A stretch of DNA of 59,458 nucleotides from positions 88,164 to 147,621 of the forward strand of contig PLND01000034.1 in the NCBI GenBank assembly GCA_003141675.1, written 5' to 3'. Shown piece by piece: positions 1 through 59,458 of this stretch (position 1 is its first letter; every line of letters starts with the position of its first letter). The notes below the pieces were generated by a model, which was given only the letters and a program-made list of their open reading frames with translations, was not told the origin of the DNA and did not search any database. A program made the translations under genes and the position numbers. The DNA comes from Anaerolineae bacterium (GTDB lineage: Bacteria > Chloroflexota > Anaerolineae > Anaerolineales > RBG-16-64-43).

Positions 1-72
1 GGACATTCCTATGCCTACTGGATCAGTAATTTTCCTGCCTATTTTCGATGGTTGGCCGAGGATTGGAGATGA
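1..72 (+). CDS. 3' end of probable esterase (alpha/beta hydrolase)
   Basis: Frame 1 is open from the window edge and ends at TGA (70-72), giving a 23-residue C-terminus that begins GHSYAYWISNFPAYF. The spacing of Gly-His, aromatic, Tyr-Trp and a closing amphipathic helix resembles the C-terminal catalytic-His segment of the esterase D / enterochelin-esterase family (GGHxWxxW...fl). That makes a truncated esterase plausible, but only these residues are visible. It could be a chance open frame. Confidence 0.4.
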   Translation, partial: GHSYAYWISNFPAYFRWLAEDWR

Positions 73-280
73 AAAACCGATGAAGACAAAAACACTTTCG
101 CGGCTCGTCTTTTTATCGCTCGCCGGTTGACCCCATGCACCGGGGACAGGATGATCCGGTGTTGAATTTCGAAATTTGCAACCGGCGGCAAGTAGCGAAT
201 ATTAATAACGGCTATCTTTGAATCGCGCGGAAAAACACGAAGCGAGCCGATCATTTTCTTGGATCGTGAAACCGCCGCGA
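73..280. other. Intergenic, no gene seen
   Basis: I see no convincing gene here. A short minus-strand open frame has no family resemblance and no ribosome binding site. A weak hairpin (CACCGG near 136 with CCGGTG near 155) may mark the end of the upstream plus-strand gene or of the minus-strand gene at 281. Confidence 0.4.
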
Positions 281-1609
281 TCACGCCACCCAAAAATTAA
301 ATGCAAACAGCGCGGCCAGCAGGCCCATCAGCATAGCGCTGAGAATTGTCCAAGCACGGTCGAAGACCGGATTCTTTCCCCAATAAGCCAGCATGTAAAA
401 AACCGCCGGTGCCGCAAGGATGTAGCGCAGGATTCCCTGCGCCGGACCGCTGCCCCAGGAGATGATCAAGACGGCCAGACTGAACCAGGCGATCTCCGGT
501 TTACGCCGGATGCAGGCAATACAAGTCACTATGCCGATCCCCAGACCGAGGAACTCGGTCAGGAAATACGCCGTGGTTTCGGGGATGTTGGCGAACATGC
601 TTTTGGCCGCCGTAGCCCAATTGAAGAAGGCGGAGCCGAAGTCCAGGAAGCCGCGGCCGAAGAAGGCCGTTTCCACAAAATCGAAGGTTAACCCCAGACG
701 CGAAAATTTCCAGATCAGAAACGCGATCAGCGGGGAAAAGGCGAGAATCATCTTTCCAAAGGAGATCAAGGTCTTGCGGTTGGGGGCCCGGAACCAGTGG
801 TAGATTTGGCGCCATTCCATATCGATGTCCAGCCAGTCGCCGGTACGGAACCAGGTGATCGCCATCGGGATGATCAGTGCCACACCCACGGCCCGGGTCA
901 GCGTGGCGGCGGCGCCCAGGAGGCCCGCCGGGATCCAATACCAGCCGCCGCGTCGGAGCAGCGCCAGGCAGCCGAACGCTAATCCAATGAAGAGCCCTTC
1001 CGTGTATACCTGAATCAGGAAGAAACCCGTCGGGAAGATCAGCAAATAGAATGCGGCCCGCATCGCCCCGTCCTCGTCGAGAGTGTCGCGGGTAAGGTCG
1101 TAAAGCGCCAGCATCCCCATCAGGGTCCCGAGCGCCGAAACGATGACGCCCGCCAGGGTGGCGGTGGCCGTGGCGTTCAGCCCAAATACGCTCAGCGGTA
1201 CGGCGAACAGCGCGATCATCCATGGATAGAACGGGAAGAACGCGTAGGCCAGCGAAACGGAATCCCCGGTGTCGACGTACGGCCGGTTGTCGATCATCAT
1301 GGAGTTATTTTCAAAGGTCGTCATCCCGTTCGGTGTAATGTGCGGGATGCGCGGATCATCATAGCCGCCGATGGCGATCCCCAGATAGTATTCCGAATCC
1401 CAGGCAACTTGGTTGTTCATGAACGGGTCCACCAGAAACGGCCGGCCCTTCTGGTAGGTTTTGGGATTGGTGTCCTCGGTCGTCCAGGGCTGCGATCGGT
1501 CGGGGAACACCGGTTGCAGCCGGGCCGTCGCGACGGCTTGAAAACCGATCACGATGACCGCCCAGGCCAGCCAGATCAGCACGATGTTGCGGAAGGTTAA
1601 TTTGGTCAT
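281..1609 (-). CDS. PIG-V-like polytopic mannosyltransferase
   Basis: A 442-residue membrane protein with about ten hydrophobic segments and one N-terminal anchor, followed by an extracytoplasmic loop. The loop carries WDSEYYLGIAIGGYD near residues 70-84. This matches the family signature of PIG-V-type (GPI mannosyltransferase 2-like) and related GT-C glycosyltransferases, which use lipid-linked sugar donors on the outer face of the membrane. I chose the ATG at 1609. A TTG at 1627 is possible but overlaps the preceding gene. It lies 7 nt downstream of the MalG-like permease gene and is probably co-transcribed with it. The acceptor and sugar are unknown. A dolichol-phosphate-mannose synthase-like enzyme at 44086-44841 could supply its donor (inference). 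Confidence 0.75.
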   Translation of the reverse strand: MTKLTFRNIVLIWLAWAVIVIGFQAVATARLQPVFPDRSQPWTTEDTNPKTYQKGRPFLVDPFMNNQVAWDSEYYLGIAIGGYDDPRIPHITPNGMTTFENNSMMIDNRPYVDTGDSVSLAYAFFPFYPWMIALFAVPLSVFGLNATATATLAGVIVSALGTLMGMLALYDLTRDTLDEDGAMRAAFYLLIFPTGFFLIQVYTEGLFIGLAFGCLALLRRGGWYWIPAGLLGAAATLTRAVGVALIIPMAITWFRTGDWLDIDMEWRQIYHWFRAPNRKTLISFGKMILAFSPLIAFLIWKFSRLGLTFDFVETAFFGRGFLDFGSAFFNWATAAKSMFANIPETTAYFLTEFLGLGIGIVTCIACIRRKPEIAWFSLAVLIISWGSGPAQGILRYILAAPAVFYMLAYWGKNPVFDRAWTILSAMLMGLLAALFAFNFWVA

Positions 1610-1616
1610 CGCAAGC

Positions 1617-2699
1617 TCACTTTTCAATCCCGGTTACTATCATATCCTGCATGAAGTAGCGCTGGGACAGGAATAGGACCACCACGGGAATTGCCATCAG
1701 CATGATGGCACTGGCCTGGAGCACCTCAGGCGTGAACCCGAAGGTGACGAACGCCTGGGCGCTGAAGGATATAGTTTGGAGATCCTGGCGGGTGCCCAGA
1801 AATAGGCTGGACATACGCATCTCGTTCCAGGCGTTGAAGAACTGCAGCAATCCGACGGTCACCACCGCCGGAACGGCCTGCGGCAGGATTATGGAGATCA
1901 GGGTTCGCAGAGGTCCGGCGCCGTCCAGCATGGCGGCCTCGTCCAGGTCGCGCGGGATGGTTTTAAAATTCTGACGCAGCAGGAAAATATAGATGGCGTT
2001 GCCGAAAAAACTCGGGACAATAAGCGGGAGGAAACTGCCGTTCCAGCCCAGGACGCGCGTGTAGATCACGAAGGTCGGAACCAGGGTGATGCTGTCGGGG
2101 ATCATGATTGTGGCGATCAGCAGGAAGAACAGGAACCGCCCGCCCGGAATGCGAAACCGGGAGAAGCCGTATGCAACGGCGATGGATGAAAGAAACATCC
2201 CCAGTTCTCCCAAGCCGACGACGATGAACGTGTTGCGGAGTTTGTTCGGGTAGTCTATGGATTGCCAGAGATTTTTAAAATTGGCGAAGGTGATCGACGG
2301 CCGGTAGGTGTCTTGCAGAATCCGCCAGGAACCGTCCCAACGGATCAATCCCGCCCCCGGATTGGCCGGATCGATAAATTCGCTGTAGGTTCTATATTTA
2401 TTGATCAGCGCCCATTGTTTCACCCCTTCGTCGGTGGGTACATTGTAAACGTCGTACACGGATCCCTGGTAGGTGAATTTTTCCATCACTGCCGGATAAA
2501 TGGGTGAGGTGACGTCGGACAGCTGGTCCTTGGTTTTAAGAGCCGTGATGGCCATATAGGTCAGCGGCGAGAGATAGAGCAGGACGGCGATCCAGATGAA
2601 AAAATTGAGAATTGCCGTTCCGGTGAAATCCCAGAGGCGGAAGGTCAATGCGGAGACGTTGAAGAAACGGCGCAATCCACGCAGACTAGAATTCTTCAT
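1617..2699 (-). CDS. Sugar ABC transporter permease, MalG type
   Basis: A 360-residue inner-membrane permease of the CUT1 sugar transporter family, with about six TM segments. The EAA loop is visible as DLDEAAMLDGAGPLRTLISI, the site that docks the ATPase. A large periplasmic insertion lies between TM1 and TM2 (roughly residues 60-145), longer than in typical MalG. Its ATG lies inside the end of the MalF-like gene (14-nt overlap), so the two are translationally coupled. No substrate-binding protein or ATPase gene is adjacent. CUT1 systems often share a distant MsmK-type ATPase, but an absent binding protein is unusual. The substrate is unknown; the alpha-galactosidase relic upstream hints at galactosides. 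Confidence 0.88.
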   Translation of the reverse strand: MKNSSLRGLRRFFNVSALTFRLWDFTGTAILNFFIWIAVLLYLSPLTYMAITALKTKDQLSDVTSPIYPAVMEKFTYQGSVYDVYNVPTDEGVKQWALINKYRTYSEFIDPANPGAGLIRWDGSWRILQDTYRPSITFANFKNLWQSIDYPNKLRNTFIVVGLGELGMFLSSIAVAYGFSRFRIPGGRFLFFLLIATIMIPDSITLVPTFVIYTRVLGWNGSFLPLIVPSFFGNAIYIFLLRQNFKTIPRDLDEAAMLDGAGPLRTLISIILPQAVPAVVTVGLLQFFNAWNEMRMSSLFLGTRQDLQTISFSAQAFVTFGFTPEVLQASAIMLMAIPVVVLFLSQRYFMQDMIVTGIEK

Positions 2700-3633
2700 T
2701 GTCTGCCTCCTCCGGAAAATGGACCCAATAGCGCGCGGAACTGAAAACCGCCAGGGTGATGATCAAGACCACGGCGAACATCACCCACGCCAGCGCGCTG
2801 GCATACCCCAGATCGGAATAGGAAAACATCTGCTGGGAAATATATCCTTCCATCGGCGAAAGGCTGATATTGAAAGGCAGCCCGCGGTCCAGGAGCGCCA
2901 CGCCCCCGAAGGCGCTGATGATGTTAATCACCAGGCTGAAGAAGATGGCCGGCGAGATCATTGGCACGGTGATCGAGAAGAAACGCATGATCGGACCCGC
3001 TCCATCGACGCGCGCCGCTTCGTAGATCTCGGGCGGCACGCTCTGCATCGCCCCGAGCATGATTAAAAAACCCGGGCCGATGGTCCACACTGCCAGAATC
3101 ATCGGGAACATGGCGCCGACCCCGATCAGCGGCGGCAGGTTCAGGGGGGTGAGAATCAGCCGGTTGATCCATCCGCTTCCCGGATCGGTCAGCCCCGAAA
3201 TAATGAAAAAAATGGCGATGGCTGGAATAATGCTGGGCATAAAAAAAAGCGTCCGCAGGAGAAGCTTGCTTTTCAGTCGTTGGCTGGAAAATAGCACCGC
3301 AAGCCCCAATGCTGCGAACATCTCCACCGGCACCGACAGGACGAAGAAACCGATCGACCCGAACAAACTGGCTCCGGCCGCGGTGTCCTTGAAGAAGGTC
3401 AGATAGTTGGTCAGTCCGATAAACCGGGTCTTGGCGGGATCGAGCATATTAAAGTTCGTGAACGAGAAGCCCAGCGCCGTGATAATGGGAAATGCCTTCA
3501 GCAGGATGAACCCGATAATCCAGGGTGAGAGAAACAACAGGCCGACCAGCCCTTCCCTCTGCCGCATGGTCAACTCCGATTTGGACTTTCGTTTGTCCGT
3601 GGACGATGTTCGTCTGCTGATTCTTTCTTCCAT
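2686..3633 (-). CDS. Sugar ABC transporter permease, MalF type
   Basis: A 315-residue CUT1 permease with six predicted TM segments. The N-terminal cytoplasmic tail is followed by LLFLSPWIIGFILLKAFP, typical of MalF/UgpA homologues. The EAA motif reads EIYEAARVDGAGPIMRFFSI. The start at 3633 is supported by a GAGAGG ribosome binding site about 9 nt upstream; the open frame extends further upstream but only through the decayed alpha-galactosidase region. It forms the heteromeric channel with the MalG-like partner immediately downstream. Upstream lies the GH27 pseudogene in the same orientation, so the permease pair may be the surviving part of a glycoside-use operon. Confidence 0.88.
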   Translation of the reverse strand: MEERISRRTSSTDKRKSKSELTMRQREGLVGLLFLSPWIIGFILLKAFPIITALGFSFTNFNMLDPAKTRFIGLTNYLTFFKDTAAGASLFGSIGFFVLSVPVEMFAALGLAVLFSSQRLKSKLLLRTLFFMPSIIPAIAIFFIISGLTDPGSGWINRLILTPLNLPPLIGVGAMFPMILAVWTIGPGFLIMLGAMQSVPPEIYEAARVDGAGPIMRFFSITVPMISPAIFFSLVINIISAFGGVALLDRGLPFNISLSPMEGYISQQMFSYSDLGYASALAWVMFAVVLIITLAVFSSARYWVHFPEEADNEEF

Positions 3634-3784
3634 AATGCGCAACCTCTCTGTGGGCGATACCGAGGCCCGTGGCACAAATTGCACGTAAGGATACCGCAAA
3701 ATGAATGAAATGAAAGGGGAAATTTCCCCTTTGAGACTCTGGTTGCACGGATTCGATCGTTTCATGAAAAAAGAAAACGCCGGT

Positions 3785-4019
3785 TGCAATTCGCAGGATT
3801 GTCCGGAATCAATCCATCCGACTTCCGATCCCCGATAATATTCCGTTGCCGGGCCGGAACTATCCGGCAATCGTCGAGATTTCAATATTAATTTCCCGCA
3901 GTCTGCATTACGTTGCCGACGATCGTGTCGTCGATCTCCAGGATGATGGGTTCATCCGGATTGCATCCGAAATGATTGAAGCAGTTCCATCCCATCGGCG
4001 GCGTGAGCGCCAGATTCTC
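3785..4019 (-). pseudogene. Decayed GH27 alpha-galactosidase, N-terminal relic
   Basis: Reading leftwards from 4019 the frame gives LALTPPMGWNCFNHFGCNPDE, the hallmark N-terminus of GH27 alpha-galactosidases. It continues to VMQTAGN and then hits TAA (3888-3890) and TGA (3882-3884). In the same frame it goes on as NLDDC... and SDGLIPDNP, matching the family's YVNIDDCW and DGxLxPDPxRFP motifs. The family Trp is Arg here. Nothing recognisable follows; the remaining ~300 residues with the catalytic domain are gone. The gene start is also lost at the sharp junction near 4020. It is clearly non-functional. Confidence 0.8.
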
Positions 4020-4022
4020 CCG

Positions 4023-4422
4023 CAACAAGGCGGAGCTTGGCATTCCGGGGACTGTCCTGGCCGAGGGGGAAACGGCGCAGGTGGGAGACATCGCCGTCAA
4101 GGCGTACCCCGCATACGACACTGGCTTCTATCCTCGCACGGCGGGGGGTTTGGGATACGTTGTTACGGTCGACGGAGAACGGATCTATTTTGCCGGAGGC
4201 ACGCATTTCTACCCCGAGATGGCTCAGATTGAGAGTGATGTCGCTTTGTATCCGATGTACGCAGAAACTGACGTGCAGCAGGTGATCCAAGTACTACCGA
4301 CCAAGGTGATGATCCCTATTCACACGTCCGGCCCGGAGGTAAAAGACTTCGTGGTTCAATTCGCCAAACTGCCGACCAAAATTAAATTCGTTGCGCTTGA
4401 CGCGGGACCGTATAATCCCTAA
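4023..4422 (+). pseudogene. C-terminal fragment of MBL-fold (UlaG-like) hydrolase
   Basis: From about 4023 the plus frame encodes ~132 residues ending at TAA 4420-4422. They resemble the C-terminal half of UlaG-like metal-dependent hydrolases: GIPGTVLAEGETAQVGDIAV, then AYPAYDTGFYPRT, VDGERIYFAGGT and a final MIPIHTSGP. The N-terminal half, including the metal-binding HxHxDH motif, is missing. Residues upstream of 4023 are only the antisense of the GH27 relic. No credible start codon or ribosome binding site exists. It is a truncated remnant abutting another remnant, probably after a deletion or rearrangement. Confidence 0.75.
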
Positions 4423-4490
4423 CCCGGACTCTGCAAAACGCCGCGGGTGTATTGAGGGAAGTCTCGTCCCGGTCCGATGAACGTTAATCC

Positions 4491-4530
4491 TCGGCAAGCT
4501 CCGGAATGCGGAGTTTGCCGAAGTTTTTTT
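4491..4530 (+). terminator. Intrinsic terminator after MBL remnant
   Basis: A 13-bp stem (4491-4503 with 4509-4521, one G-U pair) with a 5-nt loop is followed by a run of seven T (4524-4530). This is a strong rho-independent terminator for the plus strand. It now serves only the truncated hydrolase relic, and it insulates the radical SAM gene. Confidence 0.85.
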
Positions 4531-4593
4531 CCGCCTGGCCGCTTTTTGACCAATGAATAGGATGAGAATCGTACAGCAGGCAGCGAACATTTG

Positions 4594-4607
4594 TGCTAAA
4601 ATAAAAT
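4594..4607 (+). promoter_or_regulatory. -10 region of radical SAM gene
   Basis: Two overlapping TAAAAT boxes (4597-4602, preceded by TGC, and 4602-4607) lie 5-10 nt before the ATG at 4613. No ribosome binding site fits between, so the mRNA is probably leaderless or nearly so. No good -35 box is visible. Confidence 0.5.
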
Positions 4608-4612
4608 TCGGA

Positions 4613-5746
4613 ATGGATTTCGAAGAGAAACTCAAGCTGGTTGGTTCTTCCTCGCGCGTGGAGGATCCCGAAGAAGGATCCGGAGGAAAGATTGCCGGTC
4701 CATGCGGAGAGCTTCCCGTCTATAACGCGGTTGTGTCCGGGGGCCGGTCGATCCGCCTCCTCAAATCGCTGCTCACGACGGTATGCGAAAACAACTGCGC
4801 GTATTGCGGGATCCGGTGGGGAAAGGATTCCCGCCGCGTCACGTTTCAACCGGAAGAAATGGCGGATGCATTCCTGCGGCTCCATGAAACTGGCGCCTGT
4901 GAGGGTTTGTTCCTCAGTTCGGGAGTTGCCGGCGGGGGCGTGCACACGCAGGATCGGCTAATTGAAACGGCCGAAATTCTCCGCCGAAGGGGTTATCGCG
5001 GCTACCTGCACCTCAAGATCATGCCTGGCGCGGAACGCGATCAGGTAGAACAGGCGATGCGCTTGGCCAGCCGGGTCTCGATCAACCTGGAGGCGCCAAC
5101 CGCCGAATGCCTCGCGGCGATCGCTCCGCGCAAGCAAGCCGATGTTCTCTACAATCCCCTGGTTTGGATCGAAGCGATCCGCAAATCAACCGATCCGACC
5201 GGCACATGGAATGGCCGCTGGCCCTCGTCCAGCACGCAGTTTGTGGTCGGAGCCGCAGGGGAAAGCGATCGCGACCTGCTGCGGATGGCCGAGCGCCTGC
5301 GCCGCGAGGCGGGCCTGGCCCGCGTCTATTACTCAACCTTCGATCCCGCCGAAGGAACGCCGTTGGAAAACGCGCCCGCGGAAAATCCCGTCCGCAGTTT
5401 CCGGTTGTATCAGGCTGATTTTCTCATCCGCGATTATGGGTTTGGAGCCGACGAGTTGCTGCCGGGCGGCGACCGTCTGAACCTGAACGTCGATCCGAAA
5501 CTGTTGTACGCCCGGAGGTGCCTGATCGAGGAACCGGTGGATATCGACCGGGCGGACCGGCCGGCATTGTTGAGGATACCCGGGATCGGCCCGCGCACCG
5601 TTCAGTCCATCCTCGAAACCCGCCGCAAAGGCTCCCGCATCCGCACGATCGAGGATTTAAAACGGTTGGGGGTGCCCGTAAATCGCGCCGCTGAATTTAT
5701 ATTGATCAATGGAAAAAAACCGATCCAACAGATGAGATTGTTCTAA
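4613..5746 (+). CDS. Radical SAM protein with HhH tail (putative DNA modification/repair)
   Basis: A 377-residue radical SAM enzyme. The cluster motif is CX3CX2C (CENNCAYC, about residues 60-67), which binds a 4Fe-4S cluster and S-adenosylmethionine. The C-terminus carries a helix-hairpin-helix DNA-binding motif, LLRIPGIGPRTVQSIL. This combination fits the family annotated as putative DNA modification/repair radical SAM proteins (TIGR03916). In other genomes that family usually sits next to a TIGR03915 uracil-DNA-glycosylase-like partner; none is present here. The start at 4613 was chosen because family members begin with a similar MD..EKLK stretch. The substrate is unknown. It stands alone between a terminator and the phosphate operon. 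Confidence 0.82.
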   Translation: MDFEEKLKLVGSSSRVEDPEEGSGGKIAGPCGELPVYNAVVSGGRSIRLLKSLLTTVCENNCAYCGIRWGKDSRRVTFQPEEMADAFLRLHETGACEGLFLSSGVAGGGVHTQDRLIETAEILRRRGYRGYLHLKIMPGAERDQVEQAMRLASRVSINLEAPTAECLAAIAPRKQADVLYNPLVWIEAIRKSTDPTGTWNGRWPSSSTQFVVGAAGESDRDLLRMAERLRREAGLARVYYSTFDPAEGTPLENAPAENPVRSFRLYQADFLIRDYGFGADELLPGGDRLNLNVDPKLLYARRCLIEEPVDIDRADRPALLRIPGIGPRTVQSILETRRKGSRIRTIEDLKRLGVPVNRAAEFILINGKKPIQQMRLF

Positions 5747-6034
5747 CCGAGGGAATGGAATACATTTTCTCGGAAGATGAGCGAAAATACTCGATCAAGG
5801 GGATCGCTCCACTCTGGAAATCATCGGACAGGATTTACAATATGAACGGGATTATTTAATAATCCTAATAACCTCCGGATTAAGTAACGGAAAAATGGAT
5901 AATAGGCCTGATTATTTTCCCGGATATTATTATTCTCTTGCTCGTTTCCGTGGAATCTGAAATTTTTCCGTGAAATCCTTGTTCTGGTTCGTAAGATCCG
6001 GCTGAATAATTACTACTACTGAAATCTACTGTTA
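5747..6034. other. AT-rich intergenic, no gene
   Basis: This 288-bp gap separates the convergent radical SAM gene and the pst operon. It is markedly more AT-rich than its surroundings. A weak inverted repeat (CCGAG near 5749 with CTCGG near 5769) is the only structure I see. No clear terminator with a T-run was found for either side. Confidence 0.5.
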
Positions 6035-6808
6035 TTAACCGAACCTTCCGGTGACGTAATCCTCGGTGCGTTTTACTTTGGGCGCAATGAAGAGGTTCTT
6101 CCCTTCGCCCCATTCCACCAATTCGCCCTGCAGAAAGAAGCCGGCCCAATCCGCCAGACGGCCGGCCTGTTGCACGCTGTGCGGAACGATGACCACGGTG
6201 TATTTTTTCTTGATTGTCTGGAGTGAGTCCTCCACCTTCGCGGTCGAGATCGGATCCAACCCGGAGGTGGGTTCGTCCATGAGGATGACTTCCGGCTGCA
6301 TTGCGAGCACCCGGGCCAGGCAGAGCCGTTGCTGCTGACCGCCCGAAAGCGCACCGGCCGGCTCGTCCAGACGGTCTTTTACCTCGTCCCACAGTGCAGC
6401 GGCCCGCAATCCTTCCTCCATTGAACGGACGAGTTTGCTCCGCCGGCTTTCCCCCGCCAATTCCAGGCCGTAGGTCATATTCTCGCGGACCGTCATCGGC
6501 AAGGGAACCGGTTGCGCAAAAACCATCCCCACCCGCCGCCGCAGCGCCACCAGATCCACTTTCGGGGAGAGAATGTTTTCCCCGTCCAGGAGCACTTTTC
6601 CCAGGTAGCGCGTTCCCTCCACGAGGTCGTTGAGCCGGTTGAAGGTCCGCAGCAGCGTGCTTTTCCCGCCGCCGGCCGGGCCGAACAAAACGGTAACGGC
6701 GTTGGGCGGGATTTGCAGCGACACATTGCGCAGGGATTCGGTACCATCGGGATATTGCACCGAGAGATTTTCCACCACGAATTTCGGGGCGGGAGGGGCG
6801 CTTACCAT
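6035..6808 (-). CDS. pstB: Phosphate ABC transporter ATPase PstB (copy 1)
   Basis: A 257-residue ATPase that energises phosphate uptake through PstC-PstA. Walker A is GPAGGGKST, signature LSGGQQQRL, Walker B VILMDEPTSGLDP, and the switch His is in VPHSVQQA. The Q-loop region reads VFAQPVPLPMTVREN, whereas canonical PstB has [15 protein letters not shown]. The ATG at 6808 overlaps the stop of pstA by 7 nt, so translation is coupled. A second pstB-type gene lies at 9493-10257 with the opposite pattern, a canonical Q-loop but an altered signature. The two subunits may therefore pair as a heterodimer (inference). Confidence 0.93.
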   Translation of the reverse strand: MVSAPPAPKFVVENLSVQYPDGTESLRNVSLQIPPNAVTVLFGPAGGGKSTLLRTFNRLNDLVEGTRYLGKVLLDGENILSPKVDLVALRRRVGMVFAQPVPLPMTVRENMTYGLELAGESRRSKLVRSMEEGLRAAALWDEVKDRLDEPAGALSGGQQQRLCLARVLAMQPEVILMDEPTSGLDPISTAKVEDSLQTIKKKYTVVIVPHSVQQAGRLADWAGFFLQGELVEWGEGKNLFIAPKVKRTEDYVTGRFG

Positions 6809-7653
6809 TGCCGCCGACTCCGGTAATAGGAGCGGATCAACGTGGCGACCAGGTTCATTGCCAAAACGAAAATCAGCAGCACCAGCGCGGTGCCGTACTG
6901 GATCTTCACCGGCATACCGGGCACCTGTGTGGATATGACAAACAGATGATAGGGCAGGGCCATCGTCCCGTCGAAGATCGACTTCGGAAGCTGCGGGAGG
7001 AAATACGCGGCTCCGGTAAAAAGGATCGGCGCGGTTTCGCCGGCCGCGCGCTCCAACCCGAGGATCACCCCGGTGAGAATACCCGGCAGCGCCTGCGGCA
7101 GGACAATTCGCCAGACGGTCTGCCAGCGCGTGCCGCCCATGCTCACGCTCACCAACCGGAAGGCTTGGGGGACCGAGCGCAGCGCCTCTTCGGCGGTGGA
7201 GATGATCACCGGCAAGGTCATGATCGAGAGCGTCAGGCACGCCGCGGCGATCGAGGAACCCAGACCCAGAAACAGCACAAACAGCGCGAGCCCGAACAGC
7301 CCGTACACCACCGAGGGGATGCCCGCCAAGTTGACGATGGCGATGCGAATGGCGCGGGTGAAGGGCGAATCCGACGCATATTCCGAAAGGTAGACCGCCG
7401 CCAGCAATCCGATGGGCACGGCAATGACCGCCGTACCCAGCGTGAGGTAGACCGTCCCGACGATGGCGGGCCAGATGCCGCCCTCGCGCATCCCATGGGT
7501 CGGCATCGAGAAGATGAATTCCGGGGAAAGAGCGGGAAGTCCCTTGAGGAAAATGTACGCGATGATCGCGAGGATCCCCAGCATCGTGGCTGCCATGACC
7601 AGGGTCAACAGGGTGAAGGCGATGCGCTGGGTGACGATCCGGGAAATGCGCAT
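6802..7653 (-). CDS. pstA: Phosphate ABC transporter permease PstA
   Basis: A 283-residue membrane permease with six TM segments. The ATPase-docking loop appears as ALRSVPQAFRLVSVSMGGTRWQ. It forms the phosphate channel with PstC. The chosen ATG at 7653 overlaps the pstC stop by one base (TAATG). The frame stays open upstream only as a shadow of pstC. It ends 7 nt inside pstB. Confidence 0.94.
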   Translation of the reverse strand: MRISRIVTQRIAFTLLTLVMAATMLGILAIIAYIFLKGLPALSPEFIFSMPTHGMREGGIWPAIVGTVYLTLGTAVIAVPIGLLAAVYLSEYASDSPFTRAIRIAIVNLAGIPSVVYGLFGLALFVLFLGLGSSIAAACLTLSIMTLPVIISTAEEALRSVPQAFRLVSVSMGGTRWQTVWRIVLPQALPGILTGVILGLERAAGETAPILFTGAAYFLPQLPKSIFDGTMALPYHLFVISTQVPGMPVKIQYGTALVLLIFVLAMNLVATLIRSYYRSRRQW

Positions 7654-8543
7654 TACGAAAGCATCCGTTCGGCGCGCTTCTTGGCGCGGAAGAGCATGCT
7701 GGAGGCAAGGATGTTCACCAGGAAGGAAATCAGAAACAAGATCATCCCGATCAGGAAGAGAACATGGTAGTACGTAGTGCCGCGCGCCACCTCGCCCATT
7801 TCGGCGGCGATGGTGGCGGTCATGGTGCGGATCGGATAGAAGAGCGCGTCCCAGCGCATCTGCGCGGCGTTGCCGGTGACCATCATCACCGCCATGGTTT
7901 CCCCGATCGCGCGGCCCAGCCCGAGCATGATCGCGGTCAGGACGCCGGACTTCGCCGCCGGGAGCGTCACGCGCCAGATGGTCTGCCATTTTGTGGCGCC
8001 CAGCGCCAGCGCGCCGTCACGGTAGCTTTTCGGAACGGCGTCCAGCGAGTCCTCCGCCACTGAGACGATCGTCGGCAGCGACATGGCGGCCAGGAGAATC
8101 GAGCCGGTCAGCGCGGTTAAGCCCGTCGGCAGATTAAACCCCGTGCGGATCAGCGGGACCAGCACCAGGATTCCAAGAAAGCCCAGAACCACCGAGGGCA
8201 AGCCGGCCAGAATTTCGACGAAGGGTTTTAGGATTTCCCGCATCCAGCGCGGCGCGACTTCAGCGATGAAAACGGCCGTCGCGACCCCGAAGGGGATGGC
8301 GATCACGGCGGCTCCGAGGGTGACGACGATCGAGCCCAAGAGCAGCGGCAGCAGCCCGAACAGGTTCTGGATCGGATACCAGCGCGCACCCAGCAACGAA
8401 GAAAGGGGCACCTCGCTCAGCGCGGGCAATCCTTCCTGCAACAGGAACAGAAAAATCAGCGCGACAAACACAATGGCCGAATAGCCGCACAGCCGGATGA
8501 GACCTTGAATGACAAATTCCAACAATTTTCGCCGTTTGGTCAT
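7653..8543 (-). CDS. pstC: Phosphate ABC transporter permease PstC
   Basis: A 296-residue membrane permease, six TM segments, with the family landmarks ILAGLPSVVLGFLG and SLDAVPKSYRDGALALGATKWQ (ATPase-docking loop) and GRAIGETMAVMMVTGN. It follows pstS by 18 nt in the pstSCAB operon on the minus strand. Together with PstA it forms the high-affinity phosphate channel. Length and motifs are normal. Confidence 0.94.
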   Translation of the reverse strand: MTKRRKLLEFVIQGLIRLCGYSAIVFVALIFLFLLQEGLPALSEVPLSSLLGARWYPIQNLFGLLPLLLGSIVVTLGAAVIAIPFGVATAVFIAEVAPRWMREILKPFVEILAGLPSVVLGFLGILVLVPLIRTGFNLPTGLTALTGSILLAAMSLPTIVSVAEDSLDAVPKSYRDGALALGATKWQTIWRVTLPAAKSGVLTAIMLGLGRAIGETMAVMMVTGNAAQMRWDALFYPIRTMTATIAAEMGEVARGTTYYHVLFLIGMILFLISFLVNILASSMLFRAKKRAERMLS

Positions 8544-8561
8544 TGGTTCTCCGTCAGCCGG

Positions 8562-9431
8562 TCATGTGATCGGTATGAATCCGAGGGTTGTCACGACCTG
8601 TTGGGCTTCGGGATTGCGAATCCAATCCAGATATTCCTTGAGAGCGCCGGTGGGTTCCCCGTTGGTGTACATGTAGAGATCGCGCGCGATTGCGTAGGAA
8701 TGGTCCCGGACTGTCGTTGAGCTTGGTTCGATGAACGGCCCGGCCGGATCGAGCGCAAGGCCCAGCACTTTGACTTCCGAGGTGATGTAACCCAGACCGT
8801 CGTAACCGATCGCGTTGGGGTTCTGGCTTACTTCGGCGATGATTCCTTCCGAGGAGGGGAGCAACAGCGTGCTTGCGGCAAAGATCGTCTTGTCCGTCGG
8901 GTTTCCCAGCTGGATGACGGCTTGGAGAAAAAAAACGTGGGTTCCGGAATTCACTTCGCGCGAAACCCGCACGATCGGCCGGTCTTCTCCGCCGACATCC
9001 CTCCAATTGTTGATTTTCCCGGAGAAGATATCGGAAACCTGTCCGAGTGTCAGATTCGTGACGGGATTGGAAGGGTTGACGATCACACCGATCGCGTCCC
9101 GGGCAACGATGAATTGGAGCGGATAAACGCCGTTTTTTTTAGCTTCTTGTATCTCCGTATCTGTCATTGCGCGGGATACGTTGGCGATGTCGACCGTGTT
9201 GTTGATCAGCGCCGCGATTCCTATGCCGCTGCCGCCTCCGGAGACGGATATTTCCACCTGCGGAAATTCCTTGGCGTAGGCTTCCGCCCAGGCCAGCGCC
9301 AAATTGACCATGGTGTCGGACCCGCGGTTGGTGATGATATTGGATTGGTTCTTGTTCGAAGAAGAGGAAAAGGAGCACGCGGTAACCAGTAGGAAGAGCA
9401 CCACCGCAGACACTCGTCGCTCCCATCGCAT
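8562..9431 (-). CDS. pstS: Phosphate-binding lipoprotein PstS
   Basis: A 289-residue periplasmic/extracellular phosphate-binding protein. It starts with a lipoprotein signal: Arg-rich n-region, hydrophobic core and lipobox LVTAC with acceptor Cys19. The phosphate-binding segments RGSDTM and [12 protein letters not shown] are present, as is SREVNSGTHVFF. It delivers phosphate to PstC-PstA. A TACAAT -10 box ends 6 nt before the ATG with no ribosome binding site, so the operon transcript is probably leaderless. No phoU, phoR or phoB gene follows the operon, unlike many pst loci. Confidence 0.93.
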   Translation of the reverse strand: MRWERRVSAVVLFLLVTACSFSSSSNKNQSNIITNRGSDTMVNLALAWAEAYAKEFPQVEISVSGGGSGIGIAALINNTVDIANVSRAMTDTEIQEAKKNGVYPLQFIVARDAIGVIVNPSNPVTNLTLGQVSDIFSGKINNWRDVGGEDRPIVRVSREVNSGTHVFFLQAVIQLGNPTDKTIFAASTLLLPSSEGIIAEVSQNPNAIGYDGLGYITSEVKVLGLALDPAGPFIEPSSTTVRDHSYAIARDLYMYTNGEPTGALKEYLDWIRNPEAQQVVTTLGFIPIT

Positions 9432-9437
9432 GGCTTA

Positions 9438-9485
9438 ATTGTATCAGAAGAACGGCCGGAAAAGGGCGAAAAGATAGGGTAAAAT
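9438..9485. promoter_or_regulatory. Divergent pstS / pstB2 promoters
   Basis: On the minus strand TACAAT (9438-9443) lies 6 nt before the pstS ATG. On the plus strand TAAAAT (9480-9485) lies 7 nt before the pstB2 ATG at 9493. No ribosome binding site separates either -10 from its ATG, so both mRNAs are predicted to be leaderless. No E. coli-type Pho box is recognisable in the 61-bp gap. Confidence 0.55.
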
Positions 9486-9492
9486 AATCCCC

Positions 9493-10257
9493 ATGTCTCC
9501 GCTCGGGCCGAAATTCCAAATCACCAATCTGGATTTTTACTACGGACGGGTCCAGGCGCTCCATCGAATTTCCATGGAGATCGCTCAGCGCGAAATCACC
9601 GCGTTGATCGGCCCTTCTGGATGCGGAAAAAGCACTTTTTTACGATGCCTCAACCGCATGAACGATACCATTCCGGCGGTTCGAATGGAGGGAAAGGTGC
9701 TGCTCGACGGCCAGGATATTTACGCCCCGGATTTGGACGTGGCTGTCCTACGCCAGCGGGTGGGGATGGTTTTTCAGAAGCCAAATCCTTTCCCACAGTC
9801 GATTTTCGAAAATGTGGCCTTCGGTCCCCGGGTGCTGGGGTTGGATCATTCCGGAAGCCTGCCGGATCGAGTGGAATCCTCGCTCCGCCGGGCGGCGCTC
9901 TGGGACGACGTGAAAGACTCTCTGCACGAATCCGCGCTCAGCCTCTCGCTCGGACAGCAGCAGCGGCTCTGCATCGCCCGGGTGCTGGCCGTCGAGCCGG
10001 AAGTGATCTTGATGGACGAGCCGTGTTCGGCCCTTGACCCGATCGCCACAATGCGGATCGAGGAACTCATGCGCGCCCTGGCGGCGGATTTCACGATCGT
10101 AATCGTCACGCATAACATGCAGCAGGCGGCGAGGGTATCCGATAAAACCGGTCTGTTTTGGCTGGGAGAGCTGGTGGAATTCGACGCCACAGGGAAGATA
10201 TTCACCCGCCCGTCCAAGATGCAAACCGAGGATTACGTCACCGGACGCCTCGGATAG
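9493..10257 (+). CDS. pstB: Second PstB-type phosphate ATPase, divergent
   Basis: A 254-residue ABC ATPase of the PstB family, transcribed away from pstSCAB. Walker A is GPSGCGKST, the Q-loop [18 protein letters not shown] is canonical for PstB, Walker B is [13 protein letters not shown] and the switch His is in VTHNMQQA. The ABC signature is LSLGQQQRL instead of LSGGQQQRL, so the first signature Gly is Leu. Because it has no permeases of its own, it probably serves the same PstCA channel, either as an alternative subunit or paired with copy 1. It ends in the family's EDYVTGRLG tail. Confidence 0.9.
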
Positions 10258-10347
10258 TGGTTTTTTATTAATTCATAAGGAATTTGTATCCTTTCCTATC
10301 CTTTATAGCTATACTATTTCCAGCTGGAGAGTTCGCACAGGTTTGAA

Positions 10348-10791
10348 ATGGCCAACATCCGCCTGTCTGCCCTGGATCGGGATTTTTATAACCTTCTCAT
10401 TCGACAATCGGATGAGAAGCTTCGCGCTCTTGCCTTGGCTGCTTGCAACTATGCCGTGGAGAAAGTCGGTTTAAAGTATCCGGCCATTGATATCATCCTC
10501 CGGTCGCTGACGGATCGGAAGCCGCTGGACCCGGCGGAGTTTTCCGAACTGGGTAAATTGGTGGCGGCGCTGGATGCCATTCAAAGAGATATTCTTGAAC
10601 GTGAGAAATTGGGTAGAAAAACCGTCCAGGATAGGAAAGTTGCTTCGAGTCAGGCGCGGGCGGCAAATGCGGTGTATCTGGTGGCGGCCAACAAGGATCC
10701 GCTCTATGCCGCCCTGGAAGCCATTTACGAAGCGTACGTCGCGACCGATGATTGGCCCGCACTAAAATCTGCCTTGCTGGAAAAAATTTAA
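10348..10791 (+). CDS. Hypothetical all-helical protein
   Basis: A 147-residue protein I do not recognise. It looks entirely alpha-helical and soluble, rich in Ala, Leu, Arg and Asp, with no signal peptide, TM segment or cysteine cluster. A TATACT -10-like box lies at 10310-10315, giving a leader of about 25 nt. It is not PhoU by sequence, despite its position after the pst genes. Codon use looks normal for the window. It is convergent with the STAND ATPase gene at 10961 and separated from it by a palindromic repeat. Confidence 0.65.
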   Translation: MANIRLSALDRDFYNLLIRQSDEKLRALALAACNYAVEKVGLKYPAIDIILRSLTDRKPLDPAEFSELGKLVAALDAIQRDILEREKLGRKTVQDRKVASSQARAANAVYLVAANKDPLYAALEAIYEAYVATDDWPALKSALLEKI

Positions 10792-10829
10792 TAATAGATA
10801 TTAACAGGTTGTTGAAAAAGTCGGGATTT

Positions 10830-10865
10830 GTCATTGCGAGCGACCGAAAGGAGCGAAGCAATGAC
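10830..10865. repeat. GTCATTGCGAG-type palindromic repeat
   Basis: GTCATTGC at 10830 is mirrored by GCAATGAC ending at 10865, an imperfect palindrome. The stretch GTCGGGATTTGTCATTGCGAGC around it recurs at 51384, showing that this is one copy of a dispersed family. Confidence 0.75.
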
Positions 10866-10960
10866 ATCAATCTTGGTTTTCAGCACCCTGGTAATGAAGG
10901 TGTCGGTGCCCGCGATTGCTGGATCCGGTGCTTGGTTACCCTTCCTTTGGATTGTTGACT

Positions 10961-12040
10961 TCAGTGACCGGGAATATCTCCTGCCGGAGCCGTTTCGGAC
11001 GGTGGAGATTGGCGGGTCAGGAAATCCATCCAGACCTTACCGGGGGATTCATACTTTCCGTTCTCTTGAATAAGAAGGCATTGTCGTTCGAGGCGGCCCA
11101 GAACGGCCGCGTCGGATTCTGCAACTACGTTGGAAAAGGATATACCGACCACCCCAAGCAAAGTCCGTTTCTCGATTGCGGTCAGGTTCCGCCAGATATT
11201 TTCGATATAGGGTTTAATTTCCCGGATGGTGCGCTCTTCAATCCCGACCCGGTCGTCGGGGCATTCCATCGCATGACAACATGCTGTTTGAAGAATCAAC
11301 GGATGACCTCCTGCCACCCCATAGAGAAAATTGGACAGATCCGTGGAGAAGGGGCGGCCGGTTCGCTGCGCAGGCTTTTGGATTAAATCCCGCGCGTCTT
11401 CTTCCGGTAGCAGGCCGAGGTGCAGTGGGGTAAAAATATTAAAGAAGGGGCTGGAAAGAATTTCTCCAGAGCGGCCGGAGTATGTCAGGTCGATGAGCGG
11501 GCGGGCGGTGGCGGTGAGATAGGCTAATCGGAATCTGCCCGCCGCGGATCGCAATGCGTTAAAGAAGGGGAGGTCTACCCGGGGATTAGAGTTCAGCCGT
11601 TCGAAGTGATCCAGAAGGAAGACAACCTGCACTCCGCGCCGGTTGAGCGCACGAACGGCGGATTCAAATGCCAGGCGCGAAGGGGATGCGATAGCTTTGC
11701 GAAGCTCAACTTCTTGCGGCAGACTGCGGGATTCCATTTCCACCATCAGCATCGCAGCGAAATGGTGGAACACTCCCTGAGAAGATTCTTCCTCCAGCGC
11801 CACGCAATCTACATAGCTAACCAGACTTCCATTCCATAGTCCGATTTCTGCGGCGGTGCGCGGCCGGGTCAGTTGCAGCAGGAGAGAGGTCTTTCCAATT
11901 CCCGGCGGCCCGACGAGTGAGACGGATTGATTGCCACGCAAAAATTGGGCGATCTCCAGCAGTTCGAGGCTCCTGCCAAAGAACATTTCAGAAGAAAGAA
12001 CCGGCGTTCGGGATGAATAAGGATTCATCTGGTCTGACAT
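10961..12040 (-). CDS. STAND-type AAA ATPase
   Basis: A 359-residue P-loop ATPase of the STAND/AAA_16 type. An N-terminal FFGR element is followed by Walker A GPPGIGKTSLL (about 44-54) and a Walker B-like VVFLLDHFERL (about 134-144). A later SSPFFNIFTPLHLGLLPEEDARDLI segment is shared almost word for word with the proteins at 17655 and, more loosely, 13656. Such ATPases usually act as switches whose fused or partner domain gives the output, but this copy has only a short, undetermined C-terminus. It lies downstream of the polymer-forming gene, across a strong terminator, so it has its own transcript. No function can be assigned. Confidence 0.75.
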   Translation of the reverse strand: MSDQMNPYSSRTPVLSSEMFFGRSLELLEIAQFLRGNQSVSLVGPPGIGKTSLLLQLTRPRTAAEIGLWNGSLVSYVDCVALEEESSQGVFHHFAAMLMVEMESRSLPQEVELRKAIASPSRLAFESAVRALNRRGVQVVFLLDHFERLNSNPRVDLPFFNALRSAAGRFRLAYLTATARPLIDLTYSGRSGEILSSPFFNIFTPLHLGLLPEEDARDLIQKPAQRTGRPFSTDLSNFLYGVAGGHPLILQTACCHAMECPDDRVGIEERTIREIKPYIENIWRNLTAIEKRTLLGVVGISFSNVVAESDAAVLGRLERQCLLIQENGKYESPGKVWMDFLTRQSPPSETAPAGDIPGH

Positions 12041-12146
12041 AATTCACCCGGAAAAGAAGTTCAGTGACTCTTGAAGATGTCACTCCAAGCTCCATTCGGA
12101 GCGTGGAGTGGCGTCCTTTTGACATACAAACGAAATTGAAAACGGT

Positions 12147-12191
12147 AAACGCCGGTCTGCGCATTGGTAGTATGCGCAGACCGGCGTTTTT
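12147..12191. terminator. Strong bidirectional terminator hairpin
   Basis: A perfect 17-bp stem (12147-12163 with 12173-12189) with a 9-nt loop is flanked by T-rich ends on both strands (TTTTT on plus, TTT on minus). It ends the minus-strand operon whose last gene stops at 12204. Confidence 0.85.
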
Positions 12192-12203
12192 ACAACGACC
12201 GAC

Positions 12204-13616
12204 TTAGGCAGCTGGTTTACGATTGATCCACCAGTCGCGGAAGACCAGCCAGATGGCTCCGGAACCGGACAGTATTGCGAACACACTGACCAGGATTCCC
12301 AGGAACGGGATCGCGTTCATCATTGTCAGCAGGAAGATACCCACCAGCAGAGGCCAGAACATACTGGCGGAATAGTCCTTGCGGATCAGGCGGAAGAGCA
12401 CATCGCCGATCAGCATCGCCACCACCAGTTTGCTTCCGAACTGTGCCAGAGCCAGGAAGACCGCTCCGGAAAGTCCGATGGCCGAGAAACCAATCCCGAA
12501 TACAACCCCCATCAGACCGAATAACGTGACCACCCCAATCGCAAGGCCGAGCAGCAGAACCGTGATGATTGCCAGGACTAAGGCTACCATGCCGACTAGC
12601 AAGACCAGGAATCCCCATCCCAGCGAGGGCAGGGGTTTATCGCGCAGCGTTCCCGCTGTGCGCGAGAGCAGCTTGGGGCAAAGCCATACCGCCAGCGCGC
12701 CGAGCAGCAGCAGCGTTAGGAACTCCCGGACGGCGGCAAAGACGTATTCGAGGAAGAAGGCCGCGAAGCTCCACGCGCGCGGGGCGGCATTGATCTCGAT
12801 GATAGTCCCGCTGGAGGAATTATTCTGCGCGGCGCGGTAATGATATTGCACGCCTCCTGCGGGGGTAATATTAATTCCCGCGGCTTGCTCGACGGCGCTG
12901 GAATAATCCAGTTTGCCGCCGATCTGTGCAGTGGATGTGATCGACAGCCCGGGTGGAAGAATCCGGGTCACCTGCGGGTAGGGCAAGAATTGCATGGCTG
13001 TCGCTTGGTTGGAATCCTTGGATGGTTCGCCGATTTCGACGGTTATATTCCTACCGACACTTCCCGAGACTTCGAGAGCGCCGGCGGCAGCGTTCACGTC
13101 CCGGCCGACGGTTCCATCCAGCAGGATTTGATACCCGGCCGCTTCAACATCCCGGTCGATTGAGGACCCGGATTGAAGCTCCATACTGAAACCGGCGGCG
13201 TAGAGGTTGCCGTTCACCTTGGCATTGGGCCCGAGGATCAAACTGCTGCCGGCGAAGAACACGCTGTTCTCCACGGTTCCATTGATTGTGACGGATCCAC
13301 CGGCCACGATCAGATTTCCTTTCACCACGCCGGTGATGGTGACGCTCGATCCGCCGGTGATGACGTCGCCGTTGACAGTGCCCCCGATGGTCACGTAGGT
13401 GGCACCCGTGATGAGTGTTCCGTTGACGGTGCCGGCCATGTTGACATTCGTGTCGGTGAGGACGAGATCATCGTTGATCACCTCATCTGCCGCCACGGTG
13501 CCACTCTTATTCACTTCCAGCGCGCGGACGGTCTGTACGCTGCCCACGGCCAGGACGAACACCAGCCCGAGGGCAAGCAGCAGACGGTTCCAAAGAGTGC
13601 GAGATACAGATTTCAT
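12204..13616 (-). CDS. Secreted polymer-forming (bactofilin-like) repeat + membrane protein
   Basis: A 470-residue protein. A signal peptide (about 1-33) is followed by a long beta-helical stretch of short repeats such as GTVNGTLITGATYVTIGGTV and GDVITGGSSVTITG (about 35-190). These resemble bactofilin/polymer-forming repeats but lie on the outside. The C-terminal ~190 residues carry several long TM segments. The ATG at 13616 has an excellent AAGGAG site 7 nt upstream. It starts 39 nt after the sensor-STAND gene, so it may be its operon partner. In cytoplasmic bactofilins this fold assembles filaments; here an exported, membrane-tethered version suggests a cell-envelope scaffold (inference). 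Confidence 0.75.
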   Translation of the reverse strand: MKSVSRTLWNRLLLALGLVFVLAVGSVQTVRALEVNKSGTVAADEVINDDLVLTDTNVNMAGTVNGTLITGATYVTIGGTVNGDVITGGSSVTITGVVKGNLIVAGGSVTINGTVENSVFFAGSSLILGPNAKVNGNLYAAGFSMELQSGSSIDRDVEAAGYQILLDGTVGRDVNAAAGALEVSGSVGRNITVEIGEPSKDSNQATAMQFLPYPQVTRILPPGLSITSTAQIGGKLDYSSAVEQAAGINITPAGGVQYHYRAAQNNSSSGTIIEINAAPRAWSFAAFFLEYVFAAVREFLTLLLLGALAVWLCPKLLSRTAGTLRDKPLPSLGWGFLVLLVGMVALVLAIITVLLLGLAIGVVTLFGLMGVVFGIGFSAIGLSGAVFLALAQFGSKLVVAMLIGDVLFRLIRKDYSASMFWPLLVGIFLLTMMNAIPFLGILVSVFAILSGSGAIWLVFRDWWINRKPAA

Positions 13617-13655
13617 GGTAGTCTCCTTTTTCTTGAGCAAATGGTCAAACGGATT

Positions 13656-16600
13656 TCAACCCCGGGCCTTTTCCTCGGCGAGAATCCGGTCCAGGGAGCG
13701 GCTTTTTTCCACCCACAATCCCAGCAGCCCAAGTTTCCAGGCGTACGCCTCGCCGAAGGGAGGTTCGGGCCGCTGGAATGCGGTGAAGATGTCCCGTGCG
13801 GCAAGATCCCGGAACGCCCCGCCGAGCGCGTCCGCATCGACGGAGATCCCCTGCCGCTTGAGCTCTTCTGCCGCCTGGCCCGGGGCGAGCGAGCCGGTGC
13901 CGCTGAGCCGGCTCATGGCAAACAGGGCAAGTTTTTGTTCCCGGGTGGAATCCATCCATAAATAGACGAAGTGGGCTTCGCCGGTGGTCAAGATTTCATC
14001 GACCGACGCATTGACGTCGGCCACGGTGACATAATTGCGCCGCTGCCGGTTGTGGCGGTTGACCAGGCTGTGGCAGATCAGTTGTAAAAAGTACGGATGG
14101 CCGGCCGTCACCCGCCAGATTTTTTCCAGCGCGAGATCGTCGCAGCCCATCCCGTACTCCGCCACCGGTTCCTGGATCAGGCGCACGGCTTCCTCCCGGG
14201 AGAGAAAACCGATGTGCCGGTATAGGCTGATATTGAACAGCACGCTCCAATAGGCGGAGGCCAGTTCCTCGAGCCGGTGCGTTCCGCAAAAGATCACGCT
14301 TAGATTCTCCACATGCTGGATCAGATGCCGTAGAAAGGGAAAGATCGAGGCGTCCAAGGAACCGCGCCGGGTGGCGGATTCCAATTCCTCGAATTCATCC
14401 AGGAGCAGTAGTAGGTGGCATCCGCCCAGGCATAGGCGCACGGAGGAAAGAAAACTTTTTTCGAACAATGCCGTCGGGTGTTCCGCAAAGGCCGCGAGGT
14501 CGGGCGGGGGGATCTTCCACCCGCGTTCCGCCAGCGCGAGGGAAATTTCCGTCGCCACCGCGTGCAGGAAGGCCGGCAGGCCGGGATCGAGCGCCAGCGC
14601 CTGCCCGTCGAGGTAGACCGGCAGGAAATTGTCGCCCAGCCGCAATGGCAGCTGCTTGAGTAGGGAGGATTTTCCGGTCCGGCGCGAACCGATCAGCACC
14701 AGGTTGTTGCGATGGGCGGCCGCAAGCTGCTCGAGAAGAAATTCCATCACATCTTCGCGGCCGAAAAACATCTGCGAACCCGCTTTGAGGGGAATGCCCA
14801 CAACGTAGGGATTCGGGATGCGGGTGAACTCGCCGGCCGACTCGAGCAACTGGATTGAATCGGCGAAGCTCTCGCATTGATTCTCCCCGCGCGGATCGGC
14901 ATAGTGGATTTCAAACACCAAGCGGAAGCGGCGAACGTCGGGCGCAAGCGAGGGCCGGATGCGCAATTCGACCTGGGTTTCCTCGCCGGGGCCCAGGCTG
15001 GGAATATTGGGAGCGTCGACGAGGCTTTCGTATTCCATCGAAGGCATCGGGCGCACTTCCAGACGCTGTGCGGATCCGCGGCCGGCGTTGCGCAGAGAAA
15101 GCACGACGGTGATTTCATCCGCCTGCCACAGGTGGCGGGTCAGGAATTCGCAAACGATCTGTGCGCGGGATTGCAGCTCGCCCATCGCGGCCTTCGCAAT
15201 GTCGGTCCAATGCGCGGCGATGCCACGGATGATCGGGCGGTCGGCGCATCCGAGGTCGGACCGGGCGGCTCCGTCCAGCTTCCTCAGGCCCTCGACCGCA
15301 CCCGCAAGGTAAGCCAATTTGTCCCGGGCCGTGTCCACGCGTTCGTAGGCCCGCAGGGACTCGGAGATGCCTCCGAGTTCGCCCAGCGCCCTGGTCAGGC
15401 TGGCGAGGAATTCTTCCCCTTCGGACGAACTTTGATTTTCGGTCTTCGACGGCAAGTCCGTCGCTGATTTCCAACCGGCGATATCCGACACAGAACCCGC
15501 GGCGAGTGCATCCCGACAGCTGCTATACACAGCCTGCGCCGCCGCTCCGCCGGATATGGGTTGCGTAGAACGCATGAGCGGATCGAGCGCCGCAAGAATG
15601 ATCCGAAGGCCCCCGGGCAGCATCTCCGCTGAAACACGGTCTTCCAGCAGGTAGCCGTACCCTCCCGCCAGTCGGGCAAGCTCATCCGCTCCGGAGCTTT
15701 TCAAAGCGCTGGATAAATTTGCCACAAGCGCGGCCGCTTCCGGGTCGTGCTCCGATTCCTGTACGAGGCGGTGGAATTCCATTAGCGCCAAATCCGGACG
15801 GGCGAGGATTCGATCCGCGGTGGCTTCGGCGCGCCCCAGGGGCGAATTACGGCGGTCCTCCAGCTGCTTTTCGGCTTCCATCCGCTGGCGGGTTTCAGTT
15901 TGTTTCTCGTCGATCAACTGGGCGACGCGGATGGAGGTTCCCGCCTGTTCTGCCAGCCCCAGCAGAAGGGAATGGTCTTCATGCGAATAACCTTCTCCGG
16001 AAAGCCGCGGCCCCAGGGCGAGAATTCCTACCGGCGCGCTGTTGCCGGGCTGCGGAGCGGTGAGCGGAACCAGCAGTGGAAAGGGAAGCGCACCTGGCTG
16101 GGCGACGATCCCGCCGGTTCCCAATCGCCGGAGATCCTCTGGATTCAGAATCAGGTCGGCGTTTGCCTCGGAGGGAATTCGCAGGGAATATGCGTTCGGA
16201 AACCGGTTACCCGCACCGCGCAGATAGATTGCGGCATAGCGGATATGGAGTAGTTCGGCCACCCGGTCTACGAGCGTCCGCTGCAATTCCGGGAGCTCGA
16301 TAAGCGTACGCAGTTCGCGTCCGAATTCAGTGAAGGCTCGCCGGAAATCGACCTTTTCCCGGTAGAAACGCCGATCGATAAAAATCTGCACCCGGTCGCG
16401 CAGAGGGCGGAACAAGGCGGCGATGATGAGCGTCGAACCAACCAAAACCCAGTCCGATCCCTGCCCGGTAATCGCCTGGACCAGCGCCTGGAAAAAATAA
16501 ATGCTGATGAAATACACCGCCGCGAGCAAACCGGTCAATAGACCATAGACTACCGTGCGGTTGATGAGGACGTCCACATCCCAGAGCCGATAGCGTAGGA

Positions 16601-17552
16601 CGGCGACCATCAGAAACATCGGCACCAGAACCAGCGTGGTGGAAAAAACCAGCTGGCCGGCGGTTTGGAAAATCAACCTCGCCGACCCGGTCTCGCGCAA
16701 GGGTGCCAGGAAGACCGGAGGAAGGTAATACCAAAGGGATGCGAACACCGCTACCGCCAGGCTGAACACCACCAGTTTTGTCTGTTGCCTTTCCGCAGGA
16801 TCGGAGGTGTGCAGATAGCGGTAGACCTGCGCCGCCGCTCCGGCGCCGAACCCACCGACGAGCATGGAGACGAACCCGATGGTGCGTACGGACTCCACCG
16901 CTTGGGCGAAAGTTCCGGTGGTGACGTCGGTCCCCAGTAACCAGGCGATCAATTGAACGGCGGAATGCACGGGGTTGAGCCATGCGAGTGAACTTACGGT
17001 CGTGGTAACTTCCGGGAAAACCAGCAATGCAGTAAGCCAGACGCCGAGAAAGAGCGCCAGCGGCCTGGTCCACAGAGGAAAAAATCGTCCGTTCGGGAAA
17101 AGAAAGATGGTCAGTCCCGCCGTGGCGATTCCAATAACCTGAACGAGACGGGTGAGCCATTGCAGTGAAGGAATTGTGATAATGGGAAAAACGGTTGCGC
17201 CGAAGGTCAAGAGCGCGGTGGCAACCAATAAAGCCATGCCTTCGTCGCGTTTTGACCAAAAGAGAACAAATGCGGAGGCGGTGAAGGATAAAACCACGAT
17301 CAGTTGGAGGACCATCCGAAGGATGGCGTAATCGGATGGCTGTATCCCGACCTGTTGCAGCGTCGCCAGCTCCGCTGCTGGCAGGGTAGGGGAGATCCAG
17401 GCGGTATTCACGCCGATGGAATAGACGATCATCGCCAGCAGTGCGGCGGCGAGAAGGATCCAGAGGGAACGCGCAAATGTCAGAGCCCGGTTCCGGGAGC
17501 GGACGAAATGCGGAAGATAATTGCGAGCAATGGTTTCCGGCGAGGTGTTCAT
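13656..17552 (-). CDS. Multi-TM GAF sensor fused to STAND ATPase
   Basis: A 1298-residue protein with an unusual layout. Residues ~28-395 hold about ten TM segments and end in DVDVLINRTVVYGLL and RDRVQIFIDRRFYREKVDF. This module normally precedes the GAF domain of membrane histidine kinases in Chloroflexota. A GAF domain follows (~412-545), then a short coiled coil (~545-580), a helical region, and a CARDB-like beta domain (~805-905). Last is a STAND ATPase with Walker A GSRRTGKSSLL (~957) and Walker B LLLLLDEFEEL (~1040). No kinase H-box or HATPase domain is present, so the output appears to be the ATPase. A TGC-TATAGA -10 lies 4 nt before the ATG (leaderless). It probably senses a membrane or cytosolic signal; the ligand is unknown. 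Confidence 0.8.
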   Translation of the reverse strand: MNTSPETIARNYLPHFVRSRNRALTFARSLWILLAAALLAMIVYSIGVNTAWISPTLPAAELATLQQVGIQPSDYAILRMVLQLIVVLSFTASAFVLFWSKRDEGMALLVATALLTFGATVFPIITIPSLQWLTRLVQVIGIATAGLTIFLFPNGRFFPLWTRPLALFLGVWLTALLVFPEVTTTVSSLAWLNPVHSAVQLIAWLLGTDVTTGTFAQAVESVRTIGFVSMLVGGFGAGAAAQVYRYLHTSDPAERQQTKLVVFSLAVAVFASLWYYLPPVFLAPLRETGSARLIFQTAGQLVFSTTLVLVPMFLMVAVLRYRLWDVDVLINRTVVYGLLTGLLAAVYFISIYFFQALVQAITGQGSDWVLVGSTLIIAALFRPLRDRVQIFIDRRFYREKVDFRRAFTEFGRELRTLIELPELQRTLVDRVAELLHIRYAAIYLRGAGNRFPNAYSLRIPSEANADLILNPEDLRRLGTGGIVAQPGALPFPLLVPLTAPQPGNSAPVGILALGPRLSGEGYSHEDHSLLLGLAEQAGTSIRVAQLIDEKQTETRQRMEAEKQLEDRRNSPLGRAEATADRILARPDLALMEFHRLVQESEHDPEAAALVANLSSALKSSGADELARLAGGYGYLLEDRVSAEMLPGGLRIILAALDPLMRSTQPISGGAAAQAVYSSCRDALAAGSVSDIAGWKSATDLPSKTENQSSSEGEEFLASLTRALGELGGISESLRAYERVDTARDKLAYLAGAVEGLRKLDGAARSDLGCADRPIIRGIAAHWTDIAKAAMGELQSRAQIVCEFLTRHLWQADEITVVLSLRNAGRGSAQRLEVRPMPSMEYESLVDAPNIPSLGPGEETQVELRIRPSLAPDVRRFRLVFEIHYADPRGENQCESFADSIQLLESAGEFTRIPNPYVVGIPLKAGSQMFFGREDVMEFLLEQLAAAHRNNLVLIGSRRTGKSSLLKQLPLRLGDNFLPVYLDGQALALDPGLPAFLHAVATEISLALAERGWKIPPPDLAAFAEHPTALFEKSFLSSVRLCLGGCHLLLLLDEFEELESATRRGSLDASIFPFLRHLIQHVENLSVIFCGTHRLEELASAYWSVLFNISLYRHIGFLSREEAVRLIQEPVAEYGMGCDDLALEKIWRVTAGHPYFLQLICHSLVNRHNRQRRNYVTVADVNASVDEILTTGEAHFVYLWMDSTREQKLALFAMSRLSGTGSLAPGQAAEELKRQGISVDADALGGAFRDLAARDIFTAFQRPEPPFGEAYAWKLGLLGLWVEKSRSLDRILAEEKARG

Positions 17553-17556
17553 ACTT

Positions 17557-17565
17557 TCTATAGCA
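17557..17565 (-). promoter_or_regulatory. Extended -10 of sensor-STAND gene
   Basis: On the minus strand TGC (17565-17563) directly precedes TATAGA (17562-17557), which ends 4 nt before the ATG at 17552. There is no ribosome binding site, so initiation is likely on a leaderless mRNA. Confidence 0.45.
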
Positions 17566-17654
17566 TATCGTGGCGGTCGAAGAGCCGCCAGGGCCGGGGA
17601 GGGGGTATTGTGTGCCGATTGCGGGTCGATTGCGGGGAGACGCGATTGGCGGGT

Positions 17655-18923
17655 TTATTCCACAGTGAGAAGGTACCCTTGTCCGCGTCGGTTGACGATT
17701 AACTCGCCCATTTTTCCCAGCGCGGCGCGGAGTTTCTTGACCACTCCCCGCGCCCGTTCGGGGTCGAGGATCTGTTCTCCCGGCCAAAGGGAACTTTCGA
17801 TCTCCAGCGGGGTAAGCACGCGCCCCGGACTTTCGAGGAAGATTTTCAGTAGGGAGAATTCCGTGGGAGTCAAGTGAACCGGCTTTCCGCCGGAGGTCGC
17901 CAGGTTGCGGCGAAGGTCGAGTAGAAACGGACCGCCCTGGAGTAAACCGGCCACCTTCTGCTGGCGCACGAACTGCTCCAAGATCGATCCGATATACCGG
18001 CCGTCGCGAACGAGGCCGGCTTCGACCAGCGATTGTGTTCCTGTGCCTTCCAGTGGAAGAGCGGCAAGCGCGTAGCGCTCTTCCCCGCCGAGTTCGTTCC
18101 AATAATATTGGAGGTGGGGTTCAAGGTCGGCCAGCAACCGGCGCTGTATCAGCTCCCATTCGGCGTCGGGAATCTCGCCCTTGCCTGTGGCGGCCTCGAA
18201 CGCCCGGAAGCCCACCACCTGCAGAAAGAGCGGGTGTGTTCCGGAACGCGACAGGATTTGGAGGAGGACCCGGTCGCAAAACGGTTTCCCGGCCTTGCCG
18301 GAAAGCATCGCCAGCAGCCGGCGGGCTTCCGTTTCCTCCATCGGGCCGAGGCTCATCGGCGCGAAAAAATTGAAAAAGGGCGAACTGAGGGTATCCGGAT
18401 TAATCTGGGTGAGCTTCCACAATGGATTCTTGGAGGCGGTGACAAACCGGATCGGATATTGGGCGGCGAGAGCGCGCAACCGGTTGAACATCGGCAGGCC
18501 GAACCGCGGATTGGCTGCGATCAGTTCGAACTCGTCGAAAAGGATTACCAAGTTGCGGCGCCCGCCGGCAAGGTGCCCGCGAAGGAACTCCAGAAAACGG
18601 GGGTAGGGGAGAGAGTCGGTTTCCTCTCCCAGCGGCCGGCAGACCGCCCCATAGAAATCCTCCTCGCCCAGTCCGTCGAGAGCGCCGCCGTCCAGCAGGA
18701 GGAATTCGACGCCCTCCGCCGGGAACGAATGCGCGGCGGCGACTCCGGGATCCTTCACGTGCATGAGCAGCGAAGTCTTCCCGATGCGGCGCGGGCCGGA
18801 TACGGCGACGCTTTGGCCTTTCCGCAATAGGTCGAACAGATACGCCGTCTCGTGCTCGCGCCCAAAGAAAAAAGCCGGATCGGAAACCGGACCGCGGTGG
18901 TAAAAGGGGTTGCTCTCGGGCAT
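17655..18923 (-). CDS. STAND ATPase with C-terminal OmpR-type winged helix
   Basis: A 422-residue predicted transcription regulator. The N-terminal STAND ATPase has an FFGRE element, Walker A GPRRIGKTSLL (~45-55), Walker B LVILFDEFELI (~130) and the family segment SSPFFNFFAPMSLGPMEETEARRLL. The last ~95 residues form an OmpR/PhoB-type winged helix, HLTPTEFSLLKIFLESPGRVL through RGQGYLLTVE. Normally that DNA-binding domain is joined to a phosphorylated receiver; here an ATPase replaces it. I chose the ATG at 18923 because TGC-TACAAT ends 6 nt before it. Directly downstream on the same strand is the sensor-STAND gene, and the two look like a signalling pair (inference). Confidence 0.82.
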   Translation of the reverse strand: MPESNPFYHRGPVSDPAFFFGREHETAYLFDLLRKGQSVAVSGPRRIGKTSLLMHVKDPGVAAAHSFPAEGVEFLLLDGGALDGLGEEDFYGAVCRPLGEETDSLPYPRFLEFLRGHLAGGRRNLVILFDEFELIAANPRFGLPMFNRLRALAAQYPIRFVTASKNPLWKLTQINPDTLSSPFFNFFAPMSLGPMEETEARRLLAMLSGKAGKPFCDRVLLQILSRSGTHPLFLQVVGFRAFEAATGKGEIPDAEWELIQRRLLADLEPHLQYYWNELGGEERYALAALPLEGTGTQSLVEAGLVRDGRYIGSILEQFVRQQKVAGLLQGGPFLLDLRRNLATSGGKPVHLTPTEFSLLKIFLESPGRVLTPLEIESSLWPGEQILDPERARGVVKKLRAALGKMGELIVNRRGQGYLLTVE

Positions 18924-18929
18924 GCGGCG

Positions 18930-18938
18930 ATTGTAGCA
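18930..18938 (-). promoter_or_regulatory. Extended -10 of STAND-winged-helix gene
   Basis: TGC-TACAAT on the minus strand (18938-18930) ends 6 nt before the ATG at 18923. No ribosome binding site is present, so the transcript is probably leaderless. Confidence 0.55.
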
Positions 18939-19012
18939 TGGGGCCCGCCGCCCGCCGCGCGGCTCGGAACGCGAGGCGATGATCCCAGATGACTGGCGCC
19001 GCGCTCGTTGTC

Positions 19013-19352
19013 TGGTCATTCCGAGGTGCTCTCAAGCCCCAAGGAATCGGTAATGCGAACTTGTCGTGTCATTCCGAGGGGCTTTCAGGCCCCGTGGAAT
19101 CGGTAATGAGATAATGGAGAAACACACTCCGTATACCAAGTCCGCGATTCCTCACCCCGCAAAGCGGGGTTCGGAATGACTCCTGCGGATTGAGTCCGCG
19201 ATTCCTCACCCCCGAAGATCACGGGGGGTTCCCCCGCTCTACGAGGGCAGGCGGAATGACATCTGCAGACCCCGAGTCCATGATTCCTCACTCCGCTTCC
19301 CCCGCTCCGCGAGGGCAAGCGCGAGGGCATACGCGAGGGCAGACGGAATGAC
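19013..19352. repeat. Array of GTCATTCCGA...GAATCG palindromic repeats
   Basis: Five diverged units fill the gap before the aromatic operon: two direct (starting near 19016 and 19070) and three inverted (ending GGAATGAC near 19181, 19260 and 19352). Each has a conserved GTCATTCCGA end and a (G)GAATCGCGGA-like other end around a variable GC-rich palindrome. No gene is present between 18939 and 19431; short open frames here are repeat translations. Similar units lie at 21905-22134. Confidence 0.75.
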
Positions 19353-19431
19353 ATCCGGTGCGAGGATATGGAGAAATTTGCTCGGCTGACTTCATAGGCG
19401 GGAGGTTACACCGGGGCGGCAAGTACCGGGC

Positions 19432-19460
19432 TTGACCGATCTTTGCAGTTATGCTAATAT
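19432..19460 (+). promoter_or_regulatory. Promoter of aromatic operon
   Basis: TTGACC (19432-19437), a 17-nt spacer, and TAATAT (19455-19460) with the extended element TGC directly before it. Transcription should start near 19467, only about 3 nt before the leader-gene ATG at 19470. Confidence 0.85.
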
Positions 19461-19469
19461 CGCCCCACG

Positions 19470-19541
19470 ATGAAAGGTTATTGGTCCTTCTTTTACGCGT
19501 ATTTTTACGGCGCCCCAAAGGCAGCCGTCGCTTCGCGTTAA
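19470..19541 (+). CDS. Aromatic-amino-acid leader peptide (attenuator)
   Basis: A 23-codon gene, ATG 19470 to TAA 19539-19541. Codons 4-13 read YWSFFYAYFY: four Tyr, three Phe and one Trp in ten consecutive positions, covering all three aromatic end products. In coding DNA such a run is wildly improbable by chance. Known leader peptides (PheL, TrpL, HisL) work the same way: ribosome stalling at scarce charged tRNA decides between an antiterminator and a terminator. The gene begins ~3 nt from the predicted transcript start and has no ribosome binding site, so it would be translated from a leaderless mRNA. Its last codons overlap the antiterminator arm. It precedes the aroH-pheA fusion by 100 nt. 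Confidence 0.88.
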   Translation: MKGYWSFFYAYFYGAPKAAVASR

Positions 19542-19603
19542 GAAGGGTTAGAAAGTTCCGAGAGAGGAACCCACCGCGAGGCCAAACGGCCTCGCGGTTT
19601 TTT
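19507..19603 (+). promoter_or_regulatory. Transcription attenuator: pause hairpin, antiterminator, terminator
   Basis: Three mutually constrained structures are visible. First, a pause hairpin: 19507-19514 pairs with 19520-19528 (one bulged A, loop CCAAA), just after the aromatic codons. Second, an antiterminator: GCTTCGCG (19530-19537, inside the leader gene's last codons) can pair over 8 bp with CGCGAGGC (19575-19582). Third, the terminator, which needs the same 19575-19582 segment. A ribosome stalled on the Tyr/Trp/Phe codons leaves 19530-19537 free and blocks termination. A ribosome at the stop codon covers it and allows termination. A small GTTCC/GGAAC hairpin (19555-19570) lies between the arms. 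Confidence 0.82.
19573..19603 (+). terminator. Attenuator terminator hairpin
   Basis: A perfect 11-bp stem (19573-19583 with 19588-19598), AAAC loop and six consecutive T (19598-19603). It lies 38 nt before the aroH-pheA ATG, inside the operon leader, so it must be conditionally bypassed. Confidence 0.92.
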
Positions 19604-19641
19604 ATTCCCGCCAGAGGCGGGATACCGGAGGAGGAAACATC

Positions 19642-20877
19642 ATGCCCGTTCGAGGAATTCGCGGCGCCACGACATCGCCCAATAATTCGGCAGAGCATGT
19701 GCTCGCGCGGACCCGGGAACTGTTGATGGAGATACACAAACGCAACGGGTTTGAACCGGCCGATCTGGCGGCGATTTTATTTACCACGACGATCGACCTG
19801 GACGCGGCCTATCCTGCAACAGCCGCTCGGGAATTGGGGTGGCGCGATACGGCGACGCTCTGCTCGCATGAGATCGACGTTCCCGGCGGACTGCCGCGCT
19901 GCATCCGCGTACTGATCCTATGGAACACCGAACGTCCGGTCACGGAAATCCATCACGTGTACCTGTATGAGGCGGAATCACTCCGCCCGGACCGGGCGGA
20001 GCTGCAACCGGCTAAACAGCACCCGGCGCGGGTCTATTCGCTGCCGGCCTCGATTGCCTTTCAAGGGGAACACGGCGCTTTTTCCGAAGAGGCGCTTCTG
20101 ATGGGGTTGAGCGGCGAGATTGATCGTATTCCCTGCCGGACCTTCGCGGAAATTTTCCTGGCGGTATCCTCCGGCAGGGCGGAAGCCGGATTGCTTCCGG
20201 TGGAAAATTCCACTACCGGATCGATCCACACCTCATACGACCTGCTGCTGGAAAACGACCTGCACGTCGTCGGAGAGTTCATACTTCCGGTTCGCCATTG
20301 TGCGATGCTGCCTCCGGGGGTGGAAGTGGAATCGGTGCGCCAGGTGATCAGCCAAACCCAAGCGCTGGAACAGTGCTCGCACTGGATCGCATCCCAGAAC
20401 TGGGAGCCGGTACCGGTGCACGACACCGCGGGGGCAGCCAGAATCCTGGCGCAGGAGAAACGCCCGGATCGCGCGGCGATCGCCAGCGAAACGGCCGCCC
20501 GCCTGTACGGGTTGAATATTATCGCCCGGTCCATCCAGGACGTGCAGGCGAACTACACCCGCTTCCTGCTGCTGTCCAAAGAAAGTGCACCGATCGCAAA
20601 ACCCGCCAAAACCTCCCTGATCTTTGCCACGCGTCACAAACCCGGCGCATTGCATTCCTGCCTGGACGAGTTGGCCAAACGCGGCATAAACCTGACTAAG
20701 ATCGAATCCCGTCCGGATCGCAAGAAGCCGTGGCATTATCTGTTCTATCTGGATTTCGAAGGGGATGCAGCCGAACCGAAGGTGGTCGAGGCGCTTGAAG
20801 CGCTGGCCACCCACACCGATTTCTTACGCCGGTTGGGATCGTATCCCACCCGGACACTTGGAGAGGGAGAGGAGTAG
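19642..20877 (+). CDS. pheA: Fused AroH-type chorismate mutase / prephenate dehydratase
   Basis: A 411-residue bifunctional enzyme taking chorismate to phenylpyruvate. Residues 1-~120 are an AroH-class (trimeric, Bacillus-type) chorismate mutase: VRGIRGATT with catalytic Arg7, [14 protein letters not shown] with the second Arg, and [14 protein letters not shown] with the Tyr. Residues ~135-310 are prephenate dehydratase ([32 protein letters not shown]). Residues ~325-400 are an ACT domain with [24 protein letters not shown], the Phe-binding feedback site. Proteobacterial P-proteins use the unrelated AroQ mutase instead. A GGAGGAGG ribosome binding site precedes the ATG. It is the first structural gene after the attenuator, and aroF follows 2 nt later. 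Confidence 0.92.
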
Positions 20878-20879
20878 CC

Positions 20880-21890
20880 ATGGTCATCGTCATGCAGGAT
20901 CACGCCAATCAAGAGGATATTGAAGAAGCGATCCATCAGGTAAAGGCCATGGGGTACGGGGTGAATCTCTCCCAGGGGGATGAGCGGACCGTCATCGGGA
21001 TTCTGGGTGACGAGCGTGCGCTGGATTGGGAGCATTTGGAGCTCCTGCCGGGCGTGGAACATGTCGTTCGCATCCTCAAACCCTACAAGCTGGCTTCGCG
21101 CGAATCGCGCCCGGAAAGAACCATCGTGCGGATCGGCTCGGTCGCGATCGGCGGAAACGAGATCGTTATCATCGCCGGTCCCTGCGCGGTCGAAAGTCGG
21201 GAACAGATCCTCGAAACGGCCAAGGCCGTAAAGAAGGCGGGCGCGCACATGTTGCGCGGCGGTGCGTTCAAGCCGAGATCCTCCCCGTATGCATTCCAGG
21301 GAATGGCCGAGGAAGGTTTAAAGTTGCTGGCCGAGGCGCGCGAGGCGACCGGATTACCGGTGGTCACCGAGGTCATGGCTCCCGACCAGTTGGAGATGGT
21401 GATCCAATACTCCGACATGCTCCAGATCGGGGCGCGCAACATGCAGAATTATCCGCTCCTGCAGGCGGCGGGGAAAAGCGGCCATCCGGTTCTCCTCAAG
21501 CGGGGCAACAGCGCCACGGTCGAGGAATGGCTTATGGCCGCCGAGTACCTTCTATCCAACGGGAATACTCGCGTCGTGCTTTGCGAACGCGGGATCCGCA
21601 CCTTCGAGACCGCAACGCGCAATACCACCGATATTAATGCGATCCCGGTGGTCAAACATCTCTCGCATTTGCCGGTTCTGGTCGATCCGAGCCATTCCAC
21701 CGGGAGGGACGAATATATAGAATCGATCTCGCGGGCAGCTATTGCAGCGGGTGCCGATGGGCTGATTGTGGAAGTGCATCCTCATCCGGAAGCGGCGCTT
21801 TCCGACGGGCCGCAAAGCCTCACGCCGGACGCTTTCAGCGAGGTGGTGAACCAGGTAAGGCGGATCGCCGCCGTAATCGGCCGAAGCTGA
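20880..21890 (+). CDS. aroF: DAHP synthase, Thermotoga type
   Basis: A 336-residue 3-deoxy-7-phosphoheptulonate synthase, the first step of the shikimate pathway (PEP + erythrose 4-phosphate). Residues 1-~70 form a ferredoxin-like (ACT-like) regulatory domain and the rest is the class I-beta TIM barrel: [58 protein letters not shown] and [13 protein letters not shown]. Order and spacing match the Thermotoga maritima enzyme, which is inhibited by Tyr and Phe through its N-terminal domain. A GAGAGGAG site precedes the ATG. With pheA it forms the attenuator-proximal pair. Confidence 0.95.
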
Positions 21891-21904
21891 TTCAGACTGC
21901 TTAT

Positions 21905-22134
21905 GTCATTTCGAACCCCCGTGACCTTCGGGGGTGAAGAATCGCGGACTCGTATTTGATGTGTCATTCCGAACCCCAGTGACTTTCGGGGGTGAGGAAT
22001 CGCGGAATTAGTTTATGGAGCGCATTTCTCCTTCATCGTGTCACCGATTCCTCCCTTCGCTGCGCTCAGCCCCGCCCCGGCTTCGCCGGGCGAGGCCGGG
22101 GAGCAGGCGAGGTCTAAAGGCCTCTCGGAATGAC
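21905..22134. repeat. Three GTCATT(C/T)CGA palindromic repeats
   Basis: Two direct units (21905-21951 and 21962-22008) each contain a palindromic core (CCCCCGTGACCTTCGGGGG in the first). An inverted, longer third unit ends GGAATGAC at 22134 and contains the CCCGGCTTCGCCGGG hairpin. They lie between aroF and tyrA in the operon. The hairpins could affect read-through or mRNA stability. A TAAAAT box (22202-22207) downstream may give tyrA its own weak promoter. Confidence 0.7.
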
Positions 22135-22272
22135 ATAATAAGTGTGGGCCACCGGACCCTCCTTCGAAAACCTCTTCTATACGGCCGGCTTTCGAATGGC
22201 GTAAAATCCACTGTTGCGGAGAATTCATTATTCCAATCCAAAGGAAACTTGAGAGGCACGGGAAAGGGAGTC

Positions 22273-23169
22273 ATGCCGCAGGATAAAGAACTTCCTTTTA
22301 CGCTTGACCAAGCCATTATTGGAGTTGTGGGCTTGGGTCTGATGGGTGGGTCGCTCGCGCTCGCATTAACCGGAAAATGCCGTTGGAGAATCGGACTGGA
22401 TTCCGATCCGGTGGCGGAAAAGGCGGCGCTAAAGAAAAAAGCCGTCGATGAATTGGCACCCCACCTCCCAGGCTTGGTCGAAAAAGCCGATCTGATTGTC
22501 CTTGCCGCTCCGGTGCGGACGATCCTGGCGTTATTAAGGGAACTGGCCAATATTCACCCTCTTACCAACGGAGTGCGCGTAGTCATCGATATTGGGTCAA
22601 CCAAGAGCGATATTGTGAAGGCGATGGAGGGTTTGGGGACTGGTTATGCCCCGATTGGAGGACATCCGATCTGCGGACGCGAGGTGCAAGGGATCGGCTT
22701 TGCGGATCCACTGCTTTACAAGGATGCGCCTTTTGTTTTAACTCCAATCCCCAATGGTTCGTCGCGGGCGCTTGCGGGTGGTCGCAGCCTGGTCGCGACG
22801 CTGGGTGCACGCCCCGTTGAACTAAGCGCGGCCGAGCACGACAACCTCGTTGCCAGCACAAGCCATCTTCCGCATCTGGTAGCGGTGGCCCTGGCGCAAA
22901 CCGCAAGCCGGCTGCCGTCGGCCGCGGCGCTCGTTGGACCGGGTTTCCGGGATACGACGCGCCTGGCGGCCTCGAATTTAGAAATGATGACAGACATCCT
23001 GCTCACCAACCGCGAGCATGTGCTCGAGGCGCTCGAGGAATACATCGCCCGGCTGGAGGCGCTCACCCAGCGGATTCGCGAAGGCGACGAAGCGGGCTTG
23101 AAACTTTTGCTGGCCGAAGGCCGCCGGGGAAGGCAGGAGCTGCTGGAATTGTCCAAAGGCGAAAAGTGA
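22273..23169 (+). CDS. tyrA: Prephenate/arogenate dehydrogenase
   Basis: A 298-residue NAD(P)-dependent dehydrogenase of the tyrosine branch. The dinucleotide motif is GVVGLGLMGGSLA (about 16-28). Further landmarks are DIGSTKSDIV, GGHPICGREVQGI and the catalytic-His region SHLPHLVAVALA. There is no fused ACT or mutase domain. I chose the ATG at 22273 because an AAGGGAG site lies just upstream; the frame stays open further upstream only through repeat DNA. Its stop overlaps the aroA GTG by 4 nt (GTGA). Whether it prefers prephenate or arogenate cannot be read from the sequence alone. Confidence 0.92.
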   Translation: MPQDKELPFTLDQAIIGVVGLGLMGGSLALALTGKCRWRIGLDSDPVAEKAALKKKAVDELAPHLPGLVEKADLIVLAAPVRTILALLRELANIHPLTNGVRVVIDIGSTKSDIVKAMEGLGTGYAPIGGHPICGREVQGIGFADPLLYKDAPFVLTPIPNGSSRALAGGRSLVATLGARPVELSAAEHDNLVASTSHLPHLVAVALAQTASRLPSAAALVGPGFRDTTRLAASNLEMMTDILLTNREHVLEALEEYIARLEALTQRIREGDEAGLKLLLAEGRRGRQELLELSKGEK

Positions 23170-24485
23170 GACTCGTTTCCCGAAATACTAGCGCTTTGCA
23201 TGGATCCGTCCGCCTTCCAGGGGATAAATCCATCTCCCATCGAGCAGCAATCCTGGCCGCGACGGCCGACGGTCGCAGCCGCATCGACGGGTTTCTCCGC
23301 GCCGGGGTCACCCAGGTCATGCTGGATTCGCTGGCCGCCGCAGGAGTGGAATGGAGTTGGGAAAAAGAAACCCTCGTGGTGGAGGGAAACGGCCGGAGCG
23401 GGTTTCAAACCGGGCCGCAGCCACTGTATTGCGGCAACTCGGCGACCACCTTTCGATTGCTCAGCGGAATGCTGGCCGGTCGCCCGGAGTGGCGGTCGGA
23501 CGCGGCCGGCGGCGAATTCATCCTGGACGGATCCGATCAATTGCGCCGTCGGCCAATGCTCCGCGTGATCGAACCGCTCCGGGCGATGGGCGCCGTCATC
23601 CGTTCCATGCAGCAGCCGGATTGTCCGCCGCTGGGAATTACACCATCGGAAATATCAGGGATCGAGTATTCCATGCCGGTCGCATCCGCCCAGGTGAAAT
23701 CCGCCATCCTGCTGGCGGGGCTTGCCGCTTCCGGATCGACGCTGGTGCAGGAACCTTCTCCCTCGCGCGATCATACCGAGCGGCTTCTACGCGCCCTGGG
23801 GGTCCGATTGGACGAGGCGCCTTGCCGCGTGCGAGTGTTCCCGATCGGACGGCCGCTTCCACCGCTGGAGATCCGCATCGCCGGGGATTTTTCCTCAGCG
23901 GCGTTCCCTCTGGTGGCGGCGTTGATCGTCCCTGGATCGGAGATCATACTGCGAGACGTCGGGTTGAACCCACGGCGGACGGGCCTGCTTGCGGTTTTGC
24001 GCCGAATGGGCGCCGACGTCGCGGAGATCGACCGATCGGAAACGGCCGGTGAACCGCGGGGCGATCTGAGAGTGCGTGCGGGTCCTCTATCCTCCACCGT
24101 TGTGGAGGGTACCGAGGTTGTGGATATGATCGACGAATTCCCGGTATTCGCGGTCGCGGCGATTCGCGCCGAAGGGATCACCATCATTCAAAACGCCGCG
24201 GAACTTCGAAATAAGGAATCCGACCGGATCTCGATGCTGGCCGCTGAACTGCGCAAGATTGGGGTTGCGGTAGAGGAAACGCCCGACGGATTTTCCATCG
24301 AGGGTCCTGTGGAAATCCGCGGAGGGTCCGTGAATTCCCACGGGGATCACCGTCTGGCGATGGCCATGGCTGTGGCCGGACTGGTTTCGAAAACCCCGCT
24401 TGAGATCGAAGGCGCCGAGTGCGTTTCGGAATCATTTCCGAATTTTGCGAGTCTGATGAATTCCCTGGGAGCGCAGATGGCATGA
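23166..24485 (+). CDS. aroA: EPSP synthase with Ala at the glyphosate-site Gly
   Basis: A 439-residue 5-enolpyruvylshikimate-3-phosphate synthase. The family landmarks LPGDKSISHRA, SAQVKSAILLAG, RDHTERLLRALG and the KESDR motif (ELRNKESDRISM) are present. It starts at GTG 23166, overlapping tyrA. The active-site loop reads YCGNSATTFRLLSGM. At the position of E. coli Gly96 it has Ala, as in the class II CP4 enzyme, and at the position of Pro101 it has Leu. In characterised enzymes an Ala at this Gly weakens glyphosate binding, so this enzyme may be naturally glyphosate-insensitive (inference). Its stop overlaps aroE by 4 nt. Confidence 0.94.
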   Translation: MRLVSRNTSALHGSVRLPGDKSISHRAAILAATADGRSRIDGFLRAGVTQVMLDSLAAAGVEWSWEKETLVVEGNGRSGFQTGPQPLYCGNSATTFRLLSGMLAGRPEWRSDAAGGEFILDGSDQLRRRPMLRVIEPLRAMGAVIRSMQQPDCPPLGITPSEISGIEYSMPVASAQVKSAILLAGLAASGSTLVQEPSPSRDHTERLLRALGVRLDEAPCRVRVFPIGRPLPPLEIRIAGDFSSAAFPLVAALIVPGSEIILRDVGLNPRRTGLLAVLRRMGADVAEIDRSETAGEPRGDLRVRAGPLSSTVVEGTEVVDMIDEFPVFAVAAIRAEGITIIQNAAELRNKESDRISMLAAELRKIGVAVEETPDGFSIEGPVEIRGGSVNSHGDHRLAMAMAVAGLVSKTPLEIEGAECVSESFPNFASLMNSLGAQMA

Positions 24486-25312
24486 AAACGGTTTTGATCG
24501 GTTGGCCCCTGGCTCACAGCATTTCCCCCGCGATGCACAATGCGGCCTTCCATGTGCTGGGAATGCCGGGCGAATATTCGCTGCTTCCGGTCGAGCGGGA
24601 GGAAAACCTCCGCGGGGTATTGGCGCGTTTGAAATCCGACCCGGATTGGAAAGGCGCAAACGTGACCGTTCCATACAAAGAAAAGATCATCACGCATCTT
24701 CGGAAACTGGAAGGCGCGGCCGCGCGTTTGAAGGCCGTGAACACCATCGCACGAAAGGGGAAGGAGCTGATCGGGCATAATACCGACATGCCCGGCTTTC
24801 TGGCCGATCTGGATCGCAACGGATTCGATTTCCGCGGGAGGAATGTCGTCGTAATCGGTTCCGGAGGGGCGGCGCGGGCGGTCGTGCGGGGCTTGGTCGA
24901 AAGTCTGTGCCGGATCTCTCTGATCGCGGTCATCCTCGAGCAGGCCGAAACCCTGGCGCGCGACCTTGGAGACGGGCGGGTGGAAGTAATCTCCTGGAGC
25001 GAGCCATCGCTTACCGATCGGACCCGGTCCGCGAGCCTTGTTGTAAACACATCGCCGGTCGGAATGTGGCCGAGCATCGAAGCATCTCCCTGGCCGGAAA
25101 GCGTTCCATTCCCGGAAAAAGCCGGCATATATGATGTTGTCTATAACCCAATCGAAACCCGGTTCCTGCGGGATGCAAAGTCGCGCGGATTGAAAGCCGT
25201 AGGAGGACTGGGGATGCTGGTTGAGCAGGGTGCACTTGCGTTTGAACTTTGGACCGGCGTGCATGCGCCGCGCGATGTGATGCTGCAGGCAGCCCAGGCG
25301 GCGCTTGGATAG
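24482..25312 (+). CDS. aroE: Shikimate dehydrogenase
   Basis: A 276-residue NADP-dependent enzyme reducing 3-dehydroshikimate to shikimate. GWPLAHSISPAMHNAAF binds shikimate, NVTVPYKEKI contains the catalytic Lys and GHNTDMPGF the catalytic Asp. The dinucleotide-binding loop is VVIGSGGAARAVVRGL (family GAGGAARA, here GSGGAARA). The ATG lies in the ATGA overlap with aroA. The C-terminus has the usual GLGMLVEQGALAFELWTG. Its length is normal. Confidence 0.94.
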   Translation: MKTVLIGWPLAHSISPAMHNAAFHVLGMPGEYSLLPVEREENLRGVLARLKSDPDWKGANVTVPYKEKIITHLRKLEGAAARLKAVNTIARKGKELIGHNTDMPGFLADLDRNGFDFRGRNVVVIGSGGAARAVVRGLVESLCRISLIAVILEQAETLARDLGDGRVEVISWSEPSLTDRTRSASLVVNTSPVGMWPSIEASPWPESVPFPEKAGIYDVVYNPIETRFLRDAKSRGLKAVGGLGMLVEQGALAFELWTGVHAPRDVMLQAAQAALG

Positions 25313-25325
25313 ATAGGGAGGCGGC

Positions 25326-26510
25326 ATGATAAGGCTGATTACGGCAGGAGAGTCGCATGGCCCGGCGCTGGTAGCCGTCCTGGAAGGAATTCCCGCGGGG
25401 TTGCCGCTCCGGGCGGAAGATCTTCGGCCGGATTTAATCCGGCGGCAAGGCGGATCCATAACGCAGACCGCCTACCGCGGGGCGAGCCCGAGGATGAAAA
25501 TCGAACGAGACCAGGCGACCATTCTTGCCGGGGTGATGAATGGGAAAACAACCGGCGCGCCGATCGCGCTCATGGTTGAAAACCTCGATCATGAGAAATG
25601 GAAAGGGCGGGCGGTGGAAGCGATGACCGTTCCCCGTCCCGGGCACGCCGACCTCGCGGCGGCGATCAAATATGGATACGATGATCTGCGTACAGGTTTG
25701 GAACGCGCCAGTGCGCGCGAAACCGCCGCCCGTGTGGCTGCTTGCTCCGTTTGCAGAAAATTCCTCGACGCGCTGGGAGTCCGCGTCGGGAGTTACGTCA
25801 TTCGGATCGGTACGGCCGCGGCCGACCCGGCCTCGCTGCCGATCGAAGAACGATTTACGCGGGCGGAAGAATCTCCGTTGCGTTGCCCGGATCCGGCGGG
25901 GAGCGAACGGATGCAGGCGGAGATCGACCGCGCGATGAAGGCCGGCGATACGCTCGGGGGGGTATTCGAGGTGGTCGCGCTGGGTGTACCGCCGGGATTG
26001 GGGGGTTTGGGCAATTGGGACCGAAGGATGAACTCGCGTTTGGGCGCTGCCCTCTTCGGGATTCCCGCCATCAAAGGAGTCGAATTCGGGGATGGATTCG
26101 CGCTGGCGGCGCTGCCCGGAACGCAAGCCCAGGATCCGATCCGGCGCGAGGGCGATAAAATCGTCCGTCCTTCCAATCATGCCGGAGGAATCGAAGCGGG
26201 TATCACCAACGGTCAACCGATCGTAGTCCGCGCCGCCATGAAGCCGATTGCCACCACGATCGCTTCGCAGGAATCGGTCGACCTCTCCGGGGGCGGGAAA
26301 ACGGAGACGCACTATGAGCGGTCGGATTTTTGCGCGGTGCCACGCGCGGCGGTGGTGGGCGAGGGAATGGTCTGCCTGGTGCTTGCGGATGCGGTGATGG
26401 AAAAATGCGGCGGGGATTCCCTCGACGAAGTCCGCAACCGTTTTGACCGCCTTCCGCGCGGAACACTCTCCGACTTTCATCTCTCCCCCGGTCCAAAGAA
26501 TTTCTGGTAA
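25326..26510 (+). CDS. aroC: Chorismate synthase
   Basis: A 394-residue FMN-dependent enzyme converting EPSP to chorismate. Landmarks are GESHGPALVAVLEGIPAG at the N-terminus, GRPGHAD-equivalent VPRPGHADLAAAIKYGYDD, RASARETAARVAA, and the flavin-binding region HAGGIEAGITNGQPIVVRAA (family GGISNG, here GITNG). RCDxCAVPR-like SDFCAVPRAAVVGEGM is near the end. An AGGGAGG site precedes the ATG, 13 nt after aroE. The tail is about 20 residues beyond the conserved core. Confidence 0.95.
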   Translation: MIRLITAGESHGPALVAVLEGIPAGLPLRAEDLRPDLIRRQGGSITQTAYRGASPRMKIERDQATILAGVMNGKTTGAPIALMVENLDHEKWKGRAVEAMTVPRPGHADLAAAIKYGYDDLRTGLERASARETAARVAACSVCRKFLDALGVRVGSYVIRIGTAAADPASLPIEERFTRAEESPLRCPDPAGSERMQAEIDRAMKAGDTLGGVFEVVALGVPPGLGGLGNWDRRMNSRLGAALFGIPAIKGVEFGDGFALAALPGTQAQDPIRREGDKIVRPSNHAGGIEAGITNGQPIVVRAAMKPIATTIASQESVDLSGGGKTETHYERSDFCAVPRAAVVGEGMVCLVLADAVMEKCGGDSLDEVRNRFDRLPRGTLSDFHLSPGPKNFW

Positions 26511-26754
26511 CGCATCGAGAGGATTCTTTCGCGCGTATTTCATCGCCGGTGCTTTCTTCATCGGGCGGCGCTTTATCATCGGCATTTTGGGAGAAGTCGC
26601 CCGGCGGGCAAACCACTCACCGCGGTTGCTTTTTTTGCGATACAATCCGCGCCGGGTCCAGCGATTTTTCTTCCCGCTTCATCCGGCGCGGTTGGACGGG
26701 ATGGAAGATCGGCTGGGATGCGGAAGATGAGGGAGTTCAACGCCGAGGCCAAGA

Positions 26755-28323
26755 ATGAATCTATATATCTATGGTCCGCCGGGATGCGGAAAAACCACGA
26801 TCGGCATGCTGCTTGCCGAACGCATGGGCTGGCATTTCACCGATACCGATAAGATCATTGAAAACGAAGCGGGGATGCCGATCACGGAAATCTTTCTTCA
26901 GAAGGGGGAAGCCGATTTTCGCCTGCGGGAAAAAGCGCTGCTTTCGAATCTGGTAAAAACCACCCGGACGGTGGTCGCCCTCGGCGGAGGAACGCTGGTG
27001 GATGACGAGAACCGCGCCTTGGTTGAATCTTCCGGGGCGGTGGTATGCCTGATGTGCAATCCCGAAACCATCCTGGAGCGCGTGGGCAACGAGTTGAACG
27101 CCCGACCGCTCCTCGCGGGATCCGGTCCGTTGGAACGCCTCAAAGCCCTTCTGGCAAAACGCGCCGCGCTCTACGCCTCCTTCCCGCTTACCCTCGATAC
27201 CACCACGCTCGCGCCGGAAGACGTCGTCCGAAAGGTTCAACGCCTTTCGGGCGTGTTCCGCCTGGCGGCGATGGGGGGCGGGTACGACGTAATCATCAAC
27301 CGCGGGATGCTGCACCATTTGCGCGCCGAATTGGAGGATCGCAAGCTCGGCGCGCCGTTTGTGATTATCAGCGACGACCACGTCGCGCCGATTTACACCC
27401 GGCCGATTGAGGAAACCCTGGCGCCGATGGGAGCCGTTTCCTCAATTGTATTAAAAGCCGGCGAAGCGTCGAAAAACCTTCGAACACTCGAGTCGATTTA
27501 TTCCGGTCTGTTCAACAGCAAAATGGAACGCCGCGGGACCCTGTTGGCCCTGGGTGGAGGTGTGGTGACGGACATTGCCGGATTTGCGGCCGCCACTTAC
27601 CTGCGCGGGATCCCCTGGGTTGCGCTTCCGACCAGTCTGCTGGGTATGGTCGACGCCGCGATCGGCGGAAAAACCGCCGTGGACCTCCCGCAGGGGAAAA
27701 ACCTCATTGGTTCGTTTTATCCGCCGGCTATGGTCCTTGCGGATTTAGACACCCTGGCTACGTTGCCTCCCCAGGAATTGCGGACGGGGATGGCCGAGGT
27801 GGTCAAATCCGCGATGATCGGCGATTCCAAGCTGCTGGGAATGATTGAAGCTTTGAACGGCGAGGTTGCCCCGGAAAAGCTCGACGGGATTGTCCGCCGG
27901 TCGGCCCGGGTGAAAATCCGGGTGGTGGAAGAAGATCCCTACGAGCGGCGCGGACCCCGCGAAGCACTGAATTTCGGCCACACGATCGGCCACGCCGTCG
28001 AAACCTGGTCGAACTATGAAATCCCGCACGGCGACGCGGTGGCGATCGGAATGGCGGCCGAATCGAAACTGTCGGAGAGAATCGGCATCGCCGAACACGG
28101 CCTTTCCGACAAACTCTGCGCCTTGTTGATTAATCTGGGATTACCCGTGCGCTGCGAGGCGCCCGTGGACAAGATCCTCGAGCTGATGGCCGCGGATAAG
28201 AAACGACGCGGCGGGCGGATTAAATGGGCTTTACCGATCTCGGCGGGAAAAGTGCGCGTCGGTTTGGAAGTACCGGATGAAGACGTCCTGCAGTCGCTAA
28301 AATCCATCGGATGCCGGGATTGA
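26755..28323 (+). CDS. aroKB: Fused shikimate kinase / 3-dehydroquinate synthase
   Basis: A 522-residue bifunctional enzyme. Residues 1-~165 are shikimate kinase: P-loop GPPGCGKTTIG, the Asp pair in TDTDKIIE, RLREKALL and VALGGGTLV. Residues ~172-522 are 3-dehydroquinate synthase: GEASKNLRTLE, LALGGGVVTDIAGFAAATYLRG, PTSLLGMVDAAIGGKT, and the metal-binding set NFGHTIGHAVE and HGDAVAIGM. The two steps are not consecutive in the pathway (second and fifth). It is separated from aroC by 244 bp with a TACAAT box at 26641-26646 but no clear -35, so a separate promoter is possible. Confidence 0.95.
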   Translation: MNLYIYGPPGCGKTTIGMLLAERMGWHFTDTDKIIENEAGMPITEIFLQKGEADFRLREKALLSNLVKTTRTVVALGGGTLVDDENRALVESSGAVVCLMCNPETILERVGNELNARPLLAGSGPLERLKALLAKRAALYASFPLTLDTTTLAPEDVVRKVQRLSGVFRLAAMGGGYDVIINRGMLHHLRAELEDRKLGAPFVIISDDHVAPIYTRPIEETLAPMGAVSSIVLKAGEASKNLRTLESIYSGLFNSKMERRGTLLALGGGVVTDIAGFAAATYLRGIPWVALPTSLLGMVDAAIGGKTAVDLPQGKNLIGSFYPPAMVLADLDTLATLPPQELRTGMAEVVKSAMIGDSKLLGMIEALNGEVAPEKLDGIVRRSARVKIRVVEEDPYERRGPREALNFGHTIGHAVETWSNYEIPHGDAVAIGMAAESKLSERIGIAEHGLSDKLCALLINLGLPVRCEAPVDKILELMAADKKRRGGRIKWALPISAGKVRVGLEVPDEDVLQSLKSIGCRD

Positions 28324-28415
28324 AATTCGAACGGGCGTGGATCGCGGCTTGATTCCAGAGGATGAAATCGGAGACCCGGCGGATGGAGGCGGGGATGCAA
28401 ACCGGAGGAGGAACG

Positions 28416-28895
28416 ATGACCAAAATCTTGCTCTTGCATGGACCCAATCTCAACCTGCTCGGCGAGCGCGAGCCGGAAGTGTACGGAAACGTGACGTTGG
28501 CGGAGATCGATGCGCGGATCACGGCGCTGGCGAAAGGGCAGGGGGCGGAAATCCGAATCGTGCAATCCAATAGCGAAGGCGGCATCATCGACGCGATCCA
28601 GGCGGCCCGGCAATGGGCGGACGGATTGATGATCAATCCCGGCGCATTCACCCATTACTCGCTGGCGATCCGGGATGCGATTGCCGCCGTGCGCATACCG
28701 GCGGTGGAAGTCCATATCAGCAACGTATTCGCCCGCGAGGAGTTCCGCCACCGGTCGGTGATCGCTCCGGTCTGCATCGGTTCCATCTGCGGGTTTGGCG
28801 CACGCAGTTATGAGTTGGGCTGGATCGCGCTAACGGGATATCTTCAGGAGCAGGGAGAAAAAGTTAAGTTGCACGGCGGGAATGAGTTAACCTAA
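28416..28895 (+). CDS. aroQ: 3-Dehydroquinate dehydratase, type II
   Basis: A 159-residue type II enzyme (dodecameric in characterised members) making 3-dehydroshikimate. [19 protein letters not shown] contains the catalytic Tyr, [13 protein letters not shown] and [17 protein letters not shown] follow, and [18 protein letters not shown] carries the catalytic Arg/His loop. The ATG at 28416 has a GGAGGAGG site 4 nt upstream; frame upstream of it is spurious. It completes the set of shikimate enzymes in this operon. No type I AroD is present. Confidence 0.95.
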
Positions 28896-28903
28896 CGCCG
28901 AGG

Positions 28904-28934
28904 TTGTGAAAATTATCTCAAGGAATGGTATAAT
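28904..28934 (+). promoter_or_regulatory. Promoter upstream of DUF1015 gene
   Basis: A perfect TATAAT (28929-28934) with TGG directly before it, and a TTGTGA -35 (28904-28909) at 19 nt. It lies just after the aroQ stop and should drive the DUF1015 gene. Confidence 0.65.
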
Positions 28935-28998
28935 TTTTTTCCATCGGATCCATTCCATGATCCGAAGCAGAATTTCCGAACGGGCTGATGAAGCAGGC

Positions 28999-29028
28999 TG
29001 CGCGGTATGATTTCTTGATGACCGCGCA
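28999..29028 (+). promoter_or_regulatory. Leader hairpin before DUF1015 gene
   Basis: TGCGCGGT (28999-29006) and ACCGCGCA (29021-29028) form a perfect 8-bp stem with a 14-nt loop, followed by TGCTTTTAT. It lies in the ~140-nt untranslated leader. It might be a weak terminator or a regulatory structure; no known riboswitch class is recognisable. Confidence 0.4.
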
Positions 29029-29081
29029 TGCTTTTATATCGAACCGGAATGGGCGGCACATTTGAGGTTGGAGGAATCGGG

Positions 29082-30440
29082 ATGATGGAGTCGATCAATG
29101 AGGTCAGGCCTTTCCGGGCCGAACATTACAATCCGGAGAAGATCGAGAACATCGGCCTGTGTCTTTCCCGTCCCTATGATGTGATCAGCCCGGTCGAACA
29201 GGACGAGTACTACAAGGTTCACCCGCATAACGTGGTGCGCCTCATCCTGAACAAGATCCAACCCGGCGATACCGAAGAGAGCAATCGCTATACCCGCGCC
29301 CGGGATTTGCTCGGTCAGTGGCGCCGGGAGCAGATGATCGTTTCCTATCGGCGCCCGTCCTTCTGGGTGTATGAACAGGATTTCCAAGCCGAAGGACTGC
29401 CGCACCGGCAGGTCTCCGGTTTCATCGGATTGGTCCGCTTGCAGGATTACGACAACGGCCGGATCCTTCCCCACGAGAATATTATCCGCGAGCCGCTCGA
29501 AGACCGCATCCGCCTGACCCGCACTACTCGCACACAATTCGAATATATCTGGGGAATCTATCCGGATCCGCAGCTCACGGTGGATGGAATCCTCTCCAGG
29601 TGCGACCGCGATCTGCAGGTGCTGGATTACGTGGATCCGGCCACCGGAGTGCGCCACCACCTTTGGCGACTGGTCGATCCGGTCCAGTGCGAGGCGATCT
29701 CGCAGGCCGTATCGCAGAAGCGGATATACATCGCGGACGGGCACCACCGCTACCAGACCATGCTTACAATCCGTGACGAAATGCGCAAGCAGTATCCGGA
29801 TGCCGGGCCGAATGCGCCGTGGGAGTACATCATGATGTATCTGGTGTCGGCCAACCACGAAGGGTTGACGACGCTTCCAACCCACCGCATGCTCAGGGAT
29901 CTCCCGCCAGTGAACGAGCAGACTATCCGGGACGCGGTGAAGCTTGGGTTTCTGGTGCGCGCTTATTCCTTCGGGGAAGACGATGAAATCGAGGCGCGCG
30001 AAATGTGGCTGCGCGAACTGCGCAACGCCGACGTCCATGACCATAAATTCGGCGTCGCGCTGAACGGAGTAAACACGTACTACCTGTTGTCGATCGATGA
30101 AAAGCGGGCCATCCGGATGGTGGAGGGAGAAAGCGGCTCGCTTACTCTGCGGATGCTGGATGTCTCCCTGTTGAAATCCATCGTGTTTAAAATGTTGCTC
30201 GGCCTGACCGAGGAACAACTCAAACCGCAGATGACTCTCCACTACACACCCAAAGCGCAAGTGGCGCTCGACAAAGTGCGTTCGGGGGAAATGCAGTCGG
30301 GATGGTTTTTAAACCACACCAGCCTTGAGGAAATTATGACCGTGGCCGACAACCGGGAAAAAATGCCTCAGAAGTCCACGCACTTCTACCCGAAACCGCT
30401 TTCCGGGTTGGTTTTCTATAATATGAACGGCGTGAAATAA
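29082..30440 (+). CDS. DUF1015 family protein
   Basis: A 452-residue soluble protein of the conserved DUF1015 family. Typical landmarks are the N-terminal VRPFRAEHYNPEKI and LSRPYDVISP, LPHENIIREPLEDRI, and IADGHHRYQTMLTIRDE in the centre. The function of the family is not established. Conserved His and Asp residues suggest an enzyme. The ATG at 29082 is preceded by a GGAGGA site 7 nt away; an ATG follows directly at 29085. It has its own promoter and no obvious operon partner, being convergent with mltG. Confidence 0.88.
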   Translation: MMESINEVRPFRAEHYNPEKIENIGLCLSRPYDVISPVEQDEYYKVHPHNVVRLILNKIQPGDTEESNRYTRARDLLGQWRREQMIVSYRRPSFWVYEQDFQAEGLPHRQVSGFIGLVRLQDYDNGRILPHENIIREPLEDRIRLTRTTRTQFEYIWGIYPDPQLTVDGILSRCDRDLQVLDYVDPATGVRHHLWRLVDPVQCEAISQAVSQKRIYIADGHHRYQTMLTIRDEMRKQYPDAGPNAPWEYIMMYLVSANHEGLTTLPTHRMLRDLPPVNEQTIRDAVKLGFLVRAYSFGEDDEIEAREMWLRELRNADVHDHKFGVALNGVNTYYLLSIDEKRAIRMVEGESGSLTLRMLDVSLLKSIVFKMLLGLTEEQLKPQMTLHYTPKAQVALDKVRSGEMQSGWFLNHTSLEEIMTVADNREKMPQKSTHFYPKPLSGLVFYNMNGVK

Positions 30441-30444
30441 CGCT

Positions 30445-30473
30445 TGTAGCCGCGATCGCCGATCGCGGCTACA
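30445..30473. repeat. Perfect palindrome between convergent genes
   Basis: A 13-bp perfect inverted repeat (30445-30457 with 30461-30473) around a GCC loop, with no T-run. It lies between the stops of the DUF1015 gene and mltG and may end transcription or protect 3' ends on both strands. Its TGTAGCCGCGAT core has the look of a dispersed element, but there is only one copy in this window. Confidence 0.6.
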
Positions 30474-30485
30474 GAGATTAATATT

Positions 30486-31652
30486 CTATCCCCCGCACGC
30501 ATTGGCCAGATGTTGGATATACGTCTCCGCAAAGTTGTGCCGGCCGGAACCATCGCAGGCAGCTCGGAAGAACAGGTAGGAAGTTTGAGCCGGCTCGGCG
30601 ACCGCTTGCAGCGCCGCGGATCCGGGATTGCTTATCGGTCCAGGCGGTAATCCGTAATATAGGTAAGTATTGTATGGAGAATCGAGACCGAAATCCGCGG
30701 GCCAGAGTGGATTGGTCCACCATCCTCCGCGGTCGGATTGGAATCCCAACGCGTATTGCACGGTGGGATCCGCTTCCAAACGCATCCCCAGGTTCAGACG
30801 GTTGAAGTATACCGACGCGATCAGCGGCATTTCCTCTTCCACCATTGCTTCGCGCTGGATGATCGAGGCCAGGGTGACCGCTTGGTAGATGCTTAACCCC
30901 TGGGATTTCACCGCCGACTGCCATCCGGCGGGAAGCGACTGCTGAAAATTCACAACCATCCGCTCGACGAATTGATCCGCCGTTTCCCCTGGAACCACCC
31001 GGTATTCCGCAGGGAAGAGAAATCCTTCCAAGGTTGCCCAGGAGGGAATTTCCGCGTAGAGAGACGCCAGGCTGCCGTTGCTGTCCGGGCGTCCGCCGGT
31101 TGATGCGAGGAAATCGTTGGAGGTGATGGAAACTCCGGTTGCGGGAAGCGCGGCGGCGATCTCCTCCTGCCGCCAGCCGGGGAATACGGTTACCTGTCGG
31201 ATTTTACTTTTCCCGCTCGAAAGCGAATCGGCGATCTGTGCCGGATTCTCTCCGGCGTGGATGAGGAACATCCCCGAACCGATCGAGCGGTCGCCGCCGG
31301 TGTAATGGAGGTAGCGGCAAATCAAGTCCGAATCCCCGACCCAACCCTCTTGCTTCAACCGCGCGCAAATTTCCGTCGCCGTCTCGCCCTGTTGTATCTC
31401 GAACACTCCATCGGAACGGGCGGAGGGAAGATTCAGGGAATCGTAATTGAAGCGTAAATACGCCCGCAGATAAACCAGATTAAAAGTCGAGAGGTCCCCG
31501 GCCGCGGGCGGCAACGGCGAACCGGAGTCCTCGCTCAGCAGGAGCATCAATCCGGCGGCCAAGAGCGCCAGGAGGATTCCTCCCAGGAACATCGCGCCGA
31601 TCCATCGAGTGTACGTCCCAAACGGTTTACGCCGGTTTGTCCGCTCGGTCAT
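30486..31652 (-). CDS. mltG: Endolytic murein transglycosylase (MltG/YceG)
   Basis: A 388-residue membrane-anchored lytic transglycosylase that cuts nascent peptidoglycan glycan strands. A single TM lies near residues 19-40. A LysM-like segment with IQQGETATEICARLKQEG follows, then the YceG catalytic domain with LEGFLFPAEYRV, AVTLASIIQREA and IASVYFNRLNLGMRLEADPTVQYALG. In the catalytic SIIxxE segment the first Glu of the common EKE is Gln here, but the second Glu is kept. The ATG at 31652 has an AGGAG site and lies 26 nt inside the end of ruvX. It ends the alaS operon. Confidence 0.92.
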   Translation of the reverse strand: MTERTNRRKPFGTYTRWIGAMFLGGILLALLAAGLMLLLSEDSGSPLPPAAGDLSTFNLVYLRAYLRFNYDSLNLPSARSDGVFEIQQGETATEICARLKQEGWVGDSDLICRYLHYTGGDRSIGSGMFLIHAGENPAQIADSLSSGKSKIRQVTVFPGWRQEEIAAALPATGVSITSNDFLASTGGRPDSNGSLASLYAEIPSWATLEGFLFPAEYRVVPGETADQFVERMVVNFQQSLPAGWQSAVKSQGLSIYQAVTLASIIQREAMVEEEMPLIASVYFNRLNLGMRLEADPTVQYALGFQSDRGGWWTNPLWPADFGLDSPYNTYLYYGLPPGPISNPGSAALQAVAEPAQTSYLFFRAACDGSGRHNFAETYIQHLANACGG

Positions 31653-32049
31653 CGAGATACTCCTGTAGAAATGCCGCAGCGGCCAGCGCGTCGTCCGGGG
31701 CGCGGCGAAGCTTGCGCCCCTGGCCTCGCTCCGCCAGGACCTCCTGGGCGCGTTGCGTGGAGAAGGATTCGTCATATTGGATGACGGGGATGGAGGCGGC
31801 CGCGCGCAAAGCGGCGAGCAGCCTATGCGTGAACCGCGCCTGCTCGTTCATTCGAGTCCCCGCTTCGTGGGAGTTTCCAACGAAAATCTGCTCCGCCTTT
31901 TCACGATGGACCGCTTCAAGGATCCGGACGCAATCCTGCTGCAGAGAACCTCGTTCGAAAACCGTCAGCGCCCGCGCGACCGTTCCGGTGGAATCGCTCA
32001 CGGCCAGCCCGATCTTTTTCAATCCAGGATCCACCGCGAGGCTTTTCAT
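31627..32049 (-). CDS. ruvX: RuvX/YqgF resolvase-fold protein
   Basis: A 140-residue RNase H-fold nuclease, implicated in pre-16S rRNA maturation and described as a putative Holliday junction resolvase. LAVDPGLKKIGLAVSD holds the first catalytic Asp, YDESFSTQRA the Glu, and APDDALAAAAFLQEYL the last Asp pair. ATG overlaps the stop of the upstream gene by 4 nt (ATGA). Proximity to mltG and alaS matches the common bacterial association of these genes. Confidence 0.92.
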   Translation of the reverse strand: MKSLAVDPGLKKIGLAVSDSTGTVARALTVFERGSLQQDCVRILEAVHREKAEQIFVGNSHEAGTRMNEQARFTHRLLAALRAAASIPVIQYDESFSTQRAQEVLAERGQGRKLRRAPDDALAAAAFLQEYLDDRADKPA

Positions 32050-33473
32050 CCCCTTCCAGCCGCAATTTCAATTTGATAGGGGAAGAGCGGTAGCACCGGA
32101 ATCCACGCCGGCCAAAGATCCACACCGGCGACACTGAGCGCGCCGAATCGGGAGCGCATAATCGCGGCTGCTTGTCCTGGAGTGCGCGCGCGCAGCGCCA
32201 GAGCCATCACGTTGGGATCGGGGATTTTCACCGCCAGGCCGGACGCATGCAGATCGATTGCGCCCTGTGCGTTTTCCTCCAGCCGTAGAGTGAGGCTCGC
32301 GGGATAGAGCGTCTCGCCTGCGGCGAGCCCGGAGACGAGAACGTTTTGCGCGCGGGACCGGACGATATCGGTGGGGCACTCCAATGCGCTGGCGGTCGCA
32401 TGCAACGTCAGGCCGACAGTGTCGGAAGGCGTATTCACGGGGAAGTCAGCAGCATCCAGCGGGTCGAACTGTACCTGCATGGATTTTTCCACAAGCGTCC
32501 GGCCGGCTGTCGCCAGGTTCTGCATCCCGGTTGTCGCTTCCTGGCGGGCCTGATCGGTCAACGTTGTGCGCAATGCATCGAGATCGGTTTGAGCAACCGT
32601 GCTGCGCCAGGCTTGCGCGCCGCCGGAAATTGGCTCAGGGTTCGTTGCCTCAAGCGAGAGCGCGAGCGGTCCTTCCACATGGTCTATTGTTCCGGCGGCG
32701 AGATTGCCGGACGGACCGGACTTGATCGCGCGGACCGCGACCGATTGAGATTTTCCCGGAAGGAGGATCACTCCATCGGTCGTTTCGAGGAAAATGCTGC
32801 CTTTTGACGAAACCCTCACCCCGGCGGGAAGATTGAGAATGCGGGATGATTTGTTTGTCAATAAAATAATTCCATTCGCATAGGCAATAGGAACGGAAGC
32901 AAATCCGGTAGTTTCCAGGCGGGAAGAGAGTTCCAAATGTGTGCTAATTAGAGCGCAGAGAGAAGGATCGAGGGGCTTGGAGACCTCAATCGCGCGGCTT
33001 GGGAAAACTGCATTGATCTGCGCGGTAGGGACTAGCAAAAGGAAGAGAACCAGTAACGAAAGAATCGCTGAAGCGAAAACGCCGATCCGGACGGCGGGAG
33101 AATGTCGGTCTGAAAAATTTATCCGGAGCGGGGCGGGAGGGCGCGCCTGTTTTTGTCGGACCGTAAAACCGCGGGAAAAATCGCGATCATGGGGTGATAG
33201 TCCGTAAAGCGCCGTTTCCTTGAGGCTAGGATAGCAGGGGATTCCGGTTTGCGCCGCCAGTCGATGGACTTCTGGATCGGCGCTGACCAGGATTAATTCC
33301 GATCCGGCCATCGCCGCCCAACGGCGTAAAAGCGCAAAGTCCAGTCGGCGGTTGATCGGTTCGGTTAAGGCGGGCCACAAAAGTATCAACCGTCCTGCTT
33401 GCACGCGGGTGATTTTATCCCGCAGCAATTGCAGGTCGTCGGTAGGTTCGAGAGAAAGAATTTGTTCTTTCAT
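32046..33473 (-). CDS. Membrane-anchored baseplate-J-like protein
   Basis: A 475-residue protein with a cytoplasmic N-terminal ~125 residues, one TM segment (about 127-150, SAILSLLVLFLLLVPTAQI) and a large external part. After the TM it shows LPAGVRVSSKGSIFLETTDGVILLPG, SGPSGNLAAGTIDHVEG and NPEPISGGAQAWR. That is the pattern of baseplate-J-like (gp47) domains. There are no other phage or contractile-tail genes here, and a TM anchor is foreign to a baseplate subunit, so the domain is probably used for something else. The start of the cytoplasmic part (LQLLRDKITRVQAGRLILLWP) hints at a nucleotide-handling fold, unproven. It lies between alaS and ruvX. Confidence 0.65.
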   Translation of the reverse strand: MKEQILSLEPTDDLQLLRDKITRVQAGRLILLWPALTEPINRRLDFALLRRWAAMAGSELILVSADPEVHRLAAQTGIPCYPSLKETALYGLSPHDRDFSRGFTVRQKQARPPAPLRINFSDRHSPAVRIGVFASAILSLLVLFLLLVPTAQINAVFPSRAIEVSKPLDPSLCALISTHLELSSRLETTGFASVPIAYANGIILLTNKSSRILNLPAGVRVSSKGSIFLETTDGVILLPGKSQSVAVRAIKSGPSGNLAAGTIDHVEGPLALSLEATNPEPISGGAQAWRSTVAQTDLDALRTTLTDQARQEATTGMQNLATAGRTLVEKSMQVQFDPLDAADFPVNTPSDTVGLTLHATASALECPTDIVRSRAQNVLVSGLAAGETLYPASLTLRLEENAQGAIDLHASGLAVKIPDPNVMALALRARTPGQAAAIMRSRFGALSVAGVDLWPAWIPVLPLFPYQIEIAAGRG

Positions 33474-33503
33474 GGCCGTCCGTCCGGCATACCTACTCCG
33501 GCT

Positions 33504-36302
33504 TCAGACCAATTTTTCCTCGGCGGCGTGTCGTAGGAATTGCAACGCATCCGCCAGCCGGTTGGGATCCGTCCCGCCGGCCTGGGCCAAGTTGGGTCGG
33601 CCGCCTCCTCCCCCGCCCAGAAGTTTGGCCGCCGCCCGTGCCAGTTCGTCGGCGCTGAGACCGCGCGCTACCAAATCGTCGCTAATGGAGATCACCACAA
33701 TCGGTTTTTCGTCGACGATCGACCCAATAGCCGCCATCCCGCTGGAGTATTTTCTCCGGAACGAGTCGGCAAGGATGCGCAGGGTTTCCGCGTTGGCTTG
33801 AGTCACTCTCACCGCCAGGACCTGTACACCGGCGATGGTTGCGGCTTGCGCAAGCGAAGCTTCGAATTCCGAACGGGCCATCTCCTGCCGCAGGCGCTGA
33901 TTCTCCTTGCGGAACCGGTCCAGTTCGCCCATGTTTTCGAGCACCTTCCGGTCCACCTCCTCCGGTCCCACACCGAGGTAGGCGGAGACATTTTGCAGAG
34001 CCCGGCTTCGCTCTTGAGCGAGTGCCACCGCCGCATGGCCGGTGACCGCCTCGATGCGGCGCACGCCGGAAGCCACACTGCTCTCGGAAACGATCAGGAA
34101 CATGCCGATGTCGCCTGTCTGGAAAACGTGGGTGCCGCCGCAAAGTTCGTAGGAAAACGGCTCTCCTTCCTCGCCGATGGAGATGGTGCGCACGCTCTCG
34201 CCGTACTTTTCTCCAAACAGCGCCATCGCCCCCTTGCCTACGGCGTCGTCGCGGGCCTCTTCCGTCGTCGTGACGGGGTAGTTGGCCAGGATTGCTTCAT
34301 TGACGAAGCGCTCGATTTTCTCCAAATCTTGCTGGCTGATCATGCTGTGGTGCGTGAAATCGAACCGGAGCCGGTCCGGCGCGACCAGCGAGCCGGCCTG
34401 TCGGACGTGATTCCCGAGGACATAGCGCAATTCCGCGTGAAGCAAGTGGGTGGCGGTGTGATTGCGCATGATGCCCCAGCGACGTTCCTCGTCCACTTCC
34501 ATCGTGGCCAGATCTCCCTGCGCGGGACGGCCGGATTTTACCTTTCCCCGCAGCACGATCAACCCGCCGACGGGACGGATCACTTCCTCAACGTCGATGT
34601 CCCAAGCGGCGTCGTCCGCGCCTTCGGTCTTGGGCATCCACAGGGAGCCCATATCGGCCACCTGTCCGCCGGATTCAACGTAGAAGCATACGCGCGGGAG
34701 GATCACTTCCACGACATCGTTTTCACCAACCCGTTGAACGCGTTTTCCATCCTTGAGCAGGGCCAGGATCGGCTCCTCCATTTGGAAGGTGGAGTAGGGG
34801 TCATACTCGACGCCATTCTCCGGAAGCATCCCCTCGGCCTTGAGCTCATCGAGAATAGTCCGGTATCGCGCGGCATCCGCGCCGGTCATCTCGCCCATGG
34901 CTTGTCCGGCTCCGGACGCCTCGCGGTGTTCGTCCATCGCCTTGCGAAATCCATCCGCGTCCACTTCCATTTCCAGATCGCGGGCCACGTCACGGGTGAT
35001 CTCGAGTGGCAGACCGTACGTGGCGTACAGATCGAATGCGAGATGCCCGTTCAAAACAGACTGTCCCTGGCGCTTGAGGTCGGAAAGTGTCCCTTGGAGA
35101 TTTTCGATTCCCACGTCCACCGTCTTGCGGAAGCGGCGTTCTTCCATGGTGAGCGCGGAATAGATCGCCTCGCTGTGCCGCGCGAGTTCCGGATACGCCT
35201 CCCGGTATGTGGAGACGACCGCCTCGGCCACTTTGGCCAGGAACGGTTCGGTCAGCCCGAGTTTTCCGCCGAAGAGCGCCGCACGGCGGATGATCATCCG
35301 GCAAATGTAATTCCGGCCGATGTTTCCAGGCACCACGCCGTCGGCGATCAGAAACGAGGCGGCGCGGACGTGGTCGGCGATCACCCGGTAGGGCGTAAAG
35401 TTCGCTTCGCGCTGCTTGTCGGAATGTCCGGTCAGACGTTGCGTGGCCTCGATCAGCGGCCAGAACAGGTCGGTGCGGTAATTGGAGTTCACACCCTGCA
35501 GGATCGCCGTCAGGCGGTCGAGGCCCATGCCTGTGTCCACGTTCCTGGCGGGCAGGGGCGAAAGATCACTGGGACCGGTGCGGTTGTATTGGATGAACAC
35601 GAGATTCCAAAGTTCGGTGAACCTCCGGCAATCGCCGTTGACGGTGCAGACGTGGCCGGGAACGTTTTTCTTATCGCAACTGTCTTCGCCGCGGTCGATG
35701 CTGATTTCGCTGCATGGACCACAGGGGCCGGTGTCGGCCATCTCCCAGAAATTTTCCTTGCGGCCGAAGAAAAGCACGTGGGCCGGATCGAGCCCGGGCT
35801 GCGCCCGCCAGATTTCGGAGGCTTCCTCGTCCTGGGGAATCTCCCCCTTCTCATCGCGGAAACAGGTGACGTAAAGCCGGTCCGCGGGCAATCCCCAAAC
35901 GCCGGTCAGGAGTTCCCAAGCCCAGGCGATGGCTTCCTTCTTGTAGTAATCCCCGAAGGACCAGTTGCCGAGCATTTCGAAAAACGTGTGGTGGGTATCG
36001 TCGCGTCCCACCTCGTCGAGATCGTTGTGCTTGCCGGCGACCCGCATGCATTTCTGCGAATCCACCGCCCGGCTATAGGAGCGTTTGTCGGTCCCGAGAA
36101 AAACATCCTTGAACTGGACCATGCCGGCATTGGTGAACAGCAAGGTGGGATCGTTGCCCGGGACGAGGGACGCCGAAGGGACGACGGTGTGGCCGTGCTT
36201 GGCAAAAAAGTCGAGGAATTCCCGGCGGATTTGTGCGCCGGTGCGGAACTCCGTCTTGCGGGCCTTGGCCGGCTCGCTTCGGTCAGTTTTACGTTTGGGC
36301 AT
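33504..36302 (-). CDS. alaS: Alanyl-tRNA synthetase
   Basis: A 932-residue class II synthetase charging tRNA-Ala. The catalytic core runs from IRREFLDFFAKHGHTVVPSA, with ENFWEMADTGPCGPCSEI. The editing domain has the zinc motif NHTATHLLH plus CGGTHV. The C-terminal DHH-associated domain ends with LLGGGGGGRPNLAQAGG. The length is slightly above the usual ~880. The ATG at 36302 is preceded by GGAGG and by a TTGCCA-18-TATAAT promoter. It heads the operon alaS, baseplate-J-like, ruvX, mltG. No T-box leader is visible: the 5' region is short. Confidence 0.96.
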   Translation of the reverse strand: MPKRKTDRSEPAKARKTEFRTGAQIRREFLDFFAKHGHTVVPSASLVPGNDPTLLFTNAGMVQFKDVFLGTDKRSYSRAVDSQKCMRVAGKHNDLDEVGRDDTHHTFFEMLGNWSFGDYYKKEAIAWAWELLTGVWGLPADRLYVTCFRDEKGEIPQDEEASEIWRAQPGLDPAHVLFFGRKENFWEMADTGPCGPCSEISIDRGEDSCDKKNVPGHVCTVNGDCRRFTELWNLVFIQYNRTGPSDLSPLPARNVDTGMGLDRLTAILQGVNSNYRTDLFWPLIEATQRLTGHSDKQREANFTPYRVIADHVRAASFLIADGVVPGNIGRNYICRMIIRRAALFGGKLGLTEPFLAKVAEAVVSTYREAYPELARHSEAIYSALTMEERRFRKTVDVGIENLQGTLSDLKRQGQSVLNGHLAFDLYATYGLPLEITRDVARDLEMEVDADGFRKAMDEHREASGAGQAMGEMTGADAARYRTILDELKAEGMLPENGVEYDPYSTFQMEEPILALLKDGKRVQRVGENDVVEVILPRVCFYVESGGQVADMGSLWMPKTEGADDAAWDIDVEEVIRPVGGLIVLRGKVKSGRPAQGDLATMEVDEERRWGIMRNHTATHLLHAELRYVLGNHVRQAGSLVAPDRLRFDFTHHSMISQQDLEKIERFVNEAILANYPVTTTEEARDDAVGKGAMALFGEKYGESVRTISIGEEGEPFSYELCGGTHVFQTGDIGMFLIVSESSVASGVRRIEAVTGHAAVALAQERSRALQNVSAYLGVGPEEVDRKVLENMGELDRFRKENQRLRQEMARSEFEASLAQAATIAGVQVLAVRVTQANAETLRILADSFRRKYSSGMAAIGSIVDEKPIVVISISDDLVARGLSADELARAAAKLLGGGGGGRPNLAQAGGTDPNRLADALQFLRHAAEEKLV

Positions 36303-36325
36303 CCATCCTCCAACAGGGTGAACGG

Positions 36326-36355
36326 ATTATACGCGAGAGGGGAGGCGGATGGCAA
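36326..36355 (-). promoter_or_regulatory. alaS promoter
   Basis: On the minus strand TTGCCA (36355-36350), an 18-nt spacer and a perfect TATAAT (36331-36326). The transcript would start about 17 nt before the ATG at 36302. Confidence 0.75.
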
Positions 36356-36444
36356 TCCACGCTTGCCCACGGGGCGGTTTCCACCGGCTGGGTGTAGAAT
36401 CTAAAACGCATCGACGAAACCGAATCGCAACAATGGAGGCTGGA

Positions 36445-37296
36445 ATGATCCGGATCATCGCCGACACGACGTGCGCTCTGCCGCGGGAAATCACGACCAA
36501 GCTTGGGATTCCGATCCTCCCACAGATCATAATTTTCGGAGAGAAGTCTTTCCGCGACGATACGGAATTGACCACGGAACTCTTTTTGAAAAAACTTCGC
36601 GACTCGGCAGTCCTGCCAAAAACCGCTGCGCCGTCACCCGCGCTCTACACTCCCATCTTCCGGGAAATCCTCGACCGAGGCGATATTCCTTTCGTGCTGT
36701 GCCCGTCGGCGGACGTTTCCGGGACGCTGCGGTCGGCCGAAGTGGCCGCGCAGGATTTTCCGGGAGCCGGAATCCGCGTCCTCGACACGCGCACGGTGGC
36801 CGGCACGCTCGGCGCCACGGTCCTGCTCGCCGACCGTTGGGCCAAGCAGGATGTTCCCATGGATGAATTGCTCTCCCGGTTGGAGAATTTAAGAATCCAA
36901 CAGCGCACGTATTTCGTCGTGGATACCCTGGAATACCTTCACAAAGGTGGACGTATCGGCGGGGCCAAGCGGCTGGTGGGCGAGATGCTGCAAGTTAAAC
37001 CGATTCTGCGTTTACTGGACGGCCGCGTCGAAGCCTACGAACAGCAAAGGACGCGGGCGCGAGCCCTGGCTCGCCTTCAGGAATTGGTCACGGGGGAATG
37101 CCCCAAAGGGGATGGATCATTTTTCTGTGTGATGCAGGCTGATGCCGAGGATACCGCCAAACAACTGGCGGAAGGTTTTAAGACACGGATGGATATCCAG
37201 GAAGTCCCGATCTACGAACTGCCGCCGGCTATCGTTACTCATGGGGGGCCGGGAACGCTGGCAGTCGGATTTTTTGCGCAACCGGTGCTTTATTAA
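36445..37296 (+). CDS. DegV family fatty-acid-binding protein
   Basis: A 283-residue DegV/EDD-fold protein. IRIIADTTCALPREI opens the first domain, and SADVSGTLRSAEVAAQDFP corresponds to the ligand-contacting SGTYQSA motif. EYLHKGGRIGGAKRLVGEML and the closing HGGPGTLAVGF are typical. Family members bind fatty acids and, as FakB subunits, present them to the kinase FakA; no fakA is present in the window. The ATG at 36445 has GGAGG 5 nt upstream; an in-frame ATG at 36433 overlaps that site. It is transcribed divergently from alaS and ends before a hairpin. Confidence 0.9.
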   Translation: MIRIIADTTCALPREITTKLGIPILPQIIIFGEKSFRDDTELTTELFLKKLRDSAVLPKTAAPSPALYTPIFREILDRGDIPFVLCPSADVSGTLRSAEVAAQDFPGAGIRVLDTRTVAGTLGATVLLADRWAKQDVPMDELLSRLENLRIQQRTYFVVDTLEYLHKGGRIGGAKRLVGEMLQVKPILRLLDGRVEAYEQQRTRARALARLQELVTGECPKGDGSFFCVMQADAEDTAKQLAEGFKTRMDIQEVPIYELPPAIVTHGGPGTLAVGFFAQPVLY

Positions 37297-37366
37297 GAAT
37301 TCGTCCGTAGCTTCAAATCGATGAAATGGTAAATTTCCATTGGATTTCGAATCTCAAATTGTATAA

Positions 37367-37401
37367 AAATCGTCCGCCGGGGAGGGCCAGGCGGACGATT
37401 T
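37367..37401. terminator. Hairpin between convergent degV and membrane-protein genes
   Basis: A perfect 12-bp stem (37367-37378 with 37390-37401) with an 11-nt loop, flanked by A- and T-rich bases on each side. It is likely to end both convergent transcripts, though neither T-run is long. Confidence 0.65.
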
Positions 37402-37438
37402 GATTGACGCTAATTCAAAGGAACCTCATGGGAGGCTC

Positions 37439-38410
37439 CTAGGGGGAATAGGGAATAAATTTCTCCCGGGGCAGGACCGGTTTTCTCCCCTGAAGATAAA
37501 TCCATAATAGCAACCCGAGGTGAATTATGCTCGAAAGTAAAATCAACCAGAGCACATCGTAAAAACCCCCTGCGATGGTCCAAAAACAATCGGCAATGTG
37601 AAAAAGAACCGGGACGGCAAAAAGGGGCCAGTCGACGGAAAGTACGAACGCATGGTTCATTCTTCCGCGCCAAAGGAAGATGAGCAGAAGGGTGGGAAGG
37701 ATCAGAAGGAACGCCAACATGATCCATTCGGTGATGCTTCCTTTGACTCCGAAGGGAGCCAACCAAAGCAAGAATTGGGAAAGCGGTGTCACCATCGTAA
37801 TCAGCGCCAGTAGCATGGCGATAAAGGGGTAGGTGTATCCCACCCAGGATTTGAATCCGGTTTTATTAAATATTTTCCTTCCCAAAAGGATATAGAGGGA
37901 ACCGTACAGCATGATGAGCATCCAGCCGGGAAAATTGTAGACCGGGATATGGTAGATATTCGCCGATCCGGGCGCGATCAACCAGGTCCATCGTCCGGTG
38001 GTGAGTCCGTTCAGCGTGTGCACCTGACGGGTGGCGAGCGGATCCAAAGAAAAATCCTGCAGCATACCGAATAACCCAAGGATGAAGGGTTTGCACCATC
38101 CGGGAACGCTCATTTTTTCCAGCAGCCAGAGCCCCGTAATAAAAATGTCCATCTCCAACAAGGGGACCGACAGCGGTACGTTGCCAAACATCAGCAGTGA
38201 TCTTCCGTAGATATACCAGCCCTGCACAACGGCAAAATTTTCGAATAATCCCGCATAGAGAAAGACAAACGCGAGACACTCGAGAATTACGATCTCGGGA
38301 TGCAGGCTTCTTCGCACGGCGAACAGGATGACGAAAAGAGTGAGCAGGACGGTCAGCAGATCGGCGAAGAACCAGGGCAGCGGTATCGGTTGTTGAAACA
38401 TATATTGCAT
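37439..38410 (-). CDS. Carotenoid-biosynthesis-like (DUF422) membrane protein
   Basis: A 323-residue polytopic membrane protein with about eight TM segments. The core VLGLFGMLQDFSLDPLATRQV, then GRWTWLIAP and YHIPVYNFPGWMLIMLYGSL resembles DUF422/CruF-type proteins, whose pattern is DPVA...GxWxW...yfGvPxxNFxGW. That family includes carotenoid 1,2-hydratases, but no other carotenoid gene is nearby and the match is only by motif. The ATG at 38410 has a GGAGG site 8 nt upstream. It follows the TetR-epimerase pair on the same strand after 174 bp. Confidence 0.6.
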   Translation of the reverse strand: MQYMFQQPIPLPWFFADLLTVLLTLFVILFAVRRSLHPEIVILECLAFVFLYAGLFENFAVVQGWYIYGRSLLMFGNVPLSVPLLEMDIFITGLWLLEKMSVPGWCKPFILGLFGMLQDFSLDPLATRQVHTLNGLTTGRWTWLIAPGSANIYHIPVYNFPGWMLIMLYGSLYILLGRKIFNKTGFKSWVGYTYPFIAMLLALITMVTPLSQFLLWLAPFGVKGSITEWIMLAFLLILPTLLLIFLWRGRMNHAFVLSVDWPLFAVPVLFHIADCFWTIAGGFYDVLWLILLSSIIHLGLLLWIYLQGRKPVLPREKFIPYSP

Positions 38411-38584
38411 GGGAATACCTCCGGAGGACAAGGCAGAGCCGCTGCTTCCACGAACAACCGCTTCCCATCGATTTCACGCGAAGAGCGAAGGAGAACCGCT
38501 TGCAGGTAACCGTATCCACCGATCGGGTGAACCGATGGGGGCAGGGATTCTCCCGCGGATTGGAATCGGCCTGCGAATTCCGGT

Positions 38585-39577
38585 TTAGGTTGAAACGGGC
38601 ACTCGTTTATTCCTGCGGTACCAGTCCACCGTGTCGGAAAGAGTTTCGAGCAACCTGCGCGGGTGGTATCCCAATTCAAGGGTGGCTTTCGCGTGGCTGA
38701 TGTTGGAATTGCTGCACAAGGTTGAGAGTGAATAGGGCGTGAACCGCGGCTTGGTTCCCGAAAGACGGTAGTAGATTGGCGTGAAGACCGACGCGGCTTT
38801 GGCCAAGGAAAACGGTATGTGAATCCGGGTAAAGTGTTTTCCGGTCATCTCCCACAACATATCAATGATGTTCCTCACGGAGAGCCGCTGGCCGGAAAGA
38901 ATATACGTTTCACCGCGGCGCCCCTTCTCGGCCGCGAGCAGCATGCCGTCTGCCACGTCGCGCACGTCGACGAAATCGTACGCGCCGTCGATGTAAAACT
39001 GGGTTTTTTCCTCCACGCAATCCAGGATCAACTGGCCGAGTTCCGAGCGGCGGTAATCGTTCGGTCCGATCACTCCGGTCGGGCAGACGATCACCGAGTC
39101 CAAACCTTCCTCCGCGGCCTGCTGCACTACAAGCGAAGCTTCGGCCTTCGACCGGTCGTATTCGCCGACGGGGTTTCGCGGATCGAACGGCAGATGCTCG
39201 TCGATGCAAACCCCCTGCGGCGCGTGCTGGATGGCGTGGATCGAGCTTGTGTAAATCAGGCGCTGTATGCCGCTGCGCTTGGCCTCGGCGACGATGTTCT
39301 TCGTCCCTTCGACGTTCACTCGGCGGAGCAGATCGTTCCTTCCCGGCAGGATGGAGATGATCCCGGCCAGGTGAAACACCCGGCTGACGCCGTTCATCGC
39401 CTTGCTCAGGGACTGTGGATCCAGCACATCGCCCGGCACCTGCTCGATGGGCAGATCCCGCAACGGAAGCGTATCCTCGCCGGGCAGGATCAACGCGCGA
39501 ACGGTTTGCCCGGCATCCAGAAGCTTTCGTACCAATACGTTTCCAATATGTCCGGTTGCGCCCGTAACCAGGTTCAT
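38585..39577 (-). CDS. NAD-dependent epimerase/dehydratase (extended SDR)
   Basis: A 330-residue extended short-chain dehydrogenase. The Rossmann motif is VTGATGHIGNVLVRKLL, with DVLDPQSL and the catalytic set IYTSSIHA (Ser) and YDRSK (Tyr-Lys). The C-terminal part resembles dihydroflavonol-4-reductase-like and 3-beta-hydroxysteroid-like members (GETYILSGQRLSVRNIIDML). The substrate is unknown. It overlaps the tetR stop by 4 nt (ATGA) but also has its own GAGGAG site, so it forms a two-gene operon with the repressor and is probably its regulated target. Confidence 0.85.
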   Translation of the reverse strand: MNLVTGATGHIGNVLVRKLLDAGQTVRALILPGEDTLPLRDLPIEQVPGDVLDPQSLSKAMNGVSRVFHLAGIISILPGRNDLLRRVNVEGTKNIVAEAKRSGIQRLIYTSSIHAIQHAPQGVCIDEHLPFDPRNPVGEYDRSKAEASLVVQQAAEEGLDSVIVCPTGVIGPNDYRRSELGQLILDCVEEKTQFYIDGAYDFVDVRDVADGMLLAAEKGRRGETYILSGQRLSVRNIIDMLWEMTGKHFTRIHIPFSLAKAASVFTPIYYRLSGTKPRFTPYSLSTLCSNSNISHAKATLELGYHPRRLLETLSDTVDWYRRNKRVPVST

Positions 39578-40170
39578 GTTGATCTCCTCGTCAATCCGTC
39601 GGTAAGCATGCGAATGCTCTCACGTCCCACCCCGGCCCAATCGGATCCGGCAGGATCGATGATCCCCTGGAGCAACAAACCGATCGCCATGGACATCACA
39701 GCCAGGGCGGCCGTTTCTTTATCCATCTCAACGATTGAGCCGGCGGCAATTCCTTCCCCCATCATCTGGATAAAAAACTCCTTATATTTTTGATATGGGG
39801 CGATGGCTGTTTTCCATACCTCCGGATCCCGCGATGCATGGACCCAGAATTCAAGAAAGATCGGCAGGCGGCCTTCCGCGGCTTTTATAATTGAGGGAAA
39901 AATTTCAGACATCTGGATTATCGATTGAGGGACTTCGGGTTGGTTGTTCCGCAATCCTTCCAACGTTTTATCCAACCCCCCAAGCCACTCCGTCAGCAAT
40001 TCCATGAAAACGGATTGCTTGGATGGAAAATGATGGTAGAAGGCGCCTTTGCTGATACCCGCCAATTTGCAGATTTCAGAAACGGAAGCGGATTCAAAAC
40101 CCGATCGCGAAAACAGGTCCTGCGCCGCACCCATTATTTTGTTCCTTGTCTCAACGCTTCGTTTTTGCAT
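39574..40170 (-). CDS. TetR-family transcriptional regulator
   Basis: A 198-residue repressor-type regulator. The N-terminal helix-turn-helix is ASVSEICKLAGISKGAFYHHFPSK (about 28-51). The C-terminal ~140 residues form the ligand-binding dimer domain, of undetermined ligand. It starts immediately next to a palindromic operator (40180-40193), so it probably represses itself and the epimerase gene downstream. The SRP RNA promoter on the other strand lies further out and is unlikely to be affected. Confidence 0.9.
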   Translation of the reverse strand: MQKRSVETRNKIMGAAQDLFSRSGFESASVSEICKLAGISKGAFYHHFPSKQSVFMELLTEWLGGLDKTLEGLRNNQPEVPQSIIQMSEIFPSIIKAAEGRLPIFLEFWVHASRDPEVWKTAIAPYQKYKEFFIQMMGEGIAAGSIVEMDKETAALAVMSMAIGLLLQGIIDPAGSDWAGVGRESIRMLTDGLTRRST

Positions 40171-40179
40171 ATAAAATAA

Positions 40180-40193
40180 ACCGACCAGTCGGT
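40180..40193. promoter_or_regulatory. TetR-type operator
   Basis: ACCGAC-CA-GTCGGT, a perfect inverted repeat with a 2-nt centre, lies 10 nt from the tetR start codon. ACCGACnnGTCGGT-like palindromes are known operators of several TetR-family regulators. Confidence 0.75.
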
Positions 40194-40247
40194 ATCATTA
40201 GAAGCCCTATTTTCCAGGCTGTCAATGTTCAAAATAGTTGCGGAATA

Positions 40248-40276
40248 TTGACTCTCCGCCGCCACTCGGGTACTAT
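40248..40276 (+). promoter_or_regulatory. SRP RNA promoter
   Basis: TTGACT (40248-40253), exactly 17 nt, then TACTAT (40271-40276). The predicted start at about 40283 coincides with the first base pairs of the SRP RNA stem. Confidence 0.85.
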
Positions 40277-40281
40277 CGCAC

Positions 40282-40392
40282 TGCCCGGCCGGGTCCGGCG
40301 CGGCGGAAACCTCCGAACCCCGCCAGATCCGAAAGGAAGCAACGGTAAGGGGGATCTTCCGGGCGCCGCCGGGAAGCCTGGTCGGGCATTTT
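40282..40392 (+). ncRNA. ffs: Signal recognition particle RNA, small bacterial type
   Basis: About 110 nt. The invariant apical loop of SRP RNA domain IV is recognisable at 40321-40351: GCCAGATCC, then GAAAGGAAGCAACGGTAAGG. It is enclosed by a long imperfect helix whose ends are TGCCCG (40282-40287) and CGGGCA (40383-40388). TTTT follows directly. The RNA scaffolds Ffh and FtsY for co-translational membrane targeting. It has a near-consensus promoter. The yabE start codon lies only 5 nt beyond the T-run. Confidence 0.92.
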
Positions 40393-40397
40393 CTATA

Positions 40398-41792
40398 ATG
40401 AAAACCTTGCGAAAGTTTCAAGCACCTCTTGCGGTTGTTGTTTTTCTCCTGGTTTTATATCTGGTCACCCTAAAGCCTGTCTTCATTCATAATGGCGGCG
40501 TCTGGACCCGGATCCTCACCCATGCGTCTTCCGTAGCGGTTGTTCTTCGTGACGCCGGGTTGGAACCGGAAAAGGGCCGTCCGACCTCTCCCGGAGGGGA
40601 TTCCCCGGTTCTTTGGGGGATGACTATCGAGGTTTCCTCCGGCCGGATGATACCAATCCTGATTGGCGGCGAAACCCGGTATGCGGATTTTCCCGAAGGC
40701 GGAAACATTCCGCTGCAGAAATTGCTCGACCAAGCCGGAGTCGTTTTGGAGAAGGGGGATTGGGTTTTTGCCGATGGCGCGCCGTTTTCCCCCGACCAGC
40801 TTCTGAATTCTCCGCCGATCAAAATTGAGATTCGAAAAGAGATCGCGTTCCAGGTTATCGCGGATGGGAAAACGACATCTTGCAGCGCGCCCGGCCCGAC
40901 GGTCGGCGAGGCGCTTTGGCAGGCGGGTATTGCCCTGTATCCCGCTGACGAGGTGAAGCCTTCGATCCTCACCTCGCTGAGTTCCATCCAACAATCGCCG
41001 ATCGTTATCGAGATTATCCGGGCTCGCACGATCTCCGTGCATGTGGATGGGAAGGATCTTTCCGTGCGAACCACCGGCAAGACCGTTGGTGACGCTTTGG
41101 CCCGAGCCGGATTATCCCTGGCCGGATTGGATTACGCCGTTCCCGCCGAAGGCGAACCGTTGCCCGCCGACGGACGGATCAGTGTCGTGCGCGTGCGGGA
41201 GGAAATCCTGCGCGAACAATCGTCGATTCCGTTCGAGCGTGCAAACCAACCCATGCCGGATTTGGAACTGGACCGGACCCAGGTAGTGCAACCGGGCGCA
41301 CCGGGCATCATGGAATCGATCGTCCGGGTCCGGTATGAAGACGGCGTCGAGGCGGACCGCACGCCGGAGGGTCAGCAAGTTCTGCTGCTCCCGCAAAAAA
41401 GAATCGTCGGGTACGGGACGAAGATCGTCGTTCGGACCGCCGAGACTGCAGACGGCCCGATCGAGTATTACCGCGCGATCACGGTGTATGCCACGTCCTA
41501 TTCTCCATGTCGTCTGGGAATTTCGAGCTGTGGGTATACGACCTATTCCGGGAAAACACTGCAAAAGGGGATGATTGCAATGGTCTACAGCTGGTTTTCC
41601 CTTTTTCGCGGCCAGGGAGTATACGTGGATGGCTACGGCTCTGCGTCCGTCGAGGATGTCGGCGCAGGACCGAACGCCCCGTATTGGATCGACCTGGCGT
41701 ACCTCGACGACGATTACATCGGTTGGCATAGAAATACGACGTTATATTTCCTGACCCCCGTACCGGCGAACGTTCCCTGGGTCCTCCCGTGA
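40398..41792 (+). CDS. YabE-like G5/3D-domain cell-wall protein
   Basis: A 464-residue secreted or anchored protein. An N-terminal TM/signal (about 8-30) is followed by several DUF348 repeats (VAVVLRDAGLEPEKG, LQKLLDQAGVVLEKGD, VGEALWQAGIAL, VGDALARAGLSL). A G5 domain follows (~270-345), then a C-terminal 3D-like domain (YATSYSPC..., DGYGSASVEDVGAGPNAPYWIDLAY). Such proteins (YabE, Rpf-like) remodel peptidoglycan. The gene lies just before ksgA, as in Bacillus, and its TGA overlaps the ksgA GTG. The ATG at 40398 lies 5 nt after the SRP RNA T-run, with no ribosome binding site, which is odd. Confidence 0.82.
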   Translation: MKTLRKFQAPLAVVVFLLVLYLVTLKPVFIHNGGVWTRILTHASSVAVVLRDAGLEPEKGRPTSPGGDSPVLWGMTIEVSSGRMIPILIGGETRYADFPEGGNIPLQKLLDQAGVVLEKGDWVFADGAPFSPDQLLNSPPIKIEIRKEIAFQVIADGKTTSCSAPGPTVGEALWQAGIALYPADEVKPSILTSLSSIQQSPIVIEIIRARTISVHVDGKDLSVRTTGKTVGDALARAGLSLAGLDYAVPAEGEPLPADGRISVVRVREEILREQSSIPFERANQPMPDLELDRTQVVQPGAPGIMESIVRVRYEDGVEADRTPEGQQVLLLPQKRIVGYGTKIVVRTAETADGPIEYYRAITVYATSYSPCRLGISSCGYTTYSGKTLQKGMIAMVYSWFSLFRGQGVYVDGYGSASVEDVGAGPNAPYWIDLAYLDDDYIGWHRNTTLYFLTPVPANVPWVLP

Positions 41793-42658
41793 CGGACTCC
41801 GCTTCTCTCCCCGGCCCGGCTTACAGCGTCCGCCGGATGCTGCACGCCGCGGGTATCCGGCCCCGGAAATCCCTCGGTCAGAATTTTCTCGTCGATGAAG
41901 GTGCACTCGGCCAGGTGGCTTCCGCGGCCGATATCGGGGCCGAAGACGTTCTGCTGGAAATTGGCGCCGGAGCGGGAAGCCTGACCCGGCACCTTGCGGC
42001 GCGCGCCCGTCGCGTGATTGCTGTCGAGATCGACCCACTGCTGATCTCACTTTTGCGCGCGGCGCTCTCATCCTTCCCCAACGTGACCCTTGTCCAGGGG
42101 GATATTCTGGCTTTGCCGGTCGAGGACCTGGTGGGAAATGCCGCGTCGGGCAACTATAAAGTGGCGGCCAACATTCCCTATTACATCACCTCCGCGATCA
42201 TCCGCCGGCTGGTGGAATCGAGCGTCTCGCCGAGCCTCATGGTCCTGACCGTGCAAAAGGAAGTGGCCGAGCGGATTTGCGCCCAGCCGGGGAAGATGAG
42301 CTTGCTCTCACTCAGTGTGCAGTATTACGGAACTCCGGCCATCGTGGGCAGAATCCCGGCGGAGGCGTTCTACCCGGCCCCCAAAGTGGATTCCGCGATT
42401 GTCAAGGTGGAATTCCAGAGCCCGTCGACAAGGAATATCGAGGCAGCCGGATGGATGTTCCGAATCGCGCGTGCGGGTTTCTCACAAAAACGAAAAATGC
42501 TTCGCAACACGCTCTCGGCGGGATTGGTCCTTTCTCCGAAGGATATCGAATCCTTTTTGACTCGAGCCGGGGTGGACCCGAAGCGCAGGGCGGAGACTCT
42601 GACGGTTGCCGAATGGGTGAAGCTCGCCGAAACGATCCCCTCAATGCCACAGAAATAA
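41789..42658 (+). CDS. ksgA: 16S rRNA dimethyladenosine transferase KsgA
   Basis: A 289-residue SAM-dependent methyltransferase that dimethylates two adjacent adenines near the 3' end of 16S rRNA. KSLGQNFLVDE, LEIGAGAGSLTRHL (SAM site) and NIPYYITSAIIRRL (catalytic NIPY) are intact, as is AFYPAPKVDSAIV. It starts at GTG in the GTGA overlap with the yabE-like gene. The C-terminal RNA-contacting helical domain is complete. Confidence 0.95.
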   Translation: MTDSASLPGPAYSVRRMLHAAGIRPRKSLGQNFLVDEGALGQVASAADIGAEDVLLEIGAGAGSLTRHLAARARRVIAVEIDPLLISLLRAALSSFPNVTLVQGDILALPVEDLVGNAASGNYKVAANIPYYITSAIIRRLVESSVSPSLMVLTVQKEVAERICAQPGKMSLLSLSVQYYGTPAIVGRIPAEAFYPAPKVDSAIVKVEFQSPSTRNIEAAGWMFRIARAGFSQKRKMLRNTLSAGLVLSPKDIESFLTRAGVDPKRRAETLTVAEWVKLAETIPSMPQK

Positions 42659-42784
42659 TCCCATCGCGGCAGATGATCAGATCGTAATGATTTAGTAGAT
42701 ATAGAATGCGAGTTGGAAACCAAGAGAACGAAGAAAACGATCGGTTTTTATATTGAGGATAAATTTCTCTGACCTTTTTATCGA

Positions 42785-43396
42785 TTACCGAAAAATTTTC
42801 CTATTTTCAAAAAACCACAGAAAGATGTAGCCGGTGATAGCCAATGGGAGCAAATACATTACTCCGATGCAAAGATTCCCTTTGGATACCGCAATCGAGA
42901 AAAAAAGAAGCGGAACGCCCGTGAGAATCGACAGGCCTTGTGACGCCAAGACGTAAATCCGGGCCCAATTCCTCATCGTCCAAAGCCCCCAGCCGACAAC
43001 GAGATTGAGGATCGAAAAAATAAACAACACGATCAGAACTATCCCAAAATATACGGGCAGCAGCTTCAAGAGGTTCGGATCGACCGCTCCGGCATCGTTT
43101 AGCTGCGTAGAGACCGTGGATAGGTTAGCGGACGATGTATTTCCCAGGAAGACAAAAAGAGAAATAAACCCTGAGATGCCTCCGAGGAACATCAGCGCCG
43201 AATAAAGACTGATGCAACCTGGGCGTTTATACCCCGAGGCGCGCCTACTACTGGCCGGGCTGGTGCCGGAAGCGGCGTGAAGTATTATTTTTCCGGATTG
43301 ATCCGGCGAAATAGGGAGTGGTTTTTTACAGTAATAACAGATCGTAGCTGTATCGTCATTAAAGGAACCGCAGGAGGGACATTGAACCGTTAACAT
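42785..43396 (-). CDS. Zinc-ribbon membrane protein (copy 2)
   Basis: A 203-residue protein of unknown function. The N-terminal zinc ribbon is CPSC (6-9) plus CYYC (20-23). A Ser/Pro linker and three or four TM segments follow, ending WFFENRKIFR. It is a diverged paralogue of the neighbouring gene at 43447: same start MLT, same ribbon spacing, and the same C-terminus (WFFEHKRIFE). It is the last gene of the minus-strand operon. Confidence 0.7.
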   Translation of the reverse strand: MLTVQCPSCGSFNDDTATICYYCKKPLPISPDQSGKIILHAASGTSPASSRRASGYKRPGCISLYSALMFLGGISGFISLFVFLGNTSSANLSTVSTQLNDAGAVDPNLLKLLPVYFGIVLIVLFIFSILNLVVGWGLWTMRNWARIYVLASQGLSILTGVPLLFFSIAVSKGNLCIGVMYLLPLAITGYIFLWFFENRKIFR

Positions 43397-43446
43397 GGTG
43401 ATTTTTATTAATTTACATTCGTCGGGTCTCGGGATAAAGGGAAGAT

Positions 43447-44076
43447 TTACTCAAAAATCCTTTTATGTTCGAAAAACCAAACAACGCAGTATACGTTAAG
43501 GAGGACTCCCAGAAGAAGGAGGAAAAAATTGATCACATTTTCCGGTGTAGTGTAGAAGTGGATGACAAAATTACCGAACAAGGCGAAATTTCCCGCCAGG
43601 AGCATCATCAGAAGAATGAGCACGATTGTACGGGCCCACTTTTTTAGATTTAATATTCCATAACAAAGAATGAGGAACATGCCGATGGTGACAACCACGG
43701 GGATCGGGTATTGAATCGCGATATTAATATAGTCTCCCAGACCGTTTAAATAATAGGAGATATAAACTCCTGCGTCCGTCGGCAGGACGGGAATTTTCCA
43801 TTGAATGAGTTTGTACGCGCCATTAATCCATTGAAAGACGACGACGATGGAGAGAAAGACCAGTATCCCTGAAAAGATTACCAGGCATCCCGGAGGGGAT
43901 TTCCGTTTGATGGGGGTTGCCGGTGAAGAAAACGTGACGGTCTTTGGTCCGGGTGTCTTGGAATGTTTTTTCTTCGGTTTGCCGGGTTGGTCGGGGAGCT
44001 GCTTGTGGCAAAAGTAACACTCTCCCGCCTGGACATCGTTGTATGAACCGCAATAAGGGCATTTCTCGGTCAGCAT
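43447..44076 (-). CDS. Zinc-ribbon membrane protein (copy 1)
   Basis: A 209-residue protein of unknown function. An N-terminal zinc ribbon (CPYC, CYFC), a Lys/Pro-rich linker and four TM segments. It begins 9 nt after the GT2 stop, so it is probably co-transcribed with it. A tandem duplication with the gene at 42785 is evident from the matched ends of the proteins. A sensor or membrane-assembly role is conceivable, but nothing in the sequence decides it. Confidence 0.7.
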   Translation of the reverse strand: MLTEKCPYCGSYNDVQAGECYFCHKQLPDQPGKPKKKHSKTPGPKTVTFSSPATPIKRKSPPGCLVIFSGILVFLSIVVVFQWINGAYKLIQWKIPVLPTDAGVYISYYLNGLGDYINIAIQYPIPVVVTIGMFLILCYGILNLKKWARTIVLILLMMLLAGNFALFGNFVIHFYTTPENVINFFLLLLGVLLNVYCVVWFFEHKRIFE

Positions 44077-44085
44077 TTTTATTCC

Positions 44086-44841
44086 TCAAGGCTCCATCGC
44101 CTTGTCTTTGGGTTCCAGGCGGTGGTGCCGGAGCCAGAGTTGCCAAACCCTCCAAGCCGCCTCGATTTTAACACCCATGCTCATTTTGGATTCCCCGATC
44201 CGGCGGTCCTCGAACGTGATCGGATATTCGCACACGCGGTAGCCCAGCCGCTGGGCGAGATACGCCATCTCCACCAAGAACACGTAACCGCTGGAGTGGA
44301 TGCGGTCCAGACCGATGCCGACGAGGGTCTCCCGCCGCCAAAGTTTAAACCCCGCCGTAGGGTCGTGGATCCGGAGACCGAGAATGGTTCGGGCGTAAAA
44401 ACTCGCCCAGCGCGAGAGCACTTTGCGTCCCATGTCCCAGCGTTTGTCCAACCCGCCTCCGGGAATATACCGCGAACCGACGACGACGTCGTAGTCGGCC
44501 AGGAGTTGGGTCATCCGCACCAGAGCGTCCGGCGGATGGGAAAAGTCGCAGTCGATCTGGGCCACCGCCTCGGTGCGTTGAGCGAGCGCGGCGCGAAATC
44601 CGGCCAGGTAAGCTGTGCCCAGGCCGAATTTCCCGGGACGGTGGATCACCGAGATCCGGCATCCGGAATCCTTTGCCAACGCGTCTGCCAATGCGCCGGT
44701 CCCGTCCGGGGAGTTATCGTCGACGATCACAAGATTGAGATCGGGAAACGGCAGGGCGCGCAACGCCGTCACCATGGCCGTCAGGTTTTTCGCCTCGTTG
44801 TAAGTTGGGATAACAATCGATAGCGAAGTAATGGCAGTCAT
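44086..44841 (-). CDS. Polyprenol-phosphate mannosyltransferase-like GT2
   Basis: A 251-residue family 2 glycosyltransferase with the features of dolichol-phosphate-mannose synthases. It has IVIPTYNEAKNLTAMV, VDDNSPDGTGALAD, the DxD-bearing QIDCDFSHPP, and GSRYIPGGGLDKRWDMGRKVLSRWAS. It lacks the C-terminal TM region of some family members, so it works at the membrane surface. It would load a sugar from GDP- or UDP-sugar onto a polyprenyl phosphate for GT-C enzymes, such as the PIG-V-like protein at 281. Its ATG overlaps the response regulator stop (ATGA). Confidence 0.88.
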   Translation of the reverse strand: MTAITSLSIVIPTYNEAKNLTAMVTALRALPFPDLNLVIVDDNSPDGTGALADALAKDSGCRISVIHRPGKFGLGTAYLAGFRAALAQRTEAVAQIDCDFSHPPDALVRMTQLLADYDVVVGSRYIPGGGLDKRWDMGRKVLSRWASFYARTILGLRIHDPTAGFKLWRRETLVGIGLDRIHSSGYVFLVEMAYLAQRLGYRVCEYPITFEDRRIGESKMSMGVKIEAAWRVWQLWLRHHRLEPKDKAMEP

Positions 44842-45698
44842 AGGGTTCGCGAAGGCGTTTGATCCAAGGCGTTTTGCAGCGAATCCAATGATGGGAAGGT
44901 CCCATCCGTGGACGAGAGGAATCGGAAATGGAATGTTACTTCCGCCGTAGTCTGATGGGAATCCAGTTTGGCCATGACCGGGGAAAACGACCGGGCTGTT
45001 TGATCGAGCGTTGCGGCAATGGTTTTGGTAAACTCAAGCAGCGAGGGCATGTCGCTGAGAATGACGAATTCGTTGAACGACAGATGGCCAACCATGGCGC
45101 CGACCTTCAGTTGTACGGCAGCGCCGTGTTGAAGCGCCTGCCCGATGGCCTGCAGCATGTCGTCGGCCACGGGGAACCCGCGGCTGGCGCGAAAGGCGTC
45201 CATGCCGTGGATTTGGATGGTCACGATCGACCAATCCGGTTGTAGGAGGATCCGCTGCAGCCCGTCTTCCACGGGTTTGCCTTCGGGGAGGGCGGTTACC
45301 GAATTCGCCGTGCGTTTTCTCCGGGCGCGGTCCACGGCGTTGCGCACGCGCAGGCCGATCTCCTGCAGGTCGAAGGGTTTGCCAAGGTAATCGTCCACCC
45401 CGGCCTCCAACCCTTTCAGCCGGTCGTCGCGGTCGCGCAAATCGGTCAGCATCAGGATCGGAACTGCGGCCGTCCGCCGACTGTTGCGCAGCCGCCGTGC
45501 CACCTCAAATCCGTCGATTCCCGGCAAGCGAATATCCAATAGGACCAGATCCGGATGCGTGTCCAGGGCGAGCGGCTCCGCTTCTTCCCCGCGGCGGACG
45601 CATTCAGTCCGGTAATTCTGGGATTGAAAATAGGTTTCCAGAAGGCTGGCCGTCCCGGAATCGTCTTCTACTATTAACAGCAGCGGTTTTTCCGCCAT
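44838..45698 (-). CDS. Response regulator with degenerate GGDEF domain
   Basis: A 286-residue protein. Residues 5-~120 are a CheY-like receiver with VEDD, LVLLDIRLPGIDGFE (phosphorylated Asp) and YLGKPF (Lys). Residues ~145-275 look like a GGDEF-type domain that has lost its catalytic motif: HLSFNEFVIL stands where GGDEF-containing proteins have RLGGDEFVIL. It is therefore unlikely to make cyclic-di-GMP; it may bind nucleotide or another protein. No histidine kinase gene is adjacent. An AAGGAAA site precedes the ATG. It follows the V4R gene by 9 nt. Confidence 0.82.
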   Translation of the reverse strand: MAEKPLLLIVEDDSGTASLLETYFQSQNYRTECVRRGEEAEPLALDTHPDLVLLDIRLPGIDGFEVARRLRNSRRTAAVPILMLTDLRDRDDRLKGLEAGVDDYLGKPFDLQEIGLRVRNAVDRARRKRTANSVTALPEGKPVEDGLQRILLQPDWSIVTIQIHGMDAFRASRGFPVADDMLQAIGQALQHGAAVQLKVGAMVGHLSFNEFVILSDMPSLLEFTKTIAATLDQTARSFSPVMAKLDSHQTTAEVTFHFRFLSSTDGTFPSLDSLQNALDQTPSRTL

Positions 45699-45707
45699 AT
45701 CATTTCC

Positions 45708-46331
45708 TTAAAGGGCGCCTGCAATGGAAAACTCGCACTGCGAGTCGCCCTGCGCCATGCATCGGATCTCCGTCGTCTTCACGGCGGATCCTGCGCCGAA
45801 CCAATCCGCCGCCGCTTGTACCATTCCGCCCATGCTGTGGCATAGGCAGCCCGCCGCCGGCCGTCCCGCGCATTCCGGACAGGCAAGGATCCGGAAGCGG
45901 AGCCCGTCGCCCGCGGTCTCGCACTTGCATTCTACGTCACTGACAAGTCCGAGCAACCGGACGATGGATTGCATCCGGAATTCAAATGGGGATGCGGCCG
46001 ATCCTATGGGGAAACCGGAATGCTCCGCGCCGACCATTGCTGCCGTCATTTTCAACAGCCGGGTAAACGCGGTTCGTCCGGCACTCATGAGAATCCACAT
46101 CGCTCCCGACTCTCCGTAAAACTCCGTCACCGAAGCGCAAATTGCGCTGTAACAGGAAAAGTCGACCGACTTTTCTAGGTCCTTGGCGGATCCTTCCGGG
46201 CAGCGATTCGGACTCGGGATCGCGCGCAGCATGGCGTTCGTTCCCTCGAGACCTATCGTTTCGGTTAATCCCTCCCGAAAAAAGAACATCCAACGAACGG
46301 GAAGATATTTTCCGGTGGCACGCAGAAGCAC
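45708..46331 (-). CDS. V4R-domain (hydrocarbon-binding-like) protein
   Basis: A 207-residue protein whose C-terminal half fits the V4R small-molecule-binding domain: CPECAGRPAAGCLCHSMGGMV, then ADWFGAG and CMAQGDSQCEFSI. The last motif (C-x2-G-x2-x-C-x-F) is the family hallmark, possibly with a metal. I chose GTG 46331, since it has an AGGGAG site 7 nt upstream and lies just downstream of a TTGACA-17-TACATT promoter. An ATG at 46289 is the alternative. It heads the operon with the response regulator and lies divergent from the Roadblock gene, a pairing typical of small signalling modules (inference). Confidence 0.75.
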   Translation of the reverse strand: MLLRATGKYLPVRWMFFFREGLTETIGLEGTNAMLRAIPSPNRCPEGSAKDLEKSVDFSCYSAICASVTEFYGESGAMWILMSAGRTAFTRLLKMTAAMVGAEHSGFPIGSAASPFEFRMQSIVRLLGLVSDVECKCETAGDGLRFRILACPECAGRPAAGCLCHSMGGMVQAAADWFGAGSAVKTTEIRCMAQGDSQCEFSIAGAL

Positions 46332-46364
46332 TGCTCGCTCCCTGGGGAAAAAACCGTTCGCAGG

Positions 46365-46393
46365 AATGTAGCATACGGGTTGGGCGATGTCAA
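46365..46393 (-). promoter_or_regulatory. Promoter of V4R operon
   Basis: On the minus strand a consensus TTGACA (46393-46388), a 17-nt spacer ending TGC, and TACATT (46370-46365). It fixes the transcript start near 46358 and so favours the GTG at 46331. Confidence 0.82.
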
Positions 46394-46453
46394 GCGATGC
46401 GGGCGCTCGCGCAGATTGCGGAAGGAAATATGACCGGAGCACGGGGTAAATAC

Positions 46454-46482
46454 TTGCCCGTGCGGGCCGGATATGGTATTAT
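46454..46482 (+). promoter_or_regulatory. Promoter of Roadblock gene
   Basis: TTGCCC (46454-46459), 17 nt, then TATTAT (46477-46482) with TGG directly before it. It is divergent from the V4R promoter, 60 bp away. Confidence 0.8.
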
Positions 46483-46529
46483 CAGCGAGACCTTTTCCCG
46501 TTCCGTGCTCGTTCAGAAAGAGGCATTGG

Positions 46530-46907
46530 ATGGTTCAAAAGACTCGAGTAGATCAAATGGTTACCCGCCTGCGGGATATGCAGGCCAGCACTCCTGATGT
46601 GGAAGCCTCCGCGGTAGTCAGTGTCGATGGATTGATCATCGCTTCCTCGCTCCCGGCCAGCGTTGAAGAAGACAGGGTATCCGCCATGTCGGCGGCGATG
46701 CTCAGTCTGGGGGAACGCATCGCCGGTGAACTGGGCCGGGGGACGCTTTCCCAGGTGTATATCCACGGGGACAAGGGTTATGTCCTTTTGACCGCCGTTG
46801 GTGCGGAAGCGGTACTGACGGTACTCGCGCGCGAAAGCGCCAAACTGGGTTTGGTTTTCCTGGAGATCCGCCGTGCGGCAGATGATTTATCGAAAATGGT
46901 GGGATAG
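46530..46907 (+). CDS. Roadblock/LC7 domain protein
   Basis: A 125-residue single-domain Roadblock/LC7 protein. VEASAVVSVDGLIIASSLP and SLGERIAGELGRGTLSQVYIHGDKGYVLL show the typical beta-alpha-beta pattern. Bacterial members such as MglB regulate small Ras-like GTPases; no mglA-type gene is in this window. The ATG at 46530 has GAGG 7 nt upstream. It ends before a strong terminator. Confidence 0.88.
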   Translation: MVQKTRVDQMVTRLRDMQASTPDVEASAVVSVDGLIIASSLPASVEEDRVSAMSAAMLSLGERIAGELGRGTLSQVYIHGDKGYVLLTAVGAEAVLTVLARESAKLGLVFLEIRRAADDLSKMVG

Positions 46908-46947
46908 GTCGCCCAGCCAGGATGGGCATTTCCTCAAAGCCGGATCC

Positions 46948-46989
46948 GGTGGGGAGGCGGCAACTGTCAGCCTCCCCACCGCTTTTTTT
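46948..46989 (+). terminator. Intrinsic terminator before pyrG
   Basis: A perfect 11-bp stem (46948-46958 with 46970-46980), an 11-nt loop and seven T (46983-46989). It lies 17 nt before the pyrG start, too close for a pyrG promoter in between. It either ends the Roadblock transcript or acts as a pyrG attenuator. Confidence 0.9.
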
Positions 46990-47006
46990 AAGTAACAGGA
47001 GGACAT

Positions 47007-48617
47007 GTGACGCGATATATATTCTTCACCGGTGGTGTGGTCAGTTCGGTCGGCAAGGGAGTCACCGCGGCGTCCATCGGATTGCTGCTGAAGGAACGCG
47101 GCTTTCGTGTGGCGGTTCAAAAACTCGATCCGTACATCAATGTCGACCCCGGTACTATGAGTCCCTATCAACACGGTGAAGTGTACGTCCTCGACGACGG
47201 AGCCGAGACCGACCTGGACCTCGGTCATTACGAACGCTTTATCGATATCAGCTTGAGCCGGGTATGCAACGTCACCTCCGGCCAGGTGTATGCCGAGGTT
47301 ATTTCCAAAGAACGCCGCGGAGATTTTCTGGGAGGAACCATTCAGGTAATCCCGCATATCACCAACGAAATCAAGCATCGGATCGGGATGGTGGCAAAAA
47401 ATCTCGACGCGGAGATTGTACTAGTCGAAGTCGGGGGAACCGTCGGCGATATCGAAAGCCTACCGTTTCTCGAAGCGCTGCGCCAGATGCGCACCGATGT
47501 GGGCCGGAGCAATACCTTTTTCGTCCATGTCACCTGGCTGCCGCACATTGGAGCAACCGGCGAGTTGAAAACCAAACCTACCCAGCATTCCGTGGCCGAG
47601 TTGAGATCCATCGGCATTCAACCGGATATGATTGTTGCCCGGTCCGACCTGCCGATGGACGGGGATTTACGCTCTAAAATCGCGTTGTTTTGCGACGTGG
47701 AGCTGCGCGCGGTTGTCCCGCTGGTGACGCTGCCGACAATCTATCAGGCGCCGCTGGTGATCGATGAAGCCGGGGTGGGGGATTTGATAGTCGACCGGCT
47801 GGGGCTGGAATCCCGCCGTCGGCCGAACTGGACCGAATGGAAACACATGGTTCAGGAACTGACCCGCGATCGCCCGAAAGTAAAGATCGCCCTGGTTGGA
47901 AAATACGTGGAATTGCAGGACGCCTATATGAGCGTCCGCGAAGCGCTCAAGCACGCCGGGGTGGCCACGGGATACGACGCCGAAATCCTGTGGGTTCATT
48001 CCGCCGATCTGGAGAAAAACAAGGGCTGGGATTTGATCGAACAAGCGGACGGGATCGTGGTTCCCGGCGGATTTGGCACGCGGGGTATCGAAGGAAAGAT
48101 TCAAACCGCACGGTATGCCCGCGAGAAGAAAATTCCCTACCTGGGGTTGTGCCTGGGAATGCAGGTAATGGTGATTGAATTCGGACGGTTCGCGCTGGGC
48201 GACGAGACGGCGCATTCCACGGAGTTCGACCGGAACACGGCTCATCCTGTGATCGACCTGTTGCCGGAACAACGCGACATCTCCGACATGGGCGGAACGA
48301 TGCGCCTGGGGCTCTATCCCTGCCAGTTACAACCGGGGACGAAAGCGGCGGCGGCGTATGGAAAACAAAAAGATGTTAAGGAACGCCACCGCCACCGCTT
48401 TGAATTCAATAATAATTATCGGGAGTTGCTCGGCTCAAAGGGAATGGCGTTTTCCGGCCTCTCGCCCGACGGGAACCTTGTGGAAATTGCGGAGATTGCG
48501 GATCACCCGTTTATGGTCGGCAGCCAGTTCCATCCGGAATTTCTCTCCCGGCCAAACCGGCCGCATCCCTTGTTCCGCGCGTTTCTGGAAGCGGCTATCA
48601 AGCAATCCAAACACTGA
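47007..48617 (+). CDS. pyrG: CTP synthase
   Basis: A 536-residue enzyme making CTP from UTP, ATP and glutamine. The amidoligase half opens with FFTGGVVSSVGKGVTAASIG and continues KLDPYINVDPGTMSPYQHGEV. The C-terminal glutamine amidotransferase half has PGGFGTRGIEGK, YLGLCLGMQVMVIEF (catalytic Cys) and QFHPEFLSRP (His-Glu). It starts at GTG 47007 with AGGAGG 5 nt upstream. It is downstream of a strong hairpin terminator. Confidence 0.96.
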   Translation: MTRYIFFTGGVVSSVGKGVTAASIGLLLKERGFRVAVQKLDPYINVDPGTMSPYQHGEVYVLDDGAETDLDLGHYERFIDISLSRVCNVTSGQVYAEVISKERRGDFLGGTIQVIPHITNEIKHRIGMVAKNLDAEIVLVEVGGTVGDIESLPFLEALRQMRTDVGRSNTFFVHVTWLPHIGATGELKTKPTQHSVAELRSIGIQPDMIVARSDLPMDGDLRSKIALFCDVELRAVVPLVTLPTIYQAPLVIDEAGVGDLIVDRLGLESRRRPNWTEWKHMVQELTRDRPKVKIALVGKYVELQDAYMSVREALKHAGVATGYDAEILWVHSADLEKNKGWDLIEQADGIVVPGGFGTRGIEGKIQTARYAREKKIPYLGLCLGMQVMVIEFGRFALGDETAHSTEFDRNTAHPVIDLLPEQRDISDMGGTMRLGLYPCQLQPGTKAAAAYGKQKDVKERHRHRFEFNNNYRELLGSKGMAFSGLSPDGNLVEIAEIADHPFMVGSQFHPEFLSRPNRPHPLFRAFLEAAIKQSKH

Positions 48618-48623
48618 GCGGAT

Positions 48624-49361
48624 TTACCTTCGGCGCCGGCCGCCCAGGCCGCCCAACAAAAACACATAGTAGAGCACTTGGAATAAGGCAGTCGCCAAAG
48701 CCGCCACGTAAGTCATCGCGGCTGCGTTCAGCACATCGTTGACCCCGCGCGCATCTTCCTCGGTGACCACCAGGCCGCTTTCGGTGAGCATCTGGCGCGC
48801 CCGGAAGCTGGCGTTAAACTCCACCGGCAAAGTGGCCAGGGCGAACAATGCGCCGAGCGAAAAGAACAGCACGCCGAGCCAGGCGATCGGATAGAACCCA
48901 AGGATCAATCCGCCGAAGATCAAAATCCATCCCAGCGTGGAGCCGATGTTGGTCACCGGGACCAGCGCGCTGCGGAACAGGAACGGTGTGTAGCCTTCCG
49001 CTTTTTGGGCGGCGTGTCCGATTTCGTGTGCAGCCACCGCGATGGACGCCACCGAAGCCTGGGTGGCCACTTCCTGCGAGAGATACAGGGTGTTGTCGGT
49101 GGGATCATAGCGGTCGGTTAGGCGGCCGCCGATCCCGGCTAGATGGACTCCCGAGAGGCCGCCCGAGGTGGATAGATTCGCATCATGGTATCCGCCGTAG
49201 GAAAGCAAGCGCCGGGCGGCTTCCGTTCCGTTGATGTGGGCCGAGTTGGGCGTCTTGCCCCATTTGGAGTAAGCGTGATTTACCCGCCACTGCGCAATGA
49301 ACATCAGCAGGAGGCCTGGGATCATAAACAGCAGATAAGTTGGATCAAGGAAAAGAAACAT
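48624..49361 (-). CDS. YugP-type membrane zinc metallopeptidase
   Basis: A 245-residue integral membrane protease. Family features are LLMFIAQWRV near the N-terminus, DPTDNTLYLS, the zinc motif AAHEIGHAAQ (about 110-119) and PVEFNASFRA with the third ligand Glu. Four TM segments. The Gly/Arg tail GGLGGRRRR is cytoplasmic. The ATG at 49361 has an AAGGAG site. It follows the CtpA-type protease gene by 14 nt, so two membrane proteases share an operon. The substrate is unknown. Confidence 0.88.
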   Translation of the reverse strand: MFLFLDPTYLLFMIPGLLLMFIAQWRVNHAYSKWGKTPNSAHINGTEAARRLLSYGGYHDANLSTSGGLSGVHLAGIGGRLTDRYDPTDNTLYLSQEVATQASVASIAVAAHEIGHAAQKAEGYTPFLFRSALVPVTNIGSTLGWILIFGGLILGFYPIAWLGVLFFSLGALFALATLPVEFNASFRARQMLTESGLVVTEEDARGVNDVLNAAAMTYVAALATALFQVLYYVFLLGGLGGRRRR

Positions 49362-49375
49362 ACACTACGCTCCTT

Positions 49376-50578
49376 TTATTGAAGAAGTTCCAACGCCCGA
49401 TCGCGCTGTGGATCCTTGCCGGCATCGATGTCGGCCTGCAGAATTGGTTTTTCGAAGGTCGGTGTGAGCCCGAGGTTTGCGATCTGACGTCCATTGGGAG
49501 TGTACCAGCGGGCTACGGTGATGCGGACGGCGCCCATATTGTTAACCAAGGGGAGCCAAACTTGCACCGAGCCTTTCCCATAGGTCGGCATTCCCACGAG
49601 AGGGGCGCGATCGTAATCCTGGATCGCTCCGGCAACGATTTCGGCCGCCGATGCGGTTCCGCCGTCCACCAGCACGACGAGTGGAATCGTGGTAGCTAAT
49701 CCCCCGCCATGCGTATACGACCGGATTTCATGCCCGTCGCCGTACCGTTCGACCACCAGGAGTTTATCCGCCGGCAGGAATTGCGAGGCTACGTCCACCG
49801 CCGACGTGACCAAGCCGCCGGGGTTGCCGCGCAGATCGAGGATTAGCCCTTTGGGGTGTTTGTTCATCAGGTCCTGCAGCGACGTTTGAAGTTGCGCACT
49901 CGCCGTGTCGGAAAAGATCGCCAGCGAAACATAGCCGATGTTTCCAGCCAGCATGCTGGTTTTCACCACGGGTGGATCGATCTTGGCCCGGATGAGGTCG
50001 AATTGCAGCGGTTGCGATTCCCCCGCGCGTTTGATGGTCAGCTTCACATGCGTGCCGGCCGGGCCGAGCAGCTTATCTCGCGCTACGGAAGGATCCACGC
50101 CGGTCATGTCGACGCCGTCGACGGCGACGATTTCATCGCCGGCTTTAAGACCGGCCTTATCCGCGGGGGATCCGGGGAAGGGATCGACGATTTTTATGTA
50201 TTGCCCCGTAAGGTCCACTTCCGCCCCGATCCCCTCGTATCCTTCGAGCGAGGCGGTAGCGGCGGTATAGGTATCGGGGCTCATGTAGGTGGAGTGCTCG
50301 TCTCCCAACGATTGCATCATGCCGTCGATTGCCCCCTGGATCAGCTTGGTATCGTTCACCGGTTGATCCACGTAATTGGCATGAATAAGATCCCATGCCT
50401 GCTGGAAGGGAGCCATGGCGCCACCCGACAGCGTTCCATTGGAGCGTCCGACGAGGAAGCCGATCCCGAGCGAGGTTGCGCTCAAACAGAGGGCCAGCCA
50501 GATGACGGCGATGCCGATGATAATCCCGCGGAGCCGTATTCCGCCGGGTGCTTTGGTTGGGACAATTTCTGGTTGCAT
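49376..50578 (-). CDS. S41 C-terminal processing protease (CtpA-like)
   Basis: A 400-residue exported serine protease. An N-terminal TM/signal anchor (about 18-46) precedes a short helical region and a PDZ domain (IGAEVDLTGQYIKIVDPFPGSPADKAGLKAGDEIVAVDG, ~115-195 region). The S41 catalytic core follows: LILDLRGNPGG, then the Ser in DGGTASAAEIVAGAI and the Lys in YGKGSVQ. Family enzymes trim C-termini of secreted proteins. The ATG at 50578 has AGGAG about 9 nt upstream; GTG at 50587 is less well placed. Confidence 0.9.
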   Translation of the reverse strand: MQPEIVPTKAPGGIRLRGIIIGIAVIWLALCLSATSLGIGFLVGRSNGTLSGGAMAPFQQAWDLIHANYVDQPVNDTKLIQGAIDGMMQSLGDEHSTYMSPDTYTAATASLEGYEGIGAEVDLTGQYIKIVDPFPGSPADKAGLKAGDEIVAVDGVDMTGVDPSVARDKLLGPAGTHVKLTIKRAGESQPLQFDLIRAKIDPPVVKTSMLAGNIGYVSLAIFSDTASAQLQTSLQDLMNKHPKGLILDLRGNPGGLVTSAVDVASQFLPADKLLVVERYGDGHEIRSYTHGGGLATTIPLVVLVDGGTASAAEIVAGAIQDYDRAPLVGMPTYGKGSVQVWLPLVNNMGAVRITVARWYTPNGRQIANLGLTPTFEKPILQADIDAGKDPQRDRALELLQ

Positions 50579-50686
50579 ACGTCTCACTCCTAGGACCTGA
50601 ACTTTTACGCGTTACGTCACGCTACTAGTACCATAAAAAAGATAAAAGGAAGATAAGAAGTCGACGGACGCGTTTTCCGTGCAACG

Positions 50687-51325
50687 CTATAGGATCAGGT
50701 CGGCAAGTTGGTAAATCGAATCGATCTGGTATTCCTCGGATGGCGATGGAAATTTGCCGTGAACCAGCACGCTGGTCATTCCCATTTCCCTGGCCGGTTT
50801 CAAATTCCGCGGGAGGTCGTCGACCAGGGCGCAATCTTCCGGTTGCGGAGAACCGGCCAATTGCATGGCGATGCGGTAGGAAGCCTCCATCGGTTTGCAG
50901 GCGAAACCTGTCGAGAAAATATCGACGATTCCATTAAAACAATCTTCGATATCCAATCTGGAAAGCACCCTGAGGATATATGGCCGGTCGGCGTTGGAAA
51001 AAATTATTTTTTTCTGGGGGAGCGCTTCGAGCATTCGCCGCAATGCCGGGTCCGGCGCCAGGTACTGTTCCAACGGAATGTCGTGGACGAACCGGGAATA
51101 GTCTGTCGGATCGACGCTATACTCCGCTCGCAGTCCGTTGAGCGCCGTTCCATATTCGGAAAAATATCGTTTACGCAATGCGTCCACTTCCGGCTCCGGG
51201 ATCCCGGTCCGTTCGACCATATAGCGATTGATCCGTGATGCGATTTCCCGCCAGACTCCGCGTTCCGGAGCATACAGGGTATCGTCCAGATCGAAGAAAA
51301 TGCAGGCGGGGGAAAAGGTTTTCAT
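50687..51325 (-). CDS. HAD hydrolase, pyrimidine 5'-nucleotidase type
   Basis: A 212-residue HAD phosphatase. Motif I is IFFDLDDTLY, motif II IIFSNADRPYILRVL, motif III includes FACKPMEASYRIA, and motif IV is CALVDDLPRNLKPA. The helical cap and the DLDDTLYAPERGVW start match the family of pyrimidine 5'-nucleotidases such as yeast SDT1/PHM8. The ATG at 51325 is preferred over GTG 51331, but neither has a ribosome binding site. A TATACT box lies ~30 nt upstream. Confidence 0.85.
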   Translation of the reverse strand: MKTFSPACIFFDLDDTLYAPERGVWREIASRINRYMVERTGIPEPEVDALRKRYFSEYGTALNGLRAEYSVDPTDYSRFVHDIPLEQYLAPDPALRRMLEALPQKKIIFSNADRPYILRVLSRLDIEDCFNGIVDIFSTGFACKPMEASYRIAMQLAGSPQPEDCALVDDLPRNLKPAREMGMTSVLVHGKFPSPSEEYQIDSIYQLADLIL

Positions 51326-51393
51326 GGGCACAATTCGCGGGGGTCCCGACCAGAGAGTATACCCCTAGCAAGATGAGGGAAGAGTCGGGATTT

Positions 51394-51596
51394 GTCATTG
51401 CGAGCCCCGACCCGGCTTCGCCGGGCGAGGCCGGGGGAGCGAAGTGACGAAGCAATCTGCGGTTTCCAATTAAAAAAAATCCGGATTGCCCCGCGCCGGC
51501 CCTTACTCTCCAAGAGTTACATTTGTCGGAGCGAGGCCGGGGCTTCGCTCCCTTCCCCCGAAGAACACGAGGGCAGGCGGTCGCTCGCAATGACAT
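51394..51596. repeat. Inverted pair of GTCATTGCGAG repeats
   Basis: A unit beginning GTCATTGCGAG at 51394 runs to GAAGCAATC near 51456, and an inverted unit ends GCTCGCAATGACA at 51596. Each contains a CCCCGG-rich hairpin (for example CCCGGCTTCGCCGGG). The first shares its upstream flank GTCGGGATTTGTCATTGCGAGC with the copy at 10830. No gene is present between 51332 and 51618. Confidence 0.72.
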
Positions 51597-51618
51597 GATT
51601 TTTCTTCCAGTAGTTTTT

Positions 51619-52581
51619 TTAGAGGATTTCCTTGGCGTATGCCCAGATTGCGGGGATTCCCCCAGTATGCCAGAAGAGAACCGTCTCTGTAGAGGGAATT
51701 TCGTTGCGCCGGATCATCTCCAGCATCCCTCCGGCCGCTCGGCCGGTGTAAACCGGATCCAGAAGGATTCCTTCTTCGCGGGCGAAGAGATGAATGGCTT
51801 CCCGCTCGAGCATCCCAACTTTTCCGTATCCCCCGCCGAGAAACCGGTCGTCGATGAGGATCGATTCGGAAAGAAAAGATTCCGTTCCACCGAATGTGCG
51901 CACGGTCTCGGCCAGCAACGCGGATATTTTTTCCCGCAGAGGCCGCGCTTCTAAATCGACGCTGACGCCGTAAATGTGTCCGGGGAGTTGGAATAGTTCC
52001 GCGCCGAGAATCAAACCGGTCTGCGTGCCGGCTGAAGACGAGGGAAAAATTATCCAATCCGGATTTACCTTCTGGCTCTTCAGCTCGAGCATGGCCAACG
52101 CGTAGGCGGCCGCGCCCAGAGGATTGGATCCACCGTAGGGGATCAGATAGGGATTCCTTTCCTCGGAACGTTCGCGGTCAAAGGTTTCCTGCATTGCCTG
52201 GTCGAGCGGTTTGTCGTCCGCCCAAACCAGTTCCGCGCCGACAAGCGAATCGATGAGCAAATTCCCCGTATCAGTCGGTTGGGACCGCCCGGAAAGCACG
52301 AGGAGGCAGCGCAGGCCGAGCTTTGCCGCGGCGGCGGCCGTCTGGCGGCAGTGGTTCGATTGCGGCGCGCCGCCGGTGATCAGTGTATCGGCCTTGCGTT
52401 TGAGCGCATCGGCGCACAGCAGCTCAAGTTTGCGGGTCTTGTTGCCTCCCAGCGCCAGCCCGGTAAGATCGTCGCGTTTAATCCAGATGGAACGGCCAAG
52501 GGTGCGGGAAAGCCGCGGCAGTTCCTGCACCGGCGTGGGTAGATTGGCAAGGGTCACGCGCGGAAGGTTTTCCAGGTTCAT
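51619..52581 (-). CDS. PLP-dependent D-cysteine desulfhydrase / ACC deaminase family
   Basis: A 320-residue fold type II PLP enzyme. IWIKRDDLTGLALGGNKTRKLE holds the PLP Lys, GGAPQSNHCRQTAAAAAKLGL the substrate loop, and TGRAAGGMLEMI and FWHTGGIPAIWAY follow. Sequence pattern places it among D-cysteine desulfhydrases and 1-aminocyclopropane-1-carboxylate deaminases, which cannot be separated by eye. The ATG at 52581 is in an ATGA overlap with the preceding FemAB-type gene, so the three genes form one operon. Confidence 0.88.
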   Translation of the reverse strand: MNLENLPRVTLANLPTPVQELPRLSRTLGRSIWIKRDDLTGLALGGNKTRKLELLCADALKRKADTLITGGAPQSNHCRQTAAAAAKLGLRCLLVLSGRSQPTDTGNLLIDSLVGAELVWADDKPLDQAMQETFDRERSEERNPYLIPYGGSNPLGAAAYALAMLELKSQKVNPDWIIFPSSSAGTQTGLILGAELFQLPGHIYGVSVDLEARPLREKISALLAETVRTFGGTESFLSESILIDDRFLGGGYGKVGMLEREAIHLFAREEGILLDPVYTGRAAGGMLEMIRRNEIPSTETVLFWHTGGIPAIWAYAKEIL

Positions 52582-53702
52582 GATAGCCCCCGGGTGGAGT
52601 TTGCCATCAGCCTTGTCCGCCGGCGGGAGAAAATGCGGGTCACGTCGAGCATCCGGGGCAGGAGCAGGTGGTAGGCGCCGTAGAGAAGCGGCGCGGCCGG
52701 ATAATCCCACGCGCCGGCGTATCGGAGGACCTCGCCGCCAAATCCTGTTTTAAATTGGAAGACGCCCCACATCGGATCGCTCTCGACAAACGCATCCGGC
52801 GCGCCCCAGAAATCGTAATAGGCGTATCCGTGCGACCGCAGCCAGCGGATCGCCTCCCATTGCAATAAGTGGTTTGGCATTTTCTCGCGGTGCAAAGCCC
52901 GCGACATTCCGTAAAAATACCATCCGCGGTCGGCGAAATGGAAGAGGATCAGCGCGGATACCGGCAATCCATTCACTTCGGCAATCAGCGGTTGCGCCAG
53001 TCCCGCCTGCAACATCGCACGCCACACATCGAGATAATATTTTTCCGAACGGATGACGAAACCGTCGCGGTCGGCCGTCTCGGCGTACATCCGGGCCAGC
53101 GCCGGCAAATCCTCCTCCGATCCCGGCCGAACCTCCACGCCCCGTTTCTGCGCCAGGCGGATGTTGTAACGCGTTTTCTGTTTCATGTTGGACAGGAGAA
53201 CGTCCTCCTCCGGTCGGATATCCAGTTGGACCGTGTTCCGAAACTGAACCTGCTCCCCAGAGAACCGCCATTTTCGGTGGCGCAACAGGTGGATCGTTTC
53301 TTCTCCCCTAAGGTCGGATGGACTCTCGCCGGAATCCAGAATATAGCGGCCGGTCAACAGGTCCGGATCGATTTTCAGCTGGACCGCGTGCTCTCTGCGG
53401 GCTGTATTCTCCAAATCCGAGAGCACGGAATCGCGCACGGCGCCATCCTGCCAATCCAGTAGCGGACCTTTGGGAAGATAAAATACCGCCGCCGAAACCG
53501 GCCCGATGCGGATCGTCCGGCGCAGGATTTGCGCCGCGGCCGCGATTTCCGAGTCCCCTCTTTCCCAAAACCGCCGCTGGACGCTCCAGCCGTACCGGGT
53601 TTTACATTCGCCCCACTCCCAACTCTGGAGGACGTGCGCTCCGGGCAGATGCGAGACGACCTTATCCCATTCTTCGCGCGTGGTGACAGTTCGGGATCTC
53701 AT
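52578..53702 (-). CDS. FemAB-type aminoacyl/peptidoglycan transferase (copy 2)
   Basis: A 374-residue double-GNAT protein of the FemXAB family. Landmarks are LQSWEWGECKTRYGW, FYLPKGPLLDW, NMKQKTRYNIRLAQKRGVEV, GWYFYGMSRALHREKMPNHLLQWEAIRWLR and FKTGFGGEVLRYAG. FemX-type enzymes transfer amino acids from aminoacyl-tRNA to lipid II. It overlaps its paralogue upstream by 4 nt and the PLP gene downstream by 4 nt. The peptide-bridge role here is an inference. Confidence 0.88.
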   Translation of the reverse strand: MRSRTVTTREEWDKVVSHLPGAHVLQSWEWGECKTRYGWSVQRRFWERGDSEIAAAAQILRRTIRIGPVSAAVFYLPKGPLLDWQDGAVRDSVLSDLENTARREHAVQLKIDPDLLTGRYILDSGESPSDLRGEETIHLLRHRKWRFSGEQVQFRNTVQLDIRPEEDVLLSNMKQKTRYNIRLAQKRGVEVRPGSEEDLPALARMYAETADRDGFVIRSEKYYLDVWRAMLQAGLAQPLIAEVNGLPVSALILFHFADRGWYFYGMSRALHREKMPNHLLQWEAIRWLRSHGYAYYDFWGAPDAFVESDPMWGVFQFKTGFGGEVLRYAGAWDYPAAPLLYGAYHLLLPRMLDVTRIFSRRRTRLMANSTRGLS

Positions 53703-54700
53703 GCAATATCCCTTTGGCGCCGGGCGATCCAAAGCCGGTAGACCATGTAAAGCGCGGGGTTATAAACCCGATCCCATGTTCCGACGGACCTCCAGACCCG
53801 GCCCCCAAATCCGCGCTTAAAACGGTAGACGCCCCACAGACCATCCTCCCGCTTGGCGAATTGGGCTTCCAGTTCGTTCTCTTCGGCGTCGGGGATGCCC
53901 CATAGGTCATATTCAACGCAACCGCGATCGCGGGCCCAGCGCATGGCCTCCCATTGGAGAAGATATGGCGCCATCACCTCGCGGTGAAGATTGGAGGAAG
54001 CGCCGTACAGGTACCATGCGCGATTCCCGTGGACGAATGCCATCAAGCCCGAGATGTATTCGCCGCGATAGGATGCCAGCAGTAATTCGACGGTCTGGTG
54101 CGGGGTGAAGGCTGCAAACGCAGCGCGGTAATACGCCTCCGAATGCACTGCAAAAGAATCCCGCAACCCGGTCGTATCCATCAGCCGCGCGAATGCGGCG
54201 ATGTCTTCGGAGGAAGAGACAGTCACCTCGTGCCGGGCGGCGAGCCGGATGTTGTAACGCGTCTTCGGTTTCATTTTTTCCAGCAGGTCGTCCTCGGATC
54301 CCCGCAGGTCCACCACAACCGTTCGGGGAGGCTGGATTGTGTGCACTCCGGGTCGAAAACCCTGCCGCCGCATCGCCTCCCTCGCGGGTCCGCCGTCCGC
54401 CCAATCCGGTTCGATGGAAAGAAAAGCCGCCCGCCGGGACCGGCACACCCGGTCGATCGAGGCAAGCAAATCGACCAGCGCGCCGTCGGTTGAAGGAACG
54501 GGTCCACGGGGAAGGTACCCGACGGAGAATCCAAAGGGCAGGGGACGGAAGAGCAGAAGGGTTCCGGCCTTTTCCGACTGCAAACATTCCGCCTGCCAGC
54601 CGAAAGCCGATTTCAACCGGCCCCAGGCTGCGGTTTGCAACAGATGGGAATCGGGGTAACAGGATGCGATGTGCGTTTCCCAATCGTTCAAAGAAAGCAT
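53699..54700 (-). CDS. FemAB-type aminoacyl/peptidoglycan transferase (copy 1)
   Basis: A 333-residue FemXAB-family protein. LLQTAAWGRLKSAFGW, GYLPRGPVPS, KMKPKTRYNIRLAARHEV, AWYLYGASSNLHREVMAPYLLQWEAMRWARD and FKRGFGGRVWRSVG match the copy downstream position by position, showing tandem duplication with strong divergence elsewhere. The start at 54700 is set by a GATATAAT box that ends 7 nt before the ATG; no ribosome binding site. It is the first gene of the operon. Confidence 0.87.
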   Translation of the reverse strand: MLSLNDWETHIASCYPDSHLLQTAAWGRLKSAFGWQAECLQSEKAGTLLLFRPLPFGFSVGYLPRGPVPSTDGALVDLLASIDRVCRSRRAAFLSIEPDWADGGPAREAMRRQGFRPGVHTIQPPRTVVVDLRGSEDDLLEKMKPKTRYNIRLAARHEVTVSSSEDIAAFARLMDTTGLRDSFAVHSEAYYRAAFAAFTPHQTVELLLASYRGEYISGLMAFVHGNRAWYLYGASSNLHREVMAPYLLQWEAMRWARDRGCVEYDLWGIPDAEENELEAQFAKREDGLWGVYRFKRGFGGRVWRSVGTWDRVYNPALYMVYRLWIARRQRDIA

Positions 54701-54707
54701 GCGGATG

Positions 54708-54713
54708 ATTATA
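54708..54713 (-). promoter_or_regulatory. -10 box of FemAB operon
   Basis: A perfect TATAAT on the minus strand ends 7 nt before the ATG at 54700, so the mRNA is predicted to be leaderless. TGTGAT lies 18 nt upstream as a weak -35. Confidence 0.6.
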
Positions 54714-54788
54714 TCAACGGTGGCGGAGGGGATCACACTTGGCGCGATCCGTTGCCTAGGAGAACCGGTTCGTGGGGGAAACCTGCGG

Positions 54789-55514
54789 TTATCGTACCTG
54801 GTTGAAATTCACCAGGATTAAATTCCGGGCGCAATCGTTATACGTGTCGAGATAGACACGGGCGGAGATTTCCTTATGCGTACTGTCGAACACCTGGATC
54901 CAGAGAGCTTGGGTGCTTCCCATCGTCTGGGTGCCCAAGAGAAACTCGTATCCAGCCGGTCCATATTGGGATGCGCTGCCAGACAGCTTCTCCGCCGAAA
55001 CCGTTTGGCCCGACCATAAACCTTCCAGATGGAGGATGAGGTTCTGGATCGGGATTCCCGCCAAGTCGAAGACCTGGCCGGCGACGCCTTCCCAATTGCA
55101 TCCATAGAACCCCTGGATGGCCATCACGCCGGTCGATTGAAGCTCGAAAGGATACTCCGGAGGTTTTTCGTTGACGATCGCAGGCAGGAAAACGGAGTTG
55201 GATCCCGGCGTGTTCGCCGCTTTCGGGGCTGGCGAATTTTCCGCGGTGGCGGATTCCGGCGGGGGATAGACGCCCTGGACTTCGACGGTTGGAGTTGCCT
55301 GGAAAGCAGCAGTGATCACGGGCGATTCTGCGACCTGCACGGAACCGCCGCCTACGGGAAGGGGGGACACCTCGGAAGGTCCCGTTGCAGTGGAGGATGC
55401 CTTGGAACAGCCCGTGAGAATCGCCGCGCCGAGCATGCATGCGATTGCGATCCGCCGCTGCAACATTATTGTGTAATCGCCCATCGGATTAATTAATTTC
55501 CCTCTCCGGATCAT
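54789..55514 (-). CDS. Secreted lipoprotein of unknown function
   Basis: A 241-residue protein with a lipobox (ILTGC) after a hydrophobic stretch. The middle is rich in Pro, Ser and Thr; the C-terminal ~110 residues hold a domain starting GCNWEGVAGQVFDLAGIPIQNL and ending DCARNLILVNFNQVR. The same domain, with identical order of blocks and two conserved Cys, ends the protein at 55529. I chose ATG 55514 because it has an AGAGG site; the ATG at 55466, just before the signal core, is an alternative. It follows its paralogue closely (14-nt gap). Confidence 0.7.
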   Translation of the reverse strand: MIRRGKLINPMGDYTIMLQRRIAIACMLGAAILTGCSKASSTATGPSEVSPLPVGGGSVQVAESPVITAAFQATPTVEVQGVYPPPESATAENSPAPKAANTPGSNSVFLPAIVNEKPPEYPFELQSTGVMAIQGFYGCNWEGVAGQVFDLAGIPIQNLILHLEGLWSGQTVSAEKLSGSASQYGPAGYEFLLGTQTMGSTQALWIQVFDSTHKEISARVYLDTYNDCARNLILVNFNQVR

Positions 55515-55528
55515 AGATCCTCTTTCCA

Positions 55529-56236
55529 TCAAGGACCGACTTCCACGAAATTGATCCCCACCAGGTTGCGATCACAACCTTCGTAGGTATTAAACACTAT
55601 TTTATCCGAAAGCGGAACTTTATTGGCGTCCAATACCTGGATCCAAAGGGAATTAAGAGAAAGCGTTGGTTTGTCCGCCAGACGGAATTCAAATTCGCCT
55701 CCCTCGGTTGTATGGATGGGCCCTGTGACCACCTCCATCTTCACCGTTTGGTCCAGGAATTTTCCGCCGACATCGATAAAGAGGTTATTGAGGGGGGAAT
55801 GGGACGCATCGAATACGACCCCCGCGACGCCCAACCAATCGCAACCCTTCGGGCTGGGTTGGTATGTCGGAGAACCGGCTTCCATGACGAATGGGAAGGA
55901 CACGCCTTCGGTCGCGCCTGGATTATTGTATTGCGTCGGTGTTTGCGTGGCCGTGACGGACTCCGGAGTATTTGTCTGCGTGGGAGTATCTGTTGGCGTC
56001 CAGGTTGGAGGTAATTCGTACAACGGCGTGAGAGTGGCCGTGGGAGGAATGTATGCAGGCACCGCCGTGCGTGGCGGCAAAGGATTGAACGGGGAATTGG
56101 GCGACGCAAAAATCGCCAATGATATTCCCGGACAAAGGCAGGTTAATATCAAAAAGAAGACCGCCAGGATATTAAACGCAATCGGCCGAAACCGCCGGCT
56201 GGCAGTGGAATCTTCCATGGAATATTCGCTGCTCAT
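55529..56236 (-). CDS. Membrane-anchored Thr/Pro-rich protein, paralogue
   Basis: A 235-residue protein with an N-terminal TM/signal region (about 20-45) and a Thr/Pro-rich spacer (TATLTPLYELPPTWTPTDTP). Its C-terminal domain is GCDWLGVAGVVFDASHSPLNNL through GCDRNLVGINFVEVGP. It is homologous to the C-terminal domain of the lipoprotein at 54789. The domain is unknown to me; its beta-rich look and paired Cys suggest an extracellular binding domain. ATG 56236 has an AGGAG site at a normal distance. Confidence 0.68.
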   Translation of the reverse strand: MSSEYSMEDSTASRRFRPIAFNILAVFFLILTCLCPGISLAIFASPNSPFNPLPPRTAVPAYIPPTATLTPLYELPPTWTPTDTPTQTNTPESVTATQTPTQYNNPGATEGVSFPFVMEAGSPTYQPSPKGCDWLGVAGVVFDASHSPLNNLFIDVGGKFLDQTVKMEVVTGPIHTTEGGEFEFRLADKPTLSLNSLWIQVLDANKVPLSDKIVFNTYEGCDRNLVGINFVEVGP

Positions 56237-56365
56237 TAAGCGCATCTCCTGATGGACACGGGCAACCGTCCCCGTTCCAATCTACCCATTTTCGGTCGAT
56301 TCACGCAATTCCCCGAAAGTCAGGCCAATCTCCCGGCAAACCATCCGACTCGGCGGATGCCTCTA

Positions 56366-57271
56366 TTATATGTATATTTCTATAGTTGCTTTCTGCATCT
56401 GCTGTGCCAGCCATTGCTCTACAGCCTGTCGACGCAGAATCTCGAGCGCAGACGGGGAGAGCGCCCGCGCAGCCTCCCGCTCGAGCGTCTGGACGATGTG
56501 ATATCCCAACCGGCTTTTTACTACCTGACTGGTTTGACCCGGTTGAAGGGAGAAAGCCGCCGCTTCCACTTCCGGGACCGTCAGGACGCCCCTTGGGAAC
56601 CAACCGAGATCTCCGCCGCTTTCCCGCGTGCTGTAATCCTGGGAATAGGTTGAAACCAACTTGGCAAAATCGGCGCCGCCGGTGACCTGGGAGAGCAAGG
56701 TGTTTGCCATATTCTCGTTTCCCACTAGGATGTGGCGGGCGTGAACCTGCTCGGCGGTTAAAGGAACCTGGGATGCCACCACATCCGTAGCTACTTGGGC
56801 CAAAAGCTGCCGCCGGATGGACTCCCGGAATTCCTCCAGTGTGTAATAGTTATCGTTCATCCAGGCCTTGAACCCCGGTTCCCCACCCCTGGCCTGGCGG
56901 GAGGATTCAACCAAAGCATCCACTTGATCGTCAAGGACGGACCGCCCGGAGGCAACTGCAGCCTGGGCGGCGACGTGCTCTTCGATCATGGAATTAAGAA
57001 CGCTATGTCGATAATCCCCCAGGGCCGCAAGATCCATGCCCAACTGCTGTTGCGCCTTTTCGTACCGGGAAAGCTCGTGCGCGAATTCCACCAAAGTAAT
57101 ACCCTCGCCGTTAACCCTGGCGGCCAGCGGTTCGGATGTGGCTGTTGGGGTTACCGCAACGGTGGGAGTTTCCGCTGGTTTGCCGGAAATCCCACCTGAC
57201 AAGCCGGTCCACGAACAAGCGGCCAGGATTGCGAATGTGAAAAACGCGCAGAAGCGGGCAAATTTCATCAT
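56366..57271 (-). CDS. Parvulin-type peptidyl-prolyl isomerase lipoprotein
   Basis: A 301-residue lipoprotein foldase resembling PrsA/SurA. The signal ends in a lipobox ILAAC. A Thr/Pro-rich spacer precedes an N-terminal chaperone region (NGEGITLVEFAHELSRYEKAQ...). Residues ~185-280 are the parvulin domain: VHARHILVGNENMANTLL, FAKLVSTYSQDYSTRESGGDLGWFPRG and FSLQPGQTSQVVKSRLGYHIVQ. It helps fold exported proteins. ATGs at 57271 and 57268 are adjacent; no ribosome binding site decides between them. A TATAAT at 57325-57320 is likely its -10. Confidence 0.88.
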   Translation of the reverse strand: MMKFARFCAFFTFAILAACSWTGLSGGISGKPAETPTVAVTPTATSEPLAARVNGEGITLVEFAHELSRYEKAQQQLGMDLAALGDYRHSVLNSMIEEHVAAQAAVASGRSVLDDQVDALVESSRQARGGEPGFKAWMNDNYYTLEEFRESIRRQLLAQVATDVVASQVPLTAEQVHARHILVGNENMANTLLSQVTGGADFAKLVSTYSQDYSTRESGGDLGWFPRGVLTVPEVEAAAFSLQPGQTSQVVKSRLGYHIVQTLEREAARALSPSALEILRRQAVEQWLAQQMQKATIEIYI

Positions 57272-57319
57272 TGAACATCCATATTCCCAATAGAGTAAAA
57301 AAAGAGTGAATCTATTCCG

Positions 57320-57356
57320 ATTATACTTTACCGGCACGGCATGCTTGGGCTAAAAT
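57320..57356. promoter_or_regulatory. Divergent promoter region PPIase / TPR gene
   Basis: A perfect TATAAT on the minus strand (57325-57320) faces a TAAAAT on the plus strand (57351-57356), 16 nt before the TPR gene's ATG. The two promoters almost overlap, so they may compete. Confidence 0.5.
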
Positions 57357-57372
57357 AGGCTTATCGACTGAT

Positions 57373-59190
57373 ATGGCTGAAGATACGATGTTCTCCGAGG
57401 CGGTTTCGGCTGTTCACGCCGGGGAAGTGATGCGCGCGCGCGATTTGCTTTCCCGCCTGTTGCGCGCGGATTCCTCGAACTCCGATTATTGGCTCTGGAT
57501 GAGCGCCGTGGTCGACAGCGAACGGGAGAGCGTTTTTTGCCTCCGCTCGATTACAAAAATGCATCCCAACCATCCGCTCGCCAAGCTGGGCTTAAGCGTC
57601 ATGGGGCAAGTCTCCCTGGCGAATGGCCGGGAAGGCACAATCAAGCAGCAGCGGTCGATTCCCATGCCGCACCAGGCCGCCGGCCGGATCAACTCGATGG
57701 GGGAATGGTGGAAAGTCCACCGGAACAGAGAAAATGCGGCCATGACTGTTTTGGGATTTGCCGCCGTGACCGTGATCTTGGCGATCGTGATCCTTCAGAC
57801 GCGGATTTCCGCCATACAAATACCGTTTCTCAGCGTCAGCCACACCGCCGTGGCGGTGGTTCCTTCAGCAACGATGACTTCCACGCTGGAATCCGTGGCT
57901 CGACCAATCCCGACCTTGCGCGAAACGATAAATCCCGACAACCAGATTCCCTTCTCGACGTTTGTGGGGGTTGTTCTCACGCCGACGCCCTGGTATGTGC
58001 TGACGCCGATACCGCTGACAGAAGCTTTCGCTCAGGCCGTCCAGGCCTATTACGAAGGACGGTATGACGACGCGCTGAACGACATCAAGCAGGTGCTGTC
58101 TGTCGATCCAAAATCCACGCAGGCGCACTTCCTTGCCGCCGAGGTCTACCGCAAGCAATGGAAGATGAAGGAGGCGCTTGATGAATACGAACTGGCAATC
58201 TCCCTGGATGTCAATTACGCGCCGGCGTATTTCGGACGGGCGATGTGGAGCAAGCAAAACAACCCGGACAACGACTATGTCAAGGACCTGACCTTGGCAC
58301 TGGGGGCCGACCCAAATTACATCGACGCATACGTCGAACGCGCCGAATGGTACAGCGATCGCGGAGATTGGGAAACGGCCCGGCAGGATCTGGAACGGGC
58401 CGAACAGATCGCTCCGGATAATGCCTTGGTACTCATCCGGCTGGGACGCGCCCAGATCCAGACAACCCAAGCGGACAAGGCGCTGGATAACATCATTCGT
58501 GCGCAAATCATCGATCCGACCATTCTGGAAGGTTACCTGGCGCTGGGGGAGGCATATGATGAGCTGAAGTTGTATTCGCAGGCTGTCTCTCCGCTGGCTG
58601 TGTATACAACGTACGGTCCGGAGGAGATAGCCGGGTGGCTGCGATTAGGTGAAGCCTACCGTGGTACCGCCCAATATTCGGAGGCGGTGACTGCCTGCTC
58701 TCATGCGGTGGATTTGGATGTTAATTCCGTCGAAGCCAGGCTCTGCCGGGGATTGGCCTATCGCCTGACCGGGCAATTCGGTGCGGCGGTGGATGATTTA
58801 AAAATCGCGGCGGATAAAACTCCCAACTGGTATGCCTCCCAATTCCCCTACGGTTGCGCCCTTCTGGAAGCCGGCCAGCCGGCCTTGGCGGTAACCACGC
58901 TGGGAAACGCAGTCAAACTGGCCAGCACGGTTGAAGAAGAAGCGGATGCCATGGGATGGCAAGCCCTCGCCTATGAAGCCTATAACAGCTTCGATTCGGC
59001 CAAGGTCGTCTGGAATAAACTGATGAACCTGGAAGGCGTATCGGATTACTGGAAGACGACCGCATACGTTCATTTGAATGGCGCCACTCCTACGCCGGGA
59101 CCGAGCCCTACTCCGGAGAACACTTCCACGCCGGCCGGAAGCGAAACCCCGGGAAACACTCCTACTCCCACGGCCACTCCGAAACCATAG
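57373..59190 (+). CDS. Membrane-anchored TPR protein
   Basis: A 605-residue protein. Residues 1-~115 are a cytoplasmic TPR-like helical segment, then one TM (about 120-142). A Thr/Pro linker ([14 protein letters not shown]) follows, and from ~218 about eight TPR repeats in the external part ([41 protein letters not shown] and so on). The C-terminus is a [20 protein letters not shown]-type Thr/Pro tail, typical of surface proteins in this lineage. TPR arrays mediate protein-protein contact; the partner is unknown. Confidence 0.8.
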
Positions 59191-59211
59191 GCTCGATTTC
59201 TATTACGAATT

Positions 59212-59241
59212 TTGACTTTTAGAACGCGCGCATGGTACAAT
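59212..59241 (+). promoter_or_regulatory. tRNA-Ser promoter
   Basis: TTGACT (59212-59217), an 18-nt spacer ending TGG, and TACAAT (59236-59241). It would start transcription near 59248, 28 nt before the first tRNA. Confidence 0.82.
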
Positions 59242-59275
59242 CCGCGCGCTTGGCGAGGGAAGCCCGCGACGTCGA

Positions 59276-59365
<90 letters not shown>

Positions 59366-59371
59366 GAACCT

Positions 59372-59458
59372 GGGGAGGTGCCGGAGTTGGTCGATCGGGG
59401 GCGCCTGCTAAGCGCTTGTAGGGCCTTTAAAGCTCTACCCAGGGTTCGAATCCCTGCC
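59372..59458 (+). tRNA. tRNA-Ser (anticodon GCU), truncated by window end
   Basis: Starts with acceptor GGGGAGG. The anticodon loop CTGCTAA closed by GCGC gives GCT. A long variable arm and the TTCGAAT T-loop are complete; only the last acceptor bases and CCA lie beyond the window. It is 6 nt downstream of the UGA tRNA and shares its promoter. Confidence 0.94.

Follow-up and report, generated by a model that had tools for sequence, protein, structure and literature searches.

A probable ribosome-mediated attenuator with an aromatic leader peptide ahead of the shikimate operon in Anaerolineae

Described attenuators and the present locus

Leader-peptide attenuation is a classical mechanism. In the enterobacterial pheL-pheA system (RF01859), a Shine-Dalgarno-led leader precedes a single-gene target. 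The locus described here resembles that system in its Phe-rich leader, in the 1:2 / 2:3 / 3:4 logic of its RNA and in its chorismate mutase-prephenate dehydratase target, but the enterobacterial leader is devoted to Phe only.

A Phe-Tyr-Phe leader attenuator has been characterized at the DAHP synthase operon aroR-aroF of C. glutamicum (Neshat 2014; PMC11802643; leader, PMC4046766). There, a short aromatic leader likewise lies before a DAHP synthase operon and Phe-limited ribosome stalling raises transcription (PMC11802643); this actinobacterial leader, which we compare by its description, has three aromatic codons instead of eight and is reported to answer Phe but not Tyr. For shikimate genes, aromatic uORF motifs have been predicted (PMC6429828), as has uORFC-13-1 upstream of aroF in Acholeplasma (PMC8632094). 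The predicted uORFs, too, carry Phe or Tyr codons ahead of the shikimate or aroF gene, with an adjacent terminator for uORFC-13-1, but where organisms are named they are other ones, and the accessible parts of the two papers describe no comparably long run of Y, F and W. Leaderless leader-peptide attenuators have been reported from Actinobacteria, for ilvBNC of C. glutamicum (PMC11857589) and in S. lividans (PMC8079986); they share with our locus the lack of a Shine-Dalgarno site and the set of terminator, antiterminator and anti-antiterminator, but serve branched-chain amino acids, Trp and other amino acids and not an aromatic shikimate leader.

The DNA analyzed, here called the window, is a stretch of 59,458 nucleotides from an Anaerolineae bacterium of the phylum Chloroflexota (GCA_003141675.1, contig PLND01000034.1, positions 88,164 to 147,621). 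We propose, with a probability of about 0.9, that its aro operon is controlled by a ribosome-mediated transcription attenuator with an aromatic leader peptide. A sequence-only reading had regarded such an element as not yet characterized in Chloroflexota and, as a reader of all three aromatic amino acids, ahead of any full aro operon. Leader attenuators of Chloroflexota or Anaerolineae were indeed not found in the literature searched, with most subscription journals outside its scope, but the novelty is narrowed because C. glutamicum aroR-aroF has been characterized and aromatic uORFs at shikimate and aroF genes were predicted earlier.

The leader region and the aro operon

The elements of a leader-peptide attenuator were found together upstream of aroH-pheA (Table 1): a short ORF rich in end-product codons and predicted to be translated (8 of 10 aromatic; relatives at 93 loci, the window included), an intrinsic terminator between this ORF and the first structural gene, an antiterminator that excludes the terminator, and leader codons or an upstream arm that could tie up the antiterminator arm in a 1:2 pairing. 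Direct reading places the ATG at 19470 and the stop TAA at 19539-19541, and the 23-codon gene and its YWSFFYAYFY run at codons 4-13 are present just as they had been described from the sequence.

Table 1. Features of the leader region and the aro operon; coordinates are those of the window
Feature	Coordinates	Strand	Basis or remark
Promoter, sigma-70-like: -35 TTGACC, 17-nt spacer, -10 TAATAT	19432..19460	+	consensus scan; pattern recurs in relatives
Leader peptide gene, 23 codons, product MKGYWSFFYAYFYGAPKAAVASR	19470..19541	+	read from sequence and related leaders at 92 other loci
Regulatory codon run TAT TGG TCC TTC TTT TAC GCG TAT TTT TAC (Y W S F F Y A Y F Y)	19479..19508	+	
Segment 1: part of codon run predicted to pair with stop region (anti-antiterminator 5' arm)	19485..19499	+	leader fold; coevolution z -7.6
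ACGGCGCC at run end	19507..19514	+	pairs with 19520-19528 (fold)
Segment 2: antiterminator 5' arm GCCGTCGCTTCGCG, within leader ORF	19524..19537	+	13-bp helix; coevolution with terminator z -9.2
3' arm of 1:2 anti-antiterminator, includes stop codon, overlaps segment 2	19534..19547	+	fold
Intrinsic terminator: 11-bp stem, CAAA loop, T run	19573..19603	+	sequence; stem covariation in 23 relatives
Segment 3: antiterminator 3' partner (terminator 5' arm, loop, first 3'-arm bases)	19575..19590	+	fold
aroH-pheA fusion (chorismate mutase, prephenate dehydratase, ACT)	19642..20877	+	NCBIfam
DAHP synthase, DAHP_synth_Bsub type	20880..21890	+	NCBIfam
tyrA, prephenate dehydrogenase	22015..23169	+	NCBIfam
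aroA	23166..24485	+	NCBIfam
aroE	24419..25312	+	NCBIfam; coordinates are ORF limits, start uncertain
aroC	25326..26510	+	NCBIfam
aroK-aroB fusion	26755..28323	+	NCBIfam
aroQ, type II 3-dehydroquinate dehydratase, last aro gene	28362..28895	+	NCBIfam

The promoter pattern TTGAC-N17-TANNNT recurs just ahead of the leader start in relatives. From its position in the window we infer a transcription start about 2-4 nt ahead of the ATG or at the ATG itself, and, since only 9 nt separate the -10 box from the ATG, translation would apparently proceed from a nearly leaderless transcript. A promoter was recognizable in 73 leaders, with a gap between -10 box and start codon of 6-11 nt in 30 and of 16-56 nt in the others, the short spacing being common in the order to which the window belongs. 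The intergenic region 5' of the promoter (19130-19370) is occupied by imperfect repeats (gattcctcac..., cggaatgaca...).

The terminator is perfect, as the earlier reading had it; its stem (19573-19598) is followed by TTTTTA, and its folding energy is -23.6 kcal/mol. The 8-bp antiterminator pairing proposed there (19530-19537 with 19575-19582) exists, with one G-U pair, as part of a longer helix: GCCGT at 19524-19528 also pairs with ACGGC at 19586-19590, so that the full antiterminator comprises 13 bp (-22.9 kcal/mol) and is predicted to be about as stable as the terminator. In the predicted fold of the ribosome-free RNA, a hairpin at the end of the run keeps the antiterminator arm occupied, and the pairing of codon run and stop region would complete the classical 1:2 / 2:3 / 3:4 logic. 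Compared with its dinucleotide shuffles, the leader RNA folds better by 5.4 SD.

NCBIfam assignments confirmed the aroH-pheA fusion and the full aro operon claimed earlier. Read in one direction, the operon encodes all seven shikimate steps from DAHP to chorismate and the Phe and Tyr branch enzymes, and genes of the Trp branch are absent from it. The family match of tyrA begins near residue 100 of the ORF, and its real start is probably near 22270. We assume that read-through at the attenuator spans the whole operon; the gap of about 380 nt between the DAHP synthase gene and the likely tyrA start counts against this. The gene after aroQ has its own promoter-like site at 28906-28934.

The small size of the region bears on whether a T-box or metabolite riboswitch, and not a translated leader, controls the operon. 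T-boxes do occur in this genome, but only about 100 nt separate the leader start from the terminator, and no Rfam family reached its gathering score in the window leader; in the leaders of ten relatives, none did so except an unrelated cobalamin riboswitch. The T-box family (RF00230) was absent from the Rfam matches of the window and the ten relatives and from a permissive scan of 19400-19660. We therefore give this explanation practically no credence. The best leader-type match of the permissive search was RF01859 Phe_leader (window 19469-19603), whose 17.5 bits (E 1.4) lie far below the gathering score of 55.

Conservation, coevolution and folding of the leaders

A looser scan gathered 93 leaders (the window and 92 other loci) from Anaerolineae and other Chloroflexota classes, preceding aroH-pheA, aroH, DAHP synthase or tyrA genes. 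Nearly all aroH-pheA loci of the class have, about 80-290 nt upstream, an ORF in which 5-9 of 10 codons are aromatic and, after it, a T-tailed hairpin. In the window's own family, two genomes (L137, L138) have leaders with ..RAFFFYAYFYGYRQAAVASR and ..GFFFYAYFYGAPKAAVASR and the same terminator stem as the window, and in order-level relatives the element precedes the first gene of the operon, be it aroH or DAHP synthase. When DAHP synthase was searched for across the phylum and 60 upstream regions were extracted, leaders were also seen outside the class, among them RFYTYFFYF, FWFYYF, YAYWFYF and YYFAYYFYFYFF; wherever the orientation of the extracted region was known, every leader call was on the sense strand. 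Leaders of this kind were not seen before non-fused pheA copies in several genomes of the same order (L146, L153-L156), which we take not to head the aro operon. Several order-level relatives (G300, G304, G307, G310, G312, G330) carry tandem pairs of DAHP synthase genes.

Further observations concern leaders at the margins of this set. In other Chloroflexota classes, shorter leaders occur (L184 3707-3766, L185, L187, L221 3772-3837, L223 2856-2927, L190, L213) with motifs such as YYYLF..PEGPA, YWY SPPA, YYWY MTGV and YYWWT, the run lying at the very end of the peptide; they appear to differ in geometry, as the stalled-ribosome model predicts no antiterminator for them. Outside the named Chloroflexota, aromatic leaders with terminators precede aroH in Bacterium BMS3Bbin03 (L098 1172-1360), a DAHP-synthase-like ORF in an unclassified bacterium (L088 3846-3980) and an aroH-like ORF in a Neomarinimicrobiota MAG (L063 1553-1696), which may reflect misbinned contigs, transfer or convergence.

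When the 93 homologous leader regions were scanned strictly, with at least six aromatic residues in 10 codons and a T-tailed terminator demanded, 74 matched on the sense strand, and neither the antisense strand nor shuffled sequence gave a match. The aromatic character of the run is kept among relatives and its exact sequence is not; after the run, only 31 of 1064 residues (3%) are aromatic. Within the runs, TTT makes up 79% of Phe codons vs 33% in the downstream genes, and Tyr codons show little comparable bias.

Coevolution of the pairings was assessed by swap tests, in which the arm of each leader was paired with its own and with other leaders' partners, double-centred, with 20,000 permutations. 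The region after the run pairs with its own terminator arm 2.8 kcal/mol better than expected (z -9.2), and the codon run and stop region also match (z -7.6), in both cases with 0 of 20,000 permutations reaching the value. Such tests remove relatedness only partly, but control pairings of equal relatedness stayed near zero (run with terminator, z -2.0; upstream region with terminator, z -0.9; upstream region with stop region, z -2.1). RNAduplex row ranks alone, being dominated by terminator G+C, were dropped in favor of these tests. A MAFFT alignment of 23 order-level relatives gave covariation of 0.363 for the terminator (0.153 shuffled) and 0.193 for the antiterminator (0.125 shuffled), values reached by 0 of 500 shuffles each. 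In this alignment, 85% of cells retain the five antiterminator pairs made with the terminator loop and 46% the other eight; no more than 3-8 of the 23 relatives retain the outer pairs (columns 92-95), which MAFFT sets out of register in many. The sequence-only reading had suggested looking for compensatory changes and conserved codon runs in an alignment, and had named a lack of conserved runs or pairing partners in relatives as evidence against itself; runs and pairings were found conserved (93 leaders; 23 relatives), and this check did not refute its claim.

These data bear on two further explanations. The ORF might be a small expressed protein or a chance frame beside an ordinary terminator, and its coupling to the terminator is, after all, a prediction; the absence of antisense and shuffled calls, the coevolving alternative pairings and the confinement of the TTT preference to the run (0.79 vs 0.33 downstream) leave this explanation scarcely credible. 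Alternatively, the nascent peptide might arrest the ribosome in a TnaC-like manner, in answer to a free aromatic amino acid or other ligand and not to tRNA charging. Some leaders of other classes do share similar tails (SPPA, PEGPA, GMT), but it is the aromatic content and not the peptide sequence that is conserved, the tails vary by clade and coincide with the sequence encoding the antiterminator arm, and arrest by excess amino acid would, given this pairing logic, induce the biosynthetic genes at the wrong moment; we consider it very improbable. On the strength of conservation, coevolution and the Rfam scans, chance ORF, riboswitch, T-box and arrest peptide were all rejected.

Attenuation by a translating ribosome was modelled by masking the A-site codon plus 12 nt and folding the window leader for each position, all RNA states being thermodynamic predictions. 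While the terminator 3' arm is incomplete, the antiterminator has a probability of 0.94-0.99 when codons 3-5 or 9-14 occupy the A site, 0.58-0.66 for codons 2, 6-8, 15 and 16, 0.36 for codon 17, and zero from codon 18 onward and without a ribosome. Once the first bases of the 3' arm have been made, it is predicted to persist only for codons 10-14, among them Tyr 11, Phe 12 and Tyr 13. The completed terminator prevails at equilibrium (0.99), so control would be kinetic, as it is in known attenuator systems. Across the 93 leaders, capture of the terminator arm is 0.58 with the ribosome at the run end vs 0.22 at the stop, and 0.43 when the sequence after the run is shuffled (SD of the set mean 0.02). 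About 20 leaders, mostly from other classes, misfit the simple stalled-ribosome model, which predicts no antiterminator in several of them.

Conservation, coevolving alternative pairings and ribosome-position folding strongly support the ribosome-mediated attenuation first proposed for this shikimate operon; together with the elements themselves they form its basis, from which stalling and a response to amino acids would follow. RNA polymerase would begin at the leader ATG or immediately ahead of it, and a ribosome would load on the nearly leaderless RNA. When charged tRNA-Tyr or tRNA-Phe is scarce, and perhaps more weakly when charged tRNA-Trp is, the ribosome would slow at codons 4-13 and mask segment 1 and the run-end hairpin, leaving segment 2 free to pair with the emerging terminator 5' arm and loop; the terminator would then be blocked and the aro operon transcribed. 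When aromatic amino acids are plentiful, the ribosome would reach the stop codon and cover segment 2, and without a translating ribosome segment 1 and the run-end hairpin would sequester it; the terminator would form in either case.

Amino acids probably sensed and meaning of the leader

The runs of the 93 leaders contain 302 Y, 284 F and 46 W. Both F and Y are found in 90 of them, W in 42 and all three in 39, and W is absent from the runs of the two same-family genomes, the closest relatives of the window. The sequence-only reading had the leader report Phe, Tyr and Trp charging jointly: its Phe and Tyr part is well supported by these counts, and its Trp part is weakened by the rarer W, by the lack of Trp branch genes in the operon and by the separate T-box of the trp genes. 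In the window's genome, the trp operon (trpE, trpG, trpD, trpC, trpF and trpS, named by reading translations) follows a T-box upstream of trpE (L268 5369-5675, contig C37; RF00230, E 1.8e-19), whose 87.2 bits lie just below the Rfam gathering cut-off of 93; it has the canonical AGGGTGGCACCGCGG, the alignment puts a UGG at its specifier position, and a terminator follows. At the trpE loci of six relatives no T-box reached the gathering score, and a search of order-level relatives gave no convincing Trp-rich leader ahead of trpE.

Because Trp occurs in fewer than half of the runs, is missing from the nearest relatives and has its own T-box at the trp operon, we lean towards the same attenuator acting chiefly as a Phe and Tyr sensor, its Trp codon being incidental or minor. 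The position of W points the same way: in 27 of 42 runs it lies in the first third, where a stalled ribosome is predicted to secure the antiterminator less well. So does C. glutamicum aroR, which is reported to answer Phe and not Tyr despite having codons for both (PMC11802643). Against this, Trp recurs in many separate lineages, and a stall at codon 5 is still predicted to give the antiterminator (0.97) before the 3' arm is made; Trp is possible as a lesser input. A phylum-wide pan-aromatic attenuator, in which a single leader, leaderless in one large clade, would integrate the charging of tRNA-Tyr, tRNA-Phe and tRNA-Trp for the whole shikimate pathway, appears rather unlikely.

Our findings would extend leader-peptide attenuation to the Chloroflexota and to the whole of the common aromatic pathway. 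The dozens of diverged natural leaders can be compared to learn how a single leader balances several amino acids, and serve as well for questions about the TTT preference in the run and about how attenuation starts on leaderless RNA. A single genome would read tRNA charging in two ways for one pathway, with a T-box for trp and a leader peptide for aro.
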